Source: Verrucomicrobiia bacterium
Lineage (GTDB): Bacteria > Verrucomicrobiota > Verrucomicrobiia > Opitutales > Cerasicoccaceae
DNA length: 64,000 nt
Direction: 5' to 3'
Assembly (NCBI GenBank): GCA_030432235.1
Contig: JAUIHT010000004.1
Span: 62,001 to 126,000 of the forward strand
Under the pieces are notes generated by a model that was given only the letters and a program-made list of their open reading frames with translations, did not search any database and was not told the DNA's origin. The position numbers were made by a program, and so were the translations under genes. Positions 1 to 64,000 of this stretch are shown in pieces (position 1 is the first letter of the stretch; every line of letters begins with the position of its first letter).

Positions 1-477
1 TGCGCGATGGAGCGCCTGCTGAGGACCTTCCCGCGCCTGCAAAGTTTCTTCACACGCGGCCCCACTCTGCCCCGCTGGCTGACCGGCAAGCCCGCCGCCG
101 CGTTCATCCTGGCGCTGACCTGCACGGGCTTTTTTCTCATCGGAAAATTACCGGAGGTGTTCTTCCCCCTGCTCTGGGGAGGTCCGGTACTGACCTGGAT
201 TTGCCTCAACACCCTCCTCAGCACGCCGCTGGACATGGGCGGCGTTTCGCGAGGCAACTGGCGCTGGGCGCTGACCTGGGCCTTCGCCGGGCTGGCCTGC
301 GGCTTCTGTTGGGAGCTGTGGAACTTCTACAGCCTGGCCAAGTGGACCTATCAAATCCCCTGGTTTGAGACGCTCTATATTTTCGAAATGCCCTTGGCCG
401 GCTATACCGGCTACCTACCCTTCGGCCTGGAGTGCGGCCTCGTCATCATGGCTGTGTGGGGACGGCAAAAAACCTGA
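1..477 (+). CDS. Membrane protein of unknown function, 5' end cut by window
   Basis: The frame is open back to base 1, so the ATG at base 7 is the first visible start and not necessarily the real one. From that ATG the product is 156 residues with about four hydrophobic stretches (near residues 28-47, 49-70, 85-105 and 135-151), so it is an integral membrane protein. The C-terminal half is rich in aromatic residues and contains FEMPLAGYTGYLPFGLE, which looks like a conserved family motif. I recognise this as a hypothetical membrane protein type but cannot assign a function. It converges on the PEP-CTERM gene that follows on the other strand, with only 6 bases between the stop codons. Confidence 0.75.
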   Translation, partial: CAMERLLRTFPRLQSFFTRGPTLPRWLTGKPAAAFILALTCTGFFLIGKLPEVFFPLLWGGPVLTWICLNTLLSTPLDMGGVSRGNWRWALTWAFAGLACGFCWELWNFYSLAKWTYQIPWFETLYIFEMPLAGYTGYLPFGLECGLVIMAVWGRQKT

Positions 478-483
478 CCATGC

Positions 484-1152
484 TCAGCGGCGGCGGCGCA
501 AGGTCACCGCACCGAGTATCGCCAGACCTGCCAACAGGGCGTAGGCGCCGGGCTCCGGTACGAACGTGACCGAGAAATTATCGAAGGTCTGCGCGGAGTT
601 ATCGTATAGCGCCACTTCCCCGGAAGAAAAGGCCGCCGTGTTCAGGGTCGTGGCCGCCGTAGGCGAACCGTCCACGTAGGCCGAGAAAGTATTGCCGTCC
701 ACATCCACGGTTATCGTGTAGTCGTTGCCGGGCGTAAGAATATTCCCGGAGCTGTTCAGGCTGGAACCGTAAGACGAGCCGTCGGCCACAACATGCCAGT
801 AAAGCGCACCGCCCGGCCCGGTCACCAGCAGGACGCCCTTGCGCCCAATCGAGGTCGCTTCCGCCACCGCGCTGTGCAGCCAGACTCCCCCGTCGGCAAT
901 ACTGTTGATGTCCACATCGAGCGTCAGGTCGGTCATCAGGAAAGGCAGCGCGGAGTAGGCATTGGGAATATTATCCGGCGCCGTCGCACTATAAACGCCA
1001 CCAGCAGCCGACCAGGCCCCGGACTCGTTACCCCATAGCGGGCTGGCCCCGGAGTCGAAGTTATCCGTGAATAGCGCCCCGCTGGCCGCGGAATAAGCAA
1101 AGGCGCACAGGCAGGCACACAGGCCCTTGGTCAAACGGTGTGAAATCCCCAT
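484..1152 (-). CDS. PEP-CTERM sorted secreted protein with beta-sandwich-like body
   Basis: The longest frame begins further upstream at 1287, but the ATG at 1152 is preferred because it places a hydrophobic signal peptide (MGISHRLTKGLCACLCAFAY, then an ASGA cleavage region) at the N-terminus. The roughly 180-residue mature body begins LFTDNFDSG and resembles LamG/concanavalin-like beta-sandwich proteins. The C-terminus shows the classic PEP-CTERM order: VPEPG, a hydrophobic helix, then an Arg cluster (RRRR). Such tails are cut by an exosortase after export, and the protein ends up in the envelope or exopolysaccharide matrix. No exosortase gene lies in this window. The tail assignment is firm; the ligand is unknown. 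Confidence 0.85.
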   Translation of the reverse strand: MGISHRLTKGLCACLCAFAYSAASGALFTDNFDSGASPLWGNESGAWSAAGGVYSATAPDNIPNAYSALPFLMTDLTLDVDINSIADGGVWLHSAVAEATSIGRKGVLLVTGPGGALYWHVVADGSSYGSSLNSSGNILTPGNDYTITVDVDGNTFSAYVDGSPTAATTLNTAAFSSGEVALYDNSAQTFDNFSVTFVPEPGAYALLAGLAILGAVTLRRRR

Positions 1153-1270
1153 AGTGCCACGGAGCCTGCCACAGTCGCGGTGGCGTGTCCAGAATAAGCT
1201 CCTGCCGGGCGGCCCATAAGCCGCTTTAATCTTGCCTGAGACCGTCTCAATGAATATGTAACCATCCCTT

Positions 1271-2173
1271 ATGAAAAGATGGGCCATCGGACTTTTCTGC
1301 GTAGCGTGTGCAGTAATCGCGCAGGCTGATTTTCTCTACGTCAGCAGCTTCAGCGGGGCCAAGGTATCGACCTTTAACCCCACTACCGGCGCCCTCATCG
1401 AGGACGCTTTTATCGACGCCAGCAGCCACCCCACCAATAATTTCGCCAACCCCCACGGGTTCCGGCAGTTCGGCAACGAGTTGTTCATCGCCAACTGGGG
1501 CACCAACGCCATCGAGGTTTGGGATGCCACCACCGGCGCCTTTATCCGCACCTTCACCAACAGCAACCTCAGCGATCCGGTCTATATGGTGGTGGGGCCG
1601 GACGGCTACCTGTGGGTCACCAGTCAGGTCAACGACCGGGTCAATCGCTACGACCTGGCGACCGGTATCGAGCAGACGCCCTTCATCAACGGTGAGATTG
1701 ACGGCCCCAGCGGCCTGGCCTTCTCCGACGACGGGCAGACGGTGTACGTGACCGGGCGCTTCGACCACGCCTTGTACGCCTTCGACGTCAACTCGGCCGT
1801 GCCCGCCACCCCGGTGCCGATTCTCACCGTTGGCAGCGACGCCTTCGGGCTCGCCCTAACCGACGACAACACGCTCTACATGGGCAGCTTCGACGGAGTC
1901 CGGCGCATCCCGCTGGACAATATCGCGGGCGCGACTTCGCTGGGCTACAACGGCATCGGCGTGGAGGAACACAACGGTCTCATCTACATCGCTTCCGGCA
2001 GCCAGATCGTCGAGTACAACCCCACCTCCACAGCGACCAACACCTTCACCAGCGGAGGCAACCTGCAAACGCCCAACTTCTTCCTCTTCGGCGAAGTGCC
2101 CGAGCCTTCCACCTACGCAGCGATATTAGGTGTTATCGCGTTGGGCTGGTGCTTCCTGCGACGAAAACGCTAG
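1271..2173 (+). CDS. PEP-CTERM secreted beta-propeller (NHL/SMP-30-like) protein
   Basis: The 300-residue product starts with a signal peptide (MKRWAIGLFCVACAVIAQA) and has repeated blades of about 45 residues with GNELFIANWGTNAIEVWD, DGYLWVTSQVNDRVNRYD and DGQTVYVTGRFDHALYAFD. This pattern is typical of NHL or SMP-30/lactonase-type propellers. It ends in VPEPSTYAAILG, a hydrophobic helix and RRKR, a PEP-CTERM sorting signal. It is divergent from the preceding PEP-CTERM gene, with about 118 bases between the start codons. Secreted propellers of this kind usually bind ligands or proteins; no catalytic residues can be assigned with confidence. Confidence 0.85.
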   Translation: MKRWAIGLFCVACAVIAQADFLYVSSFSGAKVSTFNPTTGALIEDAFIDASSHPTNNFANPHGFRQFGNELFIANWGTNAIEVWDATTGAFIRTFTNSNLSDPVYMVVGPDGYLWVTSQVNDRVNRYDLATGIEQTPFINGEIDGPSGLAFSDDGQTVYVTGRFDHALYAFDVNSAVPATPVPILTVGSDAFGLALTDDNTLYMGSFDGVRRIPLDNIAGATSLGYNGIGVEEHNGLIYIASGSQIVEYNPTSTATNTFTSGGNLQTPNFFLFGEVPEPSTYAAILGVIALGWCFLRRKR

Positions 2174-2195
2174 CGTCGTATCTCATCCAGAGAAA

Positions 2196-2705
2196 TCAAT
2201 CGGAATGCGCTGGAAGGTGAGTCGACTCCACTGGGGTTGAACCTTGTTCTCCTACATGCCTATCCCGAATCATTTTGGCCCACTGATAAATCTGTGCCCA
2301 CCAGGCATCCCAATCGACGGCCTCGGAAGTTTTGGGGAACCCCGCGTAAATGGCGTCCGCAAGGGCGCGCTTAACAGACCACGTGCAGGAGTCCTTACCC
2401 TCCCGCACGGCATCCGGGGCCGGCTTCCCGACCAGAGACAGCATCATGAGTCGCTCGATCCGTTGCCCCTTACAATCTGGTTCCTTGCGCTTTTGCACAA
2501 GGTAGGCGAGTGTATCCTCACCATGAAATAGCTCGCGGTAGACCGGCTTGGGGCAGCTTATCCACAGTGACTGACCTGAACCGGCGGCAACATCCGTCAG
2601 CATCGCCTCCCGGCCGTCATCATCCAGATACGCCTCGATGGCATCAAACATTGCCGCCTGACAGCTAAGCGTCAGACATATGTAAACGATGCCGATAAGC
2701 TTCAT
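2196..2705 (-). CDS. Small secreted or periplasmic hypothetical protein
   Basis: The 169-residue product starts with a hydrophobic leader (MKLIGIVYICLTLSCQAAMF). The start at 2705 is chosen over an upstream ATG at 2714 because it overlaps the stop of the VOC gene in the arrangement ATGA, implying translational coupling. The body is acidic with three cysteines after the leader (in ISCPKP, PDCKGQ and DSCTWS) and the motif DAWWAQIYQWAKMI near the end, resembling lysozyme-inhibitor-like or Rap1a/Tai-type periplasmic proteins in layout only. I do not recognise the family. It is co-transcribed with the VOC protein. Confidence 0.7.
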   Translation of the reverse strand: MKLIGIVYICLTLSCQAAMFDAIEAYLDDDGREAMLTDVAAGSGQSLWISCPKPVYRELFHGEDTLAYLVQKRKEPDCKGQRIERLMMLSLVGKPAPDAVREGKDSCTWSVKRALADAIYAGFPKTSEAVDWDAWWAQIYQWAKMIRDRHVGEQGSTPVESTHLPAHSD

Positions 2706-3106
2706 GACTCCCACTGCTGGAAGAGCACCAGGACATTGTTTTCGTCAGACACGCCGAACTCCCAGGCACGCCATGGGCGCAGCTCGGGCCCGCCCTTGGA
2801 TTTGGTTCGCGGGTGAATGTGTTTGCCCTCCGGATCGCGCTCGCACATCTCCCGCCACATGGCCTGGATGTCGTCGGTCTCGATGCGGATAACCGGCGCG
2901 GTCATTTTGAAGGCCTCCGTGTCGACGGCGATTTCGTCCCACTTGAACAGATGCAGCTTCACGTTGCCCCGGGCAACCACCACCAGCTTCCCCGCCTCCT
3001 CGTGCTCGATGCTCATCCCGATCTGCTCGGTGAAAAAACGCTTCGGCTCGGTCAGGTCCGTGTAAGGAACCCCCATGACGGATCTGATGAATTGCGGCTC
3101 GCTCAT
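2702..3106 (-). CDS. VOC (glyoxalase/bleomycin resistance/dioxygenase) family protein
   Basis: The 134-residue protein has the beta-alpha-beta-beta-beta pattern of a single vicinal-oxygen-chelate unit: VMGVPYTDLTEPKRFFTEQIGM at the N-terminus, LVVVARGNVKLHLF in the middle, and WRAWEFGVSDENNVLVLFQQ at the end. The terminal 'D-x-N-x-l-x-L/F-F' strand is typical of the superfamily. Metal-binding His/Glu residues are not clear enough to assign substrate or metal. It is the first gene of a two-gene minus-strand operon; its stop overlaps the next start by four bases. The family includes lyases, dioxygenases and antibiotic-binding proteins, so the function remains open. Confidence 0.8.
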   Translation of the reverse strand: MSEPQFIRSVMGVPYTDLTEPKRFFTEQIGMSIEHEEAGKLVVVARGNVKLHLFKWDEIAVDTEAFKMTAPVIRIETDDIQAMWREMCERDPEGKHIHPRTKSKGGPELRPWRAWEFGVSDENNVLVLFQQWES

Positions 3107-3127
3107 GATTAACTTAGCGCCCAGCGC

Positions 3128-3174
3128 GGCAGTTTTTCTCCGGTTGTTCGGGATTAAAGCGCGTGATAACTGCC
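3128..3174. repeat. Inverted repeat in the VOC gene leader
   Basis: GGCAGTT (3128-3134) pairs with AACTGCC (3168-3174), a perfect 7-bp stem around a 33-base loop. It lies 22-68 bases upstream of the VOC start codon and could fold in its 5' leader or bind a regulator. No known riboswitch consensus is recognised. Confidence 0.3.
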
Positions 3175-3231
3175 TAAACCAAGGCTTTTTTTCGAAAATT
3201 TCCCCCGATTAATCCGCTGTTAATCCTCCAC

Positions 3232-3240
3232 TGCTATAAT
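3232..3240 (+). promoter_or_regulatory. Extended -10 promoter element
   Basis: TGCTATAAT is a perfect consensus -10 hexamer (3235-3240) preceded by the TGn extension. No good -35 hexamer is seen at 16-18 bases upstream, which is acceptable for extended -10 promoters. It would start transcription near 3247, toward the terminator at 3469-3498. Confidence 0.5.
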
Positions 3241-3246
3241 GACGCC

Positions 3247-3502
3247 AGCCACTCACTCGCTACCCTCAATCATTTACCGGGATTATGAACAAACAGCTAT
3301 ACTTTATAGCGCCCTCCTTCTGGCGGCGTCTTGGGCTACCCGAACGCCCGCTTCCTGAAGAGACGATGGCACGAGGAAACGAACGATTTCAATAGCTTGT
3401 AGATATTTGGATGCCGGTGGCAGGCATCCAGTGACAGTACGAAAAGAAAAGATCATCGAGTTCAGTGGGGTAAGCCCGGAGTACGCTCCGGGCTTACCTT
3501 TT
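3247..3502 (+). ncRNA. Candidate small transcript of about 250 nt, noncoding or leader-peptide RNA
   Basis: This stretch lies in a 440-base gap without a convincing gene, between an extended -10 promoter (3232-3240) and a strong stem-loop followed by TTTT. Within it is a second clear hairpin, GGATGCC (3409-3415) pairing with GGCATCC (3423-3429). A 36-codon frame, ATG at 3285 to TAG at 3393-3395 (MNKQLYFIAPSFW at its start), also lies inside, but its GGGA is only two bases from the ATG, so translation is doubtful. It may be an independent sRNA, a tiny mRNA, or an attenuated leader of the MFS gene that starts at 3547. It does not match 6S, tmRNA, RNase P or 4.5S features that I know. Confidence 0.35.
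3469..3498 (+). terminator. Rho-independent terminator
   Basis: A perfect 13-bp GC-rich stem (GGTAAGCCCGGAG, 3469-3481, with CTCCGGGCTTACC, 3486-3498) closes a TACG tetraloop and is followed by TTTTGG. The short T tract makes it moderately canonical. It would end the candidate small transcript before the MFS gene. Confidence 0.65.
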
Positions 3503-3546
3503 GGCCCCGTTTGACATTGGCAGGATACTTGCACCGTTAGGCCCCA

Positions 3547-5142
3547 ATGAGTTCGGAGACACAGGCAAGTGAGCCGACGCCGGAGGCGCTGGCGCTGGGG
3601 ATGCGTCGACTGGTGGTGGACGCGATTTGTTCACGGGTGATGACCGTGGTGACGGGCGGGGCCTTCCTCGTGGGGATGGGCCTGGCGCTGGGGGCGTCGA
3701 ATCTGGTCATCGGTATCCTGGCGGCGATCATGCCGCTGGGGCAGGCGGCGCAAATCCCGGCCATCCTGCTGGTCAACCGCACGCCGTCACGCAAGGGGCT
3801 GGTCATCTCGACGGCGGCGCTGGCGCGAGTGTTTCTTTTGGCCATCGCGGGCATCCCGTTCATGCCGGACGACTTAAAAGTGCCGCTGTTCCTGACCTTC
3901 CTCGGGCTGTTTTTCCTGCTCAGCAACGTGGCGGGCTGCTCCATGAACTCGTGGATGCGCGACCTGATTCCGCAGGACCAGTTCGGCAGCTTCTTCGGCA
4001 AGCGGCTGGCCATTGCCACCGCCATCGGGGCCTTCGTCATGCTCGGGGCTGGTTGGGGAGTCACCGCCCTGCAGGAGGCCACCGGGGACAACGCCAAGGC
4101 CTACAGCAGCGTTTTTATTATTGGCGGCATTTTTGGGATAGTGGGAGCCCTCGCCTTAAAGCCCGTGCCGGAGCCAGCGCAGGAAAAGCGACCGAAGATG
4201 TCGTTCCTGAAAATCATGAGGGAGCCGCTGGCCGACCCGCGCTTCGTGCGGCTGCTTTGCTTCACTGCCACGTGGAACTTCTGCATCCTCATGGCCGGGG
4301 CCTTCGCGGCGGTGTACATGTTGGAGAACGTGAAAATCAGCATCGGCACAGTGGTGGCGCTGGCGGTCGTCAACCAGCTCATCAACGCCTGGTTTTTCAA
4401 ACTTTGGGGCATCATCGCGGACAAGACGAGCAACAAGGCCATCCTCCGCGTGGTCTGCCCGGTGTTCATCTCCACCATCCTGATGTACCCCTTTACCACC
4501 ATGCCGGGGTACTGGTGGGGCAGCATCCCGATACTGCTGGTCATCCATATTGTCGGAGGCATCGCGACGGCGGGCTTCATGCTGTGCACGGCCAATATCG
4601 CGCTGGAGTTCGCGCCCAAGGGGCAGGCCACCGCCTACCTCGCAACGAATGCCACGCTGGCCGGACTGGCCGGCACCATCGGCCCCATCCTCGGTGGCTG
4701 GATGGCGGACTTCTTCCAGGCCCGCGAGTTCCGCGTCATCTTTTCCTACGTGGAGCAGGGCGAGACACCGGTGGAGGTTTCCCCGATGATTCTCGGCGGA
4801 CTGGACTTCGTGTTCATCTTCGCAGGCGTCCTCATCGGCGGCCTGGCGCTCATCTTCCTCGCCCGCATCCAGGAGGAGGGTACCATTGAGGAAAAGGAAA
4901 TCATCAACCAGGCCTACGCCTCTGCCCGCGAGAGCGTGTTCGGCATCGGCGGCGCCGGACGCCGCATGGCCTACTTCCCGCTGGAGATGGTCAACAACGT
5001 CGCGGTCAAGCCCACCCGCACCATGGCGCGGGTCGTCAGCACGGGCGTTCACAAAACTGCCGAGGAGGTGACGAAAAAGGCGAGAACGGTCGGCGAAAAG
5101 CTCGGACTGGCCGATGACGACGAGGAACCGGAAAAGCCCTAA
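3547..5142 (+). CDS. Major facilitator superfamily transporter
   Basis: This 531-residue inner-membrane protein has about twelve hydrophobic segments. The cytoplasmic loop between segments 2 and 3 reads NRTPSRKG, close to the MFS signature region, and a large central loop (about residues 200-225) separates the two six-helix halves. A soluble tail of about 90 residues (from about 440) is charged, with ARESVFGIGGAGRRMAYFPLEM and a C-terminal acidic end (DDDEEPEKP); this tail is longer than in typical MFS carriers. A TTGACA hexamer at 3511-3516 could be a -35 element, but the -10 is poor. The gene converges on glutamate dehydrogenase. The substrate cannot be deduced. Confidence 0.85.
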   Translation: MSSETQASEPTPEALALGMRRLVVDAICSRVMTVVTGGAFLVGMGLALGASNLVIGILAAIMPLGQAAQIPAILLVNRTPSRKGLVISTAALARVFLLAIAGIPFMPDDLKVPLFLTFLGLFFLLSNVAGCSMNSWMRDLIPQDQFGSFFGKRLAIATAIGAFVMLGAGWGVTALQEATGDNAKAYSSVFIIGGIFGIVGALALKPVPEPAQEKRPKMSFLKIMREPLADPRFVRLLCFTATWNFCILMAGAFAAVYMLENVKISIGTVVALAVVNQLINAWFFKLWGIIADKTSNKAILRVVCPVFISTILMYPFTTMPGYWWGSIPILLVIHIVGGIATAGFMLCTANIALEFAPKGQATAYLATNATLAGLAGTIGPILGGWMADFFQAREFRVIFSYVEQGETPVEVSPMILGGLDFVFIFAGVLIGGLALIFLARIQEEGTIEEKEIINQAYASARESVFGIGGAGRRMAYFPLEMVNNVAVKPTRTMARVVSTGVHKTAEEVTKKARTVGEKLGLADDDEEPEKP

Positions 5143-5170
5143 GCCGCGCTTCCCCTAACTGCCACCAAGC

Positions 5171-6583
5171 CTACGGGAAAATCCCGTGATGCTCGTAGCT
5201 GGCGGCGACATGCTCGATGGCGGAAAGGAAGGCGGCGGTGCGCAGGTCCGGGATGTCGCGGGACTTCAGGACGTGCCCAAGCTTGTGGTAGGCCCGCGTC
5301 ATGGTTTGGTCCAGCGCGGCATTGACGATGGACTCCTCCCCGGGCGCGAGGATGAGGTGCTCGCGCTGTTCGTCGTCGAAGGTCTTGCCGGTGAGCCGCT
5401 CGATTTCCTGCACCAGCTCGCGCTTCATCAACTCTTCGCGGCGGGAAATCATGCGGTCGAAGCTGACTCCGGCCTTGTTCTTGAGCCACTCGAAGTACGA
5501 CACGGTCACACCCCCGGCATTTAAATACAAATCCGGCAACATGAGCACGCCGCGCTTGAGGAGAATTTCCTCGCCGCCTTTGTCGATGGGGCCGTTGGCC
5601 GCCTCCGCAATGACCTTGGCTTGGATGCGCGGGGCGTTCTCCGCCGTGATAACATCCTCCAGGGCGGCAGGCACGAGCAGATCGCACTCGCGCTCAAGCA
5701 ACTCCTTCGAATCGTGATGAAACTCCGCGCCGGGGAACTCGGTCAGGCTTTTGGTCTCACGGCGGTGCTTGAAAACGGCCTCGACGTCGAGCCCGTCCGG
5801 GTTCCAGAGACCGCCCTCGTACTCGGCGATGCCGACGATAATGGCTCCGCCCTCCTTTTGCAAAAAGTACGCCGCGTGATAGCCGACGTTGCCCAGGCCC
5901 TGCACGATGACGCGTTTGCCCGCCACACCCGTGGAGAGGCCTGTAGGCTTAAGCAGCTCGCTGTCCTCCAGCGCGGTGCGGATGCCGTAGAAGACGCCGC
6001 GTCCGGTGGCTTCCTTCCTCCCGGGCAAGCCCTGCATGGCCAGAGGTTTGCCCGTGACGCAGGCGAAGGGATGCGGCTCGTTCAGACGCAGGCTCTTATA
6101 GGTATCGGCAATCCAGCCCATCTCACGCTCACCGGTACCGTAATCAGGCGCGGGTACATCGATGTCCGGCCCGATGAAGTTCTTTCGAATCAACTCGGCG
6201 GTGTAGCGACGGGTCACGCGCTCAAGGAAGCCAGGTGAGGCCGCGAAGGGGTTGACCTGCACGCCACCCTTGGCCCCGCCGAAGGGCACCTCGACCAGCG
6301 CGCACTTGTAAGTCATCAGCGAGGCCAGCGCGATGGTTTCGTCCAGCGTAACCTTTTCACTGTAGCGGATGCCGCCCTTGGTCGGCAAGCGGTGAAAACT
6401 GTGCTCGGCCCGGAAGGCCTCAAGCACTTTGATGGTACCGTCGTCCGCCCGCACAGGGAAACGCATACGGTAAACGGCATTGCAGGCGCGCACCTGCTCG
6501 AGCAGGCCCTTGGGATACTTGGAATGGCGGGCCGCACGGTTGAAATAGTGGTTAACACTTTGAAAGAAAGCACTGCGAGACAT
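5171..6583 (-). CDS. Glu/Leu/Phe/Val dehydrogenase family, probable glutamate dehydrogenase
   Basis: The enzyme interconverts glutamate and 2-oxoglutarate plus ammonia with NAD(P). The 470-residue sequence has the family core: LPTKGGIRY (Lys69), MTYKCALVEVPFGGAKGG (Lys93 and catalytic Lys105), IDVPAPDYGTGEREM with the catalytic Asp, and a Rossmann nucleotide-binding stretch VIVQGLGNVGYHAAYFL near 223-239. It is slightly longer than the common 410-450-residue hexameric enzymes. It is monocistronic. Whether it works catabolically or in ammonia assimilation, alongside the nitrate operon at 39.5-53 kb, cannot be told from sequence; leucine or phenylalanine specificity is less likely given context but not excluded. 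Confidence 0.88.
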   Translation of the reverse strand: MSRSAFFQSVNHYFNRAARHSKYPKGLLEQVRACNAVYRMRFPVRADDGTIKVLEAFRAEHSFHRLPTKGGIRYSEKVTLDETIALASLMTYKCALVEVPFGGAKGGVQVNPFAASPGFLERVTRRYTAELIRKNFIGPDIDVPAPDYGTGEREMGWIADTYKSLRLNEPHPFACVTGKPLAMQGLPGRKEATGRGVFYGIRTALEDSELLKPTGLSTGVAGKRVIVQGLGNVGYHAAYFLQKEGGAIIVGIAEYEGGLWNPDGLDVEAVFKHRRETKSLTEFPGAEFHHDSKELLERECDLLVPAALEDVITAENAPRIQAKVIAEAANGPIDKGGEEILLKRGVLMLPDLYLNAGGVTVSYFEWLKNKAGVSFDRMISRREELMKRELVQEIERLTGKTFDDEQREHLILAPGEESIVNAALDQTMTRAYHKLGHVLKSRDIPDLRTAAFLSAIEHVAASYEHHGIFP

Positions 6584-6765
6584 GCCCAGTTGATACCAAG
6601 CCCGGAAACATAGAGCAAGGCCTAAGCAACCACAGCACCAATACGGTTACCGACAAAATAACGAATGTTATGCATCTATCAAGAGGGCGGGAAACAAGTG
6701 CCCGGGAATAGCTTGTGCCCAAGGCCACTCACACCGTAACATGGGCTTAACTCTCTCCTCCCCTT

Positions 6766-8475
6766 ATGCATTATCGATTCCGCTGCCGTACCTTTCTATC
6801 TCTTCTGATTCTCGCTGCTCTGGCACTCGTCTCGCCGCTCGGCCTTCGCGCCGGAGACCTTGATGGTCTGGTGCTCTGGGATTACCGTCAAGCCAAGGAT
6901 GTTTCGCTGCCGGACTATCACCAGTTCGTCCTGGGCTTTTGTGCCGAGCACACCCCGGAGCGATTAATTTTGTACGTCAGCTCACCGGAGCTGGCCAAGT
7001 TCGCCGAGTTCTATGATCCCACCGCGGCCCCCGCCACCACCGAGGCGGGTAACTACGTGCGCTTCCTGCAGGACTTCGCCCAGCAGTGCCCCGGCACTGA
7101 GTTGGAAGCCCTGATTGACCGCGATTCATTTCCATCGCCGACAGATGTCTATGTGGTTGCCGAGCTGCCGTCTGTCTGGAAAGGGCTCCCCGATGCGCTC
7201 ACCTGGCTGAACACTCTGCGTGAGAATACTGCTTTCGCTTCCGGGTTTCCCGTCGCGGGACTGACCATCGACCCCGAGCTGGGCGACGGAGGCAACGCCG
7301 CCGACAGCTATCAGCAGATTCTCAACTACGTCGACCAACAGTGGAGTGATGACGCCAACCGGCTGCGCCTGGGCATCGCCTTCGGCGTCGACGCGCAGAT
7401 GCTGACCAAGGTAAACCGCAGCACCTTCCCCCTGCCCGCCACGTATGCTCCCCCAACTTCGCTGAAAAACGCGCTCACGGCTGAGGGCTATCCGGAATGG
7501 CGACCCGAGGATGCGCGGCCAATCGCCGACAGTGTTTATCTGGAGGCCTACGAAGGCGGCTTTACCTACTGGATGCTCGACGGCACCAAGCCGCAGCCAC
7601 CGGCCACCGCCGCGGACTACCTCAGCAAGGCGCTTATCAATCTGCCCTACAAGCCCGGCACGGGCACCTTGACACCCTCCCAGGCGACCGGCGAGCCGGT
7701 CAAGCTCACCGGCCAGGGTACACCGCCACTGGACCAGTACGAGGTCGGCTTCGCCTTGGCTATCACTACCGGGAACGGCATCTATCCCGACCCCGAGCAG
7801 GGCCTGGCCTGGAAGGTAACCGATAAGCTGCCCGCCACCGAAAACGTCGTTTACGCCACCGGAGCCCTGACTGAGAGCTTCCCGGCCTCACCCTGGATCG
7901 AGGGCGAAATCATCATGAAGTGGAACTTTCCACCCGTCACCACGGACATGGTCGACGGCATCTGGTTCATCGGCAGCGCCGAGCCGGCCTTCATGGCGCC
8001 GTGGGGGCTGGATGCCTTTCAGGCTTTCCGCCAGCAGCTTCTGGCCGACCAAGAGTCACCCAGCGCCGGACGCGCCGTTTACAAAGATGCCTCCGAGCAA
8101 CCGATTCCCCTGCCGGACCGCTTCGGGCTCTACTCGATGAAGTTCATCTGCGAACAATGGGGACTGGCCGCCTACCCCGGCTCGGACAGTCCGGCGCGCA
8201 TTGACGCCACCGAAATTGACGACAGCGGCTGGTACGACTCCTGGTTTGGTACTATTTACGGCGAGAGCTATCCGTGGGTCTATCATCCGAGCCTGGGCTG
8301 GATCTACCTTGTCCCTTCGAGCGGCATCAGCGCGTGGGCCTACGATGTCGAGCAGGGCTGGCTGTTCTCCTCGCCGGATGCATTTCCCTTTGTCTATCAC
8401 CAAGCCACCGAACAATGGCTCTATCACGACACTGAAGCCGCCGAGCAGGATATCTTTTACAACACAACGCCCTAG
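6766..8475 (+). CDS. Secreted protein of unknown function with C-terminal Trp/Tyr repeat module
   Basis: The 569-residue product has an Arg-rich signal peptide with a long hydrophobic core (residues 1-30, cleavage near LRAGD). The body (about 35-300) contains LDGLVLWDYRQAK and VAGLTIDPELGDG, reminiscent of TIM-barrel glycosidase-like folds, but no family is recognised. The last 85 residues form an aromatic repeat: PWVYHPSLGWIYLV, AWAYDVEQGWLF, FPFVYHQATEQWLYHDTE. The same ordered module occurs at the N-terminus of the histidine phosphatase at 17194-18777, so it is a mobile domain rather than part of a fold unique to this protein. It probably acts outside the cell or in the periplasm. Confidence 0.75.
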   Translation: MHYRFRCRTFLSLLILAALALVSPLGLRAGDLDGLVLWDYRQAKDVSLPDYHQFVLGFCAEHTPERLILYVSSPELAKFAEFYDPTAAPATTEAGNYVRFLQDFAQQCPGTELEALIDRDSFPSPTDVYVVAELPSVWKGLPDALTWLNTLRENTAFASGFPVAGLTIDPELGDGGNAADSYQQILNYVDQQWSDDANRLRLGIAFGVDAQMLTKVNRSTFPLPATYAPPTSLKNALTAEGYPEWRPEDARPIADSVYLEAYEGGFTYWMLDGTKPQPPATAADYLSKALINLPYKPGTGTLTPSQATGEPVKLTGQGTPPLDQYEVGFALAITTGNGIYPDPEQGLAWKVTDKLPATENVVYATGALTESFPASPWIEGEIIMKWNFPPVTTDMVDGIWFIGSAEPAFMAPWGLDAFQAFRQQLLADQESPSAGRAVYKDASEQPIPLPDRFGLYSMKFICEQWGLAAYPGSDSPARIDATEIDDSGWYDSWFGTIYGESYPWVYHPSLGWIYLVPSSGISAWAYDVEQGWLFSSPDAFPFVYHQATEQWLYHDTEAAEQDIFYNTTP

Positions 8476-8584
8476 AAACATCGCTTTTTCCAGCTGACTG
8501 AATGATGGATTAAGGCAACAAAGCGGATAAAAGTGCCCAGGCACACGCCGACTGGCACCGCCTATGCTCCGTTTCATGCGGGGT

Positions 8585-10084
8585 ATGAGTAGTACGGAAA
8601 AAGTCGACCTGGTCTTCGTCGGGGCGGGCATCATGAGCGCCACGCTGGCCACGCTGGTGAAAGCGCTCGATCCGAGCCTGACGATCAACGTCTATGAGCG
8701 GCTGGGCGACATGGCGCAGGAGAGCTCCAACGCCTGGAACAACGCTGGCACCGGCCACACCGCCCTGTGCGAGCTCAACTACACGCCCGCCAAGCCCGAC
8801 GGCAGCATCGACATCTGGAAGGCCATCAAGATCAACGAGCACTTCGAGCAGTCGAAGCAGTTCTGGTCTTACCTCGTACGCGAGGGCGTGCTGCCCGACC
8901 CCGGCGCCTTCATCCACCCGATGTCGCACATGAGCTTCGTGCGCGGCGCGGCCGATGTGGCCTATTTGAAAAAACGCCACCTGGCGCTCTGCACGAGCCC
9001 GCTTTTCAGCAATATGCACTACTCCGAGGACCGCGGACGGCTCACGGAGTGGGCGCCGTTGACCATGGAGGGCCGCGAATCCCCCGAACCCGTCGCCGCA
9101 ACGCACTCCAAGTTCGGCAGCGATGTGGACTTCGGCTCACTGACTCGCGGCCTGCTGGAAAACATGTCCAAGCAGGAGGGCTTCCGGGTCTGCCTGCAAC
9201 ATCAAGTCGAGCATCTTGAGCGTATCCAGGGAGGCTGGCTCGTGCGCATCAAGGACCTCGTCACGAAGGAGGATAAGGAGGTGCGCACGCAGTTTGTCTT
9301 TCTCGGTGCGGGCGGTTACGCCCTGCCGCTCCTGCAGAAATCCGGCATCCCGGAAGGGCACGGCTTCGGCGGCTTTCCCGTCAGCGGCATGTGGCTGCGC
9401 TGCGACAAGCCCGAGCTGGCCGTGCGGCACCGTGCCAAGGTCTACGGCAAAGCTGGCCCGAGCGCGCCGCCGATGTCCGTCCCGCATTTGGACACGCGCG
9501 TCATCGACGGACAAACCTCGCTACTCTTCGGTCCCTTCGCCGGCTTTTCCACACGCTATTTGAAAAGCGGTTCCCTGCTGGACTTCCCGGCATCTCTGCG
9601 ACCCAACAACCTCATGCCGATGATTTCCGCGGGTGCGCAAAACGTGCCTTTGACGCAATATCTCATCGGGCAGGTCATGCAATCCAAGCATGACCGTATG
9701 GAGGCCCTGCGCGAGTACATGCCTCTGGCCCGCGACGACGATTGGCGCATCCAACAGGCCGGGCAACGCGTACAAGTCATCAAGAAATGTCCCAGGCGCG
9801 GCGGCATTCTGCAGTTCGGCACCGAGCTGGTCACCGCAGAGGATGGCTCCATCGCAGCCATGTTGGGCGCCTCACCGGGCGCATCCACCGCCGTGTCGAT
9901 CATGATCGAACTGGTCGAGCAATGCTTTGATCAACGCTTGGCCAAAGGCTGGCAAAGCCGTCTCCGCGAAATGGTGCCCTCGCACCGCCAATCACTCAAT
10001 GACGACCTCGCGTTGCTCAAACACGTGCGGCAGCAGTCCAACGAGTTGCTCGGCCTGCGTCAGCACAGCTACGTCGCGGCTTAG
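8585..10084 (+). CDS. mqo: Malate:quinone oxidoreductase
   Basis: This FAD enzyme oxidises malate to oxaloacetate and passes electrons to quinone at the inner membrane face, in place of or beside soluble malate dehydrogenase. The sequence carries the dinucleotide-binding start VDLVFVGAGIMSATLATLV and the family signatures ESSNAWNNAGTGHTALCELNYTP and ASPGASTAVSIM near the C-terminus. Length, about 499 residues from the ATG at 8585, matches the family. Two other in-frame ATGs lie upstream (8564 and 8576); none has a well-spaced ribosome site, so the start is uncertain by a few residues. It is monocistronic. Confidence 0.93.
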   Translation: MSSTEKVDLVFVGAGIMSATLATLVKALDPSLTINVYERLGDMAQESSNAWNNAGTGHTALCELNYTPAKPDGSIDIWKAIKINEHFEQSKQFWSYLVREGVLPDPGAFIHPMSHMSFVRGAADVAYLKKRHLALCTSPLFSNMHYSEDRGRLTEWAPLTMEGRESPEPVAATHSKFGSDVDFGSLTRGLLENMSKQEGFRVCLQHQVEHLERIQGGWLVRIKDLVTKEDKEVRTQFVFLGAGGYALPLLQKSGIPEGHGFGGFPVSGMWLRCDKPELAVRHRAKVYGKAGPSAPPMSVPHLDTRVIDGQTSLLFGPFAGFSTRYLKSGSLLDFPASLRPNNLMPMISAGAQNVPLTQYLIGQVMQSKHDRMEALREYMPLARDDDWRIQQAGQRVQVIKKCPRRGGILQFGTELVTAEDGSIAAMLGASPGASTAVSIMIELVEQCFDQRLAKGWQSRLREMVPSHRQSLNDDLALLKHVRQQSNELLGLRQHSYVAA

Positions 10085-10301
10085 GATTCACCGGTCTACT
10101 GTGCTCACCGGAATAAGGGGTTGCCACGTAGAAAGAGGTGTGGTGTAGTCATTTTTTGAACTGAAGAAACCGCCATTTCTGCCAGTCCAGCATTATCTGT
10201 TTTTTTAAAACACAGACTCGCCGCTTTTTTATATACGCGAAATTCAGCCCCGTAGGACTCAAGGCGCCATTGTGCGTCGAGACGGGTGAGGTGAGAAGAA
10301 T

Positions 10302-10337
10302 CCTTCGACGCGCTCAGGGCGGGTCCCTTCGACGCGC
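10302..10337. repeat. Short direct repeat in intergenic region
   Basis: CCTTCGACGCGC occurs at 10302-10313 and again at 10326-10337, 24 bases apart. The style resembles dispersed intergenic repeat fragments seen in many genomes. The rest of the gap between mqo and the methyltransferase operon (10085-10451) contains no gene that I can support. Confidence 0.5.
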
Positions 10338-10409
10338 CCGGCATACGCTGCCCAGGCGATGCTCCACGTGTGAGCCGTTAAATCCTTAACCATAAAATCA
10401 CTGCCGAAC

Positions 10410-10428
10410 GCAGGCGGCTTGAGCCTGC
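10410..10428 (+). promoter_or_regulatory. Small hairpin upstream of the betaine operon
   Basis: GCAGGC (10410-10415) and GCCTGC (10423-10428) form a 6-bp GC-rich stem with a 7-base loop, ending 23 bases before the preferred start of the first methyltransferase gene. It could affect initiation in the leader or bind a regulator; no consensus is recognised. Confidence 0.3.
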
Positions 10429-10451
10429 ACGCTAACCAGAAAATCCTGACC

Positions 10452-11294
10452 ATGCCAACTGACACCAAACCCTTGGAACAAGACTACGGGGAGAATCCTC
10501 TCTCCGTTCGCGACACAGACAAATACAAAGGCGAATACGTACAGTCATTCGTCGATAAATGGGACGAGCTCATCGACTGGGAGGCCCGCGCCGAAAGCGA
10601 AGGCGACTTTTTTATCAAAACCTTGAAAGAGCACGGCTGCAAAAAAGTACTCGATGTCGCCACCGGCACCGGCTTCCACTCTCTCCGTTTGATCAAGGAA
10701 GGCTTCGAGGTCATCAGCGCTGACGGCGCCCCGGAAATGCTGGCCAAAGCATTTTCCAATGGTCGCAAGCACGACAAAATCCTGCGCACCGTGCAGGCGG
10801 ACTGGCGTTGGCTCAACCGCGACGTCCATGGCAAGTACGATGCCGTCATCTGCCTGGGCAATTCCTTCACGCACCTTTTCGACGAGCGTGATCGTCGCAA
10901 GGCCCTGGCCGAGTTCTACGCTGCCCTGCGGCATGACGGCATTCTCATCCTCGATCAGCGCAACTACGACATGATCCTGGATGAGGGATTCAAGAGCAAG
11001 CACACCTTTTACTATTGCGGCGATAACGTCCGCGCAGAGCCCGAGCATGTCGACGAGGGGCTGGCCCGGTTCCAGTATTCCTTTCCCGACGGCTCACAAT
11101 ATCACCTCAACATGTTCCCGCTGCGCGTTCGCTATGTCCAGCAGTTGATGACCGAGGTCGGTTTCCAAAAGATTAACACCTTCGCCGACTTCCAGGAAAC
11201 CTATCGCCAGGAGGACCCGGATTTCTACATCCACGTGGCCGAAAAGCGCTACCCTGACGACATGAACAAGCCCAACAAGGAGATTCGCCGATGA
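10452..11294 (+). CDS. gsmt: Glycine/sarcosine N-methyltransferase
   Basis: It transfers methyl groups from S-adenosylmethionine to glycine and sarcosine, the first two steps of de novo glycine betaine synthesis in halophiles. The SAM-binding motif is VLDVATGTGFHSLRL, followed by the strongly conserved stretches SFVDKWDELIDWEARAESEG, QADWRWLNRDVHGKYDA and CLGNSFTHLFDERDRRKA, which match characterised halophile GSMT enzymes as I know them. Length is 280 residues from the ATG at 10452; an ATG 33 bases upstream would add 11 residues of unconserved sequence. The stop overlaps the next start by four bases (ATGA). Confidence 0.92.
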   Translation: MPTDTKPLEQDYGENPLSVRDTDKYKGEYVQSFVDKWDELIDWEARAESEGDFFIKTLKEHGCKKVLDVATGTGFHSLRLIKEGFEVISADGAPEMLAKAFSNGRKHDKILRTVQADWRWLNRDVHGKYDAVICLGNSFTHLFDERDRRKALAEFYAALRHDGILILDQRNYDMILDEGFKSKHTFYYCGDNVRAEPEHVDEGLARFQYSFPDGSQYHLNMFPLRVRYVQQLMTEVGFQKINTFADFQETYRQEDPDFYIHVAEKRYPDDMNKPNKEIRR

Positions 11295-12127
11295 GCACCG
11301 CTTCCGATACCGTAGCCAAGGCGCAGAGCTATTACGACAGCGACGACGCCGACAACTTCTACTATCAAGTCTGGGGCGGTGAGGACATTCACGTGGGCCT
11401 CTACGAGCATCCGGAGGAATCCATCTTCGATGCCAGCCGCCGCACGGTGAAGCGCATGGCAAGCGCGCTCTCGGGTTATCCGGCGGGCTCACACATCCTC
11501 GACCTGGGCGCGGGCTACGGCGGCTCCGCCCGCTACCTGGCGCGCGAAGGCGCCTATCACGTCACCTGCCTCAACCTCAGCAGCGTCCAGAACAAGCGCA
11601 ACCGCAGGATGAACTGGGAGCAGGGGCTGCTCGACCACATCGATGTAGTCGACGGCAACTTCGAGGAGCTGCCCTTTACCGAGCAAAGCTTTGACGTCGC
11701 CTGGACTCAGGATGCGCTCCTGCACAGTGCCAATCGCCAGCGCGTCTTCGAGGAGGTGGACCGCGTCTTGAAGCCCGGCGGCACGTTCATCCTGACCGAT
11801 CCGATGATGCGCGAGGGCGCTCCGCAAGATGTCCTCAAGCCCGTCTTCGAACGCATTCACCTGGACTCCATGGGCACCGTCGAAACCTACAATGGTTACG
11901 CCGAGCAGCTCGGTTGGAAGCCCGCCGAAATCGAGGAACGCACCAGCGATCTGGTCGCGCACTACAGCAGCGTGCTGCGTGAGCTGGAAAGTCGCCAGGA
12001 CGAGCTGCTCGAACATTGCAGCCCGGACTACATGGAGCGCATGAAAAAGGGGCTGCGCCACTGGATCAAAGCCGGGGAAAATGAAGCACTCTTCTGGGGC
12101 ATCATTCAGTTCCACAAGCCCGCATGA
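11291..12127 (+). CDS. sdmt: Sarcosine/dimethylglycine N-methyltransferase
   Basis: It methylates sarcosine and dimethylglycine to give glycine betaine, completing the pathway begun by the preceding gene. The 278-residue sequence contains the class I methyltransferase motif LDLGAGYGGSARYLA, the family stretches NFYYQVWGGEDIHVGLY and AWTQDALLHSANRQRVFEEV, and the post-motif RVLKPGGTFILTDPM. Both flanking junctions are four-base ATGA overlaps, so translation of the three genes is almost certainly coupled. Function is supported by similarity and by its partner genes. Confidence 0.92.
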   Translation: MSTASDTVAKAQSYYDSDDADNFYYQVWGGEDIHVGLYEHPEESIFDASRRTVKRMASALSGYPAGSHILDLGAGYGGSARYLAREGAYHVTCLNLSSVQNKRNRRMNWEQGLLDHIDVVDGNFEELPFTEQSFDVAWTQDALLHSANRQRVFEEVDRVLKPGGTFILTDPMMREGAPQDVLKPVFERIHLDSMGTVETYNGYAEQLGWKPAEIEERTSDLVAHYSSVLRELESRQDELLEHCSPDYMERMKKGLRHWIKAGENEALFWGIIQFHKPA

Positions 12128-13719
12128 GCAAATCGCCAGACGAGGACCCGCCCCAAAGGCAAACCTTCACCGACCGGCTGGGCCTGGACATCCACCCGCC
12201 GGTATTCATTACCTCAGCGGCGCTGATTGTCTTCTTCGTCATTCTGAGCCTCGTTTCGCTGGAGACGACGGGGCGTGTCTTCGATGAGATACAAGCCTGG
12301 ATCGCCAGCCGCTCGCGCTGGTTCTTTATCCTGGTGGTGGATCTCTTTCTGATCTTCATCGTGTGCGTGCTCTTTTCCCGCTTCGCACACATTCGCCTGG
12401 GTGGACGGGACGCCAAGCCTGACTATAGCTACTGGTCGTGGTTCTCCATGCTCTTCAGCGCGGGCATGGGCATCGGCCTGCTCTTTTACAGTGTAGCCGA
12501 GCCTATCATGCATGCGTCCGCGCCACCCTTTCACGGTGTCGAGGCGTTCAGCGAACAGGCCGTCAAGGACGCGATGAAGCTGACCTACTTCCACTGGGGT
12601 CTGCATGCCTGGGGCATCTATGCGCTGGTCGGGCTGGCCCTGGCTTACTTCGCCTTCAACCGCGGGCAGCCGCTGACTATTCGCTCGGCCTTCCGTCCGC
12701 TGCTCGGCTCCAAAGTGGACGGCCCCCTCGGCAACCTCATCGACATCCTGGCAGTGGTGGCGACCCTCTTCGGCGTGGCGACCTCCCTCGGGTTGGGTGT
12801 ACAGCAGGTCAATGCCGGCCTCGGCTACCTGTTTGGCGTGAGCGAAAGCGCCACCACACAGGTGCTGCTCATCACCGGCATCACCGCGCTGGCAACCGTC
12901 TCGGTCGTGCTGGGTCTCGACGGCGGCATTCGCCGTTTGAGCGAAATCAATCTGTCCGTTGCCGCCGTACTGTTGGTCTTTGTGCTCTTCGCCGGCCCCA
13001 CGCTTTTCCTGCTCAACGGCTTCGTGCAAAACCTGGGCGCCTATGCGCAGGATTTCCTCCGGCTCAGCACTTGGACCGAGACCTACCAACGCACCCACTG
13101 GCAGGAAAGCTGGACGGTGTTTTACTGGGCCTGGTGGATCGCCTGGTCGCCCTTCGTGGGTATGTTCATCGCACGCATTTCACGTGGGCGCACCATCCGC
13201 GAATTCCTGCTGGGGGTATTGCTGGTGCCGACCCTGATGACTTTCATCTGGCTGTCCATCTTCGGTAATGCCGCGCTTTACGAACAACTATTCGGCGCGG
13301 GTGAACTGGCCGGCGAGGTGCAGGAAAGCGTGTCCGTCGCACTCTTTGAAATGCTGGAGGCCTACCCGCTGTCCAAGATTGCATCCTTCCTGAGTGTTCT
13401 GGTGGTGATTACCTTCTTCGTCACCTCATCGGACTCCGGCTCGCTGGTCATTGATATTATCACGGCGGGTGGCAATACGGACCCGCCGGTGCCACAACGC
13501 ATTTTCTGGGCCGTGCTGGAGGGCGTGGTTGCCGCCGTCTTGTTGTTAGGCGGCGGCTTGAAGGCGTTGCAGACCGCATCCATCACCACGGGGCTGCCCT
13601 TCGCCATCGTGCTGCTTTTCATGGCCTACAGTCTGTACAAAGGCCTGTCGAGCGATCTGGATATCCCCACCCTTCACCCGCCTGCAAAGCCAAAAAGCAA
13701 ATCGACGCCCAAGGCTTAA
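12124..13719 (+). CDS. BCCT family glycine betaine/choline transporter
   Basis: This 531-residue sodium- or proton-coupled carrier has twelve predicted membrane segments. Diagnostic elements are FSAGMGIGLLFYSVAEPIMH (the Gly-rich segment of helix 3) and the aromatic stretch FYWAWWIAWSPFVGMFIARIS, followed by RGRTIREF, the BCCT signature in helix 8. The C-terminal tail is short and Lys-rich. Because it overlaps the methyltransferase genes it probably imports betaine or a precursor, so the operon couples synthesis to uptake or retrieval of leaked solute. Specificity for betaine versus choline, carnitine or ectoine is inferred from context. Confidence 0.9.
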   Translation: MSKSPDEDPPQRQTFTDRLGLDIHPPVFITSAALIVFFVILSLVSLETTGRVFDEIQAWIASRSRWFFILVVDLFLIFIVCVLFSRFAHIRLGGRDAKPDYSYWSWFSMLFSAGMGIGLLFYSVAEPIMHASAPPFHGVEAFSEQAVKDAMKLTYFHWGLHAWGIYALVGLALAYFAFNRGQPLTIRSAFRPLLGSKVDGPLGNLIDILAVVATLFGVATSLGLGVQQVNAGLGYLFGVSESATTQVLLITGITALATVSVVLGLDGGIRRLSEINLSVAAVLLVFVLFAGPTLFLLNGFVQNLGAYAQDFLRLSTWTETYQRTHWQESWTVFYWAWWIAWSPFVGMFIARISRGRTIREFLLGVLLVPTLMTFIWLSIFGNAALYEQLFGAGELAGEVQESVSVALFEMLEAYPLSKIASFLSVLVVITFFVTSSDSGSLVIDIITAGGNTDPPVPQRIFWAVLEGVVAAVLLLGGGLKALQTASITTGLPFAIVLLFMAYSLYKGLSSDLDIPTLHPPAKPKSKSTPKA

Positions 13720-13785
13720 GAACCCATCTAATAGAGATACCGATACCTTTTAAGTTCACATGCATGGCAGAATGAGTCTAGGCTC

Positions 13786-16176
13786 ATGGCCATGAAACAT
13801 GCTGCTGAAAAAATCCTGGGCGGGATGTTCGTGTTACTCCTCGTGCTCGTGGCGGTGGTTTACCTGCTCTACCACTTCTCGTCGGACTTCGCCCCGGAAT
13901 GGAATGCCTACGTGCGCGCCGCCCCACCCCAACCCGCGCCGGAATCGGAAGTAAAGGGCAACGTTTACCTCAACGAAATCCAGCCCATCTTTGACAGCCG
14001 GTGCGTGGCCTGCCACGGCTGTCTCAACTCTCCTTGCCTCCTGAAACTGACCAGCTTCGCGCACCTGCAACGAGGCGCACGGGACGTCAACCCCGACGGC
14101 ACCCACCTCTTCCCCGAAGCCCCTGTACGGCTCATCGACGAACCCGACGTAGCGGCCTGGCGCAGACGTGGCTTCTTCCCCGTTATCGACCCGGACGCCT
14201 CCGACGATAAGCGCCTGGCGGACAGCAACCTCTACCGCATGATCATGGCGGGCTTCGCCCACAATCAGCGCGACTTTGATCTCCAGCCGGTGCAGCCCAT
14301 TTATAAAAAGGAGAACAAGCACTTTTGCGCCGGTTCAGATGAGCTGGCCAAGTGGCTCAACGAAAACCCGGCTGCGGGCATGCCTTTTGCCCTGCCTGCC
14401 CTCAACGTCACCGAAATCCAGACCATCACCGACTGGATTAAAAGCGGCGCGCCCGGCCCCAGCGCCGCCGTCGAGGCCGCCCGTGCCCAGCCCAGTGACC
14501 CGAAGGTCATTCTCGCCTGGGAAGGCTTTCTCAATCAGGACGATCCCCGCGCGCCCATCGTGGCCCGGTACATCTACGAACACACCTTCCTGGCGCACTA
14601 TCACTTCGCGCGGCTGCCGGGCGAGTTCTACCGGATGGTGCGCTCAGCCACCCCGCCCGGCGAGCCCGTCCGGGAAATCGTCACCTCGCGCCCCTTCGAC
14701 GACCCCTTCGTCGACGACAGCGTGCAGAAGGTCTACTACCGCTTCGTGCGCAAGACCGACGTGGCCGTGCAAAAGTCGTTCTACCTCTGGGAGGTCAATC
14801 TGGAGACCATGGTTCGGCTCCGCGAAATCTTCTTTGATGGTGACTGGCCCGCCGATGCCGAGCTCGACCCCGGCTATGCCTCGCACAATCCCTTCGAAGT
14901 TTTTCAAGGTATCCCTACACGGCGGCGCGCGCAGTTCCTCTACGAGAATTCCAAGCTCATTGTCAGCGGCATGATACAAGGCCCTGTGTGCGTCGGCAAC
15001 CTCGCCACCTACGCGATCAAGGACTACTTCTGGGCCTTCCTGGTCAAGCCTGAGAGTGACCCCTCCGTGCTCGATCCCGAGCTGGGGCTGAAGTCCTGGA
15101 AGGACTTCATGGGCTTCGGCGTCAAAGCCAACGCCGACTACTCCAAGGCCTACGCCGACACCCTGTACCAATACAAACCGGACGGCTACAGCGTCAGCGA
15201 CATCTGGGACGGCGGCAAAACCAACCCCAACGCCTGGCTGACCATCCTGCGCAACGAAACCAACGCCACCGTGCTCTTTGGGCGCAAGGGCGGCGTCCCG
15301 CCGACGTTCTGGCTGGTCGATTTCAGCGGTCTGGAGCGCCTGTACTATTCGCTCGTGGCGGATTACACCTACTGGGGCGGCACCCGCGAAAAGCTGCGCA
15401 CCTGGACCTTCATGGGCTACCTGCGCGAGGAATTCGAAGACAACTTCCTCCGCCTGCTCCCACCGGAAGAGCGCAAACAGTATCGCGACAAGTGGACGCA
15501 AGGCATCGGCCAAAAATTGCTCTTCACCATGCCCTTTCCCGACGAGGACAGCCCCAGCGCGGTCGAGCTCGACGATGACAACCCGATGAGCCACCTCCTG
15601 GCAAAAATCCAGGAACGGCTCGGCCCCAAGGTAAGCGGCCCCGCCGATCCGCTCAACCCCGCCCAAACCAGCGACACGGTCGAGCTGCCCAAGGAAATCA
15701 CCAACAAGGAGCAGTGGGAGAAAGCCGTGGCCGGGCTGACCATGCGTACGCATCAGAGCTTCACCCCCTACCTGCCCAGCCTGACCTATCTGCGCATCAA
15801 AGCCGGCGAGGAGGACTGGGTCTACACCATCGTGGCCAACCGCTCCTACGCCTTCAACAACGTCGTCTTCGACGAGAACGGAGCCGCTCAACCCAAGCTC
15901 GACACCATGAGCGTCTACCGTGGCCTCGTTGGCGACTTCCCCAATCTCTTCGTCGAGGTCGATCTCGATAAAGCCCTGCCCATGCTCAAGGGACTCACCC
16001 TCGTCAAAGACGAAGACTCCTGGAACGCCTGGAAGGACACCTACGCCACCCTGCGCAACAACCTGTCATTCTGGGACGCCTACGACTGGTTCACGCAGTG
16101 GAACTACGCCAACCGCGCCCCCGAGGCCGGCCACTACGACCTGACCTATTACATGTTTCTCGACTCGAATTATTAG
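13786..16176 (+). CDS. cti: Fatty acid cis/trans isomerase with c-type haem
   Basis: Cti converts cis-unsaturated phospholipid acyl chains to trans in the periplasm, rigidifying the membrane under solvent, heat or osmotic stress. The N-terminus has a membrane anchor or signal (residues 10-29), followed by the diagnostic haem motif CVACHGC (Cys73, Cys76, His77) within FDSRCVACHGCLNSPCLLKL. Length (796 residues) fits the family. Other family-like stretches include ARLPGEFYRMVRSATPPG and GPVCVGNLATYAI. The gene lies 66 bases after the betaine operon on the same strand and may belong to one stress response. A second in-frame ATG at 13792 is an equally possible start. Confidence 0.9.
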   Translation: MAMKHAAEKILGGMFVLLLVLVAVVYLLYHFSSDFAPEWNAYVRAAPPQPAPESEVKGNVYLNEIQPIFDSRCVACHGCLNSPCLLKLTSFAHLQRGARDVNPDGTHLFPEAPVRLIDEPDVAAWRRRGFFPVIDPDASDDKRLADSNLYRMIMAGFAHNQRDFDLQPVQPIYKKENKHFCAGSDELAKWLNENPAAGMPFALPALNVTEIQTITDWIKSGAPGPSAAVEAARAQPSDPKVILAWEGFLNQDDPRAPIVARYIYEHTFLAHYHFARLPGEFYRMVRSATPPGEPVREIVTSRPFDDPFVDDSVQKVYYRFVRKTDVAVQKSFYLWEVNLETMVRLREIFFDGDWPADAELDPGYASHNPFEVFQGIPTRRRAQFLYENSKLIVSGMIQGPVCVGNLATYAIKDYFWAFLVKPESDPSVLDPELGLKSWKDFMGFGVKANADYSKAYADTLYQYKPDGYSVSDIWDGGKTNPNAWLTILRNETNATVLFGRKGGVPPTFWLVDFSGLERLYYSLVADYTYWGGTREKLRTWTFMGYLREEFEDNFLRLLPPEERKQYRDKWTQGIGQKLLFTMPFPDEDSPSAVELDDDNPMSHLLAKIQERLGPKVSGPADPLNPAQTSDTVELPKEITNKEQWEKAVAGLTMRTHQSFTPYLPSLTYLRIKAGEEDWVYTIVANRSYAFNNVVFDENGAAQPKLDTMSVYRGLVGDFPNLFVEVDLDKALPMLKGLTLVKDEDSWNAWKDTYATLRNNLSFWDAYDWFTQWNYANRAPEAGHYDLTYYMFLDSNY

Positions 16177-16289
16177 TTACAGAATACCGTTATCAAAGAA
16201 GCTTACTGTAAACCGAATTTCGTTTCGGCATACTTGCATATCCGCTCGAAAGCAGATTCATTTACGATAATTATTTATCCATTTGCCCC

Positions 16290-17177
16290 ATGGATGACTC
16301 CGCACCACTCAGCAGTTCTGATATCGAACACTTTTTGGAAAACGGCTACGTCGTCATTCGGGAGGCCCTTCCACGCGAGGCCACGGAGCAGGGAGTCGCA
16401 GAAGCGTTTAGCCGCGCGGGGCTCGACCGGCAGGCACCCAAGACCTGGCCCCAAAAGCCCATTCACTTGGGGTGCTCTCATTGGTGGAATGTGACGGAGT
16501 TCGCGCCCAAGGTTTGGGCCGCAACCTGCCAGCTTCTCGGCGGGAAAGAACGCATTAAGACGCCTTACGAGTTTGGCAATAGCTACATCATGAATCTGGG
16601 CTGGCGGGCGGATGAACCGTATCTGCCGCCCGGACCGGATTGCCCGGGCTGGCACAAAGATGGCGATTCGTTCCTGCACTTCCTGGATTCCCCCGAACAG
16701 GGACTCTTATCGATTGTCGCCTGGACCGACGTGGTATCCAAAGGCGGCTCCACCTACATCGCGACCGACTCGGTAGGCGTCGTGGCGCGCTACCTGGCCG
16801 AACACCCCGAAGGCGTCCACCCGAACACCTTTGGCGAGCTGCGCCTCATCGACCAATGCAAGCGCTTTGCGGAAGCCACTGCGCGTGCGGGTGATGTTTT
16901 TCTGCTACATCCCTACATGCTGCATGCCTCCTCACAGAACCTGCTGCGAGTCGAGCGCATCATCACCAACCCGCCCGCCTATCTGAAGGAGCCGATGCAG
17001 TTCAACCGCGAAAGGGCGGCAGACTTTTCTCCGGTGGAACAAGCCGTCCTGCGCGGGCTGAGAGTGGAGCGGCTGGATTTCAAGCCAACAGCGCCACGCC
17101 AGGTCATCGTCCCCAAGCGCGTCGCGAACCAGGCGCGCCTGCTGGAGGAGGAACGCACACGCGCCACCACACGCTAA
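16290..17177 (+). CDS. Phytanoyl-CoA dioxygenase (PhyH) family protein
   Basis: This is a predicted non-haem Fe(II)/2-oxoglutarate oxygenase of 295 residues. The iron-binding facial triad is visible: HKD in CPGWHKDGDSF (His122 and Asp124) and the distal His212 in HPYMLHASSQN, followed by Arg220 placed to bind 2-oxoglutarate. The sequence lacks the ectoine hydroxylase signature, so it is not EctD despite the osmoprotection neighbours. A close family substrate cannot be named. There is a 113-base gap after cti, so co-transcription is uncertain. Confidence 0.82.
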   Translation: MDDSAPLSSSDIEHFLENGYVVIREALPREATEQGVAEAFSRAGLDRQAPKTWPQKPIHLGCSHWWNVTEFAPKVWAATCQLLGGKERIKTPYEFGNSYIMNLGWRADEPYLPPGPDCPGWHKDGDSFLHFLDSPEQGLLSIVAWTDVVSKGGSTYIATDSVGVVARYLAEHPEGVHPNTFGELRLIDQCKRFAEATARAGDVFLLHPYMLHASSQNLLRVERIITNPPAYLKEPMQFNRERAADFSPVEQAVLRGLRVERLDFKPTAPRQVIVPKRVANQARLLEEERTRATTR

Positions 17178-17193
17178 CGTTGCTCGCAGGCAG

Positions 17194-18777
17194 TTAGTCG
17201 ATCGAGTAATTCAGGTAGTCAAGAAATGTCGAGATAGCCACGTACTGGTTGCCCGGCCCCACCCCGCCAATAGAGGAGAGATCGAGTACGTTGCCGTTGT
17301 AACTCACTCCGGCGTACTCGCCGTCCGTGACGCCGCTCACTCCTTGTAGTTGGTACAAGGTTATCTCGAGGAACGTCGTGAAATACGGATTCTGACTGGA
17401 AGAAAACGTCGTGGCATCCGCAACGGCCGGGGCCGGCGTCAGCGCGTCAAAAACACCCGCCAAAGGCCAGAGGTCACCATCGTGGCCTCCGATCAGCAGG
17501 AAATTCGCGTCGGTGGGCGTTAAGGAATTCGGCTCAAAGCCTTGCAGGAAATCGCCGAAGCCCATGGTTTTGACGACAGCCGCCGAGCGCGAGTATTCCT
17601 CTGCATTGAAGAGAAAGGTATTGCTGCGATTGAAGAACCCGTAGGTCAAATCGACATCAGCCTGAGTAAACCCGCTTGGGTAGTCGTTGCTCGGGTAAAG
17701 CCAGATGTACTGGAGGATGAAAGCCAGATCATAGAGATTGCCGGAGCCGGGATCCGGTGAATTCGAGTAAGTGCCGGTAAAATCATAGCCCGAGTTTGCC
17801 GCCCAGGTGGAAGCGTAGGAGTTGGCGCTGCCGGGCTGAGTGGTAAAGGCTGTCGCGAGCGCGGCATAGTCATCCCGCAAATCCTGTATCGATGAAAAGT
17901 CGTTGCCGTTGCTGTCACCGGTCTGGATGAAGTCATGGACCGCATTTGCCTGGTCACCGTATTCCGAGGGGGGTTCGGCAAAAAAGCTGGAATTGAGCGT
18001 AACCGCAGTGAGATTGAGCTCGGAATACACCCCGTTCAGGAATAGCCCGGCAGTCTGGCGGCAGCGGTTGGGCGAGCCACCGGCATTCTCATCGGCGATA
18101 GGGAAAATTAAAGAGTCAACGGTGGAAGAGTTGTACGTCGCCGGCAGCAGCGATGTCTGCGTCACCAATCGGTTTCTAAATAGCGTACCCAGGAATCTTG
18201 CTTCCTGCTGGCCGACCGCGGTCAGCGAACCGGAGGTGGGTAAATCAGTACGCCCGCCTGGCAGGTTGTCATCCGGATAGCGTTCGCCGTGCCGCATAAA
18301 AACGATAATCTTTTCGACACTGACGCCGGAGGGTAGCGGCTGCATAGTTTGAATTTCAAAGCCGATGCGCTCCAAGGGTACGTACAGCTCGGAGTTGTCG
18401 TCCCACCAACGGAAGGGATAGGACTCGATGCTTTCCGTATCGTAGATGTACCAGCGCTGAAGTGTGTGTGAATAGCAGCCGGGAAAAAGTCCGCTGCCGG
18501 TCAGGAACCAGTCGTCCGCACCGCCTTCGCCGTTGATACCAGCCGAGCCCATGTAGAGAGCCACGTTTGCCTGAGTCGTGCCCGCCGCGTACATCCAGCC
18601 GATATACTGCTGGTACATCCAGCCTTCGTCTTCACTGCTGCTGTAGAACCAGCCCAGCCAGGGAACGTATTTCCAGCCGTTCGGGTCGCCACCTGCTCCG
18701 GACCAAAGCCCTGCGCTCAGTGGATTTACAGCAATCAGTGAAACGGCGATTAATAGGCGGCAGAGGATAGTTTTCAT
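17194..18777 (-). CDS. Secreted histidine acid phosphatase with N-terminal Trp/Tyr repeat module
   Basis: The ATG at 18777 gives a clean signal peptide (MKTILCRLLIAVSLIAVNPL then SAG); a longer frame starts at 18813. Residues about 35-120 form the aromatic repeat NGWKYVPWLGWFY, EGWMYQQYIGWMY, FPGCYSHTLQRWYIYDTE. The catalytic domain follows: MRHGERYP (162-168) is the branch-2 RHGxRxP phosphohistidine motif, and GGHDGDLWPL near 447 supplies the HD proton-donor motif. Such enzymes hydrolyse phosphomonoesters or phytate. The repeat before the catalytic domain is the same module that ends the protein at 6766-8475. The gene is monocistronic and converges on the PhyH gene. Confidence 0.85.
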   Translation of the reverse strand: MKTILCRLLIAVSLIAVNPLSAGLWSGAGGDPNGWKYVPWLGWFYSSSEDEGWMYQQYIGWMYAAGTTQANVALYMGSAGINGEGGADDWFLTGSGLFPGCYSHTLQRWYIYDTESIESYPFRWWDDNSELYVPLERIGFEIQTMQPLPSGVSVEKIIVFMRHGERYPDDNLPGGRTDLPTSGSLTAVGQQEARFLGTLFRNRLVTQTSLLPATYNSSTVDSLIFPIADENAGGSPNRCRQTAGLFLNGVYSELNLTAVTLNSSFFAEPPSEYGDQANAVHDFIQTGDSNGNDFSSIQDLRDDYAALATAFTTQPGSANSYASTWAANSGYDFTGTYSNSPDPGSGNLYDLAFILQYIWLYPSNDYPSGFTQADVDLTYGFFNRSNTFLFNAEEYSRSAAVVKTMGFGDFLQGFEPNSLTPTDANFLLIGGHDGDLWPLAGVFDALTPAPAVADATTFSSSQNPYFTTFLEITLYQLQGVSGVTDGEYAGVSYNGNVLDLSSIGGVGPGNQYVAISTFLDYLNYSID

Positions 18778-18884
18778 ACTAGGTACTTTTGACCCTGAGG
18801 ACAAATTAGTCAACGTTGCAAAGGACTCCCCCCGGGCAAAAGTATGATGAAAATAAGGTGTCAGTTAAGTAACGACACCACAGC

Positions 18885-19862
18885 CTAGTCCGTCTGCTCG
18901 GGATAAACCGTGGTCCAGTCACCTTTCATGTCTACCAGTAGCCAGCCGCGCTGCTCTGCCTCACTGAGGCCGCGATTGAGGCTGCCGACATGCGAATCGC
19001 GATCATAAGCCCACTCACGTTCCGCATCCGTATGATGGACAAGCATCCCGAAGCGCGGGCCGTCACCGGCCGTCGTCCACTCTAACATCTCGAAGTCGCC
19101 GTCGGAGTTACCCGCCGCAAAGATGGGGCGGCGGCCAATGTGCTGGTAAATGCCAACGGGCTTGCCGGCCTTGTCATCGATGAAGTCCAACGCGGGCTCC
19201 TTGACGATAACCGGTTCGCCGTCACGGACCTCGTACCGGGCCTTCATGCTCGTGCCCACGACCTGCTCCGGCGGGATGCCGTAGACCTGCTCGCTGAATA
19301 CCCGCATGAAGTCGATGCCGCCCCCGGAGACAATGTAGGTGGTAAAGCCATTGGCCTGTAGATAGTCCAGCAGCTCCAGCATGGGCTGATACACCATTTC
19401 GGTATACTTGCGACCGGTCGCGGGATGCCTGGCACGCCCTATCCAATCACGCGTGGCCTGCTTCATCTCCTTCGCGGTGATGTTCCCCTGGGCGGCCATG
19501 GCCAAAGACAAGATAGCCTTGTGACCACCGGCTAGAGCCTGCTTGTAATCGCCTTTTATGACAGAGGCAAAGGGCTCCTTTTCCGCCCACTCGGGATGCT
19601 CCGGCGCCATCTGCTGGATGCGGTCAAAGATGAAAAGCAACTGGAAGTAAACCGGCTGCTCGGACCACAGCGTGCCATCGTTGTCGAAGACCGCAACGCG
19701 CTCGGCCTCGGGCACGAAGTCCGGCGAACCCGGCGTGGTCACCTTGTCGACAAAGGCGATGATTTCCTCTTTGGCATCGGTATCGTTCCAGGAAGGCAGC
19801 GGGTCGGCCAGGGCTGACGCCGCGATGACAAATGTCAGGGCAAGAAGATGCGTCTTTTTCAT
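18885..19862 (-). CDS. Secreted HAD-superfamily phosphatase
   Basis: The 325-residue product has a signal peptide (MKKTHLLALTFVIAASALA). HAD motif I is AVFDNDGTLW (nucleophile Asp60, acid/base Asp62), motif II is IVSGGGIDF, and motif IV is AAGNSDGDFEML. It resembles the phosphoserine-phosphatase-like HAD proteins that are often encoded beside arylsulfatases. It lies 54 bases downstream of the sulfatase gene on the same strand, so both are probably co-transcribed and exported together. Substrate unknown. Confidence 0.85.
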   Translation of the reverse strand: MKKTHLLALTFVIAASALADPLPSWNDTDAKEEIIAFVDKVTTPGSPDFVPEAERVAVFDNDGTLWSEQPVYFQLLFIFDRIQQMAPEHPEWAEKEPFASVIKGDYKQALAGGHKAILSLAMAAQGNITAKEMKQATRDWIGRARHPATGRKYTEMVYQPMLELLDYLQANGFTTYIVSGGGIDFMRVFSEQVYGIPPEQVVGTSMKARYEVRDGEPVIVKEPALDFIDDKAGKPVGIYQHIGRRPIFAAGNSDGDFEMLEWTTAGDGPRFGMLVHHTDAEREWAYDRDSHVGSLNRGLSEAEQRGWLLVDMKGDWTTVYPEQTD

Positions 19863-19916
19863 ATGAAGAAGCGGGCCACCGCCCTCATGGACAATGACCC
19901 GCTTGGAGTTAAAGGA

Positions 19917-21491
19917 TTATCTTCCGCCCGCGGCGGACTCGATTTGCTTTTTAATCTTTTCAAGATTGAAAGAGCCGGGGCTCTGACTGGGCGGGTAGTC
20001 CTGCATGGTCTTGAGGAACTTGCCCGCGAGCTGCTGCATCGGCACGATAACATAAACGCGGTCCAGCATCCAATCGTAGTAGGTGTTGGAGTTATGCTGA
20101 GCCTTTTCGAAGGGATCACGGCGAAGGTTGAAGAGCAACGGTACACGCAGCTCGACGAAGGGCTCCATCCAGACGCCGAAGGCTTGGCCACGGTTTTCCA
20201 GGAAGACCGCCTTCCAGTCGTCATAACGCATGGCAACGATGTTGCCGTCGTCGTTGACGTAGATGAACTCGTGGCGCGGCGATTCCTCGACCTCGCCCGT
20301 CAGGTACGGCAGCTGGTTGTAACCGTCGATGTAGTTATGGTAATGGCGGCCGTTAAGGTCGACGCCTTCCTGAAGCTGCTCCTTGATGTCGGGGTTGCCT
20401 GCGACGGCGGCAAAGGTCGGCAGCCAGTCCTCGTGGGAAACGATGCCGTTAAGCTCCGTGCCGGCGGGAAAGTGCCCGGGCCAACGCACGAAAGCAGGCA
20501 CGCGGTAGGCGCCTTCCCAGTTGGAATTCTTTTCGCTGCGGAAGGGTGTCGTGGCGGCATCCGGCCAGGTATTGTAGTGCGGGCCGTTGTCCGTGGAGTA
20601 CATTACGATGGTGTTGTCGGCGATGCCGAGCTCGTCGAGGAGGTCGAGAAGCTCACCGACCATCATGTCGTGCTCGACCATGCCGTCGCTGTATTCGTCC
20701 TGCCCGGAGATGCCGCGATTTTCCTCTTTCACGTGAGTGCGGAAGTGCATGCGGGTGGCGTTCCACCAGCAGAACCAAGGCTTACCCGCCTCGGTGTTTT
20801 TGATGATGAAATCCTCGGCCGCTTCCAGGGTTTCCTGGTCGATGGTTTCCATGCGCTTCTTGGTCAGCGGACCGGTATCGTCGATAATCTGGCCGCCCAT
20901 CTGGTCGGCCTCGGCCTTGATGACGCCACGGGGGCCGTACATTTCGATGAAGGTCTTGCCGTTCTTCATCACCATATCGGCGGGGTAGTCTTCGTGCTCG
21001 GGCTCCTCCTCGGCATTGAGGTGGTAGAGGTTGCCAAAGAAGACATCGAAGCCGTGCATGGTGGGCAGGTGTTCGTCGAGGTCGCCCTGGTGATTCTTAC
21101 CGAACTGGCCCGTGGCGTAGCCTTCGCTCTTGAGCACAGTGGCCATGGTGACATCGGTCTTCTGCCAACCTTCCTTGGCTCCAGGCAGGCCCACCTTGGT
21201 CATGCCGGTGCGGACCGGGACGTTGCCGCCAATGAAGGCCGCGCGCCCGGCGGTGCAGGACTGCTGCCCGTAGTAGTCGGAAAAGGTGATGCCCTCGTCG
21301 GCGATACGGTCGATGTTGGGTGTCTCATAGCCCATCATGCCCTTGCTGTTGTGGCTGATGTTCCAGAGGCCGATATCGTCGCCCCAGATGACCAGGATGT
21401 TGGGCTTTTCAGGATTTTCCTGGGCGATAGCCGGACCGCAAAGCCCGAGTAGAAGTGCAAACGCAAGAAGATTGATCGGGTTTCTTTTCAT
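19917..21491 (-). CDS. Secreted arylsulfatase (family S1)
   Basis: The 524-residue product has a signal peptide (about 1-23) and the N-terminal metal-binding strand PNILVIWGDDIGLWN. The formylglycine site is the Cys type: QQSCTAGRAAF (Cys79, Arg83), so activity would need the anaerobic-independent FGE-type or another Cys-oxidising maturase, not encoded here. C-terminal features include MYSTDNGPHYNTWPDAATTPF, typical of S1 sulfatases of the arylsulfatase A type. It is the first gene of an operon with the HAD phosphatase. Substrate unknown; periplasmic or extracellular location is predicted. Confidence 0.9.
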   Translation of the reverse strand: MKRNPINLLAFALLLGLCGPAIAQENPEKPNILVIWGDDIGLWNISHNSKGMMGYETPNIDRIADEGITFSDYYGQQSCTAGRAAFIGGNVPVRTGMTKVGLPGAKEGWQKTDVTMATVLKSEGYATGQFGKNHQGDLDEHLPTMHGFDVFFGNLYHLNAEEEPEHEDYPADMVMKNGKTFIEMYGPRGVIKAEADQMGGQIIDDTGPLTKKRMETIDQETLEAAEDFIIKNTEAGKPWFCWWNATRMHFRTHVKEENRGISGQDEYSDGMVEHDMMVGELLDLLDELGIADNTIVMYSTDNGPHYNTWPDAATTPFRSEKNSNWEGAYRVPAFVRWPGHFPAGTELNGIVSHEDWLPTFAAVAGNPDIKEQLQEGVDLNGRHYHNYIDGYNQLPYLTGEVEESPRHEFIYVNDDGNIVAMRYDDWKAVFLENRGQAFGVWMEPFVELRVPLLFNLRRDPFEKAQHNSNTYYDWMLDRVYVIVPMQQLAGKFLKTMQDYPPSQSPGSFNLEKIKKQIESAAGGR

Positions 21492-21589
21492 GCCAAGAGA
21501 GGGGGATTGGAGTAGTAAGGATGTCGAATAATCCTGATAAAGGCGGACTTATTCAGAATATTTTAACGACCTCGTTTGATAAACATGCA

Positions 21590-21622
21590 GGTATTATCGT
21601 ATGAATACCGACAGATAATACC
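21590..21622. repeat. Perfect 9-bp inverted repeat between efflux operon end and sulfatase start
   Basis: GGTATTATC (21590-21598) and GATAATACC (21614-21622) are separated by 15 bases. The site lies about 100 bases upstream of the sulfatase start and 55 bases downstream of the NodT stop, both on the minus strand. It has no T tract, so an operator for the sulfatase-HAD operon is as likely as a terminator for the efflux operon. Confidence 0.45.
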
Positions 21623-21677
21623 ATCCAAATGTAACAGCAAATGCTACCACCATTTGTCACCCAATTGACGCAAAGCC

Positions 21678-23162
21678 CTACCCACTCGTGGATGCCGTAT
21701 CCGCAGGTATTGAGTCTGCGCTATCGCCCTGATAATCTGGATCCCAGCCGCCGCCGAGTGCCTTGTAGAGCGCTACGATGCTCCGCAACGTCTCCGAATT
21801 ACAGCTCACGAGCCGGTTCTGCTGCTCGGAGAGGGCGCGCTGCATATTCAGCACGTTGTCGAAGTCCGTCAGGCCGCTTTCATACTGGACGGTGACGAGG
21901 TCCACGGCCGACTCGGTCGCGGCCACCGCCTGAGTCAGGTGGTTCTTGCGCAGGCGGCTTTCGTTGTAGGAGACCAGGGCGTTTTCCGTTTCCTCCAGGG
22001 CTTCCAGCACGACCTGCCGGTAATCCAACACGGCCTTCTGCTGCTGCTCCTTCTTGACGTCGATATCGTCGCGCACACGGCCACCCGTAAAGATATTCCA
22101 GTGGACAGGCGCGGCGGCAGTCCAGACGACACTGGACGAGTCGAACAGATCACTGACCGAGCGTGACTCCAGGCCAATGGAGCCCTTGAGGGCAAAGCGG
22201 GGGTAAAGGTTGGCGGTGGCCGCGCCGATCATGGCGGTGGCTGCGGCTACCTCACGCTCGGATCGGCGGATGTCCGGACGCTGGCGGAGCAGATCGGCAG
22301 GGACACCGGAAGCTACGTTCATGTCCGGCACGGGTATCGTGTGCGTGCCACCGATGAGACTCTGCAAAGTGCCGGCATCCTTGCCGCAGAGCACCGCCAG
22401 ACGGTTGTAAGCCTGATTGAGGCGGATGCGGAACTGCGGGACGGTGGACTGGGTCGAGTACAGGTTCAGCTTGGCCTGCTCGATGTCCAGTTGCGAAGTC
22501 AATCCGTCGCGAAAACGCTCCTCGGTCAGGTCCAGGGACTGCGTCTGCAGCTTGATATTCTGCTGCGCATACGAGATATGCTCCTGATAGGAACGTATCT
22601 CGATGTAGGTGACCGCCACCTCTGCGTAGAGCGAAACCAGCACGTCGCGGTAGGATTCAATCGAGGCTTCGAAGCGCGCGCTCTCGGCCTCCACCTCACG
22701 CTTGATACGCCCGAAGACGTCGATTTCCCAGGCTGCATCGAGGCCAAACACCACCATGCCCTGGCTCTGAAATCCACCCGGTGGCGCCACCTGGCTCAGG
22801 GCGCCGTGGTCGCTGAGCTTCGTGGTGGACATCCGGCCGAACGCACCGATCTCCGGCAGATTCTGGCCTCCCATATAGGCAAGACGCGCGCGGGCTTCGC
22901 GGACGTTGGTCAGGGCCATTTGCAGGTTCAGGTTCGACTCGCGTGCATCCTCGATGAGGTCGTTCAGCACCGGGTCGTTGAAAATTTCCCACCACGTTTG
23001 AATCGGCGCGGTAGGCTCGCTGGCGGACTCACCCATAACCGCCGTGTGCCAGGCGTCCGGCGTTTGAATATCGGGCTTGGTGTAGTCCGGCCCCACCGCG
23101 CAGCCCCCCAACAGGGAGGCAATCAGCAAAGGAATGAGGCGTGGCCTGGCTTTCGCTCGCAT
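21678..23162 (-). CDS. NodT-family outer-membrane efflux lipoprotein
   Basis: The 494-residue product has a lipoprotein signal with lipobox LLGGC (Cys near 21) followed by AVGPDYTKPDIQTPDAW, the standard mature start of NodT/OprM-type channels. The body shows two TolC-like repeats, each with long coiled-coil hairpins (NLNLQMALTNVREARARLAY and RLRKNHLTQAVAATESAVDL), and the conserved DLLRQRPDIRRSEREVAAATA segment. It forms the outer-membrane exit duct for the adjacent HlyD-type pump, with only 8 bases between the two genes. Confidence 0.92.
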   Translation of the reverse strand: MRAKARPRLIPLLIASLLGGCAVGPDYTKPDIQTPDAWHTAVMGESASEPTAPIQTWWEIFNDPVLNDLIEDARESNLNLQMALTNVREARARLAYMGGQNLPEIGAFGRMSTTKLSDHGALSQVAPPGGFQSQGMVVFGLDAAWEIDVFGRIKREVEAESARFEASIESYRDVLVSLYAEVAVTYIEIRSYQEHISYAQQNIKLQTQSLDLTEERFRDGLTSQLDIEQAKLNLYSTQSTVPQFRIRLNQAYNRLAVLCGKDAGTLQSLIGGTHTIPVPDMNVASGVPADLLRQRPDIRRSEREVAAATAMIGAATANLYPRFALKGSIGLESRSVSDLFDSSSVVWTAAAPVHWNIFTGGRVRDDIDVKKEQQQKAVLDYRQVVLEALEETENALVSYNESRLRKNHLTQAVAATESAVDLVTVQYESGLTDFDNVLNMQRALSEQQNRLVSCNSETLRSIVALYKALGGGWDPDYQGDSADSIPADTASTSG

Positions 23163-23170
23163 GGCTTCGC

Positions 23171-24301
23171 TCAGAAGGGATTGAACAGGTAGTTCAGGTA
23201 GCTCTCGGAGTGGATTTCAATCTGCCGGAGCACAACCAGGGCATCCATGGCGTCCTTGGTGAAGACCGCGATAAGCGCACTGGCGCCGAAGTGCATCGGA
23301 TAGTCCGGATTCGGCTCGGTAATCTTGAGGCGGATGGCGAACTCCATGCTCGGGTGGTTGACGCCTTCGTTGGGCAGCACGCCACTGGGGATGCCCTGCG
23401 CGCCGGAGGTGGCCCAACCGATGCTGACGACCTCCGCGGGAAAAACCTCGCCGGGATACATCTCGAAAGCGATTGCGGCCTTGTCTCCGACCTCCACGTG
23501 CTGCATGCCCCGCTGGTCAAAGCTGCCCAGCACCCAATACTCTTCCGTATTGACGAAAGGCATGACGGGTTGCTTGAGCCGGATGAAGGCGCCCGGGTAA
23601 AGCTGCATGTTCGGCACGTAGCCGTTGGAGGGTGCGCGGATGATGGTGTGCTCGAGGTTGTACTTCGCCGTGGCGAGCTTGGCCTCGATTTCGGCCACCT
23701 GCGCATGCTCGCCGTCGATCATGGCGTTGTAGGCTGCTTCGGCCGAGCGCAGGGTAGCTTTATCGACTGCCAACTGGGCCTCGGCATCCTTCACACTCTG
23801 CTCTTCCTGCTGGATGCGGATGACGGACACCGCGTTCTTCTCCTTGGCCTGTGAGAACTCACCCAGCCTTGCCTTGTTGACGGCCAATTGCGCCTCGGAC
23901 TGCGTGACCCGCGCCTTCCCCTCTACCACCTGTGACTCCATCGTCGCCACTTGGGCCTTGGCCAGGACGAGCTGCGCTTCGTACTCCTTGACGCGGTCCC
24001 GCCACTCCTGACCGTCCATGCGGAAGAGCGGGTCGCCCTTCTTGACATGCTCGTTGGCTTGGACGTACACCTTGTCCACCATGCCGCCGTACTCCGGCGC
24101 CATCTGCACCACGTAGGCCTGCGCGAAGGCGAATTTACTGTAGGGCGTGAACTGGCCGAGGAGCAGGATTTCCGTCAGCGCCGCCCCACAGTACAAGCCA
24201 CACACCACGAACTTCCAAAACAAGTTGAACGGCAGCAGCTTGTAATCGATGAAGATCAGGCGGACAAAAAAGTAGTAGGCAATCGTGAGCAGCAGTTCCA
24301 T
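23171..24301 (-). CDS. HlyD-family membrane fusion protein
   Basis: The 376-residue product begins with two hydrophobic segments (about 3-20 and 25-48), then a biotinyl-lipoyl-like strand VVQMAPEYGGMVDKVYVQAN, a long alpha-helical hairpin with heptads (about 100-215) and the second lipoyl half HTIIRAPSNGYVPNMQLYPG. It bridges inner and outer membranes in a tripartite exporter. Two N-terminal membrane segments, together with a DUF3302 partner upstream, match the YiaV/YibH type rather than classical AcrA. Substrate unknown. Confidence 0.88.
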   Translation of the reverse strand: MELLLTIAYYFFVRLIFIDYKLLPFNLFWKFVVCGLYCGAALTEILLLGQFTPYSKFAFAQAYVVQMAPEYGGMVDKVYVQANEHVKKGDPLFRMDGQEWRDRVKEYEAQLVLAKAQVATMESQVVEGKARVTQSEAQLAVNKARLGEFSQAKEKNAVSVIRIQQEEQSVKDAEAQLAVDKATLRSAEAAYNAMIDGEHAQVAEIEAKLATAKYNLEHTIIRAPSNGYVPNMQLYPGAFIRLKQPVMPFVNTEEYWVLGSFDQRGMQHVEVGDKAAIAFEMYPGEVFPAEVVSIGWATSGAQGIPSGVLPNEGVNHPSMEFAIRLKITEPNPDYPMHFGASALIAVFTKDAMDALVVLRQIEIHSESYLNYLFNPF

Positions 24302-24310
24302 AGCACCTCT

Positions 24311-24688
24311 TTACTTGTCGCCCTTGGGCGCTTGATCTTGGGCATTTCCTTTGCCACTGGCTGGCTTGTCTTCGTCTGGCAGGTGAGGATGCTTGCGATG
24401 TTTTTCCAGAAACCTGGGCAAAGGCTTCGGCGGCTTTTCCACTTCCGGTTCCTCCTCGCGGTAGATTTTGCCGATGACCGCATTGGAGTAAGCCCACATC
24501 AGCGCGAACATCCACAAAGGAAAGGCAATGAGCCCGAGCAGCGAGGTCACCTCGATGGCCTTGGCCTGAGGGTGCTTACGCGCCAGCGCCACTTTGCCGG
24601 GATAACAGTGAATCTTGACGATCCCCAGCACGATGACCAGCACCGCAAAGAAAATCAGACTTAGCGAAATTACATCGATAGCAGACAT
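24311..24688 (-). CDS. DUF3302 inner-membrane protein (YiaW-like)
   Basis: The ATG at 24688 is chosen because upstream codons encode unconserved Arg/Gly-rich sequence. The 125-residue product has two membrane segments (about 4-22 and 42-60) around the cytoplasmic loop KIHCYPGKVALARKHPQAKAIEV, the DUF3302 core. The tail is hydrophilic, Pro/Lys-rich and likely cytoplasmic. The family is typically encoded with a HlyD protein, as here, 9 bases upstream of it. Its molecular role is not known. Confidence 0.85.
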   Translation of the reverse strand: MSAIDVISLSLIFFAVLVIVLGIVKIHCYPGKVALARKHPQAKAIEVTSLLGLIAFPLWMFALMWAYSNAVIGKIYREEEPEVEKPPKPLPRFLEKHRKHPHLPDEDKPASGKGNAQDQAPKGDK

Positions 24689-24864
24689 GGTATTAGCACT
24701 CCCCCCTCCGGGCCGGTCGCGTATTGGTAGTCGACAGCCTGCCCACAGTGGAGTTTTCACACGGCAGGTTGACAACCCCAAAGTTCACCCCCGCCTCTAG
24801 CCTTGCCAAGGCGCGTCCCCCGGCACATACAGGATTCGGTTACGCTACTAAACCAAAAGCTATC

Positions 24865-25365
24865 ATGGCAAAACATCTGATTCCTGTCGAAGGCCGCTAT
24901 ATCAACGCGCGGCAATGTTTTTTTATCCGCTACTTCTGCCTGGTGATGACCGATATCGTGGTCCTCAACCTCTTTGCGGAATTCTGGCACCGGGTTCACG
25001 TCTCCTCTTTTATCGACTCCATCCTGGCCGCCTTCCTTCTCCAGCTTCTGGTGAAAGCGACCATGGCCTTCGAGCACAAGGTGGCCGAGTCCTTCGAAGG
25101 CAAAACCTTCAGCGGGGCCAAGGCGGTTAAGATGATCTCGCTCTGGTTCGTCCTCTTCGGCTCGAAGTTCCTCATCCTCTGGGCCCTGAGCACGTTCGTC
25201 GGCGAGGAAGTCCACTTCGAGGGGAAGATGCACGGCATCGTGCCGTTGATCGTCGTGATCGTGGTCATGATGCTGGCCGAATTCGCCGTGAGCTGGTTTA
25301 CCGACGTGCTCGGGCACGCTCCCAAGGCGGAAGATGCCACCGAGCCCACCCCGGAAAAACCCTGA
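24865..25365 (+). CDS. Four-helix membrane protein of unknown function
   Basis: The 166-residue product (ATG at 24865; a longer frame from 24724 adds unlikely sequence) has three to four hydrophobic segments around residues 22-45, 50-65, 85-110 and 122-145, and a charged C-terminal tail. It stands 43 bases before the FUSC gene and divergent from the DUF3302 gene, so it is probably a small accessory subunit of the efflux cluster. I do not recognise the family. Confidence 0.75.
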   Translation: MAKHLIPVEGRYINARQCFFIRYFCLVMTDIVVLNLFAEFWHRVHVSSFIDSILAAFLLQLLVKATMAFEHKVAESFEGKTFSGAKAVKMISLWFVLFGSKFLILWALSTFVGEEVHFEGKMHGIVPLIVVIVVMMLAEFAVSWFTDVLGHAPKAEDATEPTPEKP

Positions 25366-25408
25366 ATGGCCGGGGCCTAAGATTAACTCCTAATGCCTGG
25401 CCGGTGAC

Positions 25409-27595
25409 TTGGTAACCAAAACGGACATCCAACAAGCCTTCAAGCTGGCCCTGAGCATCACCCTATTGATGTGGCTGGCGCTGGCTATGAATTGGGGCAT
25501 GCCGAAGTACGGAGCCCTCGCCATCGCTGCCATCAGCCTGGGCAACTTCGGGGCTTCCCTGCAAAAAGGCTGGCACCGGATGGTCGGCACGACCGTAGGG
25601 CTGGTGGCCGGGATGTTTGCCATCAGCGCATTCAGCCAGCAACCGTGGCCACTGCTCGGATTTCTCTGCCTTTACGTGACCATCGCCGCCTACGGCATGC
25701 AGGGCAGCCCCAGCGCCTATGCCTGGATGGTGGGGGGCTTCATGGCCCCCCTTATCTGGGCCTCCTCCTATGGCCATGAGTATCACGCCTTTTATCTGGC
25801 CAACATCCGCTATCTGGAGACCACCGCCGGGGTGCTGATCTACACGGTGGTCGACGCCCTTCTCTGGCCGCGGCGCGCCGGCGGCCTCCTGCTGAAGCAG
25901 GGGCAGACACTTTGGCCGCAATTAAGCGCACTGTTGCGGGAACGCTACCAGGAGATGCAGGGCGCCTCCGGGCAAGGCACGAATGCCGCTGAAATGACGC
26001 AACGCCTGCGGGCCTCCCTGAAGCAGATGCAGGCCCTGCTGCAAGCCTCCGTGGTCGACACGCAGGCCATCAACGAGCGCAAGGCGCATTGGCAACTGCT
26101 CTTCGCGGACCTGCGCGCCTTTCAGGCCTCACTCGAAATGTGGCGCCAGGCCGGGCGCGACTGTCAGGCTCTGCTGGCCAGGGATGCCTTTCCCGGTCTG
26201 GAGCAGGCGGTCTGTGGCCTGGAGGATCGCCTGCGGCACATGGAATCCCTATGGGCATCACTTAGCCTCGAGGATACCTTCGTCGACGGTTCGCCGGAGC
26301 GCTCTGCGCCGGCGCCTGTCGAGGTGGCTATCCCCCGCGAAACGCTGCTCAAGCTAAACGAAGCCGAGCGCGCCGCCCTCCTGAACTTTGCCGCGCAGAC
26401 ACGACAATTGGCCCACCTGTGTGACGATTTCCAGCGGCAATTGGAAGCCATCGTGGCCGAGGATGCCCCACCCCGCCCCGAGCCCTCCGGCTGGCAAACC
26501 GCACTTTTCCAGAGGCCATTCTGGGAGCCGGAGCGGTTCAAGAAAGCCCTGTTCGTCGGCGCCAACATGATCGGCGCAGTATTTCTATGGCTGTGGATAG
26601 AGCCACCCACCGGCCCGTTGTTTGTCGTCATGGTAACGATCTTTGGGATGCTCCTGCTGACCACCCCTTTCAATCCGGCAAAACTGCTGCTGCCCCTGCT
26701 GATCATGATGTGGGTCGTCGTCGGTCCGATTTATTTCCTGGTCATGCCAGCGCTTGAGACCGGCCCCCAACTGCTCAGCCTGGTATTCGTCTACTGCTTC
26801 GCCTTCGGCTGCCTCGGCGGCAAAGCACCGATGATCAAGCTGCTGGGCATCATGGTGTTCTTCATGATGACCGGCATCGAAAACCAGAACCAGCAGTACT
26901 CCTTTCAGACCTTCGCCATCTTTTCCGTCGTGTTCGCGCTCACCCTCGGTTTCCTCTCCATCGGCTACCTGCTCTGGACCAGTGGCCGGCCCGATGTGCA
27001 ACTGATGGCCTCTCTGCGGAAGGTCTTTCGGGAGTGTGCCGCCACCATCCATAGCGGAGCCCAAGCCGTCGGATCCCCCGTTGGCAACCTCGCCGGACTG
27101 CGCCGCATCAAGTCGAAGCTCATACCCGCCCTGAATCGCCTGCCCGCATTGAGTCGACAATTAGACCGCAAGCTGCTGCCTGAAAGCGGCGAAACGGCCA
27201 TCGAGCCCTTGCTCAGCGCGGTGGAGTTGACCGGCTACCGGGTCGCCGCCCTGGCCCTGGAGCTTGAGCGCTGGGAAGGCCGCGCCGGTGCCCTGCCGGA
27301 TGCGGTGGCCGCCTCCGGCCAAAGTCTCATCCGCAGCCTGCAGACTGTCTTTCACCAATGGTCGCTGAGGGATTTCGCCGCGGACGGTATCGAGGCCCTC
27401 CACCGCGAGCTCGACCGCATCACCGGCCAATTGGGCGCGTTGACCGATGTCCAGGCCGACAACACGCAGGAAGTAGCCTTGGCTGAAACCTACGCGCTGC
27501 TCGGCTGCACACGCGGGCTCGTCGACGCCATGGGCCAAACCCGCGAGGCCGCCAGTCGGCTCGACTGGGAAAGATGGACAGAGGCCCGCTTTTAA
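25409..27595 (+). CDS. FUSC/aromatic acid exporter (AaeB-like) inner-membrane pump
   Basis: The 728-residue protein has two repeats of about six membrane segments (about 10-150 and 380-525), each followed by a soluble helical domain, the layout of FUSC/AaeB proteins. The start is the TTG at 25409: an in-frame TGA directly precedes it and the family usually starts within a few residues of the first helix. It forms a tripartite pump with the NodT, DUF1656 and HlyD proteins that follow. AaeB relatives export p-hydroxybenzoate or other aromatic acids; the actual substrate is not evident. Confidence 0.87.
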   Translation: MVTKTDIQQAFKLALSITLLMWLALAMNWGMPKYGALAIAAISLGNFGASLQKGWHRMVGTTVGLVAGMFAISAFSQQPWPLLGFLCLYVTIAAYGMQGSPSAYAWMVGGFMAPLIWASSYGHEYHAFYLANIRYLETTAGVLIYTVVDALLWPRRAGGLLLKQGQTLWPQLSALLRERYQEMQGASGQGTNAAEMTQRLRASLKQMQALLQASVVDTQAINERKAHWQLLFADLRAFQASLEMWRQAGRDCQALLARDAFPGLEQAVCGLEDRLRHMESLWASLSLEDTFVDGSPERSAPAPVEVAIPRETLLKLNEAERAALLNFAAQTRQLAHLCDDFQRQLEAIVAEDAPPRPEPSGWQTALFQRPFWEPERFKKALFVGANMIGAVFLWLWIEPPTGPLFVVMVTIFGMLLLTTPFNPAKLLLPLLIMMWVVVGPIYFLVMPALETGPQLLSLVFVYCFAFGCLGGKAPMIKLLGIMVFFMMTGIENQNQQYSFQTFAIFSVVFALTLGFLSIGYLLWTSGRPDVQLMASLRKVFRECAATIHSGAQAVGSPVGNLAGLRRIKSKLIPALNRLPALSRQLDRKLLPESGETAIEPLLSAVELTGYRVAALALELERWEGRAGALPDAVAASGQSLIRSLQTVFHQWSLRDFAADGIEALHRELDRITGQLGALTDVQADNTQEVALAETYALLGCTRGLVDAMGQTREAASRLDWERWTEARF

Positions 27596-27626
27596 CCGAA
27601 TTTCTGAACTGACGATATTCCCGCCC

Positions 27627-29219
27627 ATGAGTGCCACCCCCAATCGACTGCTCACCCAGGCCCGTATTATCGGGCTCTGGGCCGCTGGCGTATTCGCATT
27701 CCTGGCGGGCGGCTGCAAGGTCGGGCCCAACTACGAAACGCCTGCGAGTGAGGTCAACGCCATGTGGCTGGAGATTGACCAGGACTCCATCACCACGACC
27801 CACGAAGTGGAAATCCGCTGGTGGCAGACCCTGAACGATCCGGTGCTGGATGAGTTGGTCGAAGAAGCCTACGCGCAAAACCTCACGCTGCGCATCGCGG
27901 CTGTCCGGCTCATGCAGGCGGTGGCCCAGCGCGGTATCGCCATCGGTCAACTTTTCCCCCAGGCGCAAACGATCAACGCCAATTATGCACGTCAGCGCGT
28001 CAGCCAGAATATCCCGACGCCCATCGAGTATGCCAGCGACTGGGGCGTCAGCTTCGACGCCACTTGGGAAGTCGACCTGTGGGGCAAGTACCGTCGCCTC
28101 ATCGAGTCCGCCGACGCCGCCGTCATCGCCTCTCTGGCAAGCTACGACAGCGTTATGGTCTCCCTCGTATCCGAGGTGGCCGTCAGCTACGTCAACATCC
28201 GCACGCTGCAGGAGCGCCTGCAAATCGCCTGGGAAAACATCGACATCCAGGAGCAGAACGTCCAACTGGCGCAGGCACGCTTCGACGCCGGCGCCACCTC
28301 CGAGCTGGATGTCCAGCAGGCCATCGCCGCCTACGAAATCACGCGCGCTTCCGCGCCTGCTCTCAACGCCCTACTGGAACAGGAGCTGCGGCGGCTGAAC
28401 GTCCTGCTCGGCACGCCTCCGGAAGACCTGATGCAGCGCCTTGGCCTGGTCGGCAGAATCCCCGAAGCTCCGCCGGTCCTCGCCGTCGGTATTCCCGCCG
28501 ACCTCTTGAGACGGCGGCCCGACATCCGCCAGGCCGAGAGTGTGGCTGCGGCGCAGTCGGCCCAGATCGGCGTGGCCAAGGCTGAGCTTTACCCCGCCTT
28601 TTACATCAGCGGCTCCATCGGGGTTGAGTCGAGCCAGGCCACGAACCTCTTCGACGCGGCCAGTTGGACCGGGTTTGTCTCGCCGGGCATCTCCTGGCCC
28701 TTCCTCAATTACGGACGGCTGACCAACAACGTGCGCGTGCAGGACGCCGCCTTCCAGGCCACCATCCTGCAGTACCAGCAGACCGTGCTCTCGGCCGCGG
28801 CGGAGGTGGAAAGCTCACTGTCCGCCTTCCGCGGCGCGCGCGAGCAATCCGGCCACCTTGCCATCAGTGCCCAGGCCGCCGCCCGCGCCCTGGAGCTGGC
28901 CCGCATCCAATACCGCGAGGGCAGCTCGACCTTCACCCGTGTGCTCAATTCCCAGGCCAACCTCCGCCAGGCCCAGGAGACCTACGCCATCAGCCGCGGG
29001 CAAATAGTCACCAGTATGATCGCCACCTACAAGGCCCTCGGCGGCGGCTGGGAAATCCGCCAGGGCCAGCCCATCCTGCCCGATGAGCTGCGTGAGCAGA
29101 TGCAGGAGCGCACCAACTGGGGCGACATGCTCGACGAAAGCCCACAGCAAATCGAAGAATCCAGTGACGGCTCGGAATCCGTCCTCGAGCAGGCCGTCGG
29201 CGCCCTCGGACAAAGTTAA
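27627..29219 (+). CDS. NodT-family outer-membrane efflux lipoprotein
   Basis: The 530-residue product has a lipoprotein signal ending in FLAGGC followed by KVGPNYETPASEV, and conserved RWWQTLNDPVLDELVEEAYAQ and DLLRRRPDIRQAESVAAAQ segments typical of NodT/OprM. It is the second NodT channel in the window, diverged from that at 21678-23162, which suggests two separate pumps rather than a local duplication of one. A C-terminal extension of about 50 residues rich in Glu/Ser is unusual. Confidence 0.92.
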   Translation: MSATPNRLLTQARIIGLWAAGVFAFLAGGCKVGPNYETPASEVNAMWLEIDQDSITTTHEVEIRWWQTLNDPVLDELVEEAYAQNLTLRIAAVRLMQAVAQRGIAIGQLFPQAQTINANYARQRVSQNIPTPIEYASDWGVSFDATWEVDLWGKYRRLIESADAAVIASLASYDSVMVSLVSEVAVSYVNIRTLQERLQIAWENIDIQEQNVQLAQARFDAGATSELDVQQAIAAYEITRASAPALNALLEQELRRLNVLLGTPPEDLMQRLGLVGRIPEAPPVLAVGIPADLLRRRPDIRQAESVAAAQSAQIGVAKAELYPAFYISGSIGVESSQATNLFDAASWTGFVSPGISWPFLNYGRLTNNVRVQDAAFQATILQYQQTVLSAAAEVESSLSAFRGAREQSGHLAISAQAAARALELARIQYREGSSTFTRVLNSQANLRQAQETYAISRGQIVTSMIATYKALGGGWEIRQGQPILPDELREQMQERTNWGDMLDESPQQIEESSDGSESVLEQAVGALGQS

Positions 29220-29225
29220 TAGGCC

Positions 29226-29438
29226 ATGCATTTCATTCCCTCAGAGCTCTCCTTTCAAGGCATCCTCTTCGTGCCGATGCTGCCGGTGGTGGTGCTGGGG
29301 CTTATCCTGACGCTGGTGGTCACCAGGTATCTGAACAAAAAGCGCCTGAGCCGGCACTTCTGGTACCCTCCCCTCGCCTTCCTCGCCCTCTGGGTCTTTT
29401 TCAGCTCCGTCATCGGTCTCTTTATCCTCCCGACTTAA
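29226..29438 (+). CDS. DUF1656 small membrane protein (AaeX-like)
   Basis: This 70-residue protein has two membrane segments (about 12-33 and 47-66) joined by the basic loop RYLNKKRLSRHFWYPP. The start MHFIPSELSFQGILF is characteristic of DUF1656 proteins, which are regularly encoded between the FUSC component and the HlyD component of AaeXAB-type pumps. It lies 6 bases after NodT and 12 bases before HlyD. Confidence 0.9.
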   Translation: MHFIPSELSFQGILFVPMLPVVVLGLILTLVVTRYLNKKRLSRHFWYPPLAFLALWVFFSSVIGLFILPT

Positions 29439-29450
29439 ACACAAATTCGC

Positions 29451-30602
29451 ATGAGCAAACCGAAGCTTTCCAAGCGCATCCAAGTCACCGGCGTCGTCGT
29501 GCTGCTGGCGGCCCTCGCGGCCCTGGCTCTGTACATCCGCAGCGTGCGCCACCCCTGGACGCGCGGCGGCCAGGTCAGCAGCAATATCGTCATGCTCACG
29601 CCGCAGGTTTCCGGGCAGGTGGTCAGGGTAGCCGTCATCGACGGTATGGAGGTAAAAGCTGGCGACCTGCTCTTCGAAATCGACCCGAGGCCTTTCCAAA
29701 TTGCCGTCGAGGAAGCCGAAGTGGCCCTGCTGCAAGCCCGCCAGGACGTCGCCATGCTCGAGGCCTCCGTGCTGGTGGCCGAGGCGAACGTCAAGGCCGC
29801 GCAAAGCAACATCACCAGTGCGGAGTCCGGCGTAACGGTGGCCGAGGCCGATGTTTCCAAGGCCCAATCCAGCCTGCAGGAATACATCTCGGAGCGGGAC
29901 CGCGCCGTCGAGCTGCAGAAAACCGGGGCCGGCTCCATACAGTCGGCCGAGAGCAAGACCGCCCGCGCCGAAGCTGGTCAGGCCAACCTGAAGGCCAGTA
30001 AGGCCCATCAACAGTCCGCCCAGGCCACCCTGGAAAAGGCCTACTCCGGCCTGGCCCAGGCCGAGGCCAACCTGACCCAGGCCAAAGCCAACCTCGGCGA
30101 GCCCGGCGAGAACAATGTCAAAATCCTGGCCGCCAAGGCCCGGCTCGAGCAGGCCCAATTGAACCTTGAGTGGTCACGCGTCGTCGCCCCCGCGGAAGGC
30201 TACGTGACCAATCTGGTGGTCAAGCCCGGCGACTTCGCCCAGGCGGGTAAGCCCATGCTGGCTTTCGTCGATCTGGACTCCTTTTACGTCCAGGGCTACT
30301 TCCGCGAAACACAACTGGCGCATATCCGAGTCGGCGACACCGCCAAAATCGTCCTCATGAGCTTCCCGGACGAGCCCCTGCGAGGCGAGGTCGAGGCCAT
30401 CGGACGCGCCATCAACCCGCCCAACATCGCGCAGACCGGCGCATCCGGTGACGGCGCCATCGTGCCGACCGTGCAGCCGACCTTCGACTGGATTCGCCTC
30501 GCACAGCGGGTGCCTGTCCGCATCAAACTGACCAAGGTGCCCGAGGGGGTCGAACTGATTGCCGGCACCACCGCCTCGGTGCGCATTTCACCCAAAGACT
30601 GA
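29451..30602 (+). CDS. HlyD/EmrA-type membrane fusion protein
   Basis: The 383-residue product has an N-terminal membrane anchor (about 12-31), lipoyl halves VMLTPQVSGQVVRVAVIDG and WSRVVAPAEGYVTNLVV, and between them a long Ala/Gln/Glu-rich helical hairpin (about 85-225) formed by near-repeats such as AEANVKAAQ and AEANLTQAKANLG. C-terminal beta-barrel segments include LDSFYVQGYFRETQLAHIRVGD. It links the FUSC pump to the NodT channel. Confidence 0.92.
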   Translation: MSKPKLSKRIQVTGVVVLLAALAALALYIRSVRHPWTRGGQVSSNIVMLTPQVSGQVVRVAVIDGMEVKAGDLLFEIDPRPFQIAVEEAEVALLQARQDVAMLEASVLVAEANVKAAQSNITSAESGVTVAEADVSKAQSSLQEYISERDRAVELQKTGAGSIQSAESKTARAEAGQANLKASKAHQQSAQATLEKAYSGLAQAEANLTQAKANLGEPGENNVKILAAKARLEQAQLNLEWSRVVAPAEGYVTNLVVKPGDFAQAGKPMLAFVDLDSFYVQGYFRETQLAHIRVGDTAKIVLMSFPDEPLRGEVEAIGRAINPPNIAQTGASGDGAIVPTVQPTFDWIRLAQRVPVRIKLTKVPEGVELIAGTTASVRISPKD

Positions 30603-30621
30603 ACCGGAAAGGATACCTGAC

Positions 30622-31836
30622 GTGTACGCAACACTCGCAGTCCTCGGCGCCTTTGTCCTCATCTACAGCCTGCTGGCCAAGCGCATCGAGCACTGGACTA
30701 TCAGCGGCCCCATCCTGTTCGTACTCGTCGGGCTGCTGCTGGGGCCGAACGCTTTGGACGTGCTGAGCGTCCATGCCGACGCCGAGCTGCTGAGCGTCCT
30801 GGCCGAGCTGACCCTGGCCCTCGTGCTCTTTACCGACGCCTCCGGGGTCGACCTTACCGTGCTCAAGCGCACCCGGACCCTGCCCATCCACCTGCTCGGC
30901 ATCGGGCTGCCGCTGACCATCCTGCTGGGCTTCCTGGCGGGCGTGATTGTCTTCCCGGGGATGCCGGTGATGTCCGTCGCGCTGCTAGCCACCATGCTGG
31001 CCCCGACCGATGCCGCGCTGGGCAAGGCCGTGGTGACCAACGAGGCGGTGCCGAGCTCCGTACGGCAGGGGCTGAACGTGGAAAGCGGGCTCAACGACGG
31101 CATTTGCGTACCAGTGCTGTTCCTTTTCCTCACCCTTGCGCAAGGCCTGGAGGAAGGGCACTCCGCCCTCGGCACCGGCCTGCTGCTCTTCGCTAAAGCC
31201 GTCGGCATCGGGATCGTCTGCGGAGTAGTGGTCTCGCTGCTGGCCGTCTTCCTGCTGCGCCTGTCCCTCCGGCACGACTGGTTCAGCGAGAGCTGGACGA
31301 AGGTGTCCGTCCTGGCGGCAGCCTTCTGCTGCTTCGGGCTGTCACAAGCGCTGGACGGCAGCGGGTTCATTGCCAGCTTCGTCGGCGGCCTTATCTTCGG
31401 TCACCTGAGCAAGCCTCATCACGAGCGCCTGCTCGAAGCCGCCGAGGGCATCGGCGATACCTTTGCGCTGCTGACCTGGGTCGTCTTTGGCGCGATTGCG
31501 GTCAGCCCGATATTCAACGCGTTTTCCTGGCAAGCCCTGCTCTACGCCGTCCTCAGCCTGACCATTATCCGCATGCTGCCGGTCTGGCTCTCGCTGTCGA
31601 AGCTCCAGGCCCCCACCGAGGCCAAGCTCTTCATCGGCTGGTTCGGCCCGCGCGGCCTGGCCAGTATCGTCTTCGCCGTCATCGTGCTCGACGCCGAACT
31701 ACCCGGCGCGGAGCTACTAACCATGATCGTCGTTTACACGGTGCTGCTCAGCATCATCCTGCACGGCATCAGCGCCGAACCCTGGGCCAACGCCTTCGGC
31801 CGCCGCATGGGCAGGGCACGGCAGGCTCAAGCCTGA
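30622..31836 (+). CDS. CPA1-type cation:proton antiporter
   Basis: The GTG at 30622 is selected as start: GGAAAGG lies at 30606-30612, nine bases upstream, whereas the upstream in-frame ATG falls inside the HlyD gene. The 404-residue protein has about twelve membrane segments. Motifs include LFTDASGVDL, LATMLAPTDAALGKAVV and NVESGLNDG, the paired-Asp region (here SGLNDG) typical of NhaP/CPA1 antiporters, and GWFGPRGLASIVFAVI. It likely exchanges Na+ or K+ for protons. It is the last gene of the efflux cluster and its 3' end overlaps the convergent DUF420 gene by ten bases. Confidence 0.88.
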   Translation: MYATLAVLGAFVLIYSLLAKRIEHWTISGPILFVLVGLLLGPNALDVLSVHADAELLSVLAELTLALVLFTDASGVDLTVLKRTRTLPIHLLGIGLPLTILLGFLAGVIVFPGMPVMSVALLATMLAPTDAALGKAVVTNEAVPSSVRQGLNVESGLNDGICVPVLFLFLTLAQGLEEGHSALGTGLLLFAKAVGIGIVCGVVVSLLAVFLLRLSLRHDWFSESWTKVSVLAAAFCCFGLSQALDGSGFIASFVGGLIFGHLSKPHHERLLEAAEGIGDTFALLTWVVFGAIAVSPIFNAFSWQALLYAVLSLTIIRMLPVWLSLSKLQAPTEAKLFIGWFGPRGLASIVFAVIVLDAELPGAELLTMIVVYTVLLSIILHGISAEPWANAFGRRMGRARQAQA

Positions 31837-32294
31837 GGCGGGAACCACTGGTAGAGGAAGAAATACACCAGCACGCCGGTCACGCTGACATAGTACCAGA
31901 GCGGAAAGGTCCACTTGGCCCAGGCGCGGTGTTTGTCGAAGCGTCCCTTGAAGGCGTGGAAGAGCGTCACGAAAATCAGCGGCACGATGACCATGGCCAG
32001 CAGCACGTGGCTGATCAGCATCGGATAATAGACCCAGCGCCACACGCCCTCCCCGGCAAACGTCGTGTTGACCGCCGCGCCCACGGACGCCTTCAGCCCC
32101 TTGTGCGTCAAATAAAAGCAGAGAAACACGACCGAGACCCCGAAGGCCGTCAGCATGACCGCCCGATGCGCGTTCTTGTACTTCACGCGGTCCTTCCAGA
32201 TGAGCGCGAAGCCAATCGTCAATAAGACCGTGGCGAGTCCGTTCAGGCTGGCGTTGATTCCCGGCAGCCAGCGCACTAGGGTTTCAGCGTCCAT
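31827..32294 (-). CDS. DUF420 membrane protein, probable cytochrome oxidase assembly factor (CtaM-like)
   Basis: The 155-residue protein has four membrane segments. Conserved His residues lie in YKNAHRAVMLTAF, FYLTHKGLK, LISHVLLAMVIVP and FDKHRAWAKWTFPLWYYVSVTGVLVYFFLY, the DUF420 pattern. Members are found with haem A biosynthesis genes and help assemble haem-copper oxidases. Here it is downstream of ctaA-ctaB, separated by a 100-base gap with no feature other than pyrimidine-rich runs. Confidence 0.88.
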   Translation of the reverse strand: MDAETLVRWLPGINASLNGLATVLLTIGFALIWKDRVKYKNAHRAVMLTAFGVSVVFLCFYLTHKGLKASVGAAVNTTFAGEGVWRWVYYPMLISHVLLAMVIVPLIFVTLFHAFKGRFDKHRAWAKWTFPLWYYVSVTGVLVYFFLYQWFPPQA

Positions 32295-32394
32295 AACAAT
32301 GATTTAACAGAAAGATCGGGAAGTGCGGAAAGAAATAAATAGAAAAAGAGAGCCTTAAATGCGGTAGAGCTTCCCGTTCTTCCCGCTCTTCCTG

Positions 32395-33333
32395 TTAAAC
32401 AATAAGCAGGCGATCCAGCACGAAAACCGCCAGCACGAGCGGTAGGTACACGATGGAGGCGATGAAGAGCTTCTTCGCGGGAACGTCCTTCGACTCCGCC
32501 CTCCAAAAGGAAGCTGACAGTTTAAAATACCAGAGGCCGGCCAGCGCGGCGACGACACCGTAGACCCAGGTGTTGTAATCGAGGAAGACCGTGGCCAGGG
32601 ACAGCCCCAGCAGCATACCGGCGAAAAGCGTCGATTGCATCCCGGCAGAGCGCCCGCTCTGGTCGGTCAGGGTGGCCATGACAAAACCGCCCTGTGAGTA
32701 GTCGTGGCGGAACTTCCAGGCGATGGCCATGAAGTGCGGAATCTGCCAGCAGAAAAGAATACCGAACAAGAGCCAGCCGAGGGTGCCGAGGCTGCCCTGC
32801 GCGGCGGCCCAGCCGACCAGCGGTGGCAAGGCGCCGGGAACCGCGCCCACGAGGGTGTTCCAGGCCGTCATCTGCTTGAGCGGAGTATAGACCAGCAGGT
32901 AGCTGACGAGTGTGGCCAGCACCAGCATGGCGGCGAGGAAGTTCGCACCGGCCCAGAGCAGGCCCGTGCCCGACACGGCCAGCAGCAGCCCGAAGGCCAG
33001 CGTGCCTTGCGGCGACACCGCGCCGCTGGGGAGCGGGCGTCCCCGCGTGCGCGCCATTTTGGCGTCGGCTTCGCGTTCGAGAAATTGATTGAGCGCCCCG
33101 GCGGCCCCGGCAGCCAGGCTGGTGCCCAGCAGCACGGCGAAGAGCGCGAGGAAGTCGCGCGCGGGGTCGGCGGCCAGATAGCCAACCACCGCGGTAATAA
33201 CGGATAGCAGGCTGAGGCGGGGCTTGGTCAGCTCCCAGTATTCGCCTACCACACTGCGGCGCTCGCTCCGGGCGGGAGCAAACGATGGGGTGCCCGCCGA
33301 AACGCGGGGGTGGCTGTCAGAAGTCGAACTCAT
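32395..33333 (-). CDS. ctaB: Protohaem IX farnesyltransferase
   Basis: It attaches a farnesyl group to haem B to give haem O, the precursor of haem A for cytochrome oxidase. The 312-residue protein has about eight or nine membrane segments. The prenyl diphosphate-binding region is NQFLEREADAKMARTRGRPL, matching the N-x3-(D/E)-x3-D signature of CyoE/CtaB. The start overlaps the ctaA stop by four bases, so the two haem-modifying enzymes are translationally coupled. Confidence 0.94.
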   Translation of the reverse strand: MSSTSDSHPRVSAGTPSFAPARSERRSVVGEYWELTKPRLSLLSVITAVVGYLAADPARDFLALFAVLLGTSLAAGAAGALNQFLEREADAKMARTRGRPLPSGAVSPQGTLAFGLLLAVSGTGLLWAGANFLAAMLVLATLVSYLLVYTPLKQMTAWNTLVGAVPGALPPLVGWAAAQGSLGTLGWLLFGILFCWQIPHFMAIAWKFRHDYSQGGFVMATLTDQSGRSAGMQSTLFAGMLLGLSLATVFLDYNTWVYGVVAALAGLWYFKLSASFWRAESKDVPAKKLFIASIVYLPLVLAVFVLDRLLIV

Positions 33334-34367
33334 GTCTGGGCGGTTGCCCGTTGAGCGGGCGCGGCCTTGGCGGTGTCGGAGGGGCTCCGATCCACATTAG
33401 ACATCTTTTGGGGTAAGCGCAGAGTGGCTAATGTCAACATCCATGTGGCCGCCAGGAGGAAAGCGCCGAAAACCATGTGGTTGGAGGCCATGACCGGATT
33501 CTTGTGCGTCCAGATGGTGGCCGCGCCGAGAAATATCTGCACGAAGAGCAGCCCGCAGACCGTCCAGGCCAGCCAGCCAAGGGGCTTGCGGGTGGTTTCC
33601 GTACCGAGGATTCTGCCCACGAACAAAACGACATGGACGGTCACGACCACGGCCCAGGCCCGGTGCAGCCAGTTAATCGTCACCGGAAACGACCAGTGGG
33701 CGGGGAAAAGCCCCCCTTCAGGAGTCAGGGGAAAGGTCGGGATGGCCAGCCCGGCATGGGCGTGCCGCATCACTGCCCCCAGCAGAATCTGGATAAAAAT
33801 GGCCGCCACCGCCAGCACGCCCAAGCGCCGAATTTTAGCCGAGACCGGTGCCACCAGCCCGCAGGCGCGCTCCAGCCAGGCGCGTGAGTTCGTTGTGGCG
33901 TTGGCCACGAGCAGGCAGACGGTCACCTGAGCCCCGCAGGCGTGCAGCACGGCAAAGGTTTGCGCGACCACATTGCTATCCCATCCGGTATTGAGCCTGT
34001 CCAGCAGGACGCGCAACCCGCCGAGGACCCCTTGAAAAACCACCATGCCCAGGACGCCCCAGGCCAGGCCCCGACGCCACCGCTCCGCCGCGCGGAGCTG
34101 CGTCCACACCACCATGCCGATGGCCAGCAGGCCGAGCTTGGCCCCGAGCAGGCGGTGGCTGTGCTCGGCGCGCATGGCCTCGTTGGTCAGCCAGCCGTCG
34201 GGGTTGATGGAGGAGTTCGACAGCGGCCAGTCCAGGAAGGCCATCCCCGCCTGAATGCTCGTGGTGTAGGCCCCGGCGTACAACAGCAGGATGGCCCACA
34301 CCGCCGCGAAGACCGCGAAGATGAAATAGCCACGCTGGTAGCCAGTCTGTCGATTGAGCAGGGGCAT
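33330..34367 (-). CDS. ctaA: Haem A synthase (COX15/CtaA family)
   Basis: It oxidises the methyl group of haem O to the formyl group of haem A. The 345-residue protein has eight membrane segments and the four axial His in expected contexts: EHSHRLLGAKLGL, HACGAQVTVCLL, HRAWAVVVTVHVVLF and NHMVFGAFLLA. Two-fold repeat layout is visible. It is divergent from the Sco gene; the two longest frames overlap at their starts, which is one reason to prefer the internal Sco start. Confidence 0.94.
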   Translation of the reverse strand: MPLLNRQTGYQRGYFIFAVFAAVWAILLLYAGAYTTSIQAGMAFLDWPLSNSSINPDGWLTNEAMRAEHSHRLLGAKLGLLAIGMVVWTQLRAAERWRRGLAWGVLGMVVFQGVLGGLRVLLDRLNTGWDSNVVAQTFAVLHACGAQVTVCLLVANATTNSRAWLERACGLVAPVSAKIRRLGVLAVAAIFIQILLGAVMRHAHAGLAIPTFPLTPEGGLFPAHWSFPVTINWLHRAWAVVVTVHVVLFVGRILGTETTRKPLGWLAWTVCGLLFVQIFLGAATIWTHKNPVMASNHMVFGAFLLAATWMLTLATLRLPQKMSNVDRSPSDTAKAAPAQRATAQT

Positions 34368-34407
34368 CTCTATTGAACTTTCCGGGAAAAGTGATGACTA
34401 TTTAGGG

Positions 34408-35238
34408 ATGCTCGGAAAATTGCAAATCCCGTTGGCGGTCATTACCGCGGCTACTTTCACCGTCCTGGCGCAGGCCAAGGAAATCACCGCCACCGTCGAA
34501 AGCGTCGACACCGAGGCCCGCACGCTCACCCTCGACAACGGCCAAACCGTCCAGGTCGCTCCGGGTGATGCCGCCATCGGCTATGAGGGCAAACAAATCC
34601 GCGGCCAGTTGAACACCGGCTCCAAACCTCCCAAGCTGGACTTCATCTGGCCCGCCGACCCGCAGGAGGAAAAAGTCGCCGCCGGCATCAATCAGCTCCT
34701 GCACAACGACACCGTCACGCGTGGACGCAGTGCCTACCGCGGAGTCGGCGACCCCATCCCTGACTTCGCCCTCTACAACGAGAACGGCGAGCTCGTCACG
34801 GCCAAGAGCCTGCGCGGCAAGAACCTCGTCATGAACTTCATCTTCACCCGCTGCGCCGTGCCCACCATGTGCCCGGCCTCCATCGCCCGCATGAGCCGCC
34901 TCCAGCGCGAGGCCGCCGAGGCCGGCGTCGCGAACGTGGAGTTCGTCACCTTCACCTTCGACCCGGAGTTCGACACGCCCGGCGTACTGCGCCTCTACGG
35001 TCAGACACGCGGCCTCAACCTGGACAACTACACCCTCCTCACCGGCGACCCCGACGCCATCAAAGACCTCATGAAGCAGTTCGCCATCCTGACCATGGAA
35101 AGCGACGACACCATCAACCACACCATGGCCACGCTCATCGTCAACGAACACGGCAACATCACCTACCGCAAAGACGGCTCCCGCTGGAGCACCCAGGATT
35201 TTTTAGAGCGACTGCAAGCGATGGAGGAGAAGGAATAA
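34408..35238 (+). CDS. Sco1/SenC/PrrC-family copper chaperone
   Basis: The ATG at 34408 gives a signal peptide (MLGKLQIPLAVITAATFTVL then AQA) and avoids overlap with ctaA; a longer frame starts at 34354. Residues 25-85 form a copper-binding-like beta domain (KEITATVESVDTEARTLTL). The thioredoxin-fold Sco domain follows, with IFTRCAVPTMCPAS (Cys149 and Cys155) and a distal His in DTINHTMATLIV. The Cys spacing is CX5C, not the usual CX3C of Sco1. It most likely delivers copper to the CuA site of cytochrome oxidase, in keeping with the adjacent haem A genes. Confidence 0.87.
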   Translation: MLGKLQIPLAVITAATFTVLAQAKEITATVESVDTEARTLTLDNGQTVQVAPGDAAIGYEGKQIRGQLNTGSKPPKLDFIWPADPQEEKVAAGINQLLHNDTVTRGRSAYRGVGDPIPDFALYNENGELVTAKSLRGKNLVMNFIFTRCAVPTMCPASIARMSRLQREAAEAGVANVEFVTFTFDPEFDTPGVLRLYGQTRGLNLDNYTLLTGDPDAIKDLMKQFAILTMESDDTINHTMATLIVNEHGNITYRKDGSRWSTQDFLERLQAMEEKE

Positions 35239-35255
35239 TAAGCTATGAGATGACC

Positions 35256-36137
35256 TTACTCCATCCAATTTAGATTCCTACCAATCACAAGCTCAGTCAT
35301 TTGTGCATGATGAGTATTCTTCATTGGTATCGGTTTTGATTGAAAATGAAATCGATTCGCTAATGCCTTAACTTCTTCAGCATTATCATACGTCATGATA
35401 AAATCACCCTTCAATTGACTGCATGCATGAAACAATGCCTCATGATCTAGGTTGAAATGCGTATAAAGGCGATTACCTGCCTTTTTACCACCAGCGGTGT
35501 AAGGTGGATCAATAAAGTATACAGCGTTAGCTTGTTCCTTAAGTCGATCTAGCACATCAAATGCGTCGCCTTGCTCAAAACGTAGTCTTTCTCTCACCAA
35601 GTCCAGCGCCCTAAAGCGCTTAGCTAGGGTACTGGGATACCACCTCGAACGTATACCTTTGCCAGCTTCTCCGTTCTTCAGGAACCCAGAACCTGAAGCC
35701 AAAATTCCTCCATGAAATGTACGGTTTTTTATTATGGTTTGAAATGCTATCTCCCTGACATCTGTTTGTTTTTTATGTAGAGTTTCAATGGCATTTTCTT
35801 TTGTCATTTCAAAATCAAGAATTCGCCTGGCTAGCCATTCCCCATGACCTTTAATAACACATTGCCAAACCGCAGCTATTTCCTCATCTAGCTCTACCAT
35901 CAGAACCTCATCAGCCAAATTTTCACAAGCGGCTGTTAGGGATACAATTCCTCCACCAGCAAAAGGCTCAATCAATAGATTAGGCGTGTAAGGCAAGCTC
36001 CTCAACCATTCCCGTAACCTAGGTATAAACCAGGTTTTTCCTCCAGGATAGCGAAAAGGGCTACGCTGTGGCACCGATGCAACATTGATTGCCTTTTCAG
36101 CCTCATGTTGCTCTTCAAATAACAGGCTTTGTTTCAC
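35256..36137 (-). CDS. D12-class (Dam-type) adenine-specific DNA methyltransferase
   Basis: The 293-residue protein carries FRYPGGK (28-34, SAM-binding motif of Dam/D12 enzymes), the Gly-rich IEPFAGGG, and the catalytic DPPY (210-213), in the order of alpha-class N6-adenine methyltransferases. It starts with GTG at 36137, directly after the TAA of the restriction gene and in the same frame; GGAG at 36144-36147 lies six bases before the GTG and supports separate initiation. It protects host DNA from the NotI-like nuclease. Base composition is clearly more AT-rich than the neighbours. Confidence 0.9.
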   Translation of the reverse strand: MKQSLLFEEQHEAEKAINVASVPQRSPFRYPGGKTWFIPRLREWLRSLPYTPNLLIEPFAGGGIVSLTAACENLADEVLMVELDEEIAAVWQCVIKGHGEWLARRILDFEMTKENAIETLHKKQTDVREIAFQTIIKNRTFHGGILASGSGFLKNGEAGKGIRSRWYPSTLAKRFRALDLVRERLRFEQGDAFDVLDRLKEQANAVYFIDPPYTAGGKKAGNRLYTHFNLDHEALFHACSQLKGDFIMTYDNAEEVKALANRFHFQSKPIPMKNTHHAQMTELVIGRNLNWME

Positions 36138-36147
36138 TTAGCTCTCC
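36135..36147 (-). promoter_or_regulatory. Ribosome site and GTG start at the R-M junction
   Basis: On the minus strand the order is GGAG, six bases including the restriction gene's TAA, then GTG. The Shine-Dalgarno lies inside the last codons of the restriction gene, so the methyltransferase is probably translated by coupled re-initiation. Confidence 0.6.
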
Positions 36148-37034
36148 AATGGGTTTTCCACTGTATTATTTGTCGGCTCAGATTCCAGCTTTTCATCCAC
36201 TTTGGATTGAAGTTTATTCATGAATATTTCAAGTCGCCCAACTTTTGGTGTAGTTATCACGTTCAAGGAATCATTGAAACGCGTGTAGACCGTTTTTATC
36301 CGTTGGAGCGAAAACCCTGCTTTTTCATCGTTTGGCAGTAGGTCATATACTAACCAGGCAACTTCTGCATCTTTTTCCGGCACCTCTTCCAATGCAGGTA
36401 ATGTTGCAAAAAAGGCACTATCTAGTGCGACTGCCATTTTTTTGCCCCATGCATTCAATATGCCTCCTTTAAAGATCATTTGTGGTGCCAAACGCTTTCT
36501 GGATGAGGACAGGAAATCAGGCCGTGGATAATTTGGCTGCGAAGACCAATCCATAGTGGCTCGATCAGTTGGTTTTTCCATGTAGTAAGCATACGGATCT
36601 CGAACATTTCCTGAAATATAAACTGCTTGAACCTCCAAGGAACCAAAATCGTAAACTTGGCCTTTATCATCGTATGCAACAAGAACTACGTCAATATTAC
36701 CCGCAGATTTGCCATCTGCGTCGTTCAATCTGACTTCGGTTAACGAGGTCCAAGATGCATTTTCAGGAAAGAAAAACGATGCCGCGTCTTCGGCGATTAA
36801 CCAATTTTCTCGAAATCGAATAGGACAGGTAATAACAGGCCCCGAATTTGTGTTAATGCTACACACACCCAGCGGATCTTTAGCCTTATCTTTGGTGCAG
36901 TTTGGCACCTTGTTATTATACGGACAGAGTCTGTTTTTCCGAAACCGCTTTGCATTGCTACTCATATCAGCAGGTACGTGACCAAACACTTCCGCTAAAG
37001 GCTGCTTACCTATTTCCATTTTTCGAATCATCAA
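36138..37034 (-). CDS. NotI-family type II restriction endonuclease
   Basis: The 298-residue protein matches the NotI family: LAEVFG at the N-terminus, a four-Cys metal-binding fold (Cys37 in NRLCPYNN, Cys46 in PNCTK, Cys58 in GVCSI, Cys70 in ITCPIRF), and a PD-(D/E)xK-type catalytic core with Glu100 (TEVRLND), Asp115 (GNIDVVLV) and Glu134-x-Gln136 (LEVQAVYISG). The Glu-15-Asp spacing equals that which I recall for NotI (E145, D160). It is shorter than NotI (383 residues). Either ATG at 37034 or the one 15 bases downstream could be the start. It pairs with the adjoining adenine methyltransferase. Confidence 0.88.
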   Translation of the reverse strand: MMIRKMEIGKQPLAEVFGHVPADMSSNAKRFRKNRLCPYNNKVPNCTKDKAKDPLGVCSINTNSGPVITCPIRFRENWLIAEDAASFFFPENASWTSLTEVRLNDADGKSAGNIDVVLVAYDDKGQVYDFGSLEVQAVYISGNVRDPYAYYMEKPTDRATMDWSSQPNYPRPDFLSSSRKRLAPQMIFKGGILNAWGKKMAVALDSAFFATLPALEEVPEKDAEVAWLVYDLLPNDEKAGFSLQRIKTVYTRFNDSLNVITTPKVGRLEIFMNKLQSKVDEKLESEPTNNTVENPLES

Positions 37035-37477
37035 TAAATCTACAGCATCGTCAAGCGATGGCTTTATGTAAGAATATAGGGTGAGTCAAGAGACGGCAAG
37101 AGGATCAGACATTCTCTCTTTTCGCAAAAATCTAGCAAATGGCCCGAGGCTCACTTTTTTCTCAGAAAAATAGCCCAATAAAACGAAATTTCCCAACGCA
37201 GCCAAAAGACCCAAGGTAACTATTGGTGGCCTGTGATAGTATCATGGGCATGACTACAAAACGACCGACACGGCCGCCCTGACGAGGAGCCCATTCACCG
37301 AAACGCGGAACCTGTTTTTTCAGACGGGCCCCTGGCGTTCATCCGCCTGCTTTACCGATTCAGCGTATGGCAGGGCATGGAAAGCGACCAATGGATGTGT
37401 GCTTAAATGGATGAATCGAACCTGGGATACGGATGGAAGGCGGGGGATGCCGGACGGCTGTTCTTTGAAATATAGGC
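37035..37477. other. Intergenic region upstream of the restriction gene; no gene seen
   Basis: The left part (to about 37250) is AT-rich like the R-M genes and probably holds their promoter. TTGACT lies on the minus strand near 37087-37092 but no convincing -10 is placed. The right part returns to the GC-rich composition of the host. No controller (C-protein) gene, mobile-element gene or flanking direct repeat was recognised. Confidence 0.5.
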
Positions 37478-38095
37478 TTAGCCCAGCGCCACCAGAATCG
37501 CCACCTGGGCGACACCGACGAAAAAGCCCAGGATGGCGCCGAGCCACTCGATGGCGCGCAGCTCGCGGCGGGCAACCTCCAGCACGACGCTTTCCAGGTG
37601 CTCAATCTCGTAGGTCTCGATGCGCTTGCGCACGATCTCCCGCACCTGCAGGTGACTCTCCAGATCGTCGGCCAGGCGTTCGCGCATGGGTTCGATTTCC
37701 TCATCCACGGAGTCCTTGGCCGCGCGTTCGAGCATGCCCAGAGTGGTGTCGTTGACCATGCCGCCGAGCAGAGGGATGCGACGCAGCTTTTGCCCGAGTT
37801 TTTCGCGCACCACCCGATGAATGAAGCCGTCGACGTATTTGTGGACATCGATTTTGTCCAGCTCCTCGCGGATGACGTGCTGGCTGAGCAATTCGCGCTC
37901 GACGACCTCGGCCACCTTGTCGGCCAGTTCCATACGGCGGCGCGGCAGCAGCCCCTGGATGGTCAGCCCGAGGACCTTTTGCGGCGCGTGCGGACGAAAG
38001 AGCATACGGATGGCCAGCCAGTTGGTACCCCAGCCGATGAGGGCGGTGACGAGGGGTATCCAGGCCAGCCGGGCTATGGCCTCCAAGGTTTCCAT
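37478..38095 (-). CDS. DUF445 family membrane protein
   Basis: From the ATG at 38095 the product is 205 residues; the upstream extension of the frame overlaps the YmdB gene and is spurious. It starts with a membrane segment WIPLVTALIGWGTNWLAIRM containing the DUF445 signature G-x-x-T-N-x-L-A-I-x-M-L-F-x-P, followed by a long amphipathic helical region and a C-terminal membrane segment (GAILGFFVGVAQVAILVALG). The layout, a helical stalk between two anchors, is typical of the family. Role unknown. It is 11 bases downstream of the YmdB-like gene, so they form an operon. Confidence 0.88.
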   Translation of the reverse strand: METLEAIARLAWIPLVTALIGWGTNWLAIRMLFRPHAPQKVLGLTIQGLLPRRRMELADKVAEVVERELLSQHVIREELDKIDVHKYVDGFIHRVVREKLGQKLRRIPLLGGMVNDTTLGMLERAAKDSVDEEIEPMRERLADDLESHLQVREIVRKRIETYEIEHLESVVLEVARRELRAIEWLGAILGFFVGVAQVAILVALG

Positions 38096-38106
38096 GGGGT
38101 GAAAAG

Positions 38107-38892
38107 TTAAAGGGTCAGGCCGCGCTCCACCCGGTCGCAGGAGACGGCGCAGCCGCTCTCGCGATCGATTTCGAGCACGACACCGCAGAGGCGAACGTCT
38201 CCCGTGGCCACGGGCCACTTGCGCGGCAGGCCGTCGAGGAACTTCGCCACGATGGGTTGGATTTCGCGCCCCAACACGCTCTCGTAGGGGCCGGTCATGC
38301 CCGCATCGCTGAGGTAGGCCGTGCCACGTGGCAACACGCGGGCGTCGGCGGTCGGCACGTGCGTGTGGGTGCCGACTACAGCGACGGCGCGACCGTCCAG
38401 GTACCAGCCGAGGGCGATTTTTTCCGAGGTCGCCTCTCCGTGAACTTCGACGAACACCGCGTCGCATTCTTTGCGCAGCTCGGCCAGCTTGGCGTCAGCA
38501 CAACGAAAAGGGCAATCTCCCTGAGTCTTCATAAAAGTGCGCCCGAGGACGGTGACCACGCCGAGCTTGAAACCGTCCTTCTCGATAATGAGATGAGTGC
38601 GGCCAGGGTTATCGGCCGGTAGATTGGCCGGACGGCAGACCTTTTCCAGGTTACCGATTTCCTCCGAGAAGCCGCGCTGGTCCCAGAGGTGGTCCCCCAG
38701 AGTCAGCCCGTCGATGCCGTAACCGGTCAGCTCATGGGCGATGACTGTGGTCAAACCCGCACCCCCGGCGGCGTTTTCGGCGTTGGCGATGATGATATCC
38801 GCCTTCAATTCCTCCCGAACCGCCGACAGCAGAGCGCTGACGCATTCGCGCCCGGGCTTACCGACGATATCTCCAATGAACAAAATACGCAT
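38107..38892 (-). CDS. ymdB: YmdB-family metallophosphoesterase (cyclic nucleotide phosphodiesterase)
   Basis: The 261-residue protein shows the YmdB fold order: [14 protein letters not shown] (metal-ligand Asp), [43 protein letters not shown], and [17 protein letters not shown] with the paired His. Characterised members hydrolyse 2',3'- or 3',5'-cyclic nucleotides. Note LGDHLWD where many members have GNH; the Asn to Asp change at the metal site is unusual. The start is the ATG at 38892; a TTG four codons upstream is possible because GGAGG lies immediately before the ATG. Confidence 0.88.
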
Positions 38893-39025
38893 TCCTCCAA
38901 GCAAGAAGCAAAGCGCACCAGAATGAAAGGGAAAATCCGCGCCAGAAACTGAATCTTAACGGACGAAAATAGCCCTTGACGAGTGCGCATGAACCCGGTT
39001 TGTTCTTCCGCTTTCCCTGTGACAA

Positions 39026-39101
<76 letters not shown>

Positions 39102-39216
39102 CTTTCAGCCAACGACTTAGGAAAAGCGGGCGACTCGACGCTTACTACCGGTAGTCCTTTTTTGCGCAGCTTATCCTGGGCATAAAGCACTGAGATACCA
39201 ACACGGCGGGAATATT

Positions 39217-39292
39217 ATCGCGATGGGGATCGTTCGCGATCTCTGGCCGGCCCGCGTCCGTCCTGACACTCCACTTCCGGCAGTGACAGGAC
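39217..39292 (+). other. Two tandem hairpins in the tRNA-porin intergenic gap
   Basis: ATCGCGA (39217-39223) pairs perfectly with TCGCGAT (39234-39240). GTCCTGACACT (39260-39270) pairs with AGTGACAGGAC (39282-39292) with one mismatch in 11, followed by GTCGTTTT. The second has terminator-like form for the plus strand. The 390-base gap (39102-39491) has no convincing open frame, so these may belong to a structured RNA or to tRNA read-through control. Confidence 0.35.
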
Positions 39293-39403
39293 GTCGTTTT
39301 CGAGTCGGCCCTGCCCGTAGCGTCCCTTGAAGTCGTGGCCGGGGGACAGCCATCTCTTAACCATGTCGACGGAGTATGCCAAAGGTCAGCTTGTACACGC
39401 TAA

Positions 39404-39454
39404 GGGCGGGTGATGGGAAGCTGATTTCACAGCTCTCCGCACCACCACCCGCCC
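39404..39454 (-). terminator. Hairpin downstream of the nitrate operon's last gene
   Basis: GGGCGGGTG (39404-39412) pairs with CACCCGCCC (39446-39454), extended by several more pairs and an inner AGCTG/CAGCT stem. It begins 38 bases after the porin stop codon. There is no T tract on the minus strand, so it may be a 3'-end stabilising structure or a Rho-assisted end rather than an intrinsic terminator. Confidence 0.45.
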
Positions 39455-39491
39455 AGCGCATATAGTAAAACTACAAACTAGATTTTTTGAA

Positions 39492-40826
39492 TTACAGGCT
39501 GAAGTCGAATTGTACCCAGACCTTGGTAACATTGGCGGCCAGGCCAACGTTGGGCGAACCATTGCCATTGTAATAGGCGAACTTCACCAGGCCCGAAAGG
39601 TTTTCGGTAATTTTACGGGAGAGGCCGATGTCGAACTCCTTGCCGTAGGTGTTGCTGGACTGCTGCGCGGTGAAGTAGTGCAGAGCGCCGTTGAGCTTGA
39701 ACTCGTAAGGTAGGCCCGCGCCGTAGTAGATGTAGTAGTCCTGCAGGCCGGTGGCTGGAGTCACGAGAAACTGGTCGGCCCAGCCGTTGAACTTGTGCAG
39801 AGTTGCCAGCGGCGTCTGGAAAGCGCGTGTGCCGTTGCCGCTGAGATTTTCAAACCCGATACCGAGCGTATACTTCTGGTATTTGGCTCCCGCTTTGAAG
39901 TGCCAGTAGTTCTCGAAGAAGCTGCCTGCGCTGGCGCCGTTGCTAACCTGAAAGGCGTATTCGGCGCGGAAGGGGATGCTCCAGTCGTCGTCAATTTTGT
40001 AGGCACCATCATAGAACAAACCTGCTGTGCTGCCGGAACTCGCAGAGGAAAAGGCGCTCGTTCCCAAGTCCAGATAATAGAAGTAGGCTCCGAGCGTGCC
40101 GTAGGGAACACCCTCGTAGTGAAGATTCACGAAGTGGTTATTCGTCTGGAAGCGATTCAGTGGCTGAACCAAGGTGCCGCCCGCTGTGTAAATCGGATCG
40201 GCATAGACGCCGAAGATGCGATTGGTCTGCCAACTATAGGCGTAGGAGAGCCACGTGTCCTTGATGATTTCCGTTTCGAAACGGGCAGCATCAAAGGTCT
40301 GGTCGTTCTGACGCCAGGCGACGGCGCCTACGAAACGCTGGTTGTCCAGGTTGATGATTTGTCGTCCACCTTTGACGTCACTGTTGTAACCACTGTAACC
40401 GGCGAAGAGTTGGTTCAGTTGGTTATTGCGCGGGTCGGCGATGACGGCTCGGCCACCAGGCGGGGGCGTTGCCTGGTACTGGCTCAGGTTCAGTGCCCAG
40501 GTGTTCTCGAATTCGCCCAGGCCGTAAAAGCCGTGGAACTTGGGCGTCTCGTAGCCGATACGCGTGCGCAGGGTCCAGGCGGAGTCCGACTGGAGCCCCT
40601 GCTGGGCGACATGCTCGAAGCGGAAGCGCGTGTTGAAGATAAGGTGCCCCTGATCGAGCGGAATAGGCGCACCTTCGGTGTAGCTCAGGGCTTTTTGTCC
40701 GAGAGCCGTATTCTTTGAAGCGGCAGTCCACTCTGCGGGTGCCTCTCCCAGGTCGATAAGGTCGACCGCGTTGAGTCGTGCCGCGAGAGCGAGCACGAAG
40801 ATAGCCTTTGCTAACTTAGTTTTCAT
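39492..40826 (-). CDS. Outer-membrane beta-barrel protein (alginate-export/porin-like)
   Basis: The 444-residue product has a signal peptide (MKTKLAKAIFVLALAARLNA) and alternating hydrophobic, aromatic-rich strands throughout, such as LIFNTRFRFEHVAQQ, WTLRTRIGYETPKFHGFYG and GLVKFAYYNGNG, ending in VQFDFSL with the terminal aromatic signature of barrel proteins. The N-terminal R-x-R-x-E-x-V pattern resembles the alginate-export family. As last gene of the nitrate operon, 55 bases after the diflavin reductase, it may admit nitrate through the outer membrane; this is inference from position. Confidence 0.82.
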   Translation of the reverse strand: MKTKLAKAIFVLALAARLNAVDLIDLGEAPAEWTAASKNTALGQKALSYTEGAPIPLDQGHLIFNTRFRFEHVAQQGLQSDSAWTLRTRIGYETPKFHGFYGLGEFENTWALNLSQYQATPPPGGRAVIADPRNNQLNQLFAGYSGYNSDVKGGRQIINLDNQRFVGAVAWRQNDQTFDAARFETEIIKDTWLSYAYSWQTNRIFGVYADPIYTAGGTLVQPLNRFQTNNHFVNLHYEGVPYGTLGAYFYYLDLGTSAFSSASSGSTAGLFYDGAYKIDDDWSIPFRAEYAFQVSNGASAGSFFENYWHFKAGAKYQKYTLGIGFENLSGNGTRAFQTPLATLHKFNGWADQFLVTPATGLQDYYIYYGAGLPYEFKLNGALHYFTAQQSSNTYGKEFDIGLSRKITENLSGLVKFAYYNGNGSPNVGLAANVTKVWVQFDFSL

Positions 40827-40881
40827 TAGTTTATAATTGTTGGCGATTTAGGTTTATGTTTTGCGGTCAGCGTAAAAGGAA

Positions 40882-42666
40882 TTAATAGACGTCGCGCAGG
40901 TAGCGCTTTTGCTTCTTCAGGTCGTCCACATAGGCGGTGGCGGCTTCTGCATCCAGATTGGCATGTTCAGAAATGATTTCATGCAGAGCGGCATCGACGT
41001 CCTTAGCCATTCGAGAGCCGTCCCCGCAGACATAGAAGTAGGCGCCCTGCTCGAGCCATTGGAAAAGCTCTGCCCCATTTTCCCGCATACGATCCTGCAC
41101 GTAGACCTTCTTGTCAGTGTCGCGGGAGAAAGCGGTATCGAGGCGGTGGAGCACGCTGTCCTTTTGCAGGGCCTCCAACTCCTCCTCGTAAAGGAAATCG
41201 AGGGCCCGCTTTTGGTCGCCGAAGAAGAGCCAGTTTTTGCCTGTGGCGCTTGTGGCCTTGCGCTCGTGCAGAAAGGCGCGGAAGGGAGCGATGCCGGTGC
41301 CGGGGCCGACCATGATCATCGGCTTGTCGATATCTGCCGGTGGCTTGAAGTGCTTGTTGGGCTGGATGAATATAGGCAGATCATGGCCTGGCGTGGCGTC
41401 CGCCAGGAAGTTGGAGCAAACCCCCTTGCGGTCGCGCCCATGCGTCTTGTAGCGAACGACACCCACGGTCAGGTGGATTTGCCCGTCGTGGGCCTTCGGG
41501 CTGGAGGAAATCGAGTACAGGCGCGGGGCCAATTTCTTGAGGAGGCCGACGAAATCGCCGGGGGATTCGAATTTCGCGGGGAAGTCCAGCAGTGAGTCAA
41601 TCAAGTGACGTCCGTCCAGATAAGCCACCAGAGTTTCTTTGTCGCCGCTCAGCAAGGCATCGAGTTTCTCGCTCTTGGCAAAGGGCGCATAGCTTTCGAG
41701 CAAAATCTTATTCAGGCCGCAGATGTCATAATGACTCATGAGCGCCTCGCGCAAGGTGACCATATCACCGGTGGAGCCGGGTACGCTTTCTTCGCCGCTA
41801 AAGCCCAATAATCTCAAGACCTCCTCAGCCAATTCCGGATGGTTGGTGGGCTTTATGCCGAGCGCGTCGCCGGCTTCGTAGGTAAGATCGGAGCCGTTGA
41901 GGCAGATTTCCACGTGACGCACATCCTTGGCAGAGCCGTCCTTGTTCAGGGTGGTATTGTTCAGAAGCTTTGCCAGATACGGCTTATCGCGGGTGTATTT
42001 GGGGCCGGTGGTTTTGCTTGCTTCTGTTGTGAGGACGGATGCTGAGGCGGGTTCGTCAACTGTATCACTCTCCTGATACAGAGCGCTCAGGGCGCCATCA
42101 AGCCATGTGCTGTAGTCTTCGTCAAATTCCACGTCGCACCACACTCCGGGAGCAGCCCGTTGCGCTCCGAGTTTTTCCAGGCGAGCATCGAAGTCTTTGG
42201 CGCATTGGTTGAACTCCGGATAATTGGTATCTCCCAGCCCCAGGACACTATAGCGCAGGCCGTCCAGCTTGGGTGCATCACCGTTTCCGATGAAGGCATG
42301 CAGTTCGGCAGCATTGTCCGGCGGCTCGCCGTCCCCATAGGTTGAGGTGATGAGGAGCAGGCTCTTCTCATCTTTGAGCCGGGCCTTGTCGTATTCACCC
42401 ATATCAAAAGTCTCGACGGTGAATCCTTTGGTCGTGGCGGCTTTGGCGGTTTTCCTGGCCAGGCTCTCGGCATTACCGGTTTGCGAACCCCAGAGAATGG
42501 TCAGGGGCACGGCAGGCTTTGCCTCCGGCAAGGCGCCAGGCTGCGCCATGGCGCTCGAGAACATGCCCGCAAGGTAGCCGTTGAGCCAGGAGCGTTGCTC
42601 CTCGGTGAAGGGCGCGTTGTCAGGAATGAACGGCACGAGGCCGGGTTGGAAATTAGGCTGCGACAT
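40882..42666 (-). CDS. Diflavin NADPH reductase (CysJ-like), probable electron donor to nitrite reductase
   Basis: The 594-residue protein has a short N-terminal helix ([16 protein letters not shown]), an FMN flavodoxin domain ([22 protein letters not shown], about 53-190), an FAD domain ([28 protein letters not shown]) and an NADP-binding domain ([35 protein letters not shown], ending YLRDVY). This is the CysJ/cytochrome P450 reductase architecture. CysJ normally serves sulfite reductase, but here it overlaps the nirA stop by 14 bases inside a nitrate operon, so transfer from NADPH to nitrite reductase is the likelier role. Confidence 0.88.
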
Positions 42667-44413
42667 GGCTGAATTTCTCCTTCAGTTCGGCGGCGTCGTG
42701 GCGACGCACATAGTTAATGAAGCTTTCGTCGAGCTGGCGCTCGGTCAGGTAAATACGTAGCACGCTTTCGATCAAAGCGGGGACTTGCTCGAAGGGGACG
42801 CTGTTAAAGACCTCGGCTGCGATGCCTTGCTGGTGGTCGACCCCACCGCCGAGCACGATGTTGTAACCTTCCACGGATTCACCGTCGGCCTTCACCTTGA
42901 CACCCTGCATGCCGATGTCGCCGACGTAGTGCTGGGCGCAGGAGTTCGGACAACCGGTCAGGTGGATGTTGATGGGCTGGTCGAGCTCGATATGATCGCG
43001 CAGGTAGGCCCCGAGCTGGATGGCGTGCGCCTTGGTCCCACTGGCGGCGTACTTGCATCCGGCGTTACCCGTACAGGCGACGAGGCCGTTGGTGATATTA
43101 TGATGCTCGGTTTCCAGGCCAAGCTCAGCCAGGCCAGCTTTCAGCCCTGAGATATTCTTGTCGGCCACATGTGGAATGAGCAAGTTTTGCCAGACAGTCA
43201 GACGGACTTCGCCCTTGCCAAAAATATTGGAAAGTTGCGCGATACCGCGCATCTGCTCCACGGTAAGATGTCCCACCGGCACAACGACACCGACGTAGTT
43301 GAGGCCGTCTTCGGTTTGCGGATGAACGCCGATGTAACCGTGACGCCGAATGGGAATACGCGGCTCGCAAGCGTCCAGGGGGAAGCGGCGCAGCGGGAAG
43401 GCAAGGTGCTTTTCTGTTTCGTCGAGGTACTTTTCCACACCCCAGGTATCCACGAGGTATTTTAAGCGCGCCTTCTTTCGGTTGGTGCGGTCCCCGTTTT
43501 TCAAAAAGACGCGTAGCATGGCGGCGGCGACGGCCACGCACTCTTCCGGCTTGAGGAGCAATCCGCAGTCTTGAGCAAACTGCTTGTGCCCTGTGATGCC
43601 GCAGAGTTGCACACGGAAGTACACGCCTGGCTCGACCCCCTGCCCTTCGCCCACGCGCACGGCATAAAAGGCGATGTCGTTGGTGTCGGCGCACACACTG
43701 ATGGCGCCGCCGTTGTCGAAGGAGATGTTGAACTTGCGCGGCAGGTCGTAAAGGTCGCGGTTATTCAGGATATAGTGATGCATGGCCTTGGCCAACGGCA
43801 GTACGTCGTAAACCTCTTCCGGGTCGAAGCCGCTGGTAGGCGAGGCGGTGACATTGCGCACATTATCCGCGCCACTGCCCTGGGAGGTCAGCCCCATGTC
43901 ACGCATTTTGACCAGAACGTCTACGGTATCCTTGGGCATGATCTCCCGTATCTGGATGTTGCCGCGGGTGGTGACGTGGGCGTAGCCCCCGCCCCAGTCC
44001 TCGGCGATGTCGGCGAGGCCGTCGAGCTGATGGGCGCGCAAAATGCAGCCCGGGATGCGGCAGCGCAGCATGAAAGACTCCTGCGCGGGCGATACATAAA
44101 ACAGCCCGTGAAACTTGTAGCGGAAGACGTCCCCACCCTCGGGAAATTTATCCTTGGCGGCGTTGTCCAGCATGGTGTCCCAGATGTCGAGGCCGTGCTG
44201 CTCGTGCTTGATCTTCTCTTCCTTACACAGGTCCTCGATGAGTACGCCATGGACGCGCTCCTCGGCATCGTTGCCGGTGGCGGCCTGACCCTGGTCGTGA
44301 GTAAACTGGCCGTCGGCGGTCTGGCCAACGAAGGGAGTGAATCCTCTCTGGCTCACTCCGGTGAAGAAGCCTTTGAGGTACTCCTTCTGTGACTCGGTGA
44401 AGTTCTGGCTCAT
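42653..44413 (-). CDS. nirA: Assimilatory nitrite reductase (sirohaem, ferredoxin-type NirA)
   Basis: It reduces nitrite to ammonia with six electrons. The 586-residue protein has the two-fold ferrite-type repeat layout, [22 protein letters not shown] with the [12 protein letters not shown] sirohaem-binding segment, and the [4Fe-4S]-sirohaem ligands [11 protein letters not shown] and [11 protein letters not shown]. Such enzymes can reduce sulfite as well; the location just after nasA favours nitrite. The N-terminal stretch [16 protein letters not shown] resembles the N-terminus of the diflavin reductase encoded next. Confidence 0.92.
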
Positions 44414-44415
44414 GG

Positions 44416-46641
44416 TTACGTGCGTGCGTTGGCGGGAACCACCCGGACGGCGCAGGCTTTGTAGCTGGGCTGCCGCGAATAGGGGTCCACGCTGTTATGG
44501 GTAAGTTGGTTCACTGCCGCATAGTGCATCGGCAAAAAGACCTGGCCCGGAGTCACGGTGGCGGCGACGTGCGCCGTGGCGACGACACTGCCACGGCGGG
44601 ACTCGACCCGCACGCTTTGCTGCGGCGCGATGCCAAGCATCTCGGCGTCGGCGGGATGGATTTCCACGTAGCAGCCTTGCGGGTAAAGTTTACGCAGGAC
44701 GGTGGACTTGCCAGTGCGCGTCTGCGTATGCCACTGGGATGAGGTGCCGCGCCCGGTCAGCAGCATGAAGGGATAAACCTCGTCGGGTACCTCGGGCAGG
44801 GCACGGGGCTTTTCAAAAACCAGGCGCGCCCGGCCGTCGGGATGGAAAAAGCGGCCATCCTCGAAGAGGCGGCGCTCCGTGCCGAAGTCAGCCGCATCAC
44901 GGAGAGGCCACTGAATGCCGCCGCAAGCCTCTACCATGGCGTAGTCCTCAATGGCGGAGATGTCACAAGGCTGCCCTTGTGAGAGCTCACAGAGTAGTTT
45001 GAAAACGGCCTCCGGGCTCGTCCACGTCTCAAACATATCGCCGCAGCCCCAGTAGTGGGCCAGGAGCTGGCAGATGTGAAAGTCCGACAATGCCTGGCCG
45101 GGTGCGCGACGCACCTTTCGGATGCGACCGATACGCCGCTCACTGTTGATAAAGGTGCCGTCCTTTTCTCCCCAGCCTGCGGCAGGCAACACGATGTCCG
45201 CGATGCGCACCGTCTCCGTACTATGGTACATATCCTGAACAACGAGGCAGTCCAGCTTCTCACGAATTTCCTGGAAACGTCCCTGGTGAATCCAGGAGTG
45301 AGCAGGATTGGTGCAAATGACCCAGAGGCCCTTGATCTCGCCGCGTTCGATGGCATCCAGGATTTGATCGTAGGCGTAGCTGTCCTGCTCTGGGATGTTT
45401 TCTTCCGGAATGTCGAGGATGCCGGCGACCTTGGCGCGGTCTTCTGCACTGCTGAACTTGTGCCCGCCAATCAGGTTCGTGCTGTTGCTGAAGAGGCGCG
45501 AGCCCATGGCGTTGCACTGACCGGTGATGGAGTTCGCACCGGTGCCTGGCTTGCCGATGTTGCCGGTCAGGAGTGCGAGGTTAATCAGGCTCTGTGCTAC
45601 ACGCGTGCCTTCGTAGCTTTGGTTGACGCCCATGGTCCACCAGAGTGAGACACGTTTGCCGCTACCGATGAGGCGCGCGAGCTCATGGATGCCGTCTTCC
45701 TCCAGGCCGCTCATGGCCGCGACCGTTGGCAGATCGTAAGGCCCGTCGAGCAGGAACTGCTTCAGCGCCTCATAACCCTCGACGTGACAGGAGACAAAGC
45801 CGTGGTCGATCCAGTCGTTCTCAATCAGCTGACGGGCCAGCCCGTAGAAAAGTGCTAGATCTGATTTGGGCGCCAGGGGCAGGTGGCGCGTGGCCGCCAT
45901 GGCGGTCTCGGTGCGACGCGGATCGATGACAACGATCTCGGGCTTGCGGCGATTGCGCATGACGCGCTGCCACATGATCGGGTGCGTGATGCACAGATTG
46001 GAGCCGACCAGTACGATGACATCGGAATACTCGAAGTCCGCGTAGGAATAAGGAGGCGCGTCGAATCCAAAGGATTCCTTGTAGGCGGTGACGGCGGTGG
46101 CCATGCATTGGCGCGTATTGCCGTCGCCGTGTACCATGCCCATCCCGAACTTGCACAAGGCCCCGATGAAAGCCAGTTCCTCGTTGGGGAGCTGGCCGGT
46201 GCCGAGCCAGGCCAGGGCCTGCGGGCCGTGCTTCTCCGCGATGCATTTGAAGCGTCCGACGAAGGCCTTCATGGCGACGTCCCAGGACACCTCGGCCAGC
46301 TCGCCGTTGTTATTGCGCAGCAGCGGCATGGTCGCGCGGTCTTCGGCTTCCAGTGGCGCGAGCGCTTCCCAGCCCTTAGGACAGGCCATGCCAAGGTTGA
46401 CCGGATAGTCGCGGTCGGCGGAGAGGTTGATGGCCTCGCCGTCTTTCAAATGCACACGCAACGAGCAGCCGGTGGCGCAGTAGCCGCAGACGGAGGTGGC
46501 GGTGGCGTCGGGGTACAGTTTCTCAGGTAATTTGCCGAGGCCGAATTCCGACGGACGCTGGACGAGCTCGCGGGTCAACGGGCCGTTCCAGGCACGGGTG
46601 AGCGTGGCTTCATCGGGACGTTTTGCGAACTGCGTGCTCAT
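44416..46641 (-). CDS. nasA: Assimilatory nitrate reductase catalytic subunit (molybdopterin)
   Basis: The 741-residue protein reduces nitrate to nitrite at a molybdopterin guanine dinucleotide cofactor. The start at 46641 is set by the ATGA overlap with the upstream gene. The N-terminal [4Fe-4S] site is [10 protein letters not shown] plus Cys87 in GMACPKGW; downstream are [60 protein letters not shown] and the C-terminal domain [17 protein letters not shown]. No Tat signal is present, so it is cytoplasmic, and no C-terminal [2Fe-2S] BFD-like domain is seen. Electrons probably come from the DmsBC-like protein encoded next to it. Confidence 0.93.
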
Positions 46642-48188
46642 GCTTTTACCCCTCCTGGCATTTTGGGTGCAACCACAGCGGTGAAAAACAGATACCTCTC
46701 GGCTATAGCCGAGAGGCCCAGCAAAGTGATGCCAACCATACCCAAGGCGCCCTGCGGATCGCCCAGCAGAAGCAAGACACCAAAGGTCAGGCCCAGCCAA
46801 CGCAGCACCAGCGCGGGGAAATCGTGCTCGAATTGAATCCGCGCCGAGTGCGTGTCGGCATCGTGCAGACCGTTGCCAGCGCGCATAAGGATGCGGCCTT
46901 CGGCCAGTGCCTGCACGAGGGCGGAGACCAGCAGAAGCGTACCGCCGACGTTGAAATTTCCACCCAGCAACAGACCGCCCCCGGCGAAGCTCGCCGTCAC
47001 GCCGAAGAAACGAATCGCGGTGCGCTGCAACGCCCAGAATTTGCGGCGGGTGTCATGGTAAATCATGACGGAGGTAAAGATGGCGCCCAGGCCCAAAGCA
47101 GCCGTGGCGGCCCAGGCCCAGTGCGCTTGTGACACAGTCAGGACAGTACTGACTAAGGAAAACGCTAACAACGGTGCATAACCGCCAAAGGCGAAGATTT
47201 CTCGGCTGAGCCAGGAGTGCGTGAGGCCGAGGAAAGCGCGCCAGGCTCCGAGAGGTCTGCCCAGATGCAGGACGCTCGCAGCCAGTCCGGCAAAGCCTGT
47301 CACGGCAGCGCCGATGCCAAGGGCAAGCTGGCTTTGCGTAGCAAAGCTCACGGCGACGGACAAGCCGACCGACATCTGCGTCAGCGAGAGCATCCAGACC
47401 AGCGGCCAATGCGCATGTTGCGGGCGAAGCACTTCGGCATCCGCCGCTATGGCGTTACCCGGGATGAGCCTCTTGGAGACATAAGCCGTAGTCGGCACCG
47501 TGTAGTCCTGATGCGGGGCGTCGGGCAGGAAGGGGGCGGTCCCGGTGGAGCGCGCCTTGGCCGTCACAACGTCCCGGGCGACGACTTTGATGCTGATCGC
47601 TTCGGTCGGGCAGGCCTGTACGCAGGCGGGCGGTTCCCCTTCAGCCAGGCGGCCATGGCACATGTCGCACTTGCGCACGATGCCGAGACGTGCGTTGTAC
47701 TTGGGCACGTCGTAGGGACACTTCAGCACGCAGTACTGGCAGCCAATGCACTGGTCGTCCAGGTGCAGGACGATGCCGGTGGCAGGGTCTTTCTCGTAGG
47801 CGTTGACCGGGCATCCCTCCAGGCAGCCCGGCTCGACGCAGTGATGACAGGCCGTGGTAACCGTCTGCTGGTAGTAGGACTGCTGACGCTGGCCGTGGAT
47901 GAGGCCGACATCGCGCCAGGTTTCGTGCTCGTCCAGGCCGTTGAGACTGTGGCAGGCAGTGACACAAGCTTTGCAACCGGTGCACTTGTCCAGATTTACT
48001 TCGAAGGCGAACTGCTCGCCGGGCCGTGGGTTCTCCAGCGGGATGAGCGAACGATAGCGCTCCTCTACCTCGCCCTGCTCATGGAGCCGCGAAAAACTGG
48101 CAACAGCAGTCTCCAGACGGGCTTGCTCACGCAAAAGCCGGTCGATGGGAGACTCTTCGTTGTCCAGTTCCTGTAGGAGGGCGAGCAT
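46638..48188 (-). CDS. Fused DmsB/DmsC-like iron-sulfur and membrane-anchor protein
   Basis: The 516-residue protein fuses two DMSO-reductase subunits. The N-terminal part (about 60-230) has four ferredoxin-type Cys groups: [38 protein letters not shown] and CDMCHGR followed by CVQACP. The C-terminal part (about 265-510) has about eight membrane segments of DmsC type, with the quinol-linked layout [20 protein letters not shown]. It would pass electrons from the quinone pool to NasA, making nitrate assimilation quinol-dependent instead of NADH- or ferredoxin-dependent. Its stop overlaps the nasA start by four bases. Confidence 0.9.
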
Positions 48189-48211
48189 GTGTCGAATGTT
48201 CGTGAGTTCGG

Positions 48212-49036
48212 TTAAGCGCTGATGGCTGCCTTTTGCTTGCGCGCGTGCTTCTCAGCTTCGCAGTCGTCGAGGAACTGCAGGAGGCGCCGACGGTAGGCGT
48301 AGAAAGCGTCGGTCTCCATGATGGCTTCGCGGTCGCGGGGGCGCTCGAAGTCGATCTCCATGATCTCGCCGACGTGCGCGTGCGGTCCGTTGGTCATCAT
48401 ACAAATGCGGTCGGACATATAGACGGCTTCGTCGGGGTCGTGCGTGATCATCATCGTAGTGATCTTTTCACGGTCGAGGATGCCGAGGATGACGTCCTGC
48501 AGCTCCATGCGCGTGAGGGAGTCGAGGCGACCAAAGGGCTCGTCGAGGAGCAGGACCTTGGGCTTCAGCGCGATGGCGCGGGCGATGCCAACGCGCTGCT
48601 GCATGCCGCCGGAAAGCTCACGCGGGTACTTGTGCATGCTGTCCGCCAGGCCGACGACGCTGAGCGAATACTCGACGATGATGCGACGTTGTGCTTTTTC
48701 GGCGTGTGGGTAGCACTGTTTCACGCCCAGCATGACGTTCTGGTAGGCGGTCATCCAAGGCAGCAGGCAGGGTGCCTGGAAGACGACGGCGCGGTCTGGC
48801 CCGGGGCCGGTGATTTCGCGACCGGCCACGACAATGCCGCCGTCGGAGATCTCATTCAGGCCGGCCAGCATGGTCAGGACAGTCGATTTTCCGCAGCCGG
48901 AATGCCCGATGATGGAGATGACCTCGCCCTTGCGGATGTTCAGGTTGAAGCCGTCGACAACCTTGACGGCTTCGCCGAAGGGATTCGGGTAGGCCTTTAC
49001 CAGGTTGAAGATTTCGACGTATTTTTCTTCGTTCAT
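48212..49036 (-). CDS. nrtD: Nitrate ABC transporter ATP-binding protein
   Basis: The 274-residue ATPase has Walker [10 protein letters not shown], signature [15 protein letters not shown], Walker [17 protein letters not shown] and the switch His in [11 protein letters not shown]. The order and the [21 protein letters not shown]-loop region match the NrtD/SsuB/TauB group. It is the second of two ATPases in the operon; C and D are assigned by order only. The nearby NrtA-type binding protein and permease define the substrate class as nitrate/nitrite. Confidence 0.9.
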
Positions 49037-49167
49037 GGAAAATTTGGTTTTCGGTTTTCGATTCTCTGATGTCGGTTTTCGGTTGTTGATACCGTCGCTC
49101 GATTGCTTGCCTTCGAATGGTTTGTGAACTGAAAACTAAGAACCGAGAACTGATATTTGATAACCGA
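49037..49167. repeat. AT-rich repetitive spacer between the two ATPase genes
   Basis: TCGGTTTTCG occurs at 49051-49060 and 49072-49081, a 21-base period, and the right half contains related AACTGA/GAACCGA units in inverted sense. This is the only long spacer between the importer genes of the operon. The sequence resembles low-complexity GGTTTTC/GAAAACC intergenic repeats seen in several genomes; a role in differential mRNA stability is possible. Confidence 0.45.
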
Positions 49168-50013
49168 TCAGGCGGCGGTGTAATCAATGGGCTGAATGTC
49201 CGGCATGGACAGCCCCTGATTGATGCGGAGTTTCTTGGCCTCCTTGTTCATCGCGGTCATGGTGTGGATGATCTCGTTGCGCAGGTGTTTGAAGTCCGAA
49301 TTGGTGTTGAGTGTGGTACGGTCGCGCGGTCGCGGCAGGGAGACGGCAAACTCTTCGCCGAGGGTGGCGCCGGGCCCCATGGTCAACGGCACGATACGGT
49401 CGGCCAGCAGGACGGCTTCGTCGACATCGTTGGTGATGAGGACAACGGTGCGTTTGTCCTCCTCCCAGATGCGAATCAACTCATCCTGCAGGTCGGCGCG
49501 GGTAAGGGCGTCGAGAGCGCTAAGCGGTTCATCCATCAGTAGTACTTCGGGCTGCATGGAAAGCGTGCGGGCCAGGGAGACGCGCTGGCGCATGCCGCCG
49601 GAGAGCTCGCGGGGCTTCTTTTCGCGGGCGGGCGTGAGCTTCACCATTTCGATGTAGCGCTCGACGTGCTCGCGTCGTTCGGCGCGGGAGTGCTCGGGGA
49701 AGGCCTGCTTCACGGCCAGCTCGACGTTGCCGTAAACCGTCAGCCACGGCAGCAGCGAATAGTTTTGGAAAACGATGCCCAGGTGCGGACCCGGTTTGGT
49801 GATCTTCTTTCCGTGCAGGCGGATTTCGCCGCTGTCAGGTGTGAGTAGTCCGGCGAGCAGCGAGATGAGCGTGCTCTTGCCACTACCGGAAAACCCGATG
49901 ACGGAGATGAATTCGTTCTTTTCGACTTTGAGCGAGGCGTCCCGCAAGACCTCGGTCCGGAATCCCTCCGGACCGAAGCCCACGCTGACGTTTTCCATTT
50001 CCAGGAAAGCCAT
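49168..50013 (-). CDS. nrtC: Nitrate ABC transporter ATP-binding protein
   Basis: From the ATG at 50013 (a longer frame begins at 50082 inside the permease gene) the product is 281 residues. It has Walker [10 protein letters not shown], signature [15 protein letters not shown], Walker [17 protein letters not shown] and a switch region [12 protein letters not shown], in which the usual His is replaced by Asn (ITND in place of ITHD). Unlike cyanobacterial NrtC it lacks a C-terminal NrtA-like regulatory domain. The replaced switch His suggests one of the two ATP sites of the NrtC-NrtD heterodimer is degenerate. Confidence 0.9.
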
Positions 50014-50032
50014 GATAAGTGTGCGATAAAGG

Positions 50033-51595
50033 TTAAAGTGCGGTGGGAGCGCCGTCGAAGGAGACGGAGCGCTGCAACACAATCATGATGCGGTCCAGCA
50101 GCAGGCCGATAGCACCGACTACGAAGACCACGACGAACATTTGCGCGAAGGTCTGAGAGGAACCGTTGTTGAACATGTCCCAGACAAACTTGCCGATGCC
50201 CTCGCTGGACGAGAGCAGCTCGGCGGCGATGAGCACCATCCAGCCCACACCGAGCGAGATGCGTAGCCCGGCAAAGATGAGCGGCAGGGCGGAGGGCAGC
50301 ACAATCTTGAATAGGCGGCTAAAGACCCCGAGGCGCAGCACACGGGCGACATTGATGTGATCCTTCTCCACCGAGGCCACGCCCAGTGCGGTGTTGACCA
50401 GAGTCGGCCAGAGCGAGCACAGCGCCACCGTAATGGCAGAGGATAGGAAGGCCGGGTGTACGGGCGCTGTGGTCGGGTCGGCAATAAAGCCACCGACAAT
50501 GATGAAGACGATGGGCAGCCAGACGATGGGAGACACCGGCTTGAACAGCGCAATGAAGGGCGTGATGGCAGCCATGAAGATGCGGCTTAGTCCACAGAGC
50601 ACTCCCAGCGGAATCGCGATGGCCGAACCGATAAGGAAGCCGACAAACACGCACCAGACGCTACGGAGTATCTGGTCGGGAAAGGTCCAGGGGCGTGAAT
50701 ACTCGCTGGTGGCAATGCGCTCAATGGACGCCTGCTGGCTAAGGACCTTTTCCGCAGCTTTGAGTGTGTCTTTGCCACCTTCCGCCATGAGGAAGCCGGC
50801 CTGCAGTTCGTCGAGCTTCTGCTCTTCGGCGGTGATCTTGATCGACTGGTTGCCGTCAGTCAGATACTCCAAACGCTTGCTCAGGTACTGGCGTTCTTCT
50901 TCCAGGCCGTTGTATTCAGCGCGGGCCGCTTCCAACTCTGGGAACTTGGCGGCATAAGCGGCATCAATGTGCTCCTTGAAGGCGCGCAGTTCGTCCTTCT
51001 CGGTTTCGGTTAGTTTTTCGTGCTCGGCGACTTTTTTGAGAAATGCCTCGCGGGCAGCAGCGTTGCCAGTCGGCAGGGCTTCGGCCTCGGCAATAAGAGC
51101 GGCTTCACGTTCCTTGGCGGCATCACGAGTGGCGGTACGAAGGGCTTTGTATTCTTCCTGCAGAGGGCCGGCCTCGGTGTCGATGGCATCTTTGGATTGA
51201 GCTTCCAGTGTATCGACCCGTTCCTTGGCGGCGGCGGCCAGCGGCTCGATCTCAGCCATGCGGGCCTCTACGTCGGCGAGTGCCTGTTCGCGCTGCTCCC
51301 CGGTGAGGAGAAAGTCGTGGGCCTTCTGGTTTTCCCGCACGTGGAAGGTCCAGATGCCGGAGGCGGCGTCCTTGACCACGCCGGGCGTGGGGACTTCACC
51401 AGCCTTAGTGGTGTGACGTGGCGCGATGTAGTTCCAGGCGAAGATAGACGCGATGATGGCAACAATGGGAATGCCGATGAAGAGTAGAATCTTCTTGAGC
51501 TGCGCCGGCGGATTTTCACCACAGATGAGACGCACGACGGGGTCGAAGACCTGTAGCCCGGCGACGTCGAGTGCTTTGAGAATTTTGAATTTCAT
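50033..51595 (-). CDS. nrtB: Nitrate ABC transporter permease with large coiled-coil insertion
   Basis: The 520-residue protein is much longer than usual NrtB (about 270-340). An N-terminal membrane segment (about 34-55) is followed by an extracytoplasmic region of about 250 residues, in which about 98-245 is charged and heptad-rich (for example [20 protein letters not shown] and [18 protein letters not shown]). The standard BPD permease domain then runs from about 310, with five or six membrane segments and the EAA-type loop [20 protein letters not shown]. The start follows nrtA by 77 bases. The inserted segment is the oddest part of the operon; it may dock the binding protein. Confidence 0.88.
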
Positions 51596-51672
51596 GTCGT
51601 GTCAGCGTTGAAATTTTTGGGAAGCCCCGGTGGAAGATTAGCCCCCACCGGGGCGCGATGTCCTAACAATAA

Positions 51673-53031
51673 CTACTTGGCCGCCAGTTCGGTGGCGTCC
51701 TTGTTTCCAATAGTGTGTGCATTCAGGTAACCGATGGGATCGCGGCCGTCGTACTCGACGCCGTCGATAAACTCGGTGGTGGCCGGCTTGTAGCCGTTGG
51801 TGTTCCAGGGCACGTCGTCGTTTTCGATGTAGCCTTCTTCGAGGAGGGCGGTGGCGGCCTGCAGATAAATGTCGGGCTGGTAAACCTTTTCGACGGTCTC
51901 GAAGTACCAACTGGCGGGCTTGGCTTCGGTGATTTGGCCCCAGCGACGCATTTGCGTGAGGAACCAGACGCCGTCGCTGTACCAGGGGTAGGTGCAGTAG
52001 TGATCAAAGAAGACGTTGAACTCGGGCATCTCGCGTACGTCGCTCTTCTGGAAGGTGAAGGAGCCGGTCATGGAGTTCTTGATCACGTCATAGTCGGCCC
52101 CGACGTAGTTGGGCTGGCTGAGGATGCGCACAGCCTCCTCGCGGTTGACGAACTTCCCCTCGGCGTCCTTTTCATCGAGCCACTTGCCGGCGCGGATGAG
52201 GGCCTTGACCACGGCGACGTGGGTATTCGGGTTGGTATCGGACCATTCCTTGGTCACGCCGAAGACCTTTTCCGGATTGTTCTTCCAGACGTCGTAGTTG
52301 GTAGTGACGGGTACGCCGATACCCTTGGCCACGGCCTGCTGGTTCCATGGTTCGCCCACGCAATAGCCCTGGATATTGCCGGCCTCGAGAACGGTCGGCA
52401 TCATCGGAGGAGGCGTGACGGACAGCTCGACCTCGGCGTCGGTGCGGCCGCCAGTGTCGGTCTCGGTGTACATGCCCGGATGGATGCCGGATGCGGCCAA
52501 CCAGTAACGCAGCTCGTAGTTGTGCGTGGAGACCGGGAAGACCATGCCCATCTGAAGCTTTTCACCGGCATCGAGTTTTTCCTGCACGATGGGCTTGAGC
52601 GCGTCGGCAGATATCGGGTGCTTGGGCTGAGGCGTGTCCAGCTCGGGGTCGTTGTACTGCATCTCCTCCCAAATGGTGTTGGAGACGGTGATGCCGTTGC
52701 CGTTCAGGTCCATGGTGAAGGCGGTTATGACGTGCGCCTGGGTGCCGATGCCAATCGTGGCGGCAATGGGCTGTCCTGAGAGCATGTGGGCACCGTCCAG
52801 ATTGCCGCTGATGACATTGTCGAGCAGCGTCTTCCAGTTCGGCTGGGCGATGACCTCGGCCTGGATGCCTTCGTCTTCGAAGAATCCCTTTTCTTTGGCG
52901 ATGACCAACGGAGCACAGTCGGTCAGTTTGATGAAGCCGAACTTCAGTTCGTCTTTTTCAAGATCGGCGTGGAGCAGGCATGTGGTGCCGGCGATGGCGG
53001 CGATGCTGGTTATTTTGCAGAATGTGTTCAT
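51673..53031 (-). CDS. nrtA: Nitrate ABC transporter substrate-binding protein
   Basis: The 452-residue protein has a signal peptide ([22 protein letters not shown]) and the NrtA/SsuA-type fold: [57 protein letters not shown] and [14 protein letters not shown]. It probably delivers nitrate or nitrite to NrtB. Cys19 is not in a clear lipobox, so a soluble periplasmic or weakly anchored form is possible. It is the first gene of the 13.5-kb operon. Confidence 0.92.
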
Positions 53032-53067
53032 GATTTGAGTGAATGGTTAAATTGCGTGCCAACTTAT

Positions 53068-53083
53068 TGCACCGCACATGCCA
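53068..53083 (-). promoter_or_regulatory. Possible sigma-54 (-24/-12) promoter of the nitrate operon
   Basis: On the minus strand TGGCATGTGCGGTGCA keeps the invariant GG and GC dinucleotides ten bases apart and differs from the TGGCACG-N4-TTGCA consensus at two positions. It would place the start near 53057, about 26 bases before the nrtA ATG. Confidence 0.4.
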
Positions 53084-53117
53084 ACCACTTCACATCCGCC
53101 GATTTAGGGCGTTCATA

Positions 53118-53140
53118 ATTTTCATGATTATGATGAAAAT
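53118..53140. promoter_or_regulatory. Inverted-repeat operator upstream of nrtA
   Basis: ATTTTCAT (53118-53125) and ATGAAAAT (53133-53140) form a perfect 8-bp inverted repeat around 7 bases, with the T-N11-A form favoured by LysR regulators. It lies about 35 bases upstream of the possible -24 element and between the operon and its putative regulators. Confidence 0.5.
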
Positions 53141-53280
53141 ATTTCATAAATAGCGCGACGCCTTCACAGACTTACGATTAGCGGGGCGCTTTGTCTTAAT
53201 TCATCCCTCTTATGAGCGCGGGTCATGCCAGATTTTACCCGTTGGCACGTCTGTCGGAGTTCATTTTCAGCGCTTCAGTG

Positions 53281-54261
53281 CTAAAATTTAGCCACATACG
53301 CCGCCTCCAGGCGCTTTTGCTCATCTTTTTCCAATGAAGAAATCAGGCCGCAATCCTGCATGCCCTCTGAAATCCATTTCATGTCAGATGGGCTGGCTGT
53401 ACCATCCTTCCCGCCACAGAATTGAATAACCGGCACGCTTGAGACGCTCTCGCCGTTGCCGCGGTCGAACTCCCCACGCAAGGTGCGTTCGAGCCCCTGA
53501 GCGGCGGCCCCCAGCACGGAAGTCTTACGCATTTTCCGGGCAACGGCCGCGATATTCTTAGGATTGGCGCAGTATGCGCAGGCTTTGTGAAGCGCGGTGG
53601 TTAGGGCCTTGTAGCTCTGAGGATCCTCCTCCACCCGGTCACGCCGGGCCAAAAGCACCTTTTCCGGATGTCCAGGCTGGATTTCATTGCTGAGAGCGGG
53701 GCACCAGCCCAGTTGTTCGCGGACGGCCAGGCTGTTCCAGGGCTCGCCCACACAATAGCCGTCCAGGGTACGCGCACGTAGATTTCTCGTCGCCTGACCC
53801 GGAGGCACCACGACGATGCGCACGTCGCGGTCCGGATCGACCCCGACCTGACGCAGCCAGGAGCGCAGCAGGAAATGATGAGTCGAGTCGAGGCTGACAA
53901 CCCCGAACGTGTAGCGACTCTTCCCGCGCGAGGAGCGCACTTCCTGGCGGAATTCATCGGTCGTGCTGACGCCGCGCTCCCTGAAGGAGGTCGACAGGGT
54001 GATGGCATTGCCCAGTCGACTCGTCACCAGCAGTGCCACGGCCGGAGTGGTGGCGATATTCAGCCCCATGCTGAGGCTTAAGGACATGGGCGCGAGTGCA
54101 TGGGCCGCATCCAGCTGGCCGTAGGCGATTTTGTGTTTGATGGAGGCCCAGCCCAGCTCCCAGGACAGATGAACCTTCAGGCCAGCCTCCGCGTAGTATC
54201 CCAGCTCACCGGCCAGGATGTATGGGGCCGCATCCGCCAAACGCACCAACCCAATCCTCAT
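53281..54261 (-). CDS. Cytoplasmic NrtA-like nitrate sensor (NasS-like)
   Basis: From the ATG at 54261 the product is 326 residues (a start at 54315 would add 18 residues of low-complexity sequence). It has the NrtA/NasS ligand-binding fold, RIGLVRLADAAPYILAGELG, DAAHALAPMSLSLSMG and [15 protein letters not shown], but no signal peptide, so it is cytoplasmic like NasS, a nitrate sensor that controls the antiterminator NasT. No NasT/ANTAR gene lies nearby; instead a LysR gene is divergent from it. It may sense nitrate and modulate that regulator. A periplasmic role by an unusual export route is less likely. Confidence 0.82.
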   Translation of the reverse strand: MRIGLVRLADAAPYILAGELGYYAEAGLKVHLSWELGWASIKHKIAYGQLDAAHALAPMSLSLSMGLNIATTPAVALLVTSRLGNAITLSTSFRERGVSTTDEFRQEVRSSRGKSRYTFGVVSLDSTHHFLLRSWLRQVGVDPDRDVRIVVVPPGQATRNLRARTLDGYCVGEPWNSLAVREQLGWCPALSNEIQPGHPEKVLLARRDRVEEDPQSYKALTTALHKACAYCANPKNIAAVARKMRKTSVLGAAAQGLERTLRGEFDRGNGESVSSVPVIQFCGGKDGTASPSDMKWISEGMQDCGLISSLEKDEQKRLEAAYVAKF

Positions 54262-54366
54262 GGGTATCTCGCTACCAGCCTGCTTGGAAGATGTGGAATG
54301 CCGTCTGCTATTCATTCAATCAGTACCGGCACCAATGCCAATGCCCAGCAAACATTAGCCTTTATC

Positions 54367-55308
54367 ATGCCAGCGAGCAACCGTTTCGACCCTCTGGACA
54401 GTCGGCAGCTACTCACCGCGGTGACTTTGGCTCGCACGCGCAGCTTTACCGAGGCGGCGAAGGAGTTGGGCCTTACGCAATCCGCCGTCAGCCACTCGCT
54501 GAAATCGCTGGAGACCCAGCTCGGTCAGTCGATTTTCGAGCGCAATGGGCGGCAGGTACGTCCCACGCATAATGGAGAGTATTTTCTTCGTGAGGCCATG
54601 GAGATTCTTCATCGCATGCAGAACATACGGGAGAGACTGGCTCAGCAGGATACCTGGAGCGGTGGACGCATACGGGTCGGGGCGGAGCCTTCCTGCGCCT
54701 ACATCCTGCTTCCGCAGGTACTGCGCGAGTTCAAGCAGAGCTTCCCGCGTTGTTCCATCACGATAAAGCCGGATAGCCAGGAGGCCAATCTGGAGGCACT
54801 GGGACATGGGGAGCTGGATGTGGTCCTGGCGCTGACTCCCACGGAAAACACGCCGACCTGTCAGAGCCTGGACTGGTTCACCGATGAGCTGGCGGTTATC
54901 ATGCCTCCGTTTCACCCGCTGGCCCAGAAGGGCCGCCTCCTGCCCAATGACTTCCAGGGCGAGTCCATTCATCTACTGGGTAATGACCACAGTACCGACT
55001 CTCTGGTAAAAAGCTATTTTACCGAAAACGGTATACGGGCTTTGGAGTTTCTTTATGCCGGCAGCGTGGAGGTCATCAAAGAGATGGTGAAGCTGGGGCA
55101 GGGCCTTGCCTTTCTGCCCTCCTGGACCGCACGCACAGACGCGGCAGAGGGGTCGTTGGTCATCCTTCCCCTGGGTGCGGAGCCGCTGTCACGCAAGTGG
55201 TCTATTTTTCACTCGGATCGCCAGTTAAACCTGCACGAGGAGACCTTCATTGGGCTTTGCCTTGATGCGGAAAGCGCCATTTCCGAAAATCAGGTTCTGT
55301 GCTATTAG
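54367..55308 (+). CDS. LysR-family transcriptional regulator
   Basis: The ATG at 54367 is used; a longer frame reaches back into the sensor gene. The 313-residue protein has an N-terminal winged helix-turn-helix (about 5-64: LARTRSFTEAAKELGLTQSAVSHSLKSLE) and a co-inducer domain (about 92-300). It is divergent from the NasS-like gene across about 105 bases and is the nearest regulator to the nitrate operon, so it is a candidate nitrate regulator that may bind the inverted repeat upstream of nrtA. The target assignment is inference. Confidence 0.9.
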   Translation: MPASNRFDPLDSRQLLTAVTLARTRSFTEAAKELGLTQSAVSHSLKSLETQLGQSIFERNGRQVRPTHNGEYFLREAMEILHRMQNIRERLAQQDTWSGGRIRVGAEPSCAYILLPQVLREFKQSFPRCSITIKPDSQEANLEALGHGELDVVLALTPTENTPTCQSLDWFTDELAVIMPPFHPLAQKGRLLPNDFQGESIHLLGNDHSTDSLVKSYFTENGIRALEFLYAGSVEVIKEMVKLGQGLAFLPSWTARTDAAEGSLVILPLGAEPLSRKWSIFHSDRQLNLHEETFIGLCLDAESAISENQVLCY

Positions 55309-55635
55309 GGTCTAGCGTTTACTTTGCTTGCTGGTGCTCATGTTCACCAACCCACCATAGTATGCTTCCTCGCCCGCTTACGACTGAACAACGAAGCGCC
55401 CTCCCCCTGCTTTCAGTGCTGTCACAGTTAACCTGAAAGTACAGGCATCCTTCAGACAAAAGGACTACTGCAAGTGATCCTCATGACTGAAATGATTGAA
55501 ATCGTGCAATATATTTCTCTCTTTTTGAAGACCGCGAACGCCCGTTGGTAAGCGTAATTTCAATCAGTTCGACTTTTCACCAGTGCTTGGGCGGCCATGT
55601 TGACTTGGCACGTGGTATCATATCGGCCATTCGGC
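55309..55635. other. Intergenic region between convergent genes; no gene seen
   Basis: This gap separates the nitrate regulators from the sulfatase locus and is more AT-rich than the region to its left. No convincing frame, RNA gene or strong terminator hairpin is seen. Confidence 0.5.
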
Positions 55636-56952
55636 CTAGCGCGAGTTTTTGGGTGGTGGGGGTACGTTCGGGAAAGGATCGGCTGTATTCTGTATCCACT
55701 GGTCAAGATACAGGCTCATTTCCTTAAGGGCTTCAGCATAATCCGGATTCGATGCGATATTGTTTTGCTCCATAGGGTCGAAGTACAAGTCGTAAAGCAG
55801 TTCGTTTCCATCCGGTTGGTTCGAGAAGCCCAATTCGCGAAACCATTCATTGGCTGGGCCATTGTCTGCAATGCGGTAGTAAGGGGGGCCCACTCGTCGG
55901 ATATATTTGTACCTTTCTGTTCGCACAGCTCGTTGCGGGTTATGGCCTTCATACCCGTGCTCAGCAAAGATCGCCGAATGCAAGGTTTCGACCTCGCCCA
56001 GGGCCAAGGGGGTAAGCGAGCGCCCCTGAATCCATTCTGGCAGAGGGATGCCCGCGGATTCGCAAATAGTAGGATACAAGTCCAGATGTGTGACCATACC
56101 ATCGATGACTTTAGCTGCCTCGAATCCGCTACCCTCCGGACCGGCAATCATGAGCATGACCCCAATCCCGGCATCTGTCAGGTTGGCTTTAGCCCCCGGC
56201 CAGGCAATACCGTGATCGGTGGTTAGAATAATTAACGTATTCGACTTGTACCCGAGTCGCTCGATCGCATCCAGAACGGTGCCAGCTTTAGCGTCCAATC
56301 TGCGGGCTCCATCCAGGAAATTGGCCCAGTCTCGACGAGTCCGAGGCGTGTCAGGCATCCAAGCGGGCGGGCGACAGTAATTTGCCTGATTCTCACAATC
56401 ACAAGCATCCTTGTCATAAGTATACAAAAGGTCCCGGAGTTCCCCCTCTGGGACTGCGGATTTACGATGCGTCTCCACAAATCCCACAGACAGAAAGAAA
56501 GGCTTGTCGTGAGAGCGCTCAAGATACGAAACGGCGGCCTCCGGCGTTAAGGAGTGATCAACAGGCGTGCCATCTTCGTTATGGTTTAGCCAATGCTGAT
56601 AGCCGAGCTCCTCGGGCTTGGACCAGGGCGGCTTGGCCTCGTGCTGAATGCCTGCCAAAGCTGTTTCATACCCATAACTGGACAAATAGCTAGCCAGGTG
56701 ATGAGAGGGATTCTCCAAGGCATAGCCTCCGTTGACAAGGCCGTGCATCTCGCAAGTATGAGGATAAGTTCCAGTCAATAGTGCTGCACGGCTGGGCGAG
56801 CACTTCGGAGAAAGGCAAAAGGCTTGCCTGAAAAGCACGGCTTCCTCCGCAAACCCCTGAATGCAGGGGGTCTCCACCGCGTAACCGTAAGGCTGCACAA
56901 AACGCCCGGTATCATGAGAATGTATATAAACTATATTGAGTGGCTTCTTCAC
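55636..56952 (-). CDS. Sulfatase (family S1), cytoplasmic, with atypical N-terminus
   Basis: The 438-residue protein has the formylglycine site LSPKCSPSRAALLTG (Cys51, Arg55) and the downstream TTDHGIAWPGAKANL metal-binding strand, so it is an S1 sulfatase. It starts IVYIHSHDTGRFVQPYG, where most S1 enzymes have a paired-Asp strand such as ADDxR; here the metal-site position reads HSHD. There is no signal peptide, unlike the sulfatase at 19917-21491, so desulfation would occur in the cytoplasm on imported oligosaccharides. It is the last of three tandem sulfatase genes. Confidence 0.88.
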   Translation of the reverse strand: MKKPLNIVYIHSHDTGRFVQPYGYAVETPCIQGFAEEAVLFRQAFCLSPKCSPSRAALLTGTYPHTCEMHGLVNGGYALENPSHHLASYLSSYGYETALAGIQHEAKPPWSKPEELGYQHWLNHNEDGTPVDHSLTPEAAVSYLERSHDKPFFLSVGFVETHRKSAVPEGELRDLLYTYDKDACDCENQANYCRPPAWMPDTPRTRRDWANFLDGARRLDAKAGTVLDAIERLGYKSNTLIILTTDHGIAWPGAKANLTDAGIGVMLMIAGPEGSGFEAAKVIDGMVTHLDLYPTICESAGIPLPEWIQGRSLTPLALGEVETLHSAIFAEHGYEGHNPQRAVRTERYKYIRRVGPPYYRIADNGPANEWFRELGFSNQPDGNELLYDLYFDPMEQNNIASNPDYAEALKEMSLYLDQWIQNTADPFPNVPPPPKNSR

Positions 56953-57005
56953 AAGTTGTTTGAAGTTACTGAGGTTCGTACATTATCGACCATAGATGTA
57001 AGTAG

Positions 57006-58487
57006 TCAGGATTCACGTTCCAGCTCGCTGGCCCAGCGAACAGGATGGTTGGACTGTGAACGTTGAGCCGTGGGCACGCGTTCTGGCTGTCGAATCCAGG
57101 TGCGGGTCGCAAAGTCGAGTACATCACTCTGCCCGGTATCAATGAGATAATCGAAAAGTGCACTTCTAAGTGTCTCCAATGTCTCCGCTTGTGAGGCATC
57201 ATCAACGAGATTGTGTGCCTCCCGGGGATCCTCCTCCAAATCGAAGAGCTCCTCAAGATTATCAGGGGCGTTGTAGGTGTATTTATACCGACCGCTGACG
57301 CTCATGTAGAGTCCGGTTGCTGCCGGAAAAACCTGAGAAAAGACAATGCGCTCAGGGTCGGGTTGTCTCGCGATTGCCAGGAGGTCTTCGCCATCGAAGC
57401 CCTCCGGCTTATCAACCTGGGCCGCGTTCAAAATCGTAGCCGGGATATCGACCAGCGACACCGCAGTGGAACAGGAGAGACCTGCTGTGTGTTTCGCTCC
57501 AGGAGGACGGATGATGAGCGGGACTTTAGCCGACGGGTCATACATCAACTCCTTGCCAATCATCCCCCAGTCCCCGAGGAGCTCACCATGATCGGAGCTA
57601 AAAACAATCAAGGTATTCTCCAGCTGCCGAGACGCTTCCAAAGTCTCAAGAAGACGGCCTACCTGCGCGTCCACGAATGATATGCAGGCATAGTAACTTG
57701 CCTTCATCGCTCGCCAAAGCGTAGGACTCGTGGGCGGATCCATGTAGTAGCCATACAGCTGACGTTGCTTGAACACGGGCTGACGCGTTTCGTAGCCCTC
57801 CGGCAGATATGGATCGGGAAGGTCGTCCGGGTCGTAGTGCCGGCTCCAGGAATAGGGCGGGGAAAATGGTGGGTGCGGTTGAATAAAGCTGCAGTACGCG
57901 AACCATGGTCGCTCCGCTTCATGCGATTTTTGCTGGATGAAATCGATAGTCCGATCGGCTACCCACTGTGATGGGTGGTGGCTCTCGGGCAGGGGCGATG
58001 TCTGGGGCAGATAGAGCTGCTCACGCCAAGCCCCGTGAATGTCCCTTACTTGATGAAACGGAGAAGCCTGTAGAAACTGTAAGTAACTGTCTCCGGCAAT
58101 AGCGGCGGGTGATTCCTCCTGGCTCCAGCGTTCTTGAAATCCTCTGAGGGCTCCACGGTCTGGAGTAAAATGACATTTGCCAATGCCCACGGTGTCATAA
58201 CCAGCTTGTGTAAGGAGCTCGACATATGAGGGGCGACCGTCCTCCGGCATGGGAAAGGCGTTTCCCCAGCATTTGGTTTTTCCAGGATATTGACCATACT
58301 GAATGCAGGCACGAGCAGGCACGCAAACCGGAGAGGGTGAGAACGCCTGGGTAAAGTGAATGCCCTCCCCGACCAGGCGATCCAGATTCGGAGTTTCAAT
58401 GTCGGGGTTACCACAGGCCCCAATCGTGTCGAACCGCTGTTGGTCCGTAAGAATGAAAAGGATATTGAGTCGCTTGGCGGAGGACAT
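57006..58487 (-). CDS. Sulfatase (family S1), cytoplasmic
   Basis: The 493-residue protein begins LNILFILTDQQRFDTIGACG, a TDQ-type metal-binding strand, and has the formylglycine site SPSPVCVPARACIQYG (Cys55, Arg59) plus the C-terminal VFSSDHGELLGDWGMIGKELMYD. No signal peptide is visible. The sequence is closely related in layout to the next gene (58546-60000) but they are not recent duplicates. Its gene is 53 bases upstream of the third sulfatase in the same operon. The substrate is most likely a sulfated carbohydrate. Confidence 0.9.
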   Translation of the reverse strand: MSSAKRLNILFILTDQQRFDTIGACGNPDIETPNLDRLVGEGIHFTQAFSPSPVCVPARACIQYGQYPGKTKCWGNAFPMPEDGRPSYVELLTQAGYDTVGIGKCHFTPDRGALRGFQERWSQEESPAAIAGDSYLQFLQASPFHQVRDIHGAWREQLYLPQTSPLPESHHPSQWVADRTIDFIQQKSHEAERPWFAYCSFIQPHPPFSPPYSWSRHYDPDDLPDPYLPEGYETRQPVFKQRQLYGYYMDPPTSPTLWRAMKASYYACISFVDAQVGRLLETLEASRQLENTLIVFSSDHGELLGDWGMIGKELMYDPSAKVPLIIRPPGAKHTAGLSCSTAVSLVDIPATILNAAQVDKPEGFDGEDLLAIARQPDPERIVFSQVFPAATGLYMSVSGRYKYTYNAPDNLEELFDLEEDPREAHNLVDDASQAETLETLRSALFDYLIDTGQSDVLDFATRTWIRQPERVPTAQRSQSNHPVRWASELERES

Positions 58488-58545
58488 AATTAGTTACAAT
58501 TTATTAGTTTTTATTATATACTGGCCCATAGGAGTCATGCGTCAC

Positions 58546-60000
58546 TCAACAAATCGTTACTCTTAGCGGAAGCGGATCTACCGATTCCGCCATTGCATTG
58601 ACCAGGAGCTCCATCATGTCGGCTTTCAGGTTCGAGGCTTCGGCCGCTTCCCATAGATTCTCAAAACAATGAGGATCCCGAGTCAGGTCATAGAGTTCGC
58701 CGCGCTTACCGGAGCCATGCCAGGTGAGCCGCGCCCGCTCCGTTCGGATCGACTTGTCGCCGTCAGGGGTCTCCATAAAGACACTGGGCCGCGACTCGAT
58801 CGAGCGGTGCGCCATGAGGTCTTCGCCGAAACCGGAAGCCTGCATTCCCGCAGGAATATCAATCCCACACAGTAAGAGCAAAGTAGGCGCAATTTCCAGC
58901 GAAGAGAGCAAGGACTGGCAGGCAGTGCCACTTCCACCATCTGGATGCTGGAGGATGAAGGGGACGTTCATGACCTCATCAAAGTAAGCGATCTTAAACA
59001 GCATGCGATGATCACCCAGCAACTCACCATGGTCGGCACTGAACACGATAATGGTGTTCTCACGAAGGCCTTTTAATTCGAGGTCGGCCAGGATTCTTCC
59101 GATCTGGTCATCGATGTGGGATATCATGCCGTAATAGTGACTCTTAATTCGGCGCCAATCGTCTTCCTCCAGTTTGTTCATCCCGATGGCCTCGTGAGAC
59201 CCCGATGTTCGTTCAAATTTCGCACGGTAGGATTCCGGCCAATCAGCCTCTTCCCCAGGCTTCTGTCGGGGCAGCGGCATATCCTCGGGAGGGTACATGG
59301 TGTCGTAAGGCGCAGGCACGACAAAGGGATGATGCGGATGCACATAGGACACCCACATGAAAAACGGATCCTCTTCCGGATGCTTGTCCAGGAACTCAAT
59401 GGAACGGTCAGTAATCCAAGTCGTTTTACTGTGTTCCGCGGGGACCGAAGAACGCGTGCAAAGGTGCTGGGGATAAGTAAAGCTGTGAGCGTCCTTCCAG
59501 GGGTCCAGCCCATGCTTGCACAGGTAGTCACCGTAAGGTCCGGCATTGTGGTCTTCTGTCAGCGCACAAGACTCTATTCCATAAAAGGGTAAATCCCAAG
59601 GCAGTGGTTGAGGGTTGATCGCCTTCGATGTATCGACGTCATTTACCATCGAGTCCAGCTCGTCAAACTGATAGCCCCACTGAGGATGGAAGTGCATCTT
59701 TCCCGTGCCGTAAGTTCGGTAGCCAGCTTTTCGAAAGGTCTCCATCATGGTAATTTCAGACTCGGGCAAACAGACACCGTTAAGCTTTAGGCCATGCACC
59801 GAAGGATAGCGACCCGTTGCGATACTGGCCCGGCTGGGAGCGCAGGCCGGGCTAACCACGAACATACTCTCAAAGCGGCAACCAGACTCTGCAATAGAGT
59901 CAATATGGGGCGTCCGAATAACCGGATTCCCATAGCAACCAAGAGCATCTTTTCTTAGTTGGTCGCAAGTAATGAAGAGAATGTTGGGTCTTTTAGGCAT
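58546..60000 (-). CDS. Sulfatase (family S1), cytoplasmic
   Basis: From the ATG at 60000 the product is 484 residues (a start at 60042 would add 14 residues). It begins PNILFITCDQLRKDALGCYG and has the formylglycine site VSPACAPSRASIATG (Cys53, Arg57), and VFSADHGELLGDHRMLFKIAY. No signal peptide is present. Layout resembles the neighbouring sulfatase. Intergenic spacing to it is 58 bases, so the three genes probably form one operon under the regulator encoded just upstream. Confidence 0.9.
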   Translation of the reverse strand: MPKRPNILFITCDQLRKDALGCYGNPVIRTPHIDSIAESGCRFESMFVVSPACAPSRASIATGRYPSVHGLKLNGVCLPESEITMMETFRKAGYRTYGTGKMHFHPQWGYQFDELDSMVNDVDTSKAINPQPLPWDLPFYGIESCALTEDHNAGPYGDYLCKHGLDPWKDAHSFTYPQHLCTRSSVPAEHSKTTWITDRSIEFLDKHPEEDPFFMWVSYVHPHHPFVVPAPYDTMYPPEDMPLPRQKPGEEADWPESYRAKFERTSGSHEAIGMNKLEEDDWRRIKSHYYGMISHIDDQIGRILADLELKGLRENTIIVFSADHGELLGDHRMLFKIAYFDEVMNVPFILQHPDGGSGTACQSLLSSLEIAPTLLLLCGIDIPAGMQASGFGEDLMAHRSIESRPSVFMETPDGDKSIRTERARLTWHGSGKRGELYDLTRDPHCFENLWEAAEASNLKADMMELLVNAMAESVDPLPLRVTIC

Positions 60001-60131
60001 TGAAACAGGGTACTTTCGAGGCGACGCCCCGGTTATATACAAACGGAAACCTGACGCTATCTAATCGCTTGAGGCCGGGATAAATCGATATAGACCCACC
60101 AATAAGGAAAAACACATGACGCTATGCATGG

Positions 60132-61196
60132 CTAAACCTTGGCAGGCTTAATAGCTGCGGTGGATTCACCCTCGAAAAGCTCAAACTGTGTGGGGAAAAG
60201 GTTTAGCGGCCCTACCCAGCCTTTCCCCTGTCGCAGAATCCACTCCAAGCATAAATTGATATACGGGGTCGGGTCGGATATTTCCAAGCAAGTCAGGGAG
60301 TAGTATAAATAGTGCGCAAGAAGGCCATCGTTGACTGCACATATCGATAAATCCTTGCCTGGAACCAGGTTATTGTCACGCATGGCCCGCATGGCACCGG
60401 TCGCCGCAGGCTCTGTCGTGCACATGATAGCCGTCGCTGCAAAATCCTTCTTCTTAAAAGCATTCAACATGGCCGCATGACCTGCGACCATCGGGCATTT
60501 ATAGGGCTTAACCGGGAAATTATACAGTTCCCCTGGCAGCTGTCGTGCGGCTTTCCAAAGCGCCCACTGCTGTATGCGGGCTTCTGTATCTGGATTGGTC
60601 GGTTGCGTACTGAGACAGGCGATATTGCGGTGCCCCAGAGAAAACAGATAATCAAGAATCTTCTGGGTGCAATCTGCAGGAAACATCTGAATGGAAGGGA
60701 TACCCCAGGATTTCGTGTCCCGGTCCAAAGCCACAACAGGTGCCTTGGCCGTACGAATACGTTCAAAAACGAGCTCGGGAATCTCTTCGGCCAAGGGGAT
60801 GAGGAAAACGCCGGTGGGGCGATCCAACGTGGACAACACATTGGGATCGTTCCAGTGAACGTAATCTACCGGACGAACAGACAAATCGTATTGCTCGGCA
60901 CACTTTTCAATCGAAGTTCGCCACCATTCAAAATTCCCGCTCTTGTAGGCAGGAGCAAGAAAGGCAACTTGCTTGAGTCCGTTCTTACTGGGTTGCGAGT
61001 TAGTAACAAGTCGACCGTTTTCCCTGCGCAGAAGCAGGCCTTCCGTTATCAATTGCTGAACCGCCTTGCGGGCGGTGACACGGCTGACACCAATGTCTTC
61101 AGCCAGCACGCGCTCCGGAGGAATTTGTGCTACGAGATAATCTCCTCGGTGAATCCGAGTTTTCAAAATTTCTACTGCTTGACTAAATTTTGCCAT
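60132..61196 (-). CDS. GntR-type winged helix regulator with LacI-like ligand domain
   Basis: The 354-residue protein has a GntR N-terminal domain (about 5-68: PPERVLAEDIGVSRVTARKAVQQLITEGLLLRR) followed by a periplasmic-binding-protein-like domain (about 75-340, with FSLGHRNIACLSTQPTNPD typical of LacI/AraR members). Such chimeric repressors respond to sugars. It lies between the oxidoreductase and sulfatase genes and probably senses a degradation product of the target glycan. A palindrome overlaps its promoter, which suggests autoregulation. Confidence 0.87.
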   Translation of the reverse strand: MAKFSQAVEILKTRIHRGDYLVAQIPPERVLAEDIGVSRVTARKAVQQLITEGLLLRRENGRLVTNSQPSKNGLKQVAFLAPAYKSGNFEWWRTSIEKCAEQYDLSVRPVDYVHWNDPNVLSTLDRPTGVFLIPLAEEIPELVFERIRTAKAPVVALDRDTKSWGIPSIQMFPADCTQKILDYLFSLGHRNIACLSTQPTNPDTEARIQQWALWKAARQLPGELYNFPVKPYKCPMVAGHAAMLNAFKKKDFAATAIMCTTEPAATGAMRAMRDNNLVPGKDLSICAVNDGLLAHYLYYSLTCLEISDPTPYINLCLEWILRQGKGWVGPLNLFPTQFELFEGESTAAIKPAKV

Positions 61197-61201
61197 TTAA
61201 G

Positions 61202-61216
61202 ATACCAATATGGTAT
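61202..61216. promoter_or_regulatory. Palindromic operator at the GntR regulator promoter
   Basis: ATACCA-ATA-TGGTAT is a perfect 6-bp palindrome, starting 6 bases upstream of the regulator's ATG. A minus-strand TTGACA lies at 61239-61244 and a T-rich -10 at a 17-base spacing abuts the palindrome, so a bound protein would block initiation. Autorepression by the GntR protein is likely. Confidence 0.5.
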
Positions 61217-61339
61217 AAAAATGCCTTTGGTCCTACAGTGTCAATGCCTTTACGCGTTCCTTTTGTTTTTTCTAGTTTCTATTAAACCTGCCCCTCCCTG
61301 GTCATTACTAATACTTCAGATAGGCAAGGGGTGCGGGAT

Positions 61340-63571
61340 TCATGAGAAAACCTGAATCTCGATCACACGGGCTTCCTTGGCTCCCCAGGTTTCGAGGATT
61401 TCCAGCCTGAGCTGACTGGTTTCAACCGACGGTAGCTTGTGCACACGACTTCTTTGGTAGTTGTCCTCTTCCGTGTGAACTACCTCCCAATCACCCTTTA
61501 GGGTCAATGCCAGGAGCCTGTATTTCTTAACCAGCTCGGGTGCGTGCCCAAGCTCACACCACTGGGCGCGCGTACGGTCGAGGTTGTTGTCAAACGTCAG
61601 TTGAACACGGGAAAGCGAGACGTTGTGATCCCATTTCAGGTCGAGCCATTGCGGTAATCCCGGTTCGCTCATCCAAAGATTGCTGCTGCCTTCCGGGCGA
61701 GTCACACCGGTCAGTACCTCGGTAGCCGAAAAGCAGCGTACGGGGTTCTTCAGCTTGATGCAATTCGTCCCCCGCTCTCGTTTAAAAATCCGGTACGGCG
61801 CGGGATCGCCGTAGATCTGATCGACCATCCAGGCGCCGCAAGTACAAGGTGCTTCATTCTTAGTGAAGCCCCAGCCGAGGTCTTCATCGGCATTCAGTGT
61901 CACCCAGTAGGGCTTGCCCGGCTCGACTTCCACATCCGAAAAGTCAAAATCCACCCAGGCGCGCCCAGGCTGAATACTGGCCGTCTTGACCGCCAGATCC
62001 TTCCGGCTCCGAAAATCGTCGATGAACTCCCCGCTTCGCAGGGCGAGCTGAACCTGCTTATCCTTGTCTGAAAAATTCTCCAGAGCCACGGAAACCACCC
62101 CCGGAGAATTCTCCGAAAGGAAGAACGATTGAGCCTGCGGGTCGTTCAAACGAGGATACTCATCCGGCTCCGGCCATTGCAACGTTGCCTCAGAGCTTGC
62201 CGTTGCGATGGCACTCGAAGCTAAGTTCTCCGAATCGCTGCAACTGACTCCGGGGATGTAGCATCCCTGGCGCAGCAGGTTCTGCTGTAACTCAGCCATG
62301 TGTGTCTCCCCCACTCCACGCACATCACAATGATGTTTCAGGCAAAGAGCCGCGGCGTTTCCTACCGCCTGCCCCATCACTGCGCAGGTGGCCATGACCC
62401 GGGTCGTGCCCATCGCCACATGGCTCGCACTGATATTTCGCCCGGCTAGCAGCAGGTTATCAAAGTCCCTGCTATAGAGGCTGCGATAAGGAATTCCGTA
62501 ACGACCGGGAAGCAAAATGCCCACCCAATAATCGTCGTTAGACGACACCCCCAAGGGATTATGGACATCCACGTGCCAGCCGCCGTAGGCGACCGCGTCC
62601 GGGAAGGATTTCAGGGATTCCACATCATCCTGAACCATCATGTAGTCACCCATAAACCGCCGCGACTCGCGCTTGCCGGGAACCGTACCGACCCATTCGA
62701 GTGCGTAGTTATCGGCCCCATGCTCGCCACGATTCTTGATGTGGTCCCAAACGCCCAGAGCGAAACGAAACAGCTCATCGCGTATTGCCTCGCCCTTATG
62801 GATGGTGCCAACGGTGCCTCCGTATTCGATCCACCAATACCCTCCCGTAGGCGTGGTCAGGGACTTGACGCCATGCGGAGCATGCTTCCCCTTCCCGGGC
62901 AGGTCCTCGTCAGTTTCGAAACGATGGGCCCAGCTCGGGGGATCAAAAGGCACCGGCCTGCCCATATCCCGGGCACGGAAATATACCGTATTGCCCATAG
63001 TCAGATCGTCCGGGCTCTCGGGGGCAAGCGTTTCGCCGAAAGCACTGTTGGCTTCACGTCCATAGAACGTTTCCGCTCCTGCTTCATAGGGAATTCTACC
63101 ATCCCCGGAACAGTCGATGAAGACCTTGCCGGAAATCTGGATATCGCGCTCCGTGGTCGGCTGCTCCACAAGGACTGAAACGATGCGGCTACCCTTAACC
63201 TGAGGGTCCCGTGCAAATGCATTCAGGTATAAGGTCAACCCAGCCTGCTCGCGGCAAGCCTGCCACAGAACGAGGCTAAAGACCGAGGGCGATTGAGCAG
63301 GATTGGGAAACCTGACATTCTCGGCCCACAGTTCATCAAGGATACCAGTCTCACGAGAAAAGCGGTAGCGGCCTGCTTCGTCCGCACCATGGACCGGCAC
63401 GCCAATTTCCGCACTGGCATTTCCACCCAAGACGGAACGATCCTGAATCAACACCGTATTGGCGCCTTCTCGGGCAGCGGATAGAGCGGCACAGACGCCC
63501 GCAAGGCCTCCGCCAATCACAACGACGTCATAGGATTCTTCTTCGATTTTTCGTTTACGGGGTTGAGGCAT
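61340..63571 (-). CDS. FAD-dependent oxidoreductase with C-terminal carbohydrate-binding-like domains
   Basis: The 743-residue protein starts with an FAD-binding Rossmann fold (YDVVVIGGGLAGVCAALSAAREGANTVLIQ) and has the FAD_oxidored stretches DCSGDGRIPYEAGAE and LLAGRNISASHVAMGTTRVM. The C-terminal third (about 470-743) contains beta-rich regions; the last (SRVQLTFDNNLDRTRAQWCE to the end) resembles a discoidin/F5-8 type domain. Such enzymes are frequent in glycan utilisation loci of Verrucomicrobiota and Planctomycetota, but their reaction is generally unknown. No signal peptide is seen. Confidence 0.85.
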   Translation of the reverse strand: MPQPRKRKIEEESYDVVVIGGGLAGVCAALSAAREGANTVLIQDRSVLGGNASAEIGVPVHGADEAGRYRFSRETGILDELWAENVRFPNPAQSPSVFSLVLWQACREQAGLTLYLNAFARDPQVKGSRIVSVLVEQPTTERDIQISGKVFIDCSGDGRIPYEAGAETFYGREANSAFGETLAPESPDDLTMGNTVYFRARDMGRPVPFDPPSWAHRFETDEDLPGKGKHAPHGVKSLTTPTGGYWWIEYGGTVGTIHKGEAIRDELFRFALGVWDHIKNRGEHGADNYALEWVGTVPGKRESRRFMGDYMMVQDDVESLKSFPDAVAYGGWHVDVHNPLGVSSNDDYWVGILLPGRYGIPYRSLYSRDFDNLLLAGRNISASHVAMGTTRVMATCAVMGQAVGNAAALCLKHHCDVRGVGETHMAELQQNLLRQGCYIPGVSCSDSENLASSAIATASSEATLQWPEPDEYPRLNDPQAQSFFLSENSPGVVSVALENFSDKDKQVQLALRSGEFIDDFRSRKDLAVKTASIQPGRAWVDFDFSDVEVEPGKPYWVTLNADEDLGWGFTKNEAPCTCGAWMVDQIYGDPAPYRIFKRERGTNCIKLKNPVRCFSATEVLTGVTRPEGSSNLWMSEPGLPQWLDLKWDHNVSLSRVQLTFDNNLDRTRAQWCELGHAPELVKKYRLLALTLKGDWEVVHTEEDNYQRSRVHKLPSVETSQLRLEILETWGAKEARVIEIQVFS

Positions 63572-63574
63572 AGC

Positions 63575-63596
63575 TAAGCGCTTAAAAATGTTTAAG
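63575..63596. promoter_or_regulatory. Palindromes directly upstream of the FAD oxidoreductase gene
   Basis: TAAGCGCTTA (63575-63584) has the form of LacI-type operators, and CTTAAA-AATG-TTTAAG (63581-63596) overlaps it. Both lie within 25 bases of the start codon and are candidate sites for a LacI-class regulator. Confidence 0.4.
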
Positions 63597-63649
63597 AGGA
63601 TTCAAGGGGACTGTTCGTCTGGAAAATCTCTGGACGACCTAAAAACAGA

Positions 63650-64000
63650 TCACTCCACCTTCGCGCCCAACTCCATAAGTTGGTAAAGGAATTCGGGCGC
63701 CAGTTCGCTCAAATATTTGTTGGAGTAGGCCTTCGGGTCGCCCGAACGGGCTGCCCAAGGATCCCCCAGACGTTCCATATAGGCGCCAGCCCAATCGCCC
63801 TCCGTGACTACAGCGTGAAAAGCCTGCCGGAGCAGGAAGCGCGCTTCCTTATCAAAGAACGGCAAACCCGCAGCTTGCGCCGTTCTGTGCTGATAAATGG
63901 ATTTAAAGCACCAATAGCTGTAGAGGGAAAATTGCGGGAAGTGCGTCTGCTCGCTCGTGCAGCCTTGAGTCGGGTTCGAGACCCATGATATCTGCTTCGG
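63650..64000 (-). CDS. C-terminal part of an unidentified protein, cut by window edge
   Basis: The frame is open without a stop to base 64000, so this is the 3' end (116 codons plus stop) of a longer gene; no internal start needs to be assumed. The sequence, including TSEQTHFPQFSLYSYW, DKEARFLLRQAFHAVV and YLSELAPEFLYQLMELGAKVE, is helical and soluble. I do not recognise the family. It is 78 bases upstream of the FAD oxidoreductase on the same strand and so probably belongs to the same locus, perhaps as a catabolic enzyme. Confidence 0.65.
   Translation of the reverse strand, partial: PKQISWVSNPTQGCTSEQTHFPQFSLYSYWCFKSIYQHRTAQAAGLPFFDKEARFLLRQAFHAVVTEGDWAGAYMERLGDPWAARSGDPKAYSNKYLSELAPEFLYQLMELGAKVE

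What the first reader, a model, noticed from the sequence alone, without database searches (positions are those of the whole stretch)
35256..37034. NotI-like restriction enzyme paired with an adenine methyltransferase
NotI itself recognises GCGGCCGC, which contains no adenine. A D12 adenine methyltransferase as partner implies the target of this system includes an A, so the NotI-type four-Cys nuclease here should have a different specificity, possibly a new rare cutter. Catalytic residues and all four metal-site cysteines are present.
Basis: partly seen in the sequence, partly recalled or inferred. Interest (0 to 1): 0.65.

Follow-up and report, generated by a model that had tools for sequence, protein, structure and literature searches.

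The report
NotI-type restriction system, uncertain methylated base
This is a real two-gene DNA-cutting defence system related to the laboratory enzyme NotI, but its protective partner, labelled an adenine methylase, may well mark cytosine, so the label does not show that the system cuts a new, adenine-containing sequence.

Summary
36138-37034(-) is a NotI-family nuclease (Pfam NotI, E 8e-60; its model matches DNA-bound NotI, Z 20.8) with all four metal-site cysteines and the E/D/E-x-Q active-site residues. 35256-36137(-) is a D12 methyltransferase with DPPY. The pair recurs widely.

The inference 'D12, so adenine, so a new A-containing site' is not secure. (1) The nearest solved relative of the methyltransferase is M.CbeI, also annotated D12 with DPPY, yet reported to make N4-methylcytosine in GGCC, the core of NotI's GCGGCCGC. 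(2) NotI-type nucleases 83% identical to each other are paired with a D12 enzyme on one plasmid and with a C5-cytosine methyltransferase on another; on a 53-row tree the partner class changes six times (at least four on well-supported branches). (3) The stretches taken as recognition regions are more conserved than the whole proteins in both partner families, across nuclease clades. The simplest reading is one shared, probably GGCC-centred target protected by two chemistries, D12 most likely making m4C. An A-containing site is not excluded: there is no methylome, M.CbeI is not the window enzyme's sister group, and site-avoidance counts were uninformative. The locus is another member of a known kind; the partner swapping is the interesting part.

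The parts
36138..37034 (-). NotI-family Type II restriction endonuclease, 298 codons from TTG 37034 (likelier start ATG 37031)
   Evidence: Pfam NotI 8.2e-60; profile of 14 relatives finds NotI 3bvq/3c25 as the only PDB sequence match, E 2.9e-10; model pLDDT 87, Foldseek top hits 3c25/3bvq, VIA-align Z 20.8 over 269 residues
36825..36926 (-). stretch C37 to C70 with the four metal-site cysteines (C37, C46, C58, C70)
   Evidence: conserved with NotI
36627..36737 (-). stretch E100 to Q136 with the active-site residues E100, D115, E134-x-Q136
   Evidence: invariant in 52 of 52 relatives and in NotI; role from alignment and recall
36459..36521 (-). residues 172-192, helix with invariant K180 R181 Q185 K189, probable DNA-contact element
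   Evidence: invariant in 52 of 52 and in NotI; contact role is inference
35256..36137 (-). alpha-class (D12) amino-methyltransferase, 293 codons from GTG, starts directly after the nuclease stop
   Evidence: MethyltransfD12 7.5e-13; closest PDB sequence 7m6b = M.CbeI; model Z 25.2 to 7m6b, 22.9 to E. coli Dam
35616..35726 (-). residues 138-174, stretch taken here as the target-recognition region of the methyltransferase
   Evidence: 65% identical on average between W-type and Achromobacter-type partners against 49% over the whole protein; role by analogy with the Dam family (recall)
35499..35510 (-). catalytic DPPY motif (residues 210-213)
   Evidence: invariant in the 23-row alignment; also present in M.CbeI (PMC3425538 passages)

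Best explanation
The two genes form a Type II restriction-modification system. The nuclease is a NotI-fold enzyme with a Cys4 metal site and an E/D/E-x-Q active site (shown by sequence and model; activity not tested). The downstream D12 gene is its protective methyltransferase (inferred from recurrent adjacency). The target is probably shared with relatives that use a C5-cytosine methyltransferase instead, and is probably centred on GGCC, such as CGGCCG or GCGGCCGC (inferred). On such a GC-only target the D12 enzyme would have to act as an N4-cytosine methyltransferase, as reported for M.CbeI, rather than as an adenine methyltransferase (inferred).
For: Adjacency: 28 of 38 loci outside IMG/VR have a D12 gene or fragment beside the nuclease, 8 a C5 gene, 2 (contig ends) neither visible; among IMG/VR contigs 11 have nuclease plus D12 and 18 nuclease plus C5. 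Partner swap: Paraburkholderia nuclease L018 (C5 partner, with a Vsr gene beside it) is 83% and 79% identical to nucleases L019 and L017 (D12 partners) (83 and 80% in the alignment); the stretch PDYRSSGPKRLMPQLQIKVPT is identical in L017, L019 (D12) and L018, L189-L191 (C5). The tree of 52 nucleases plus NotI needs 6 partner changes, at least 4 forced by starred branches. D12 exchange between nuclease subclades: the L062 and L055 methyltransferases are 75% identical while their nucleases are 28% identical. Stretches taken as recognition regions are more conserved than whole proteins: C5 partners of clade 1 against clade 2, 69% against 49%; D12 partners, W-type against Achromobacter-type, 65% against 49%. 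NotI groups with the C5-paired clade 2 at 100/100. Nearest solved relative of the D12 enzyme is M.CbeI: E 3.6e-14 against 2.6e-4 for DpnM and 0.005 for E. coli Dam; Z 25.2 against 22.9.
Against: No methylome or cleavage data. In the methyltransferase tree M.CbeI is not the sister of this group: uncharacterised plasmid D12 enzymes lie nearer, and the E. coli Dam branch is too long to trust. M.CbeI may lead the PDB list only because few D12 enzymes have been solved; Foldseek E-values of M.CbeI and Dam are close (3.2e-13 and 5.2e-12). NotI sits on a very long branch (4.3 changes per column), and what NotI's own methyltransferase looks like was not tested, so the link from clade 2 to GCGGCCGC is indirect. 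Conserved stretches may be conserved for structural reasons. No direct swap was seen inside the window's own subclade: 18 of 18 rows there are D12. CGGCCG and GCGGCCGC are not specifically avoided in genomes with the system.
Confidence: 0.55

Rival explanations
1. One reading: the D12 enzyme makes m6A, the target contains an A, and the nuclease has a specificity different from NotI. To fit the swaps, the target would contain both an A and a C, so that D12 and C5 enzymes can each protect it.
For: D12/DPPY enzymes are mostly adenine methyltransferases (general knowledge; Pfam and NCBI labels); the D12-paired clade 1 is well separated from NotI's clade with QAVY-SG in place of QT-D--G after the active site.
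Against: M.CbeI precedent; 18 of 18 invariant residues shared with NotI; C5 partners of clade 1 share their recognition stretch with those of NotI's clade.
Confidence: 0.25
2. Mixed view: the target has a GGCC-type core with an A in an outer position (for example an 8-bp palindrome that extends CGGCCG), so the C5 enzyme protects through the core and the D12 enzyme through the outer A.
For: Fits both the swaps and the usual meaning of D12; NotI itself reads two base pairs beyond the CGGCCG core.
Against: Needs two methyltransferases of different site length for one nuclease; the example palindromes ACGGCCGT and TCGGCCGA are not depleted in the window's genome sample (5 of 5.6 and 8 of 8.6 expected), although GCGGCCGC is not clearly depleted either (10 of 15.5).
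Confidence: 0.12
3. The pair is not a working restriction system: the nuclease is inactive or the two genes do not share a target.
For: No activity data; in some relatives the nuclease is broken or shortened while the methyltransferase stays open (L064, L067, L061).
Against: All active-site and metal-site residues are intact in the window, both frames are open, and the pairing recurs across many phyla.
Confidence: 0.05

Closest known systems
NotI restriction endonuclease (PDB 3bvq, 3c25; target GCGGCCGC)
   Same: Pfam family; fold (Z 20.8, 269 residues aligned); 18 of 18 family-invariant residues
   Different: About 17% identity over the structural alignment; the window protein is shorter (298 against 383 residues) and lies in another clade; target untested
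Thermus brockianus plasmid pTbrSNM4-1c NotI-family/D12 pair
   Same: Same two genes in the same order; nuclease 61%, methyltransferase 54.5% identical
   Different: Plasmid of a thermophile; not characterised in anything I saw
M.CbeI of Caldicellulosiruptor bescii (PDB 7m6b) and DmtB of Anabaena, alpha-class N4-cytosine methyltransferases for GGCC
   Same: D12 annotation, DPPY, same fold, best PDB match by sequence and by model
   Different: About 20% identity; different recognition stretch; separate branch of the tree; partnered with a GGCC nuclease, CbeI, not with a NotI-family one
E. coli Dam and DpnM (m6A in GATC)
   Same: D12/Dam fold (Z 22.9 and 22.1)
   Different: Weaker sequence match (E 0.005 and 2.6e-4); NCBIfam dam model reached only 38.6 of 114.85 bits
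NotI-family nucleases with C5-cytosine partners (Paraburkholderia pBN5, Sedimenticola, Pseudomonas, phage vB_Pae_U8)
   Same: Same nuclease family; two of them (L018, L016) fall among D12-paired nucleases
   Different: m5C-type methyltransferase, in pBN5 with a Vsr repair gene

Membership tests
NotI restriction endonuclease family (PF12183) | match to the family model above its curated cut-off | tested here: met
   202.5 bits against 22
NotI restriction endonuclease family (PF12183) | four metal-site cysteines and E/D/E-x-Q active site | tested here: met
NotI restriction endonuclease family (PF12183) | NotI fold | tested here: met
   Foldseek E 2.2e-10, Z 20.8
NotI isoschizomer (cuts GCGGCCGC) | target sequence | not testable with these tools
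   no methylome or assay; avoidance counts uninformative
D12 / alpha-class DNA amino-methyltransferase | model match and DPPY motif | tested here: met
   7.5e-13, 49.2 bits against 22; DPPY invariant
Dam-type adenine methyltransferase | NCBIfam dam subfamily cut-off | tested here: not met
   38.6 bits against 114.85
M.CbeI/DmtB-type N4-cytosine methyltransferase | groups with M.CbeI rather than with other D12 enzymes | tested here: inconclusive
   best PDB match, but not the sister group in a tree with long branches
M.CbeI/DmtB-type N4-cytosine methyltransferase | makes m4C | not testable with these tools
   needs methylome or base analysis
Type II restriction-modification system | nuclease adjacent to a dedicated methyltransferase | tested here: met
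Type II restriction-modification system | cleavage blocked by the partner's methylation | not testable with these tools
   bench test

The most novel reading that the evidence does not exclude
NotI-type nucleases guard one conserved GC-only, GGCC-centred target that has been protected, with at least four exchanges, by two unrelated chemistries: m5C from C5 enzymes and m4C from a widespread D12 clade that is labelled 'DNA adenine methylase' in the plasmid records read here. If so, many such labels in this clade are wrong.
Probability: 0.5. Interest if true: 0.5.

Novelty: new member of a known kind. Interest (0 to 1): 0.4.

Why it matters
If the D12 clade makes m4C, automatic labels (DNA adenine methylase, GO 'methylation on adenine') mislead specificity predictions for a whole group of restriction systems, and the group offers a natural experiment in which one nuclease has been kept while its protective chemistry was exchanged. 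One methylome or one protection assay decides between them.

Tried and rejected
Site avoidance: palindrome counts against a maximal-order Markov expectation in 464 kb of the window's genome and in 60-200 kb samples of eight other genomes. CGGCCG was low in the window's genome (146 against 274 expected) but equally low in a relative without the system (91 against 167), and the ratios in the other D12-type genomes ran from 0.43 to 0.82; GCGGCCGC was 10 against 15.5. Judged uninformative. Other palindromes (GATC, CAGCTG) are lower there but cannot be tied to this locus.

D12 genes without a NotI gene: in the Bdellovibrio and Deinococcus plasmids (L021, L022) I looked for another nuclease that would reveal the site; the neighbours are PHP/DnaE-like or unassigned proteins, none a recognisable nuclease.

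NotI's DNA contacts: the structure paper is not held, so contact residues could not be mapped; the classification paper is not held either. Literature searches for NotI-family systems, M.NotI or a CGGCCG m4C methylome gave in their listings no characterised NotI/D12 pair; this covers only the held open-access library. A low-frequency m4C motif YCGGCCGRV in Sinorhizobium meliloti (PMC11711589, passages) could not be linked to this family.

Close relatives of the single window nuclease in viral contigs: none; profile searches found them. A sequence I recalled as EagI (CGGCCG cutter) was compared: its 11 best rows are all the C5-paired clade 2 (131-153 bits, next 61), but no record matched it above 60%, so the EagI label is recall only and no weight is put on it.

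Full report
Observation. The two ORFs are where the finding puts them, both on the minus strand. The first, 36138-37034, is a NotI-family nuclease (PF12183, 8.2e-60); the second, 35256-36137, is a D12-class methyltransferase (7.5e-13) that begins with GTG directly after the nuclease stop codon. The nuclease most likely starts at the ATG one codon inside the TTG. A structure model of the nuclease made with 22 relatives (pLDDT 87) matches NotI with and without DNA above all other PDB chains (Foldseek E 2.2e-10; Z 20.8, rmsd 3.3, 269 residues). Of 52 aligned relatives, 18 columns are invariant, and NotI has the same residue at all 18. They hold the acidic/Gln active-site residues, three of the four cysteines (the fourth is at 98%) and a K-R-x-x-x-Q-x-x-x-K helix.

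Setting. The pair lies between a SCO1-like gene (34354-35238, plus strand) and a DUF445-like gene (names for neighbours are mine, from the ORF translations). In the 11 relatives whose SCO1 loci were fetched with about 1.5 kb on each side, Cox15 is next to SCO1 in 8 and neither restriction gene is found in any, so the pair looks like an insertion in the window's lineage. Local GC is 0.50-0.55 against 0.56 in a 464-kb sample. The family is sparse: 9 of 387 genomes in a phylum sample and 23 of 384 in a class sample have it (5 genomes are in both lists), 0 of 14 controls.

Who partners with whom. Partner: D12 in 28 (two of them fragments), C5-cytosine in 8, none visible in 2 that end at a contig end. 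In IMG/VR, 11 contigs have nuclease plus D12 (four of them with the same scores, so probably near-copies) and 18 have nuclease plus C5.

Partner swaps. For a tree I used 52 nucleases (30 of full length from the first set, 22 of 29 viral contigs; partial genes and near-copies left out) plus NotI. NotI falls with 11 C5-paired nucleases (100/100). The other 41 rows, clade 1, hold 31 D12-paired and 10 C5-paired nucleases. The label needs 6 changes on the tree; starred branches force at least 4. The sharpest case: the Paraburkholderia pBN5 nuclease has a C5 partner and a Vsr gene, while nucleases 83% and 79% identical to it on Aeromonas and Achromobacter plasmids have D12 partners. The 21 residues around the K-R helix are identical in both kinds. 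Such close nucleases very probably share a target, so D12 and C5 enzymes can protect the same site. In the window's own subclade all 18 rows are D12, so there the link to C5 is indirect: it runs through the D12 enzymes, which are about 49% identical between subclades with 65% in the stretch taken as recognition region, and which have themselves been exchanged between nuclease subclades (L062 and L055: methyltransferases 75%, nucleases 28% identical). The C5 partners of clade 1 and of NotI's clade 2 are 49% identical overall and 69% in the recognition stretch, with RSDHTKRYGR in 19 of the 20 sequences compared (RGDHTKRYGR in the other).

Which base is methylated. The only argument for an A in the target is the D12 label. 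The closest PDB sequence to the window enzyme is 7m6b (with a 23-row profile 3.6e-14, against 2.6e-4 for DpnM and 0.005 for E. coli Dam), and the model's best match is the same chain (Foldseek; Z 25.2 against 22.9 for Dam). 7M6B is M.CbeI (passages of PMC8616854), which was annotated as a D12 adenine enzyme, has DPPY, and is reported to make N4-methylcytosine in GGCC; its authors group it with DmtB of Anabaena (PMC3425538). GGCC is the centre of GCGGCCGC. Against this: in a tree of 37 D12 proteins the 27-row window group (25 from NotI loci, 2 without a NotI gene seen) is one clade (100/99), but uncharacterised plasmid enzymes lie nearer to it than M.CbeI does, and several branches including Dam's are too long to trust. 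The Foldseek E-values for M.CbeI and Dam are within a factor of about 20. So the M.CbeI link removes the force of the D12 label; it does not show m4C.

Weighing. If clade 1 and NotI's clade share a GGCC-type core, as the C5 partners and the invariant residues suggest, D12 cannot act on an A inside that core; it must make m4C or use an A outside it. I put about 0.55 on a GGCC-centred target with m4C, 0.25 on m6A in an A-containing target, 0.12 on a core plus an outer A. The weak links are that NotI is very distant (branch 4.3) and that NotI's own methyltransferase was not examined. Site-avoidance counts in nine genomes gave nothing usable.

Verdict. A genuine, probably horizontally acquired NotI-family restriction system; another member of a known kind. 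What deserves follow-up is the repeated exchange of protective chemistry around one nuclease family.

Noticed in passing
window genome sample (L069-L088 plus window): GATC is at 0.62 of expectation (1306 of 2118) and CAGCTG at 0.36 (51 of 143), lower than in two relatives (GATC 0.90 and 0.88; CAGCTG 0.60 and 0.97). May point to other restriction systems in this genome.
   Followed up: no
L055-L059, L062, L067 (methyltransferase N-terminus): These D12 partners carry an extra N-terminal stretch of roughly 70 residues (TTVIRVP...) that resembles a ribbon-helix-helix domain to my eye; Pfam finds nothing there in the four proteins tested (L059, L017, L062, L056). Could be a fused autoregulator.
   Followed up: partly
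L021, L022, L179, L180, L182, L184: D12 enzymes of this clade without a NotI gene in the stretch held, on plasmids (L021, L022) and viral contigs; possibly protective methyltransferases of mobile elements. L022 has a weak, below cut-off match to the restriction alleviation protein Lar beside it.
   Followed up: partly
L060, L061, L064, L067: Nuclease frames broken or shortened while the D12 frame stays open in L061, L064 and L067; in L060 both are in pieces.
   Followed up: no
L023 (Pseudomonas phage vB_Pae_U8) and 29 IMG/VR contigs: NotI-family restriction pairs occur on phage and viral contigs.
   Followed up: no
window 37271-37276: A CGGCCG palindrome (as GCGGCCGT) lies in the intergenic stretch upstream of the nuclease gene; such sites are common at this GC content.
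   Followed up: no
window 39026-39101: tRNA-Phe gene, the only tRNA in the window, about 2 kb from the restriction pair.
   Followed up: no
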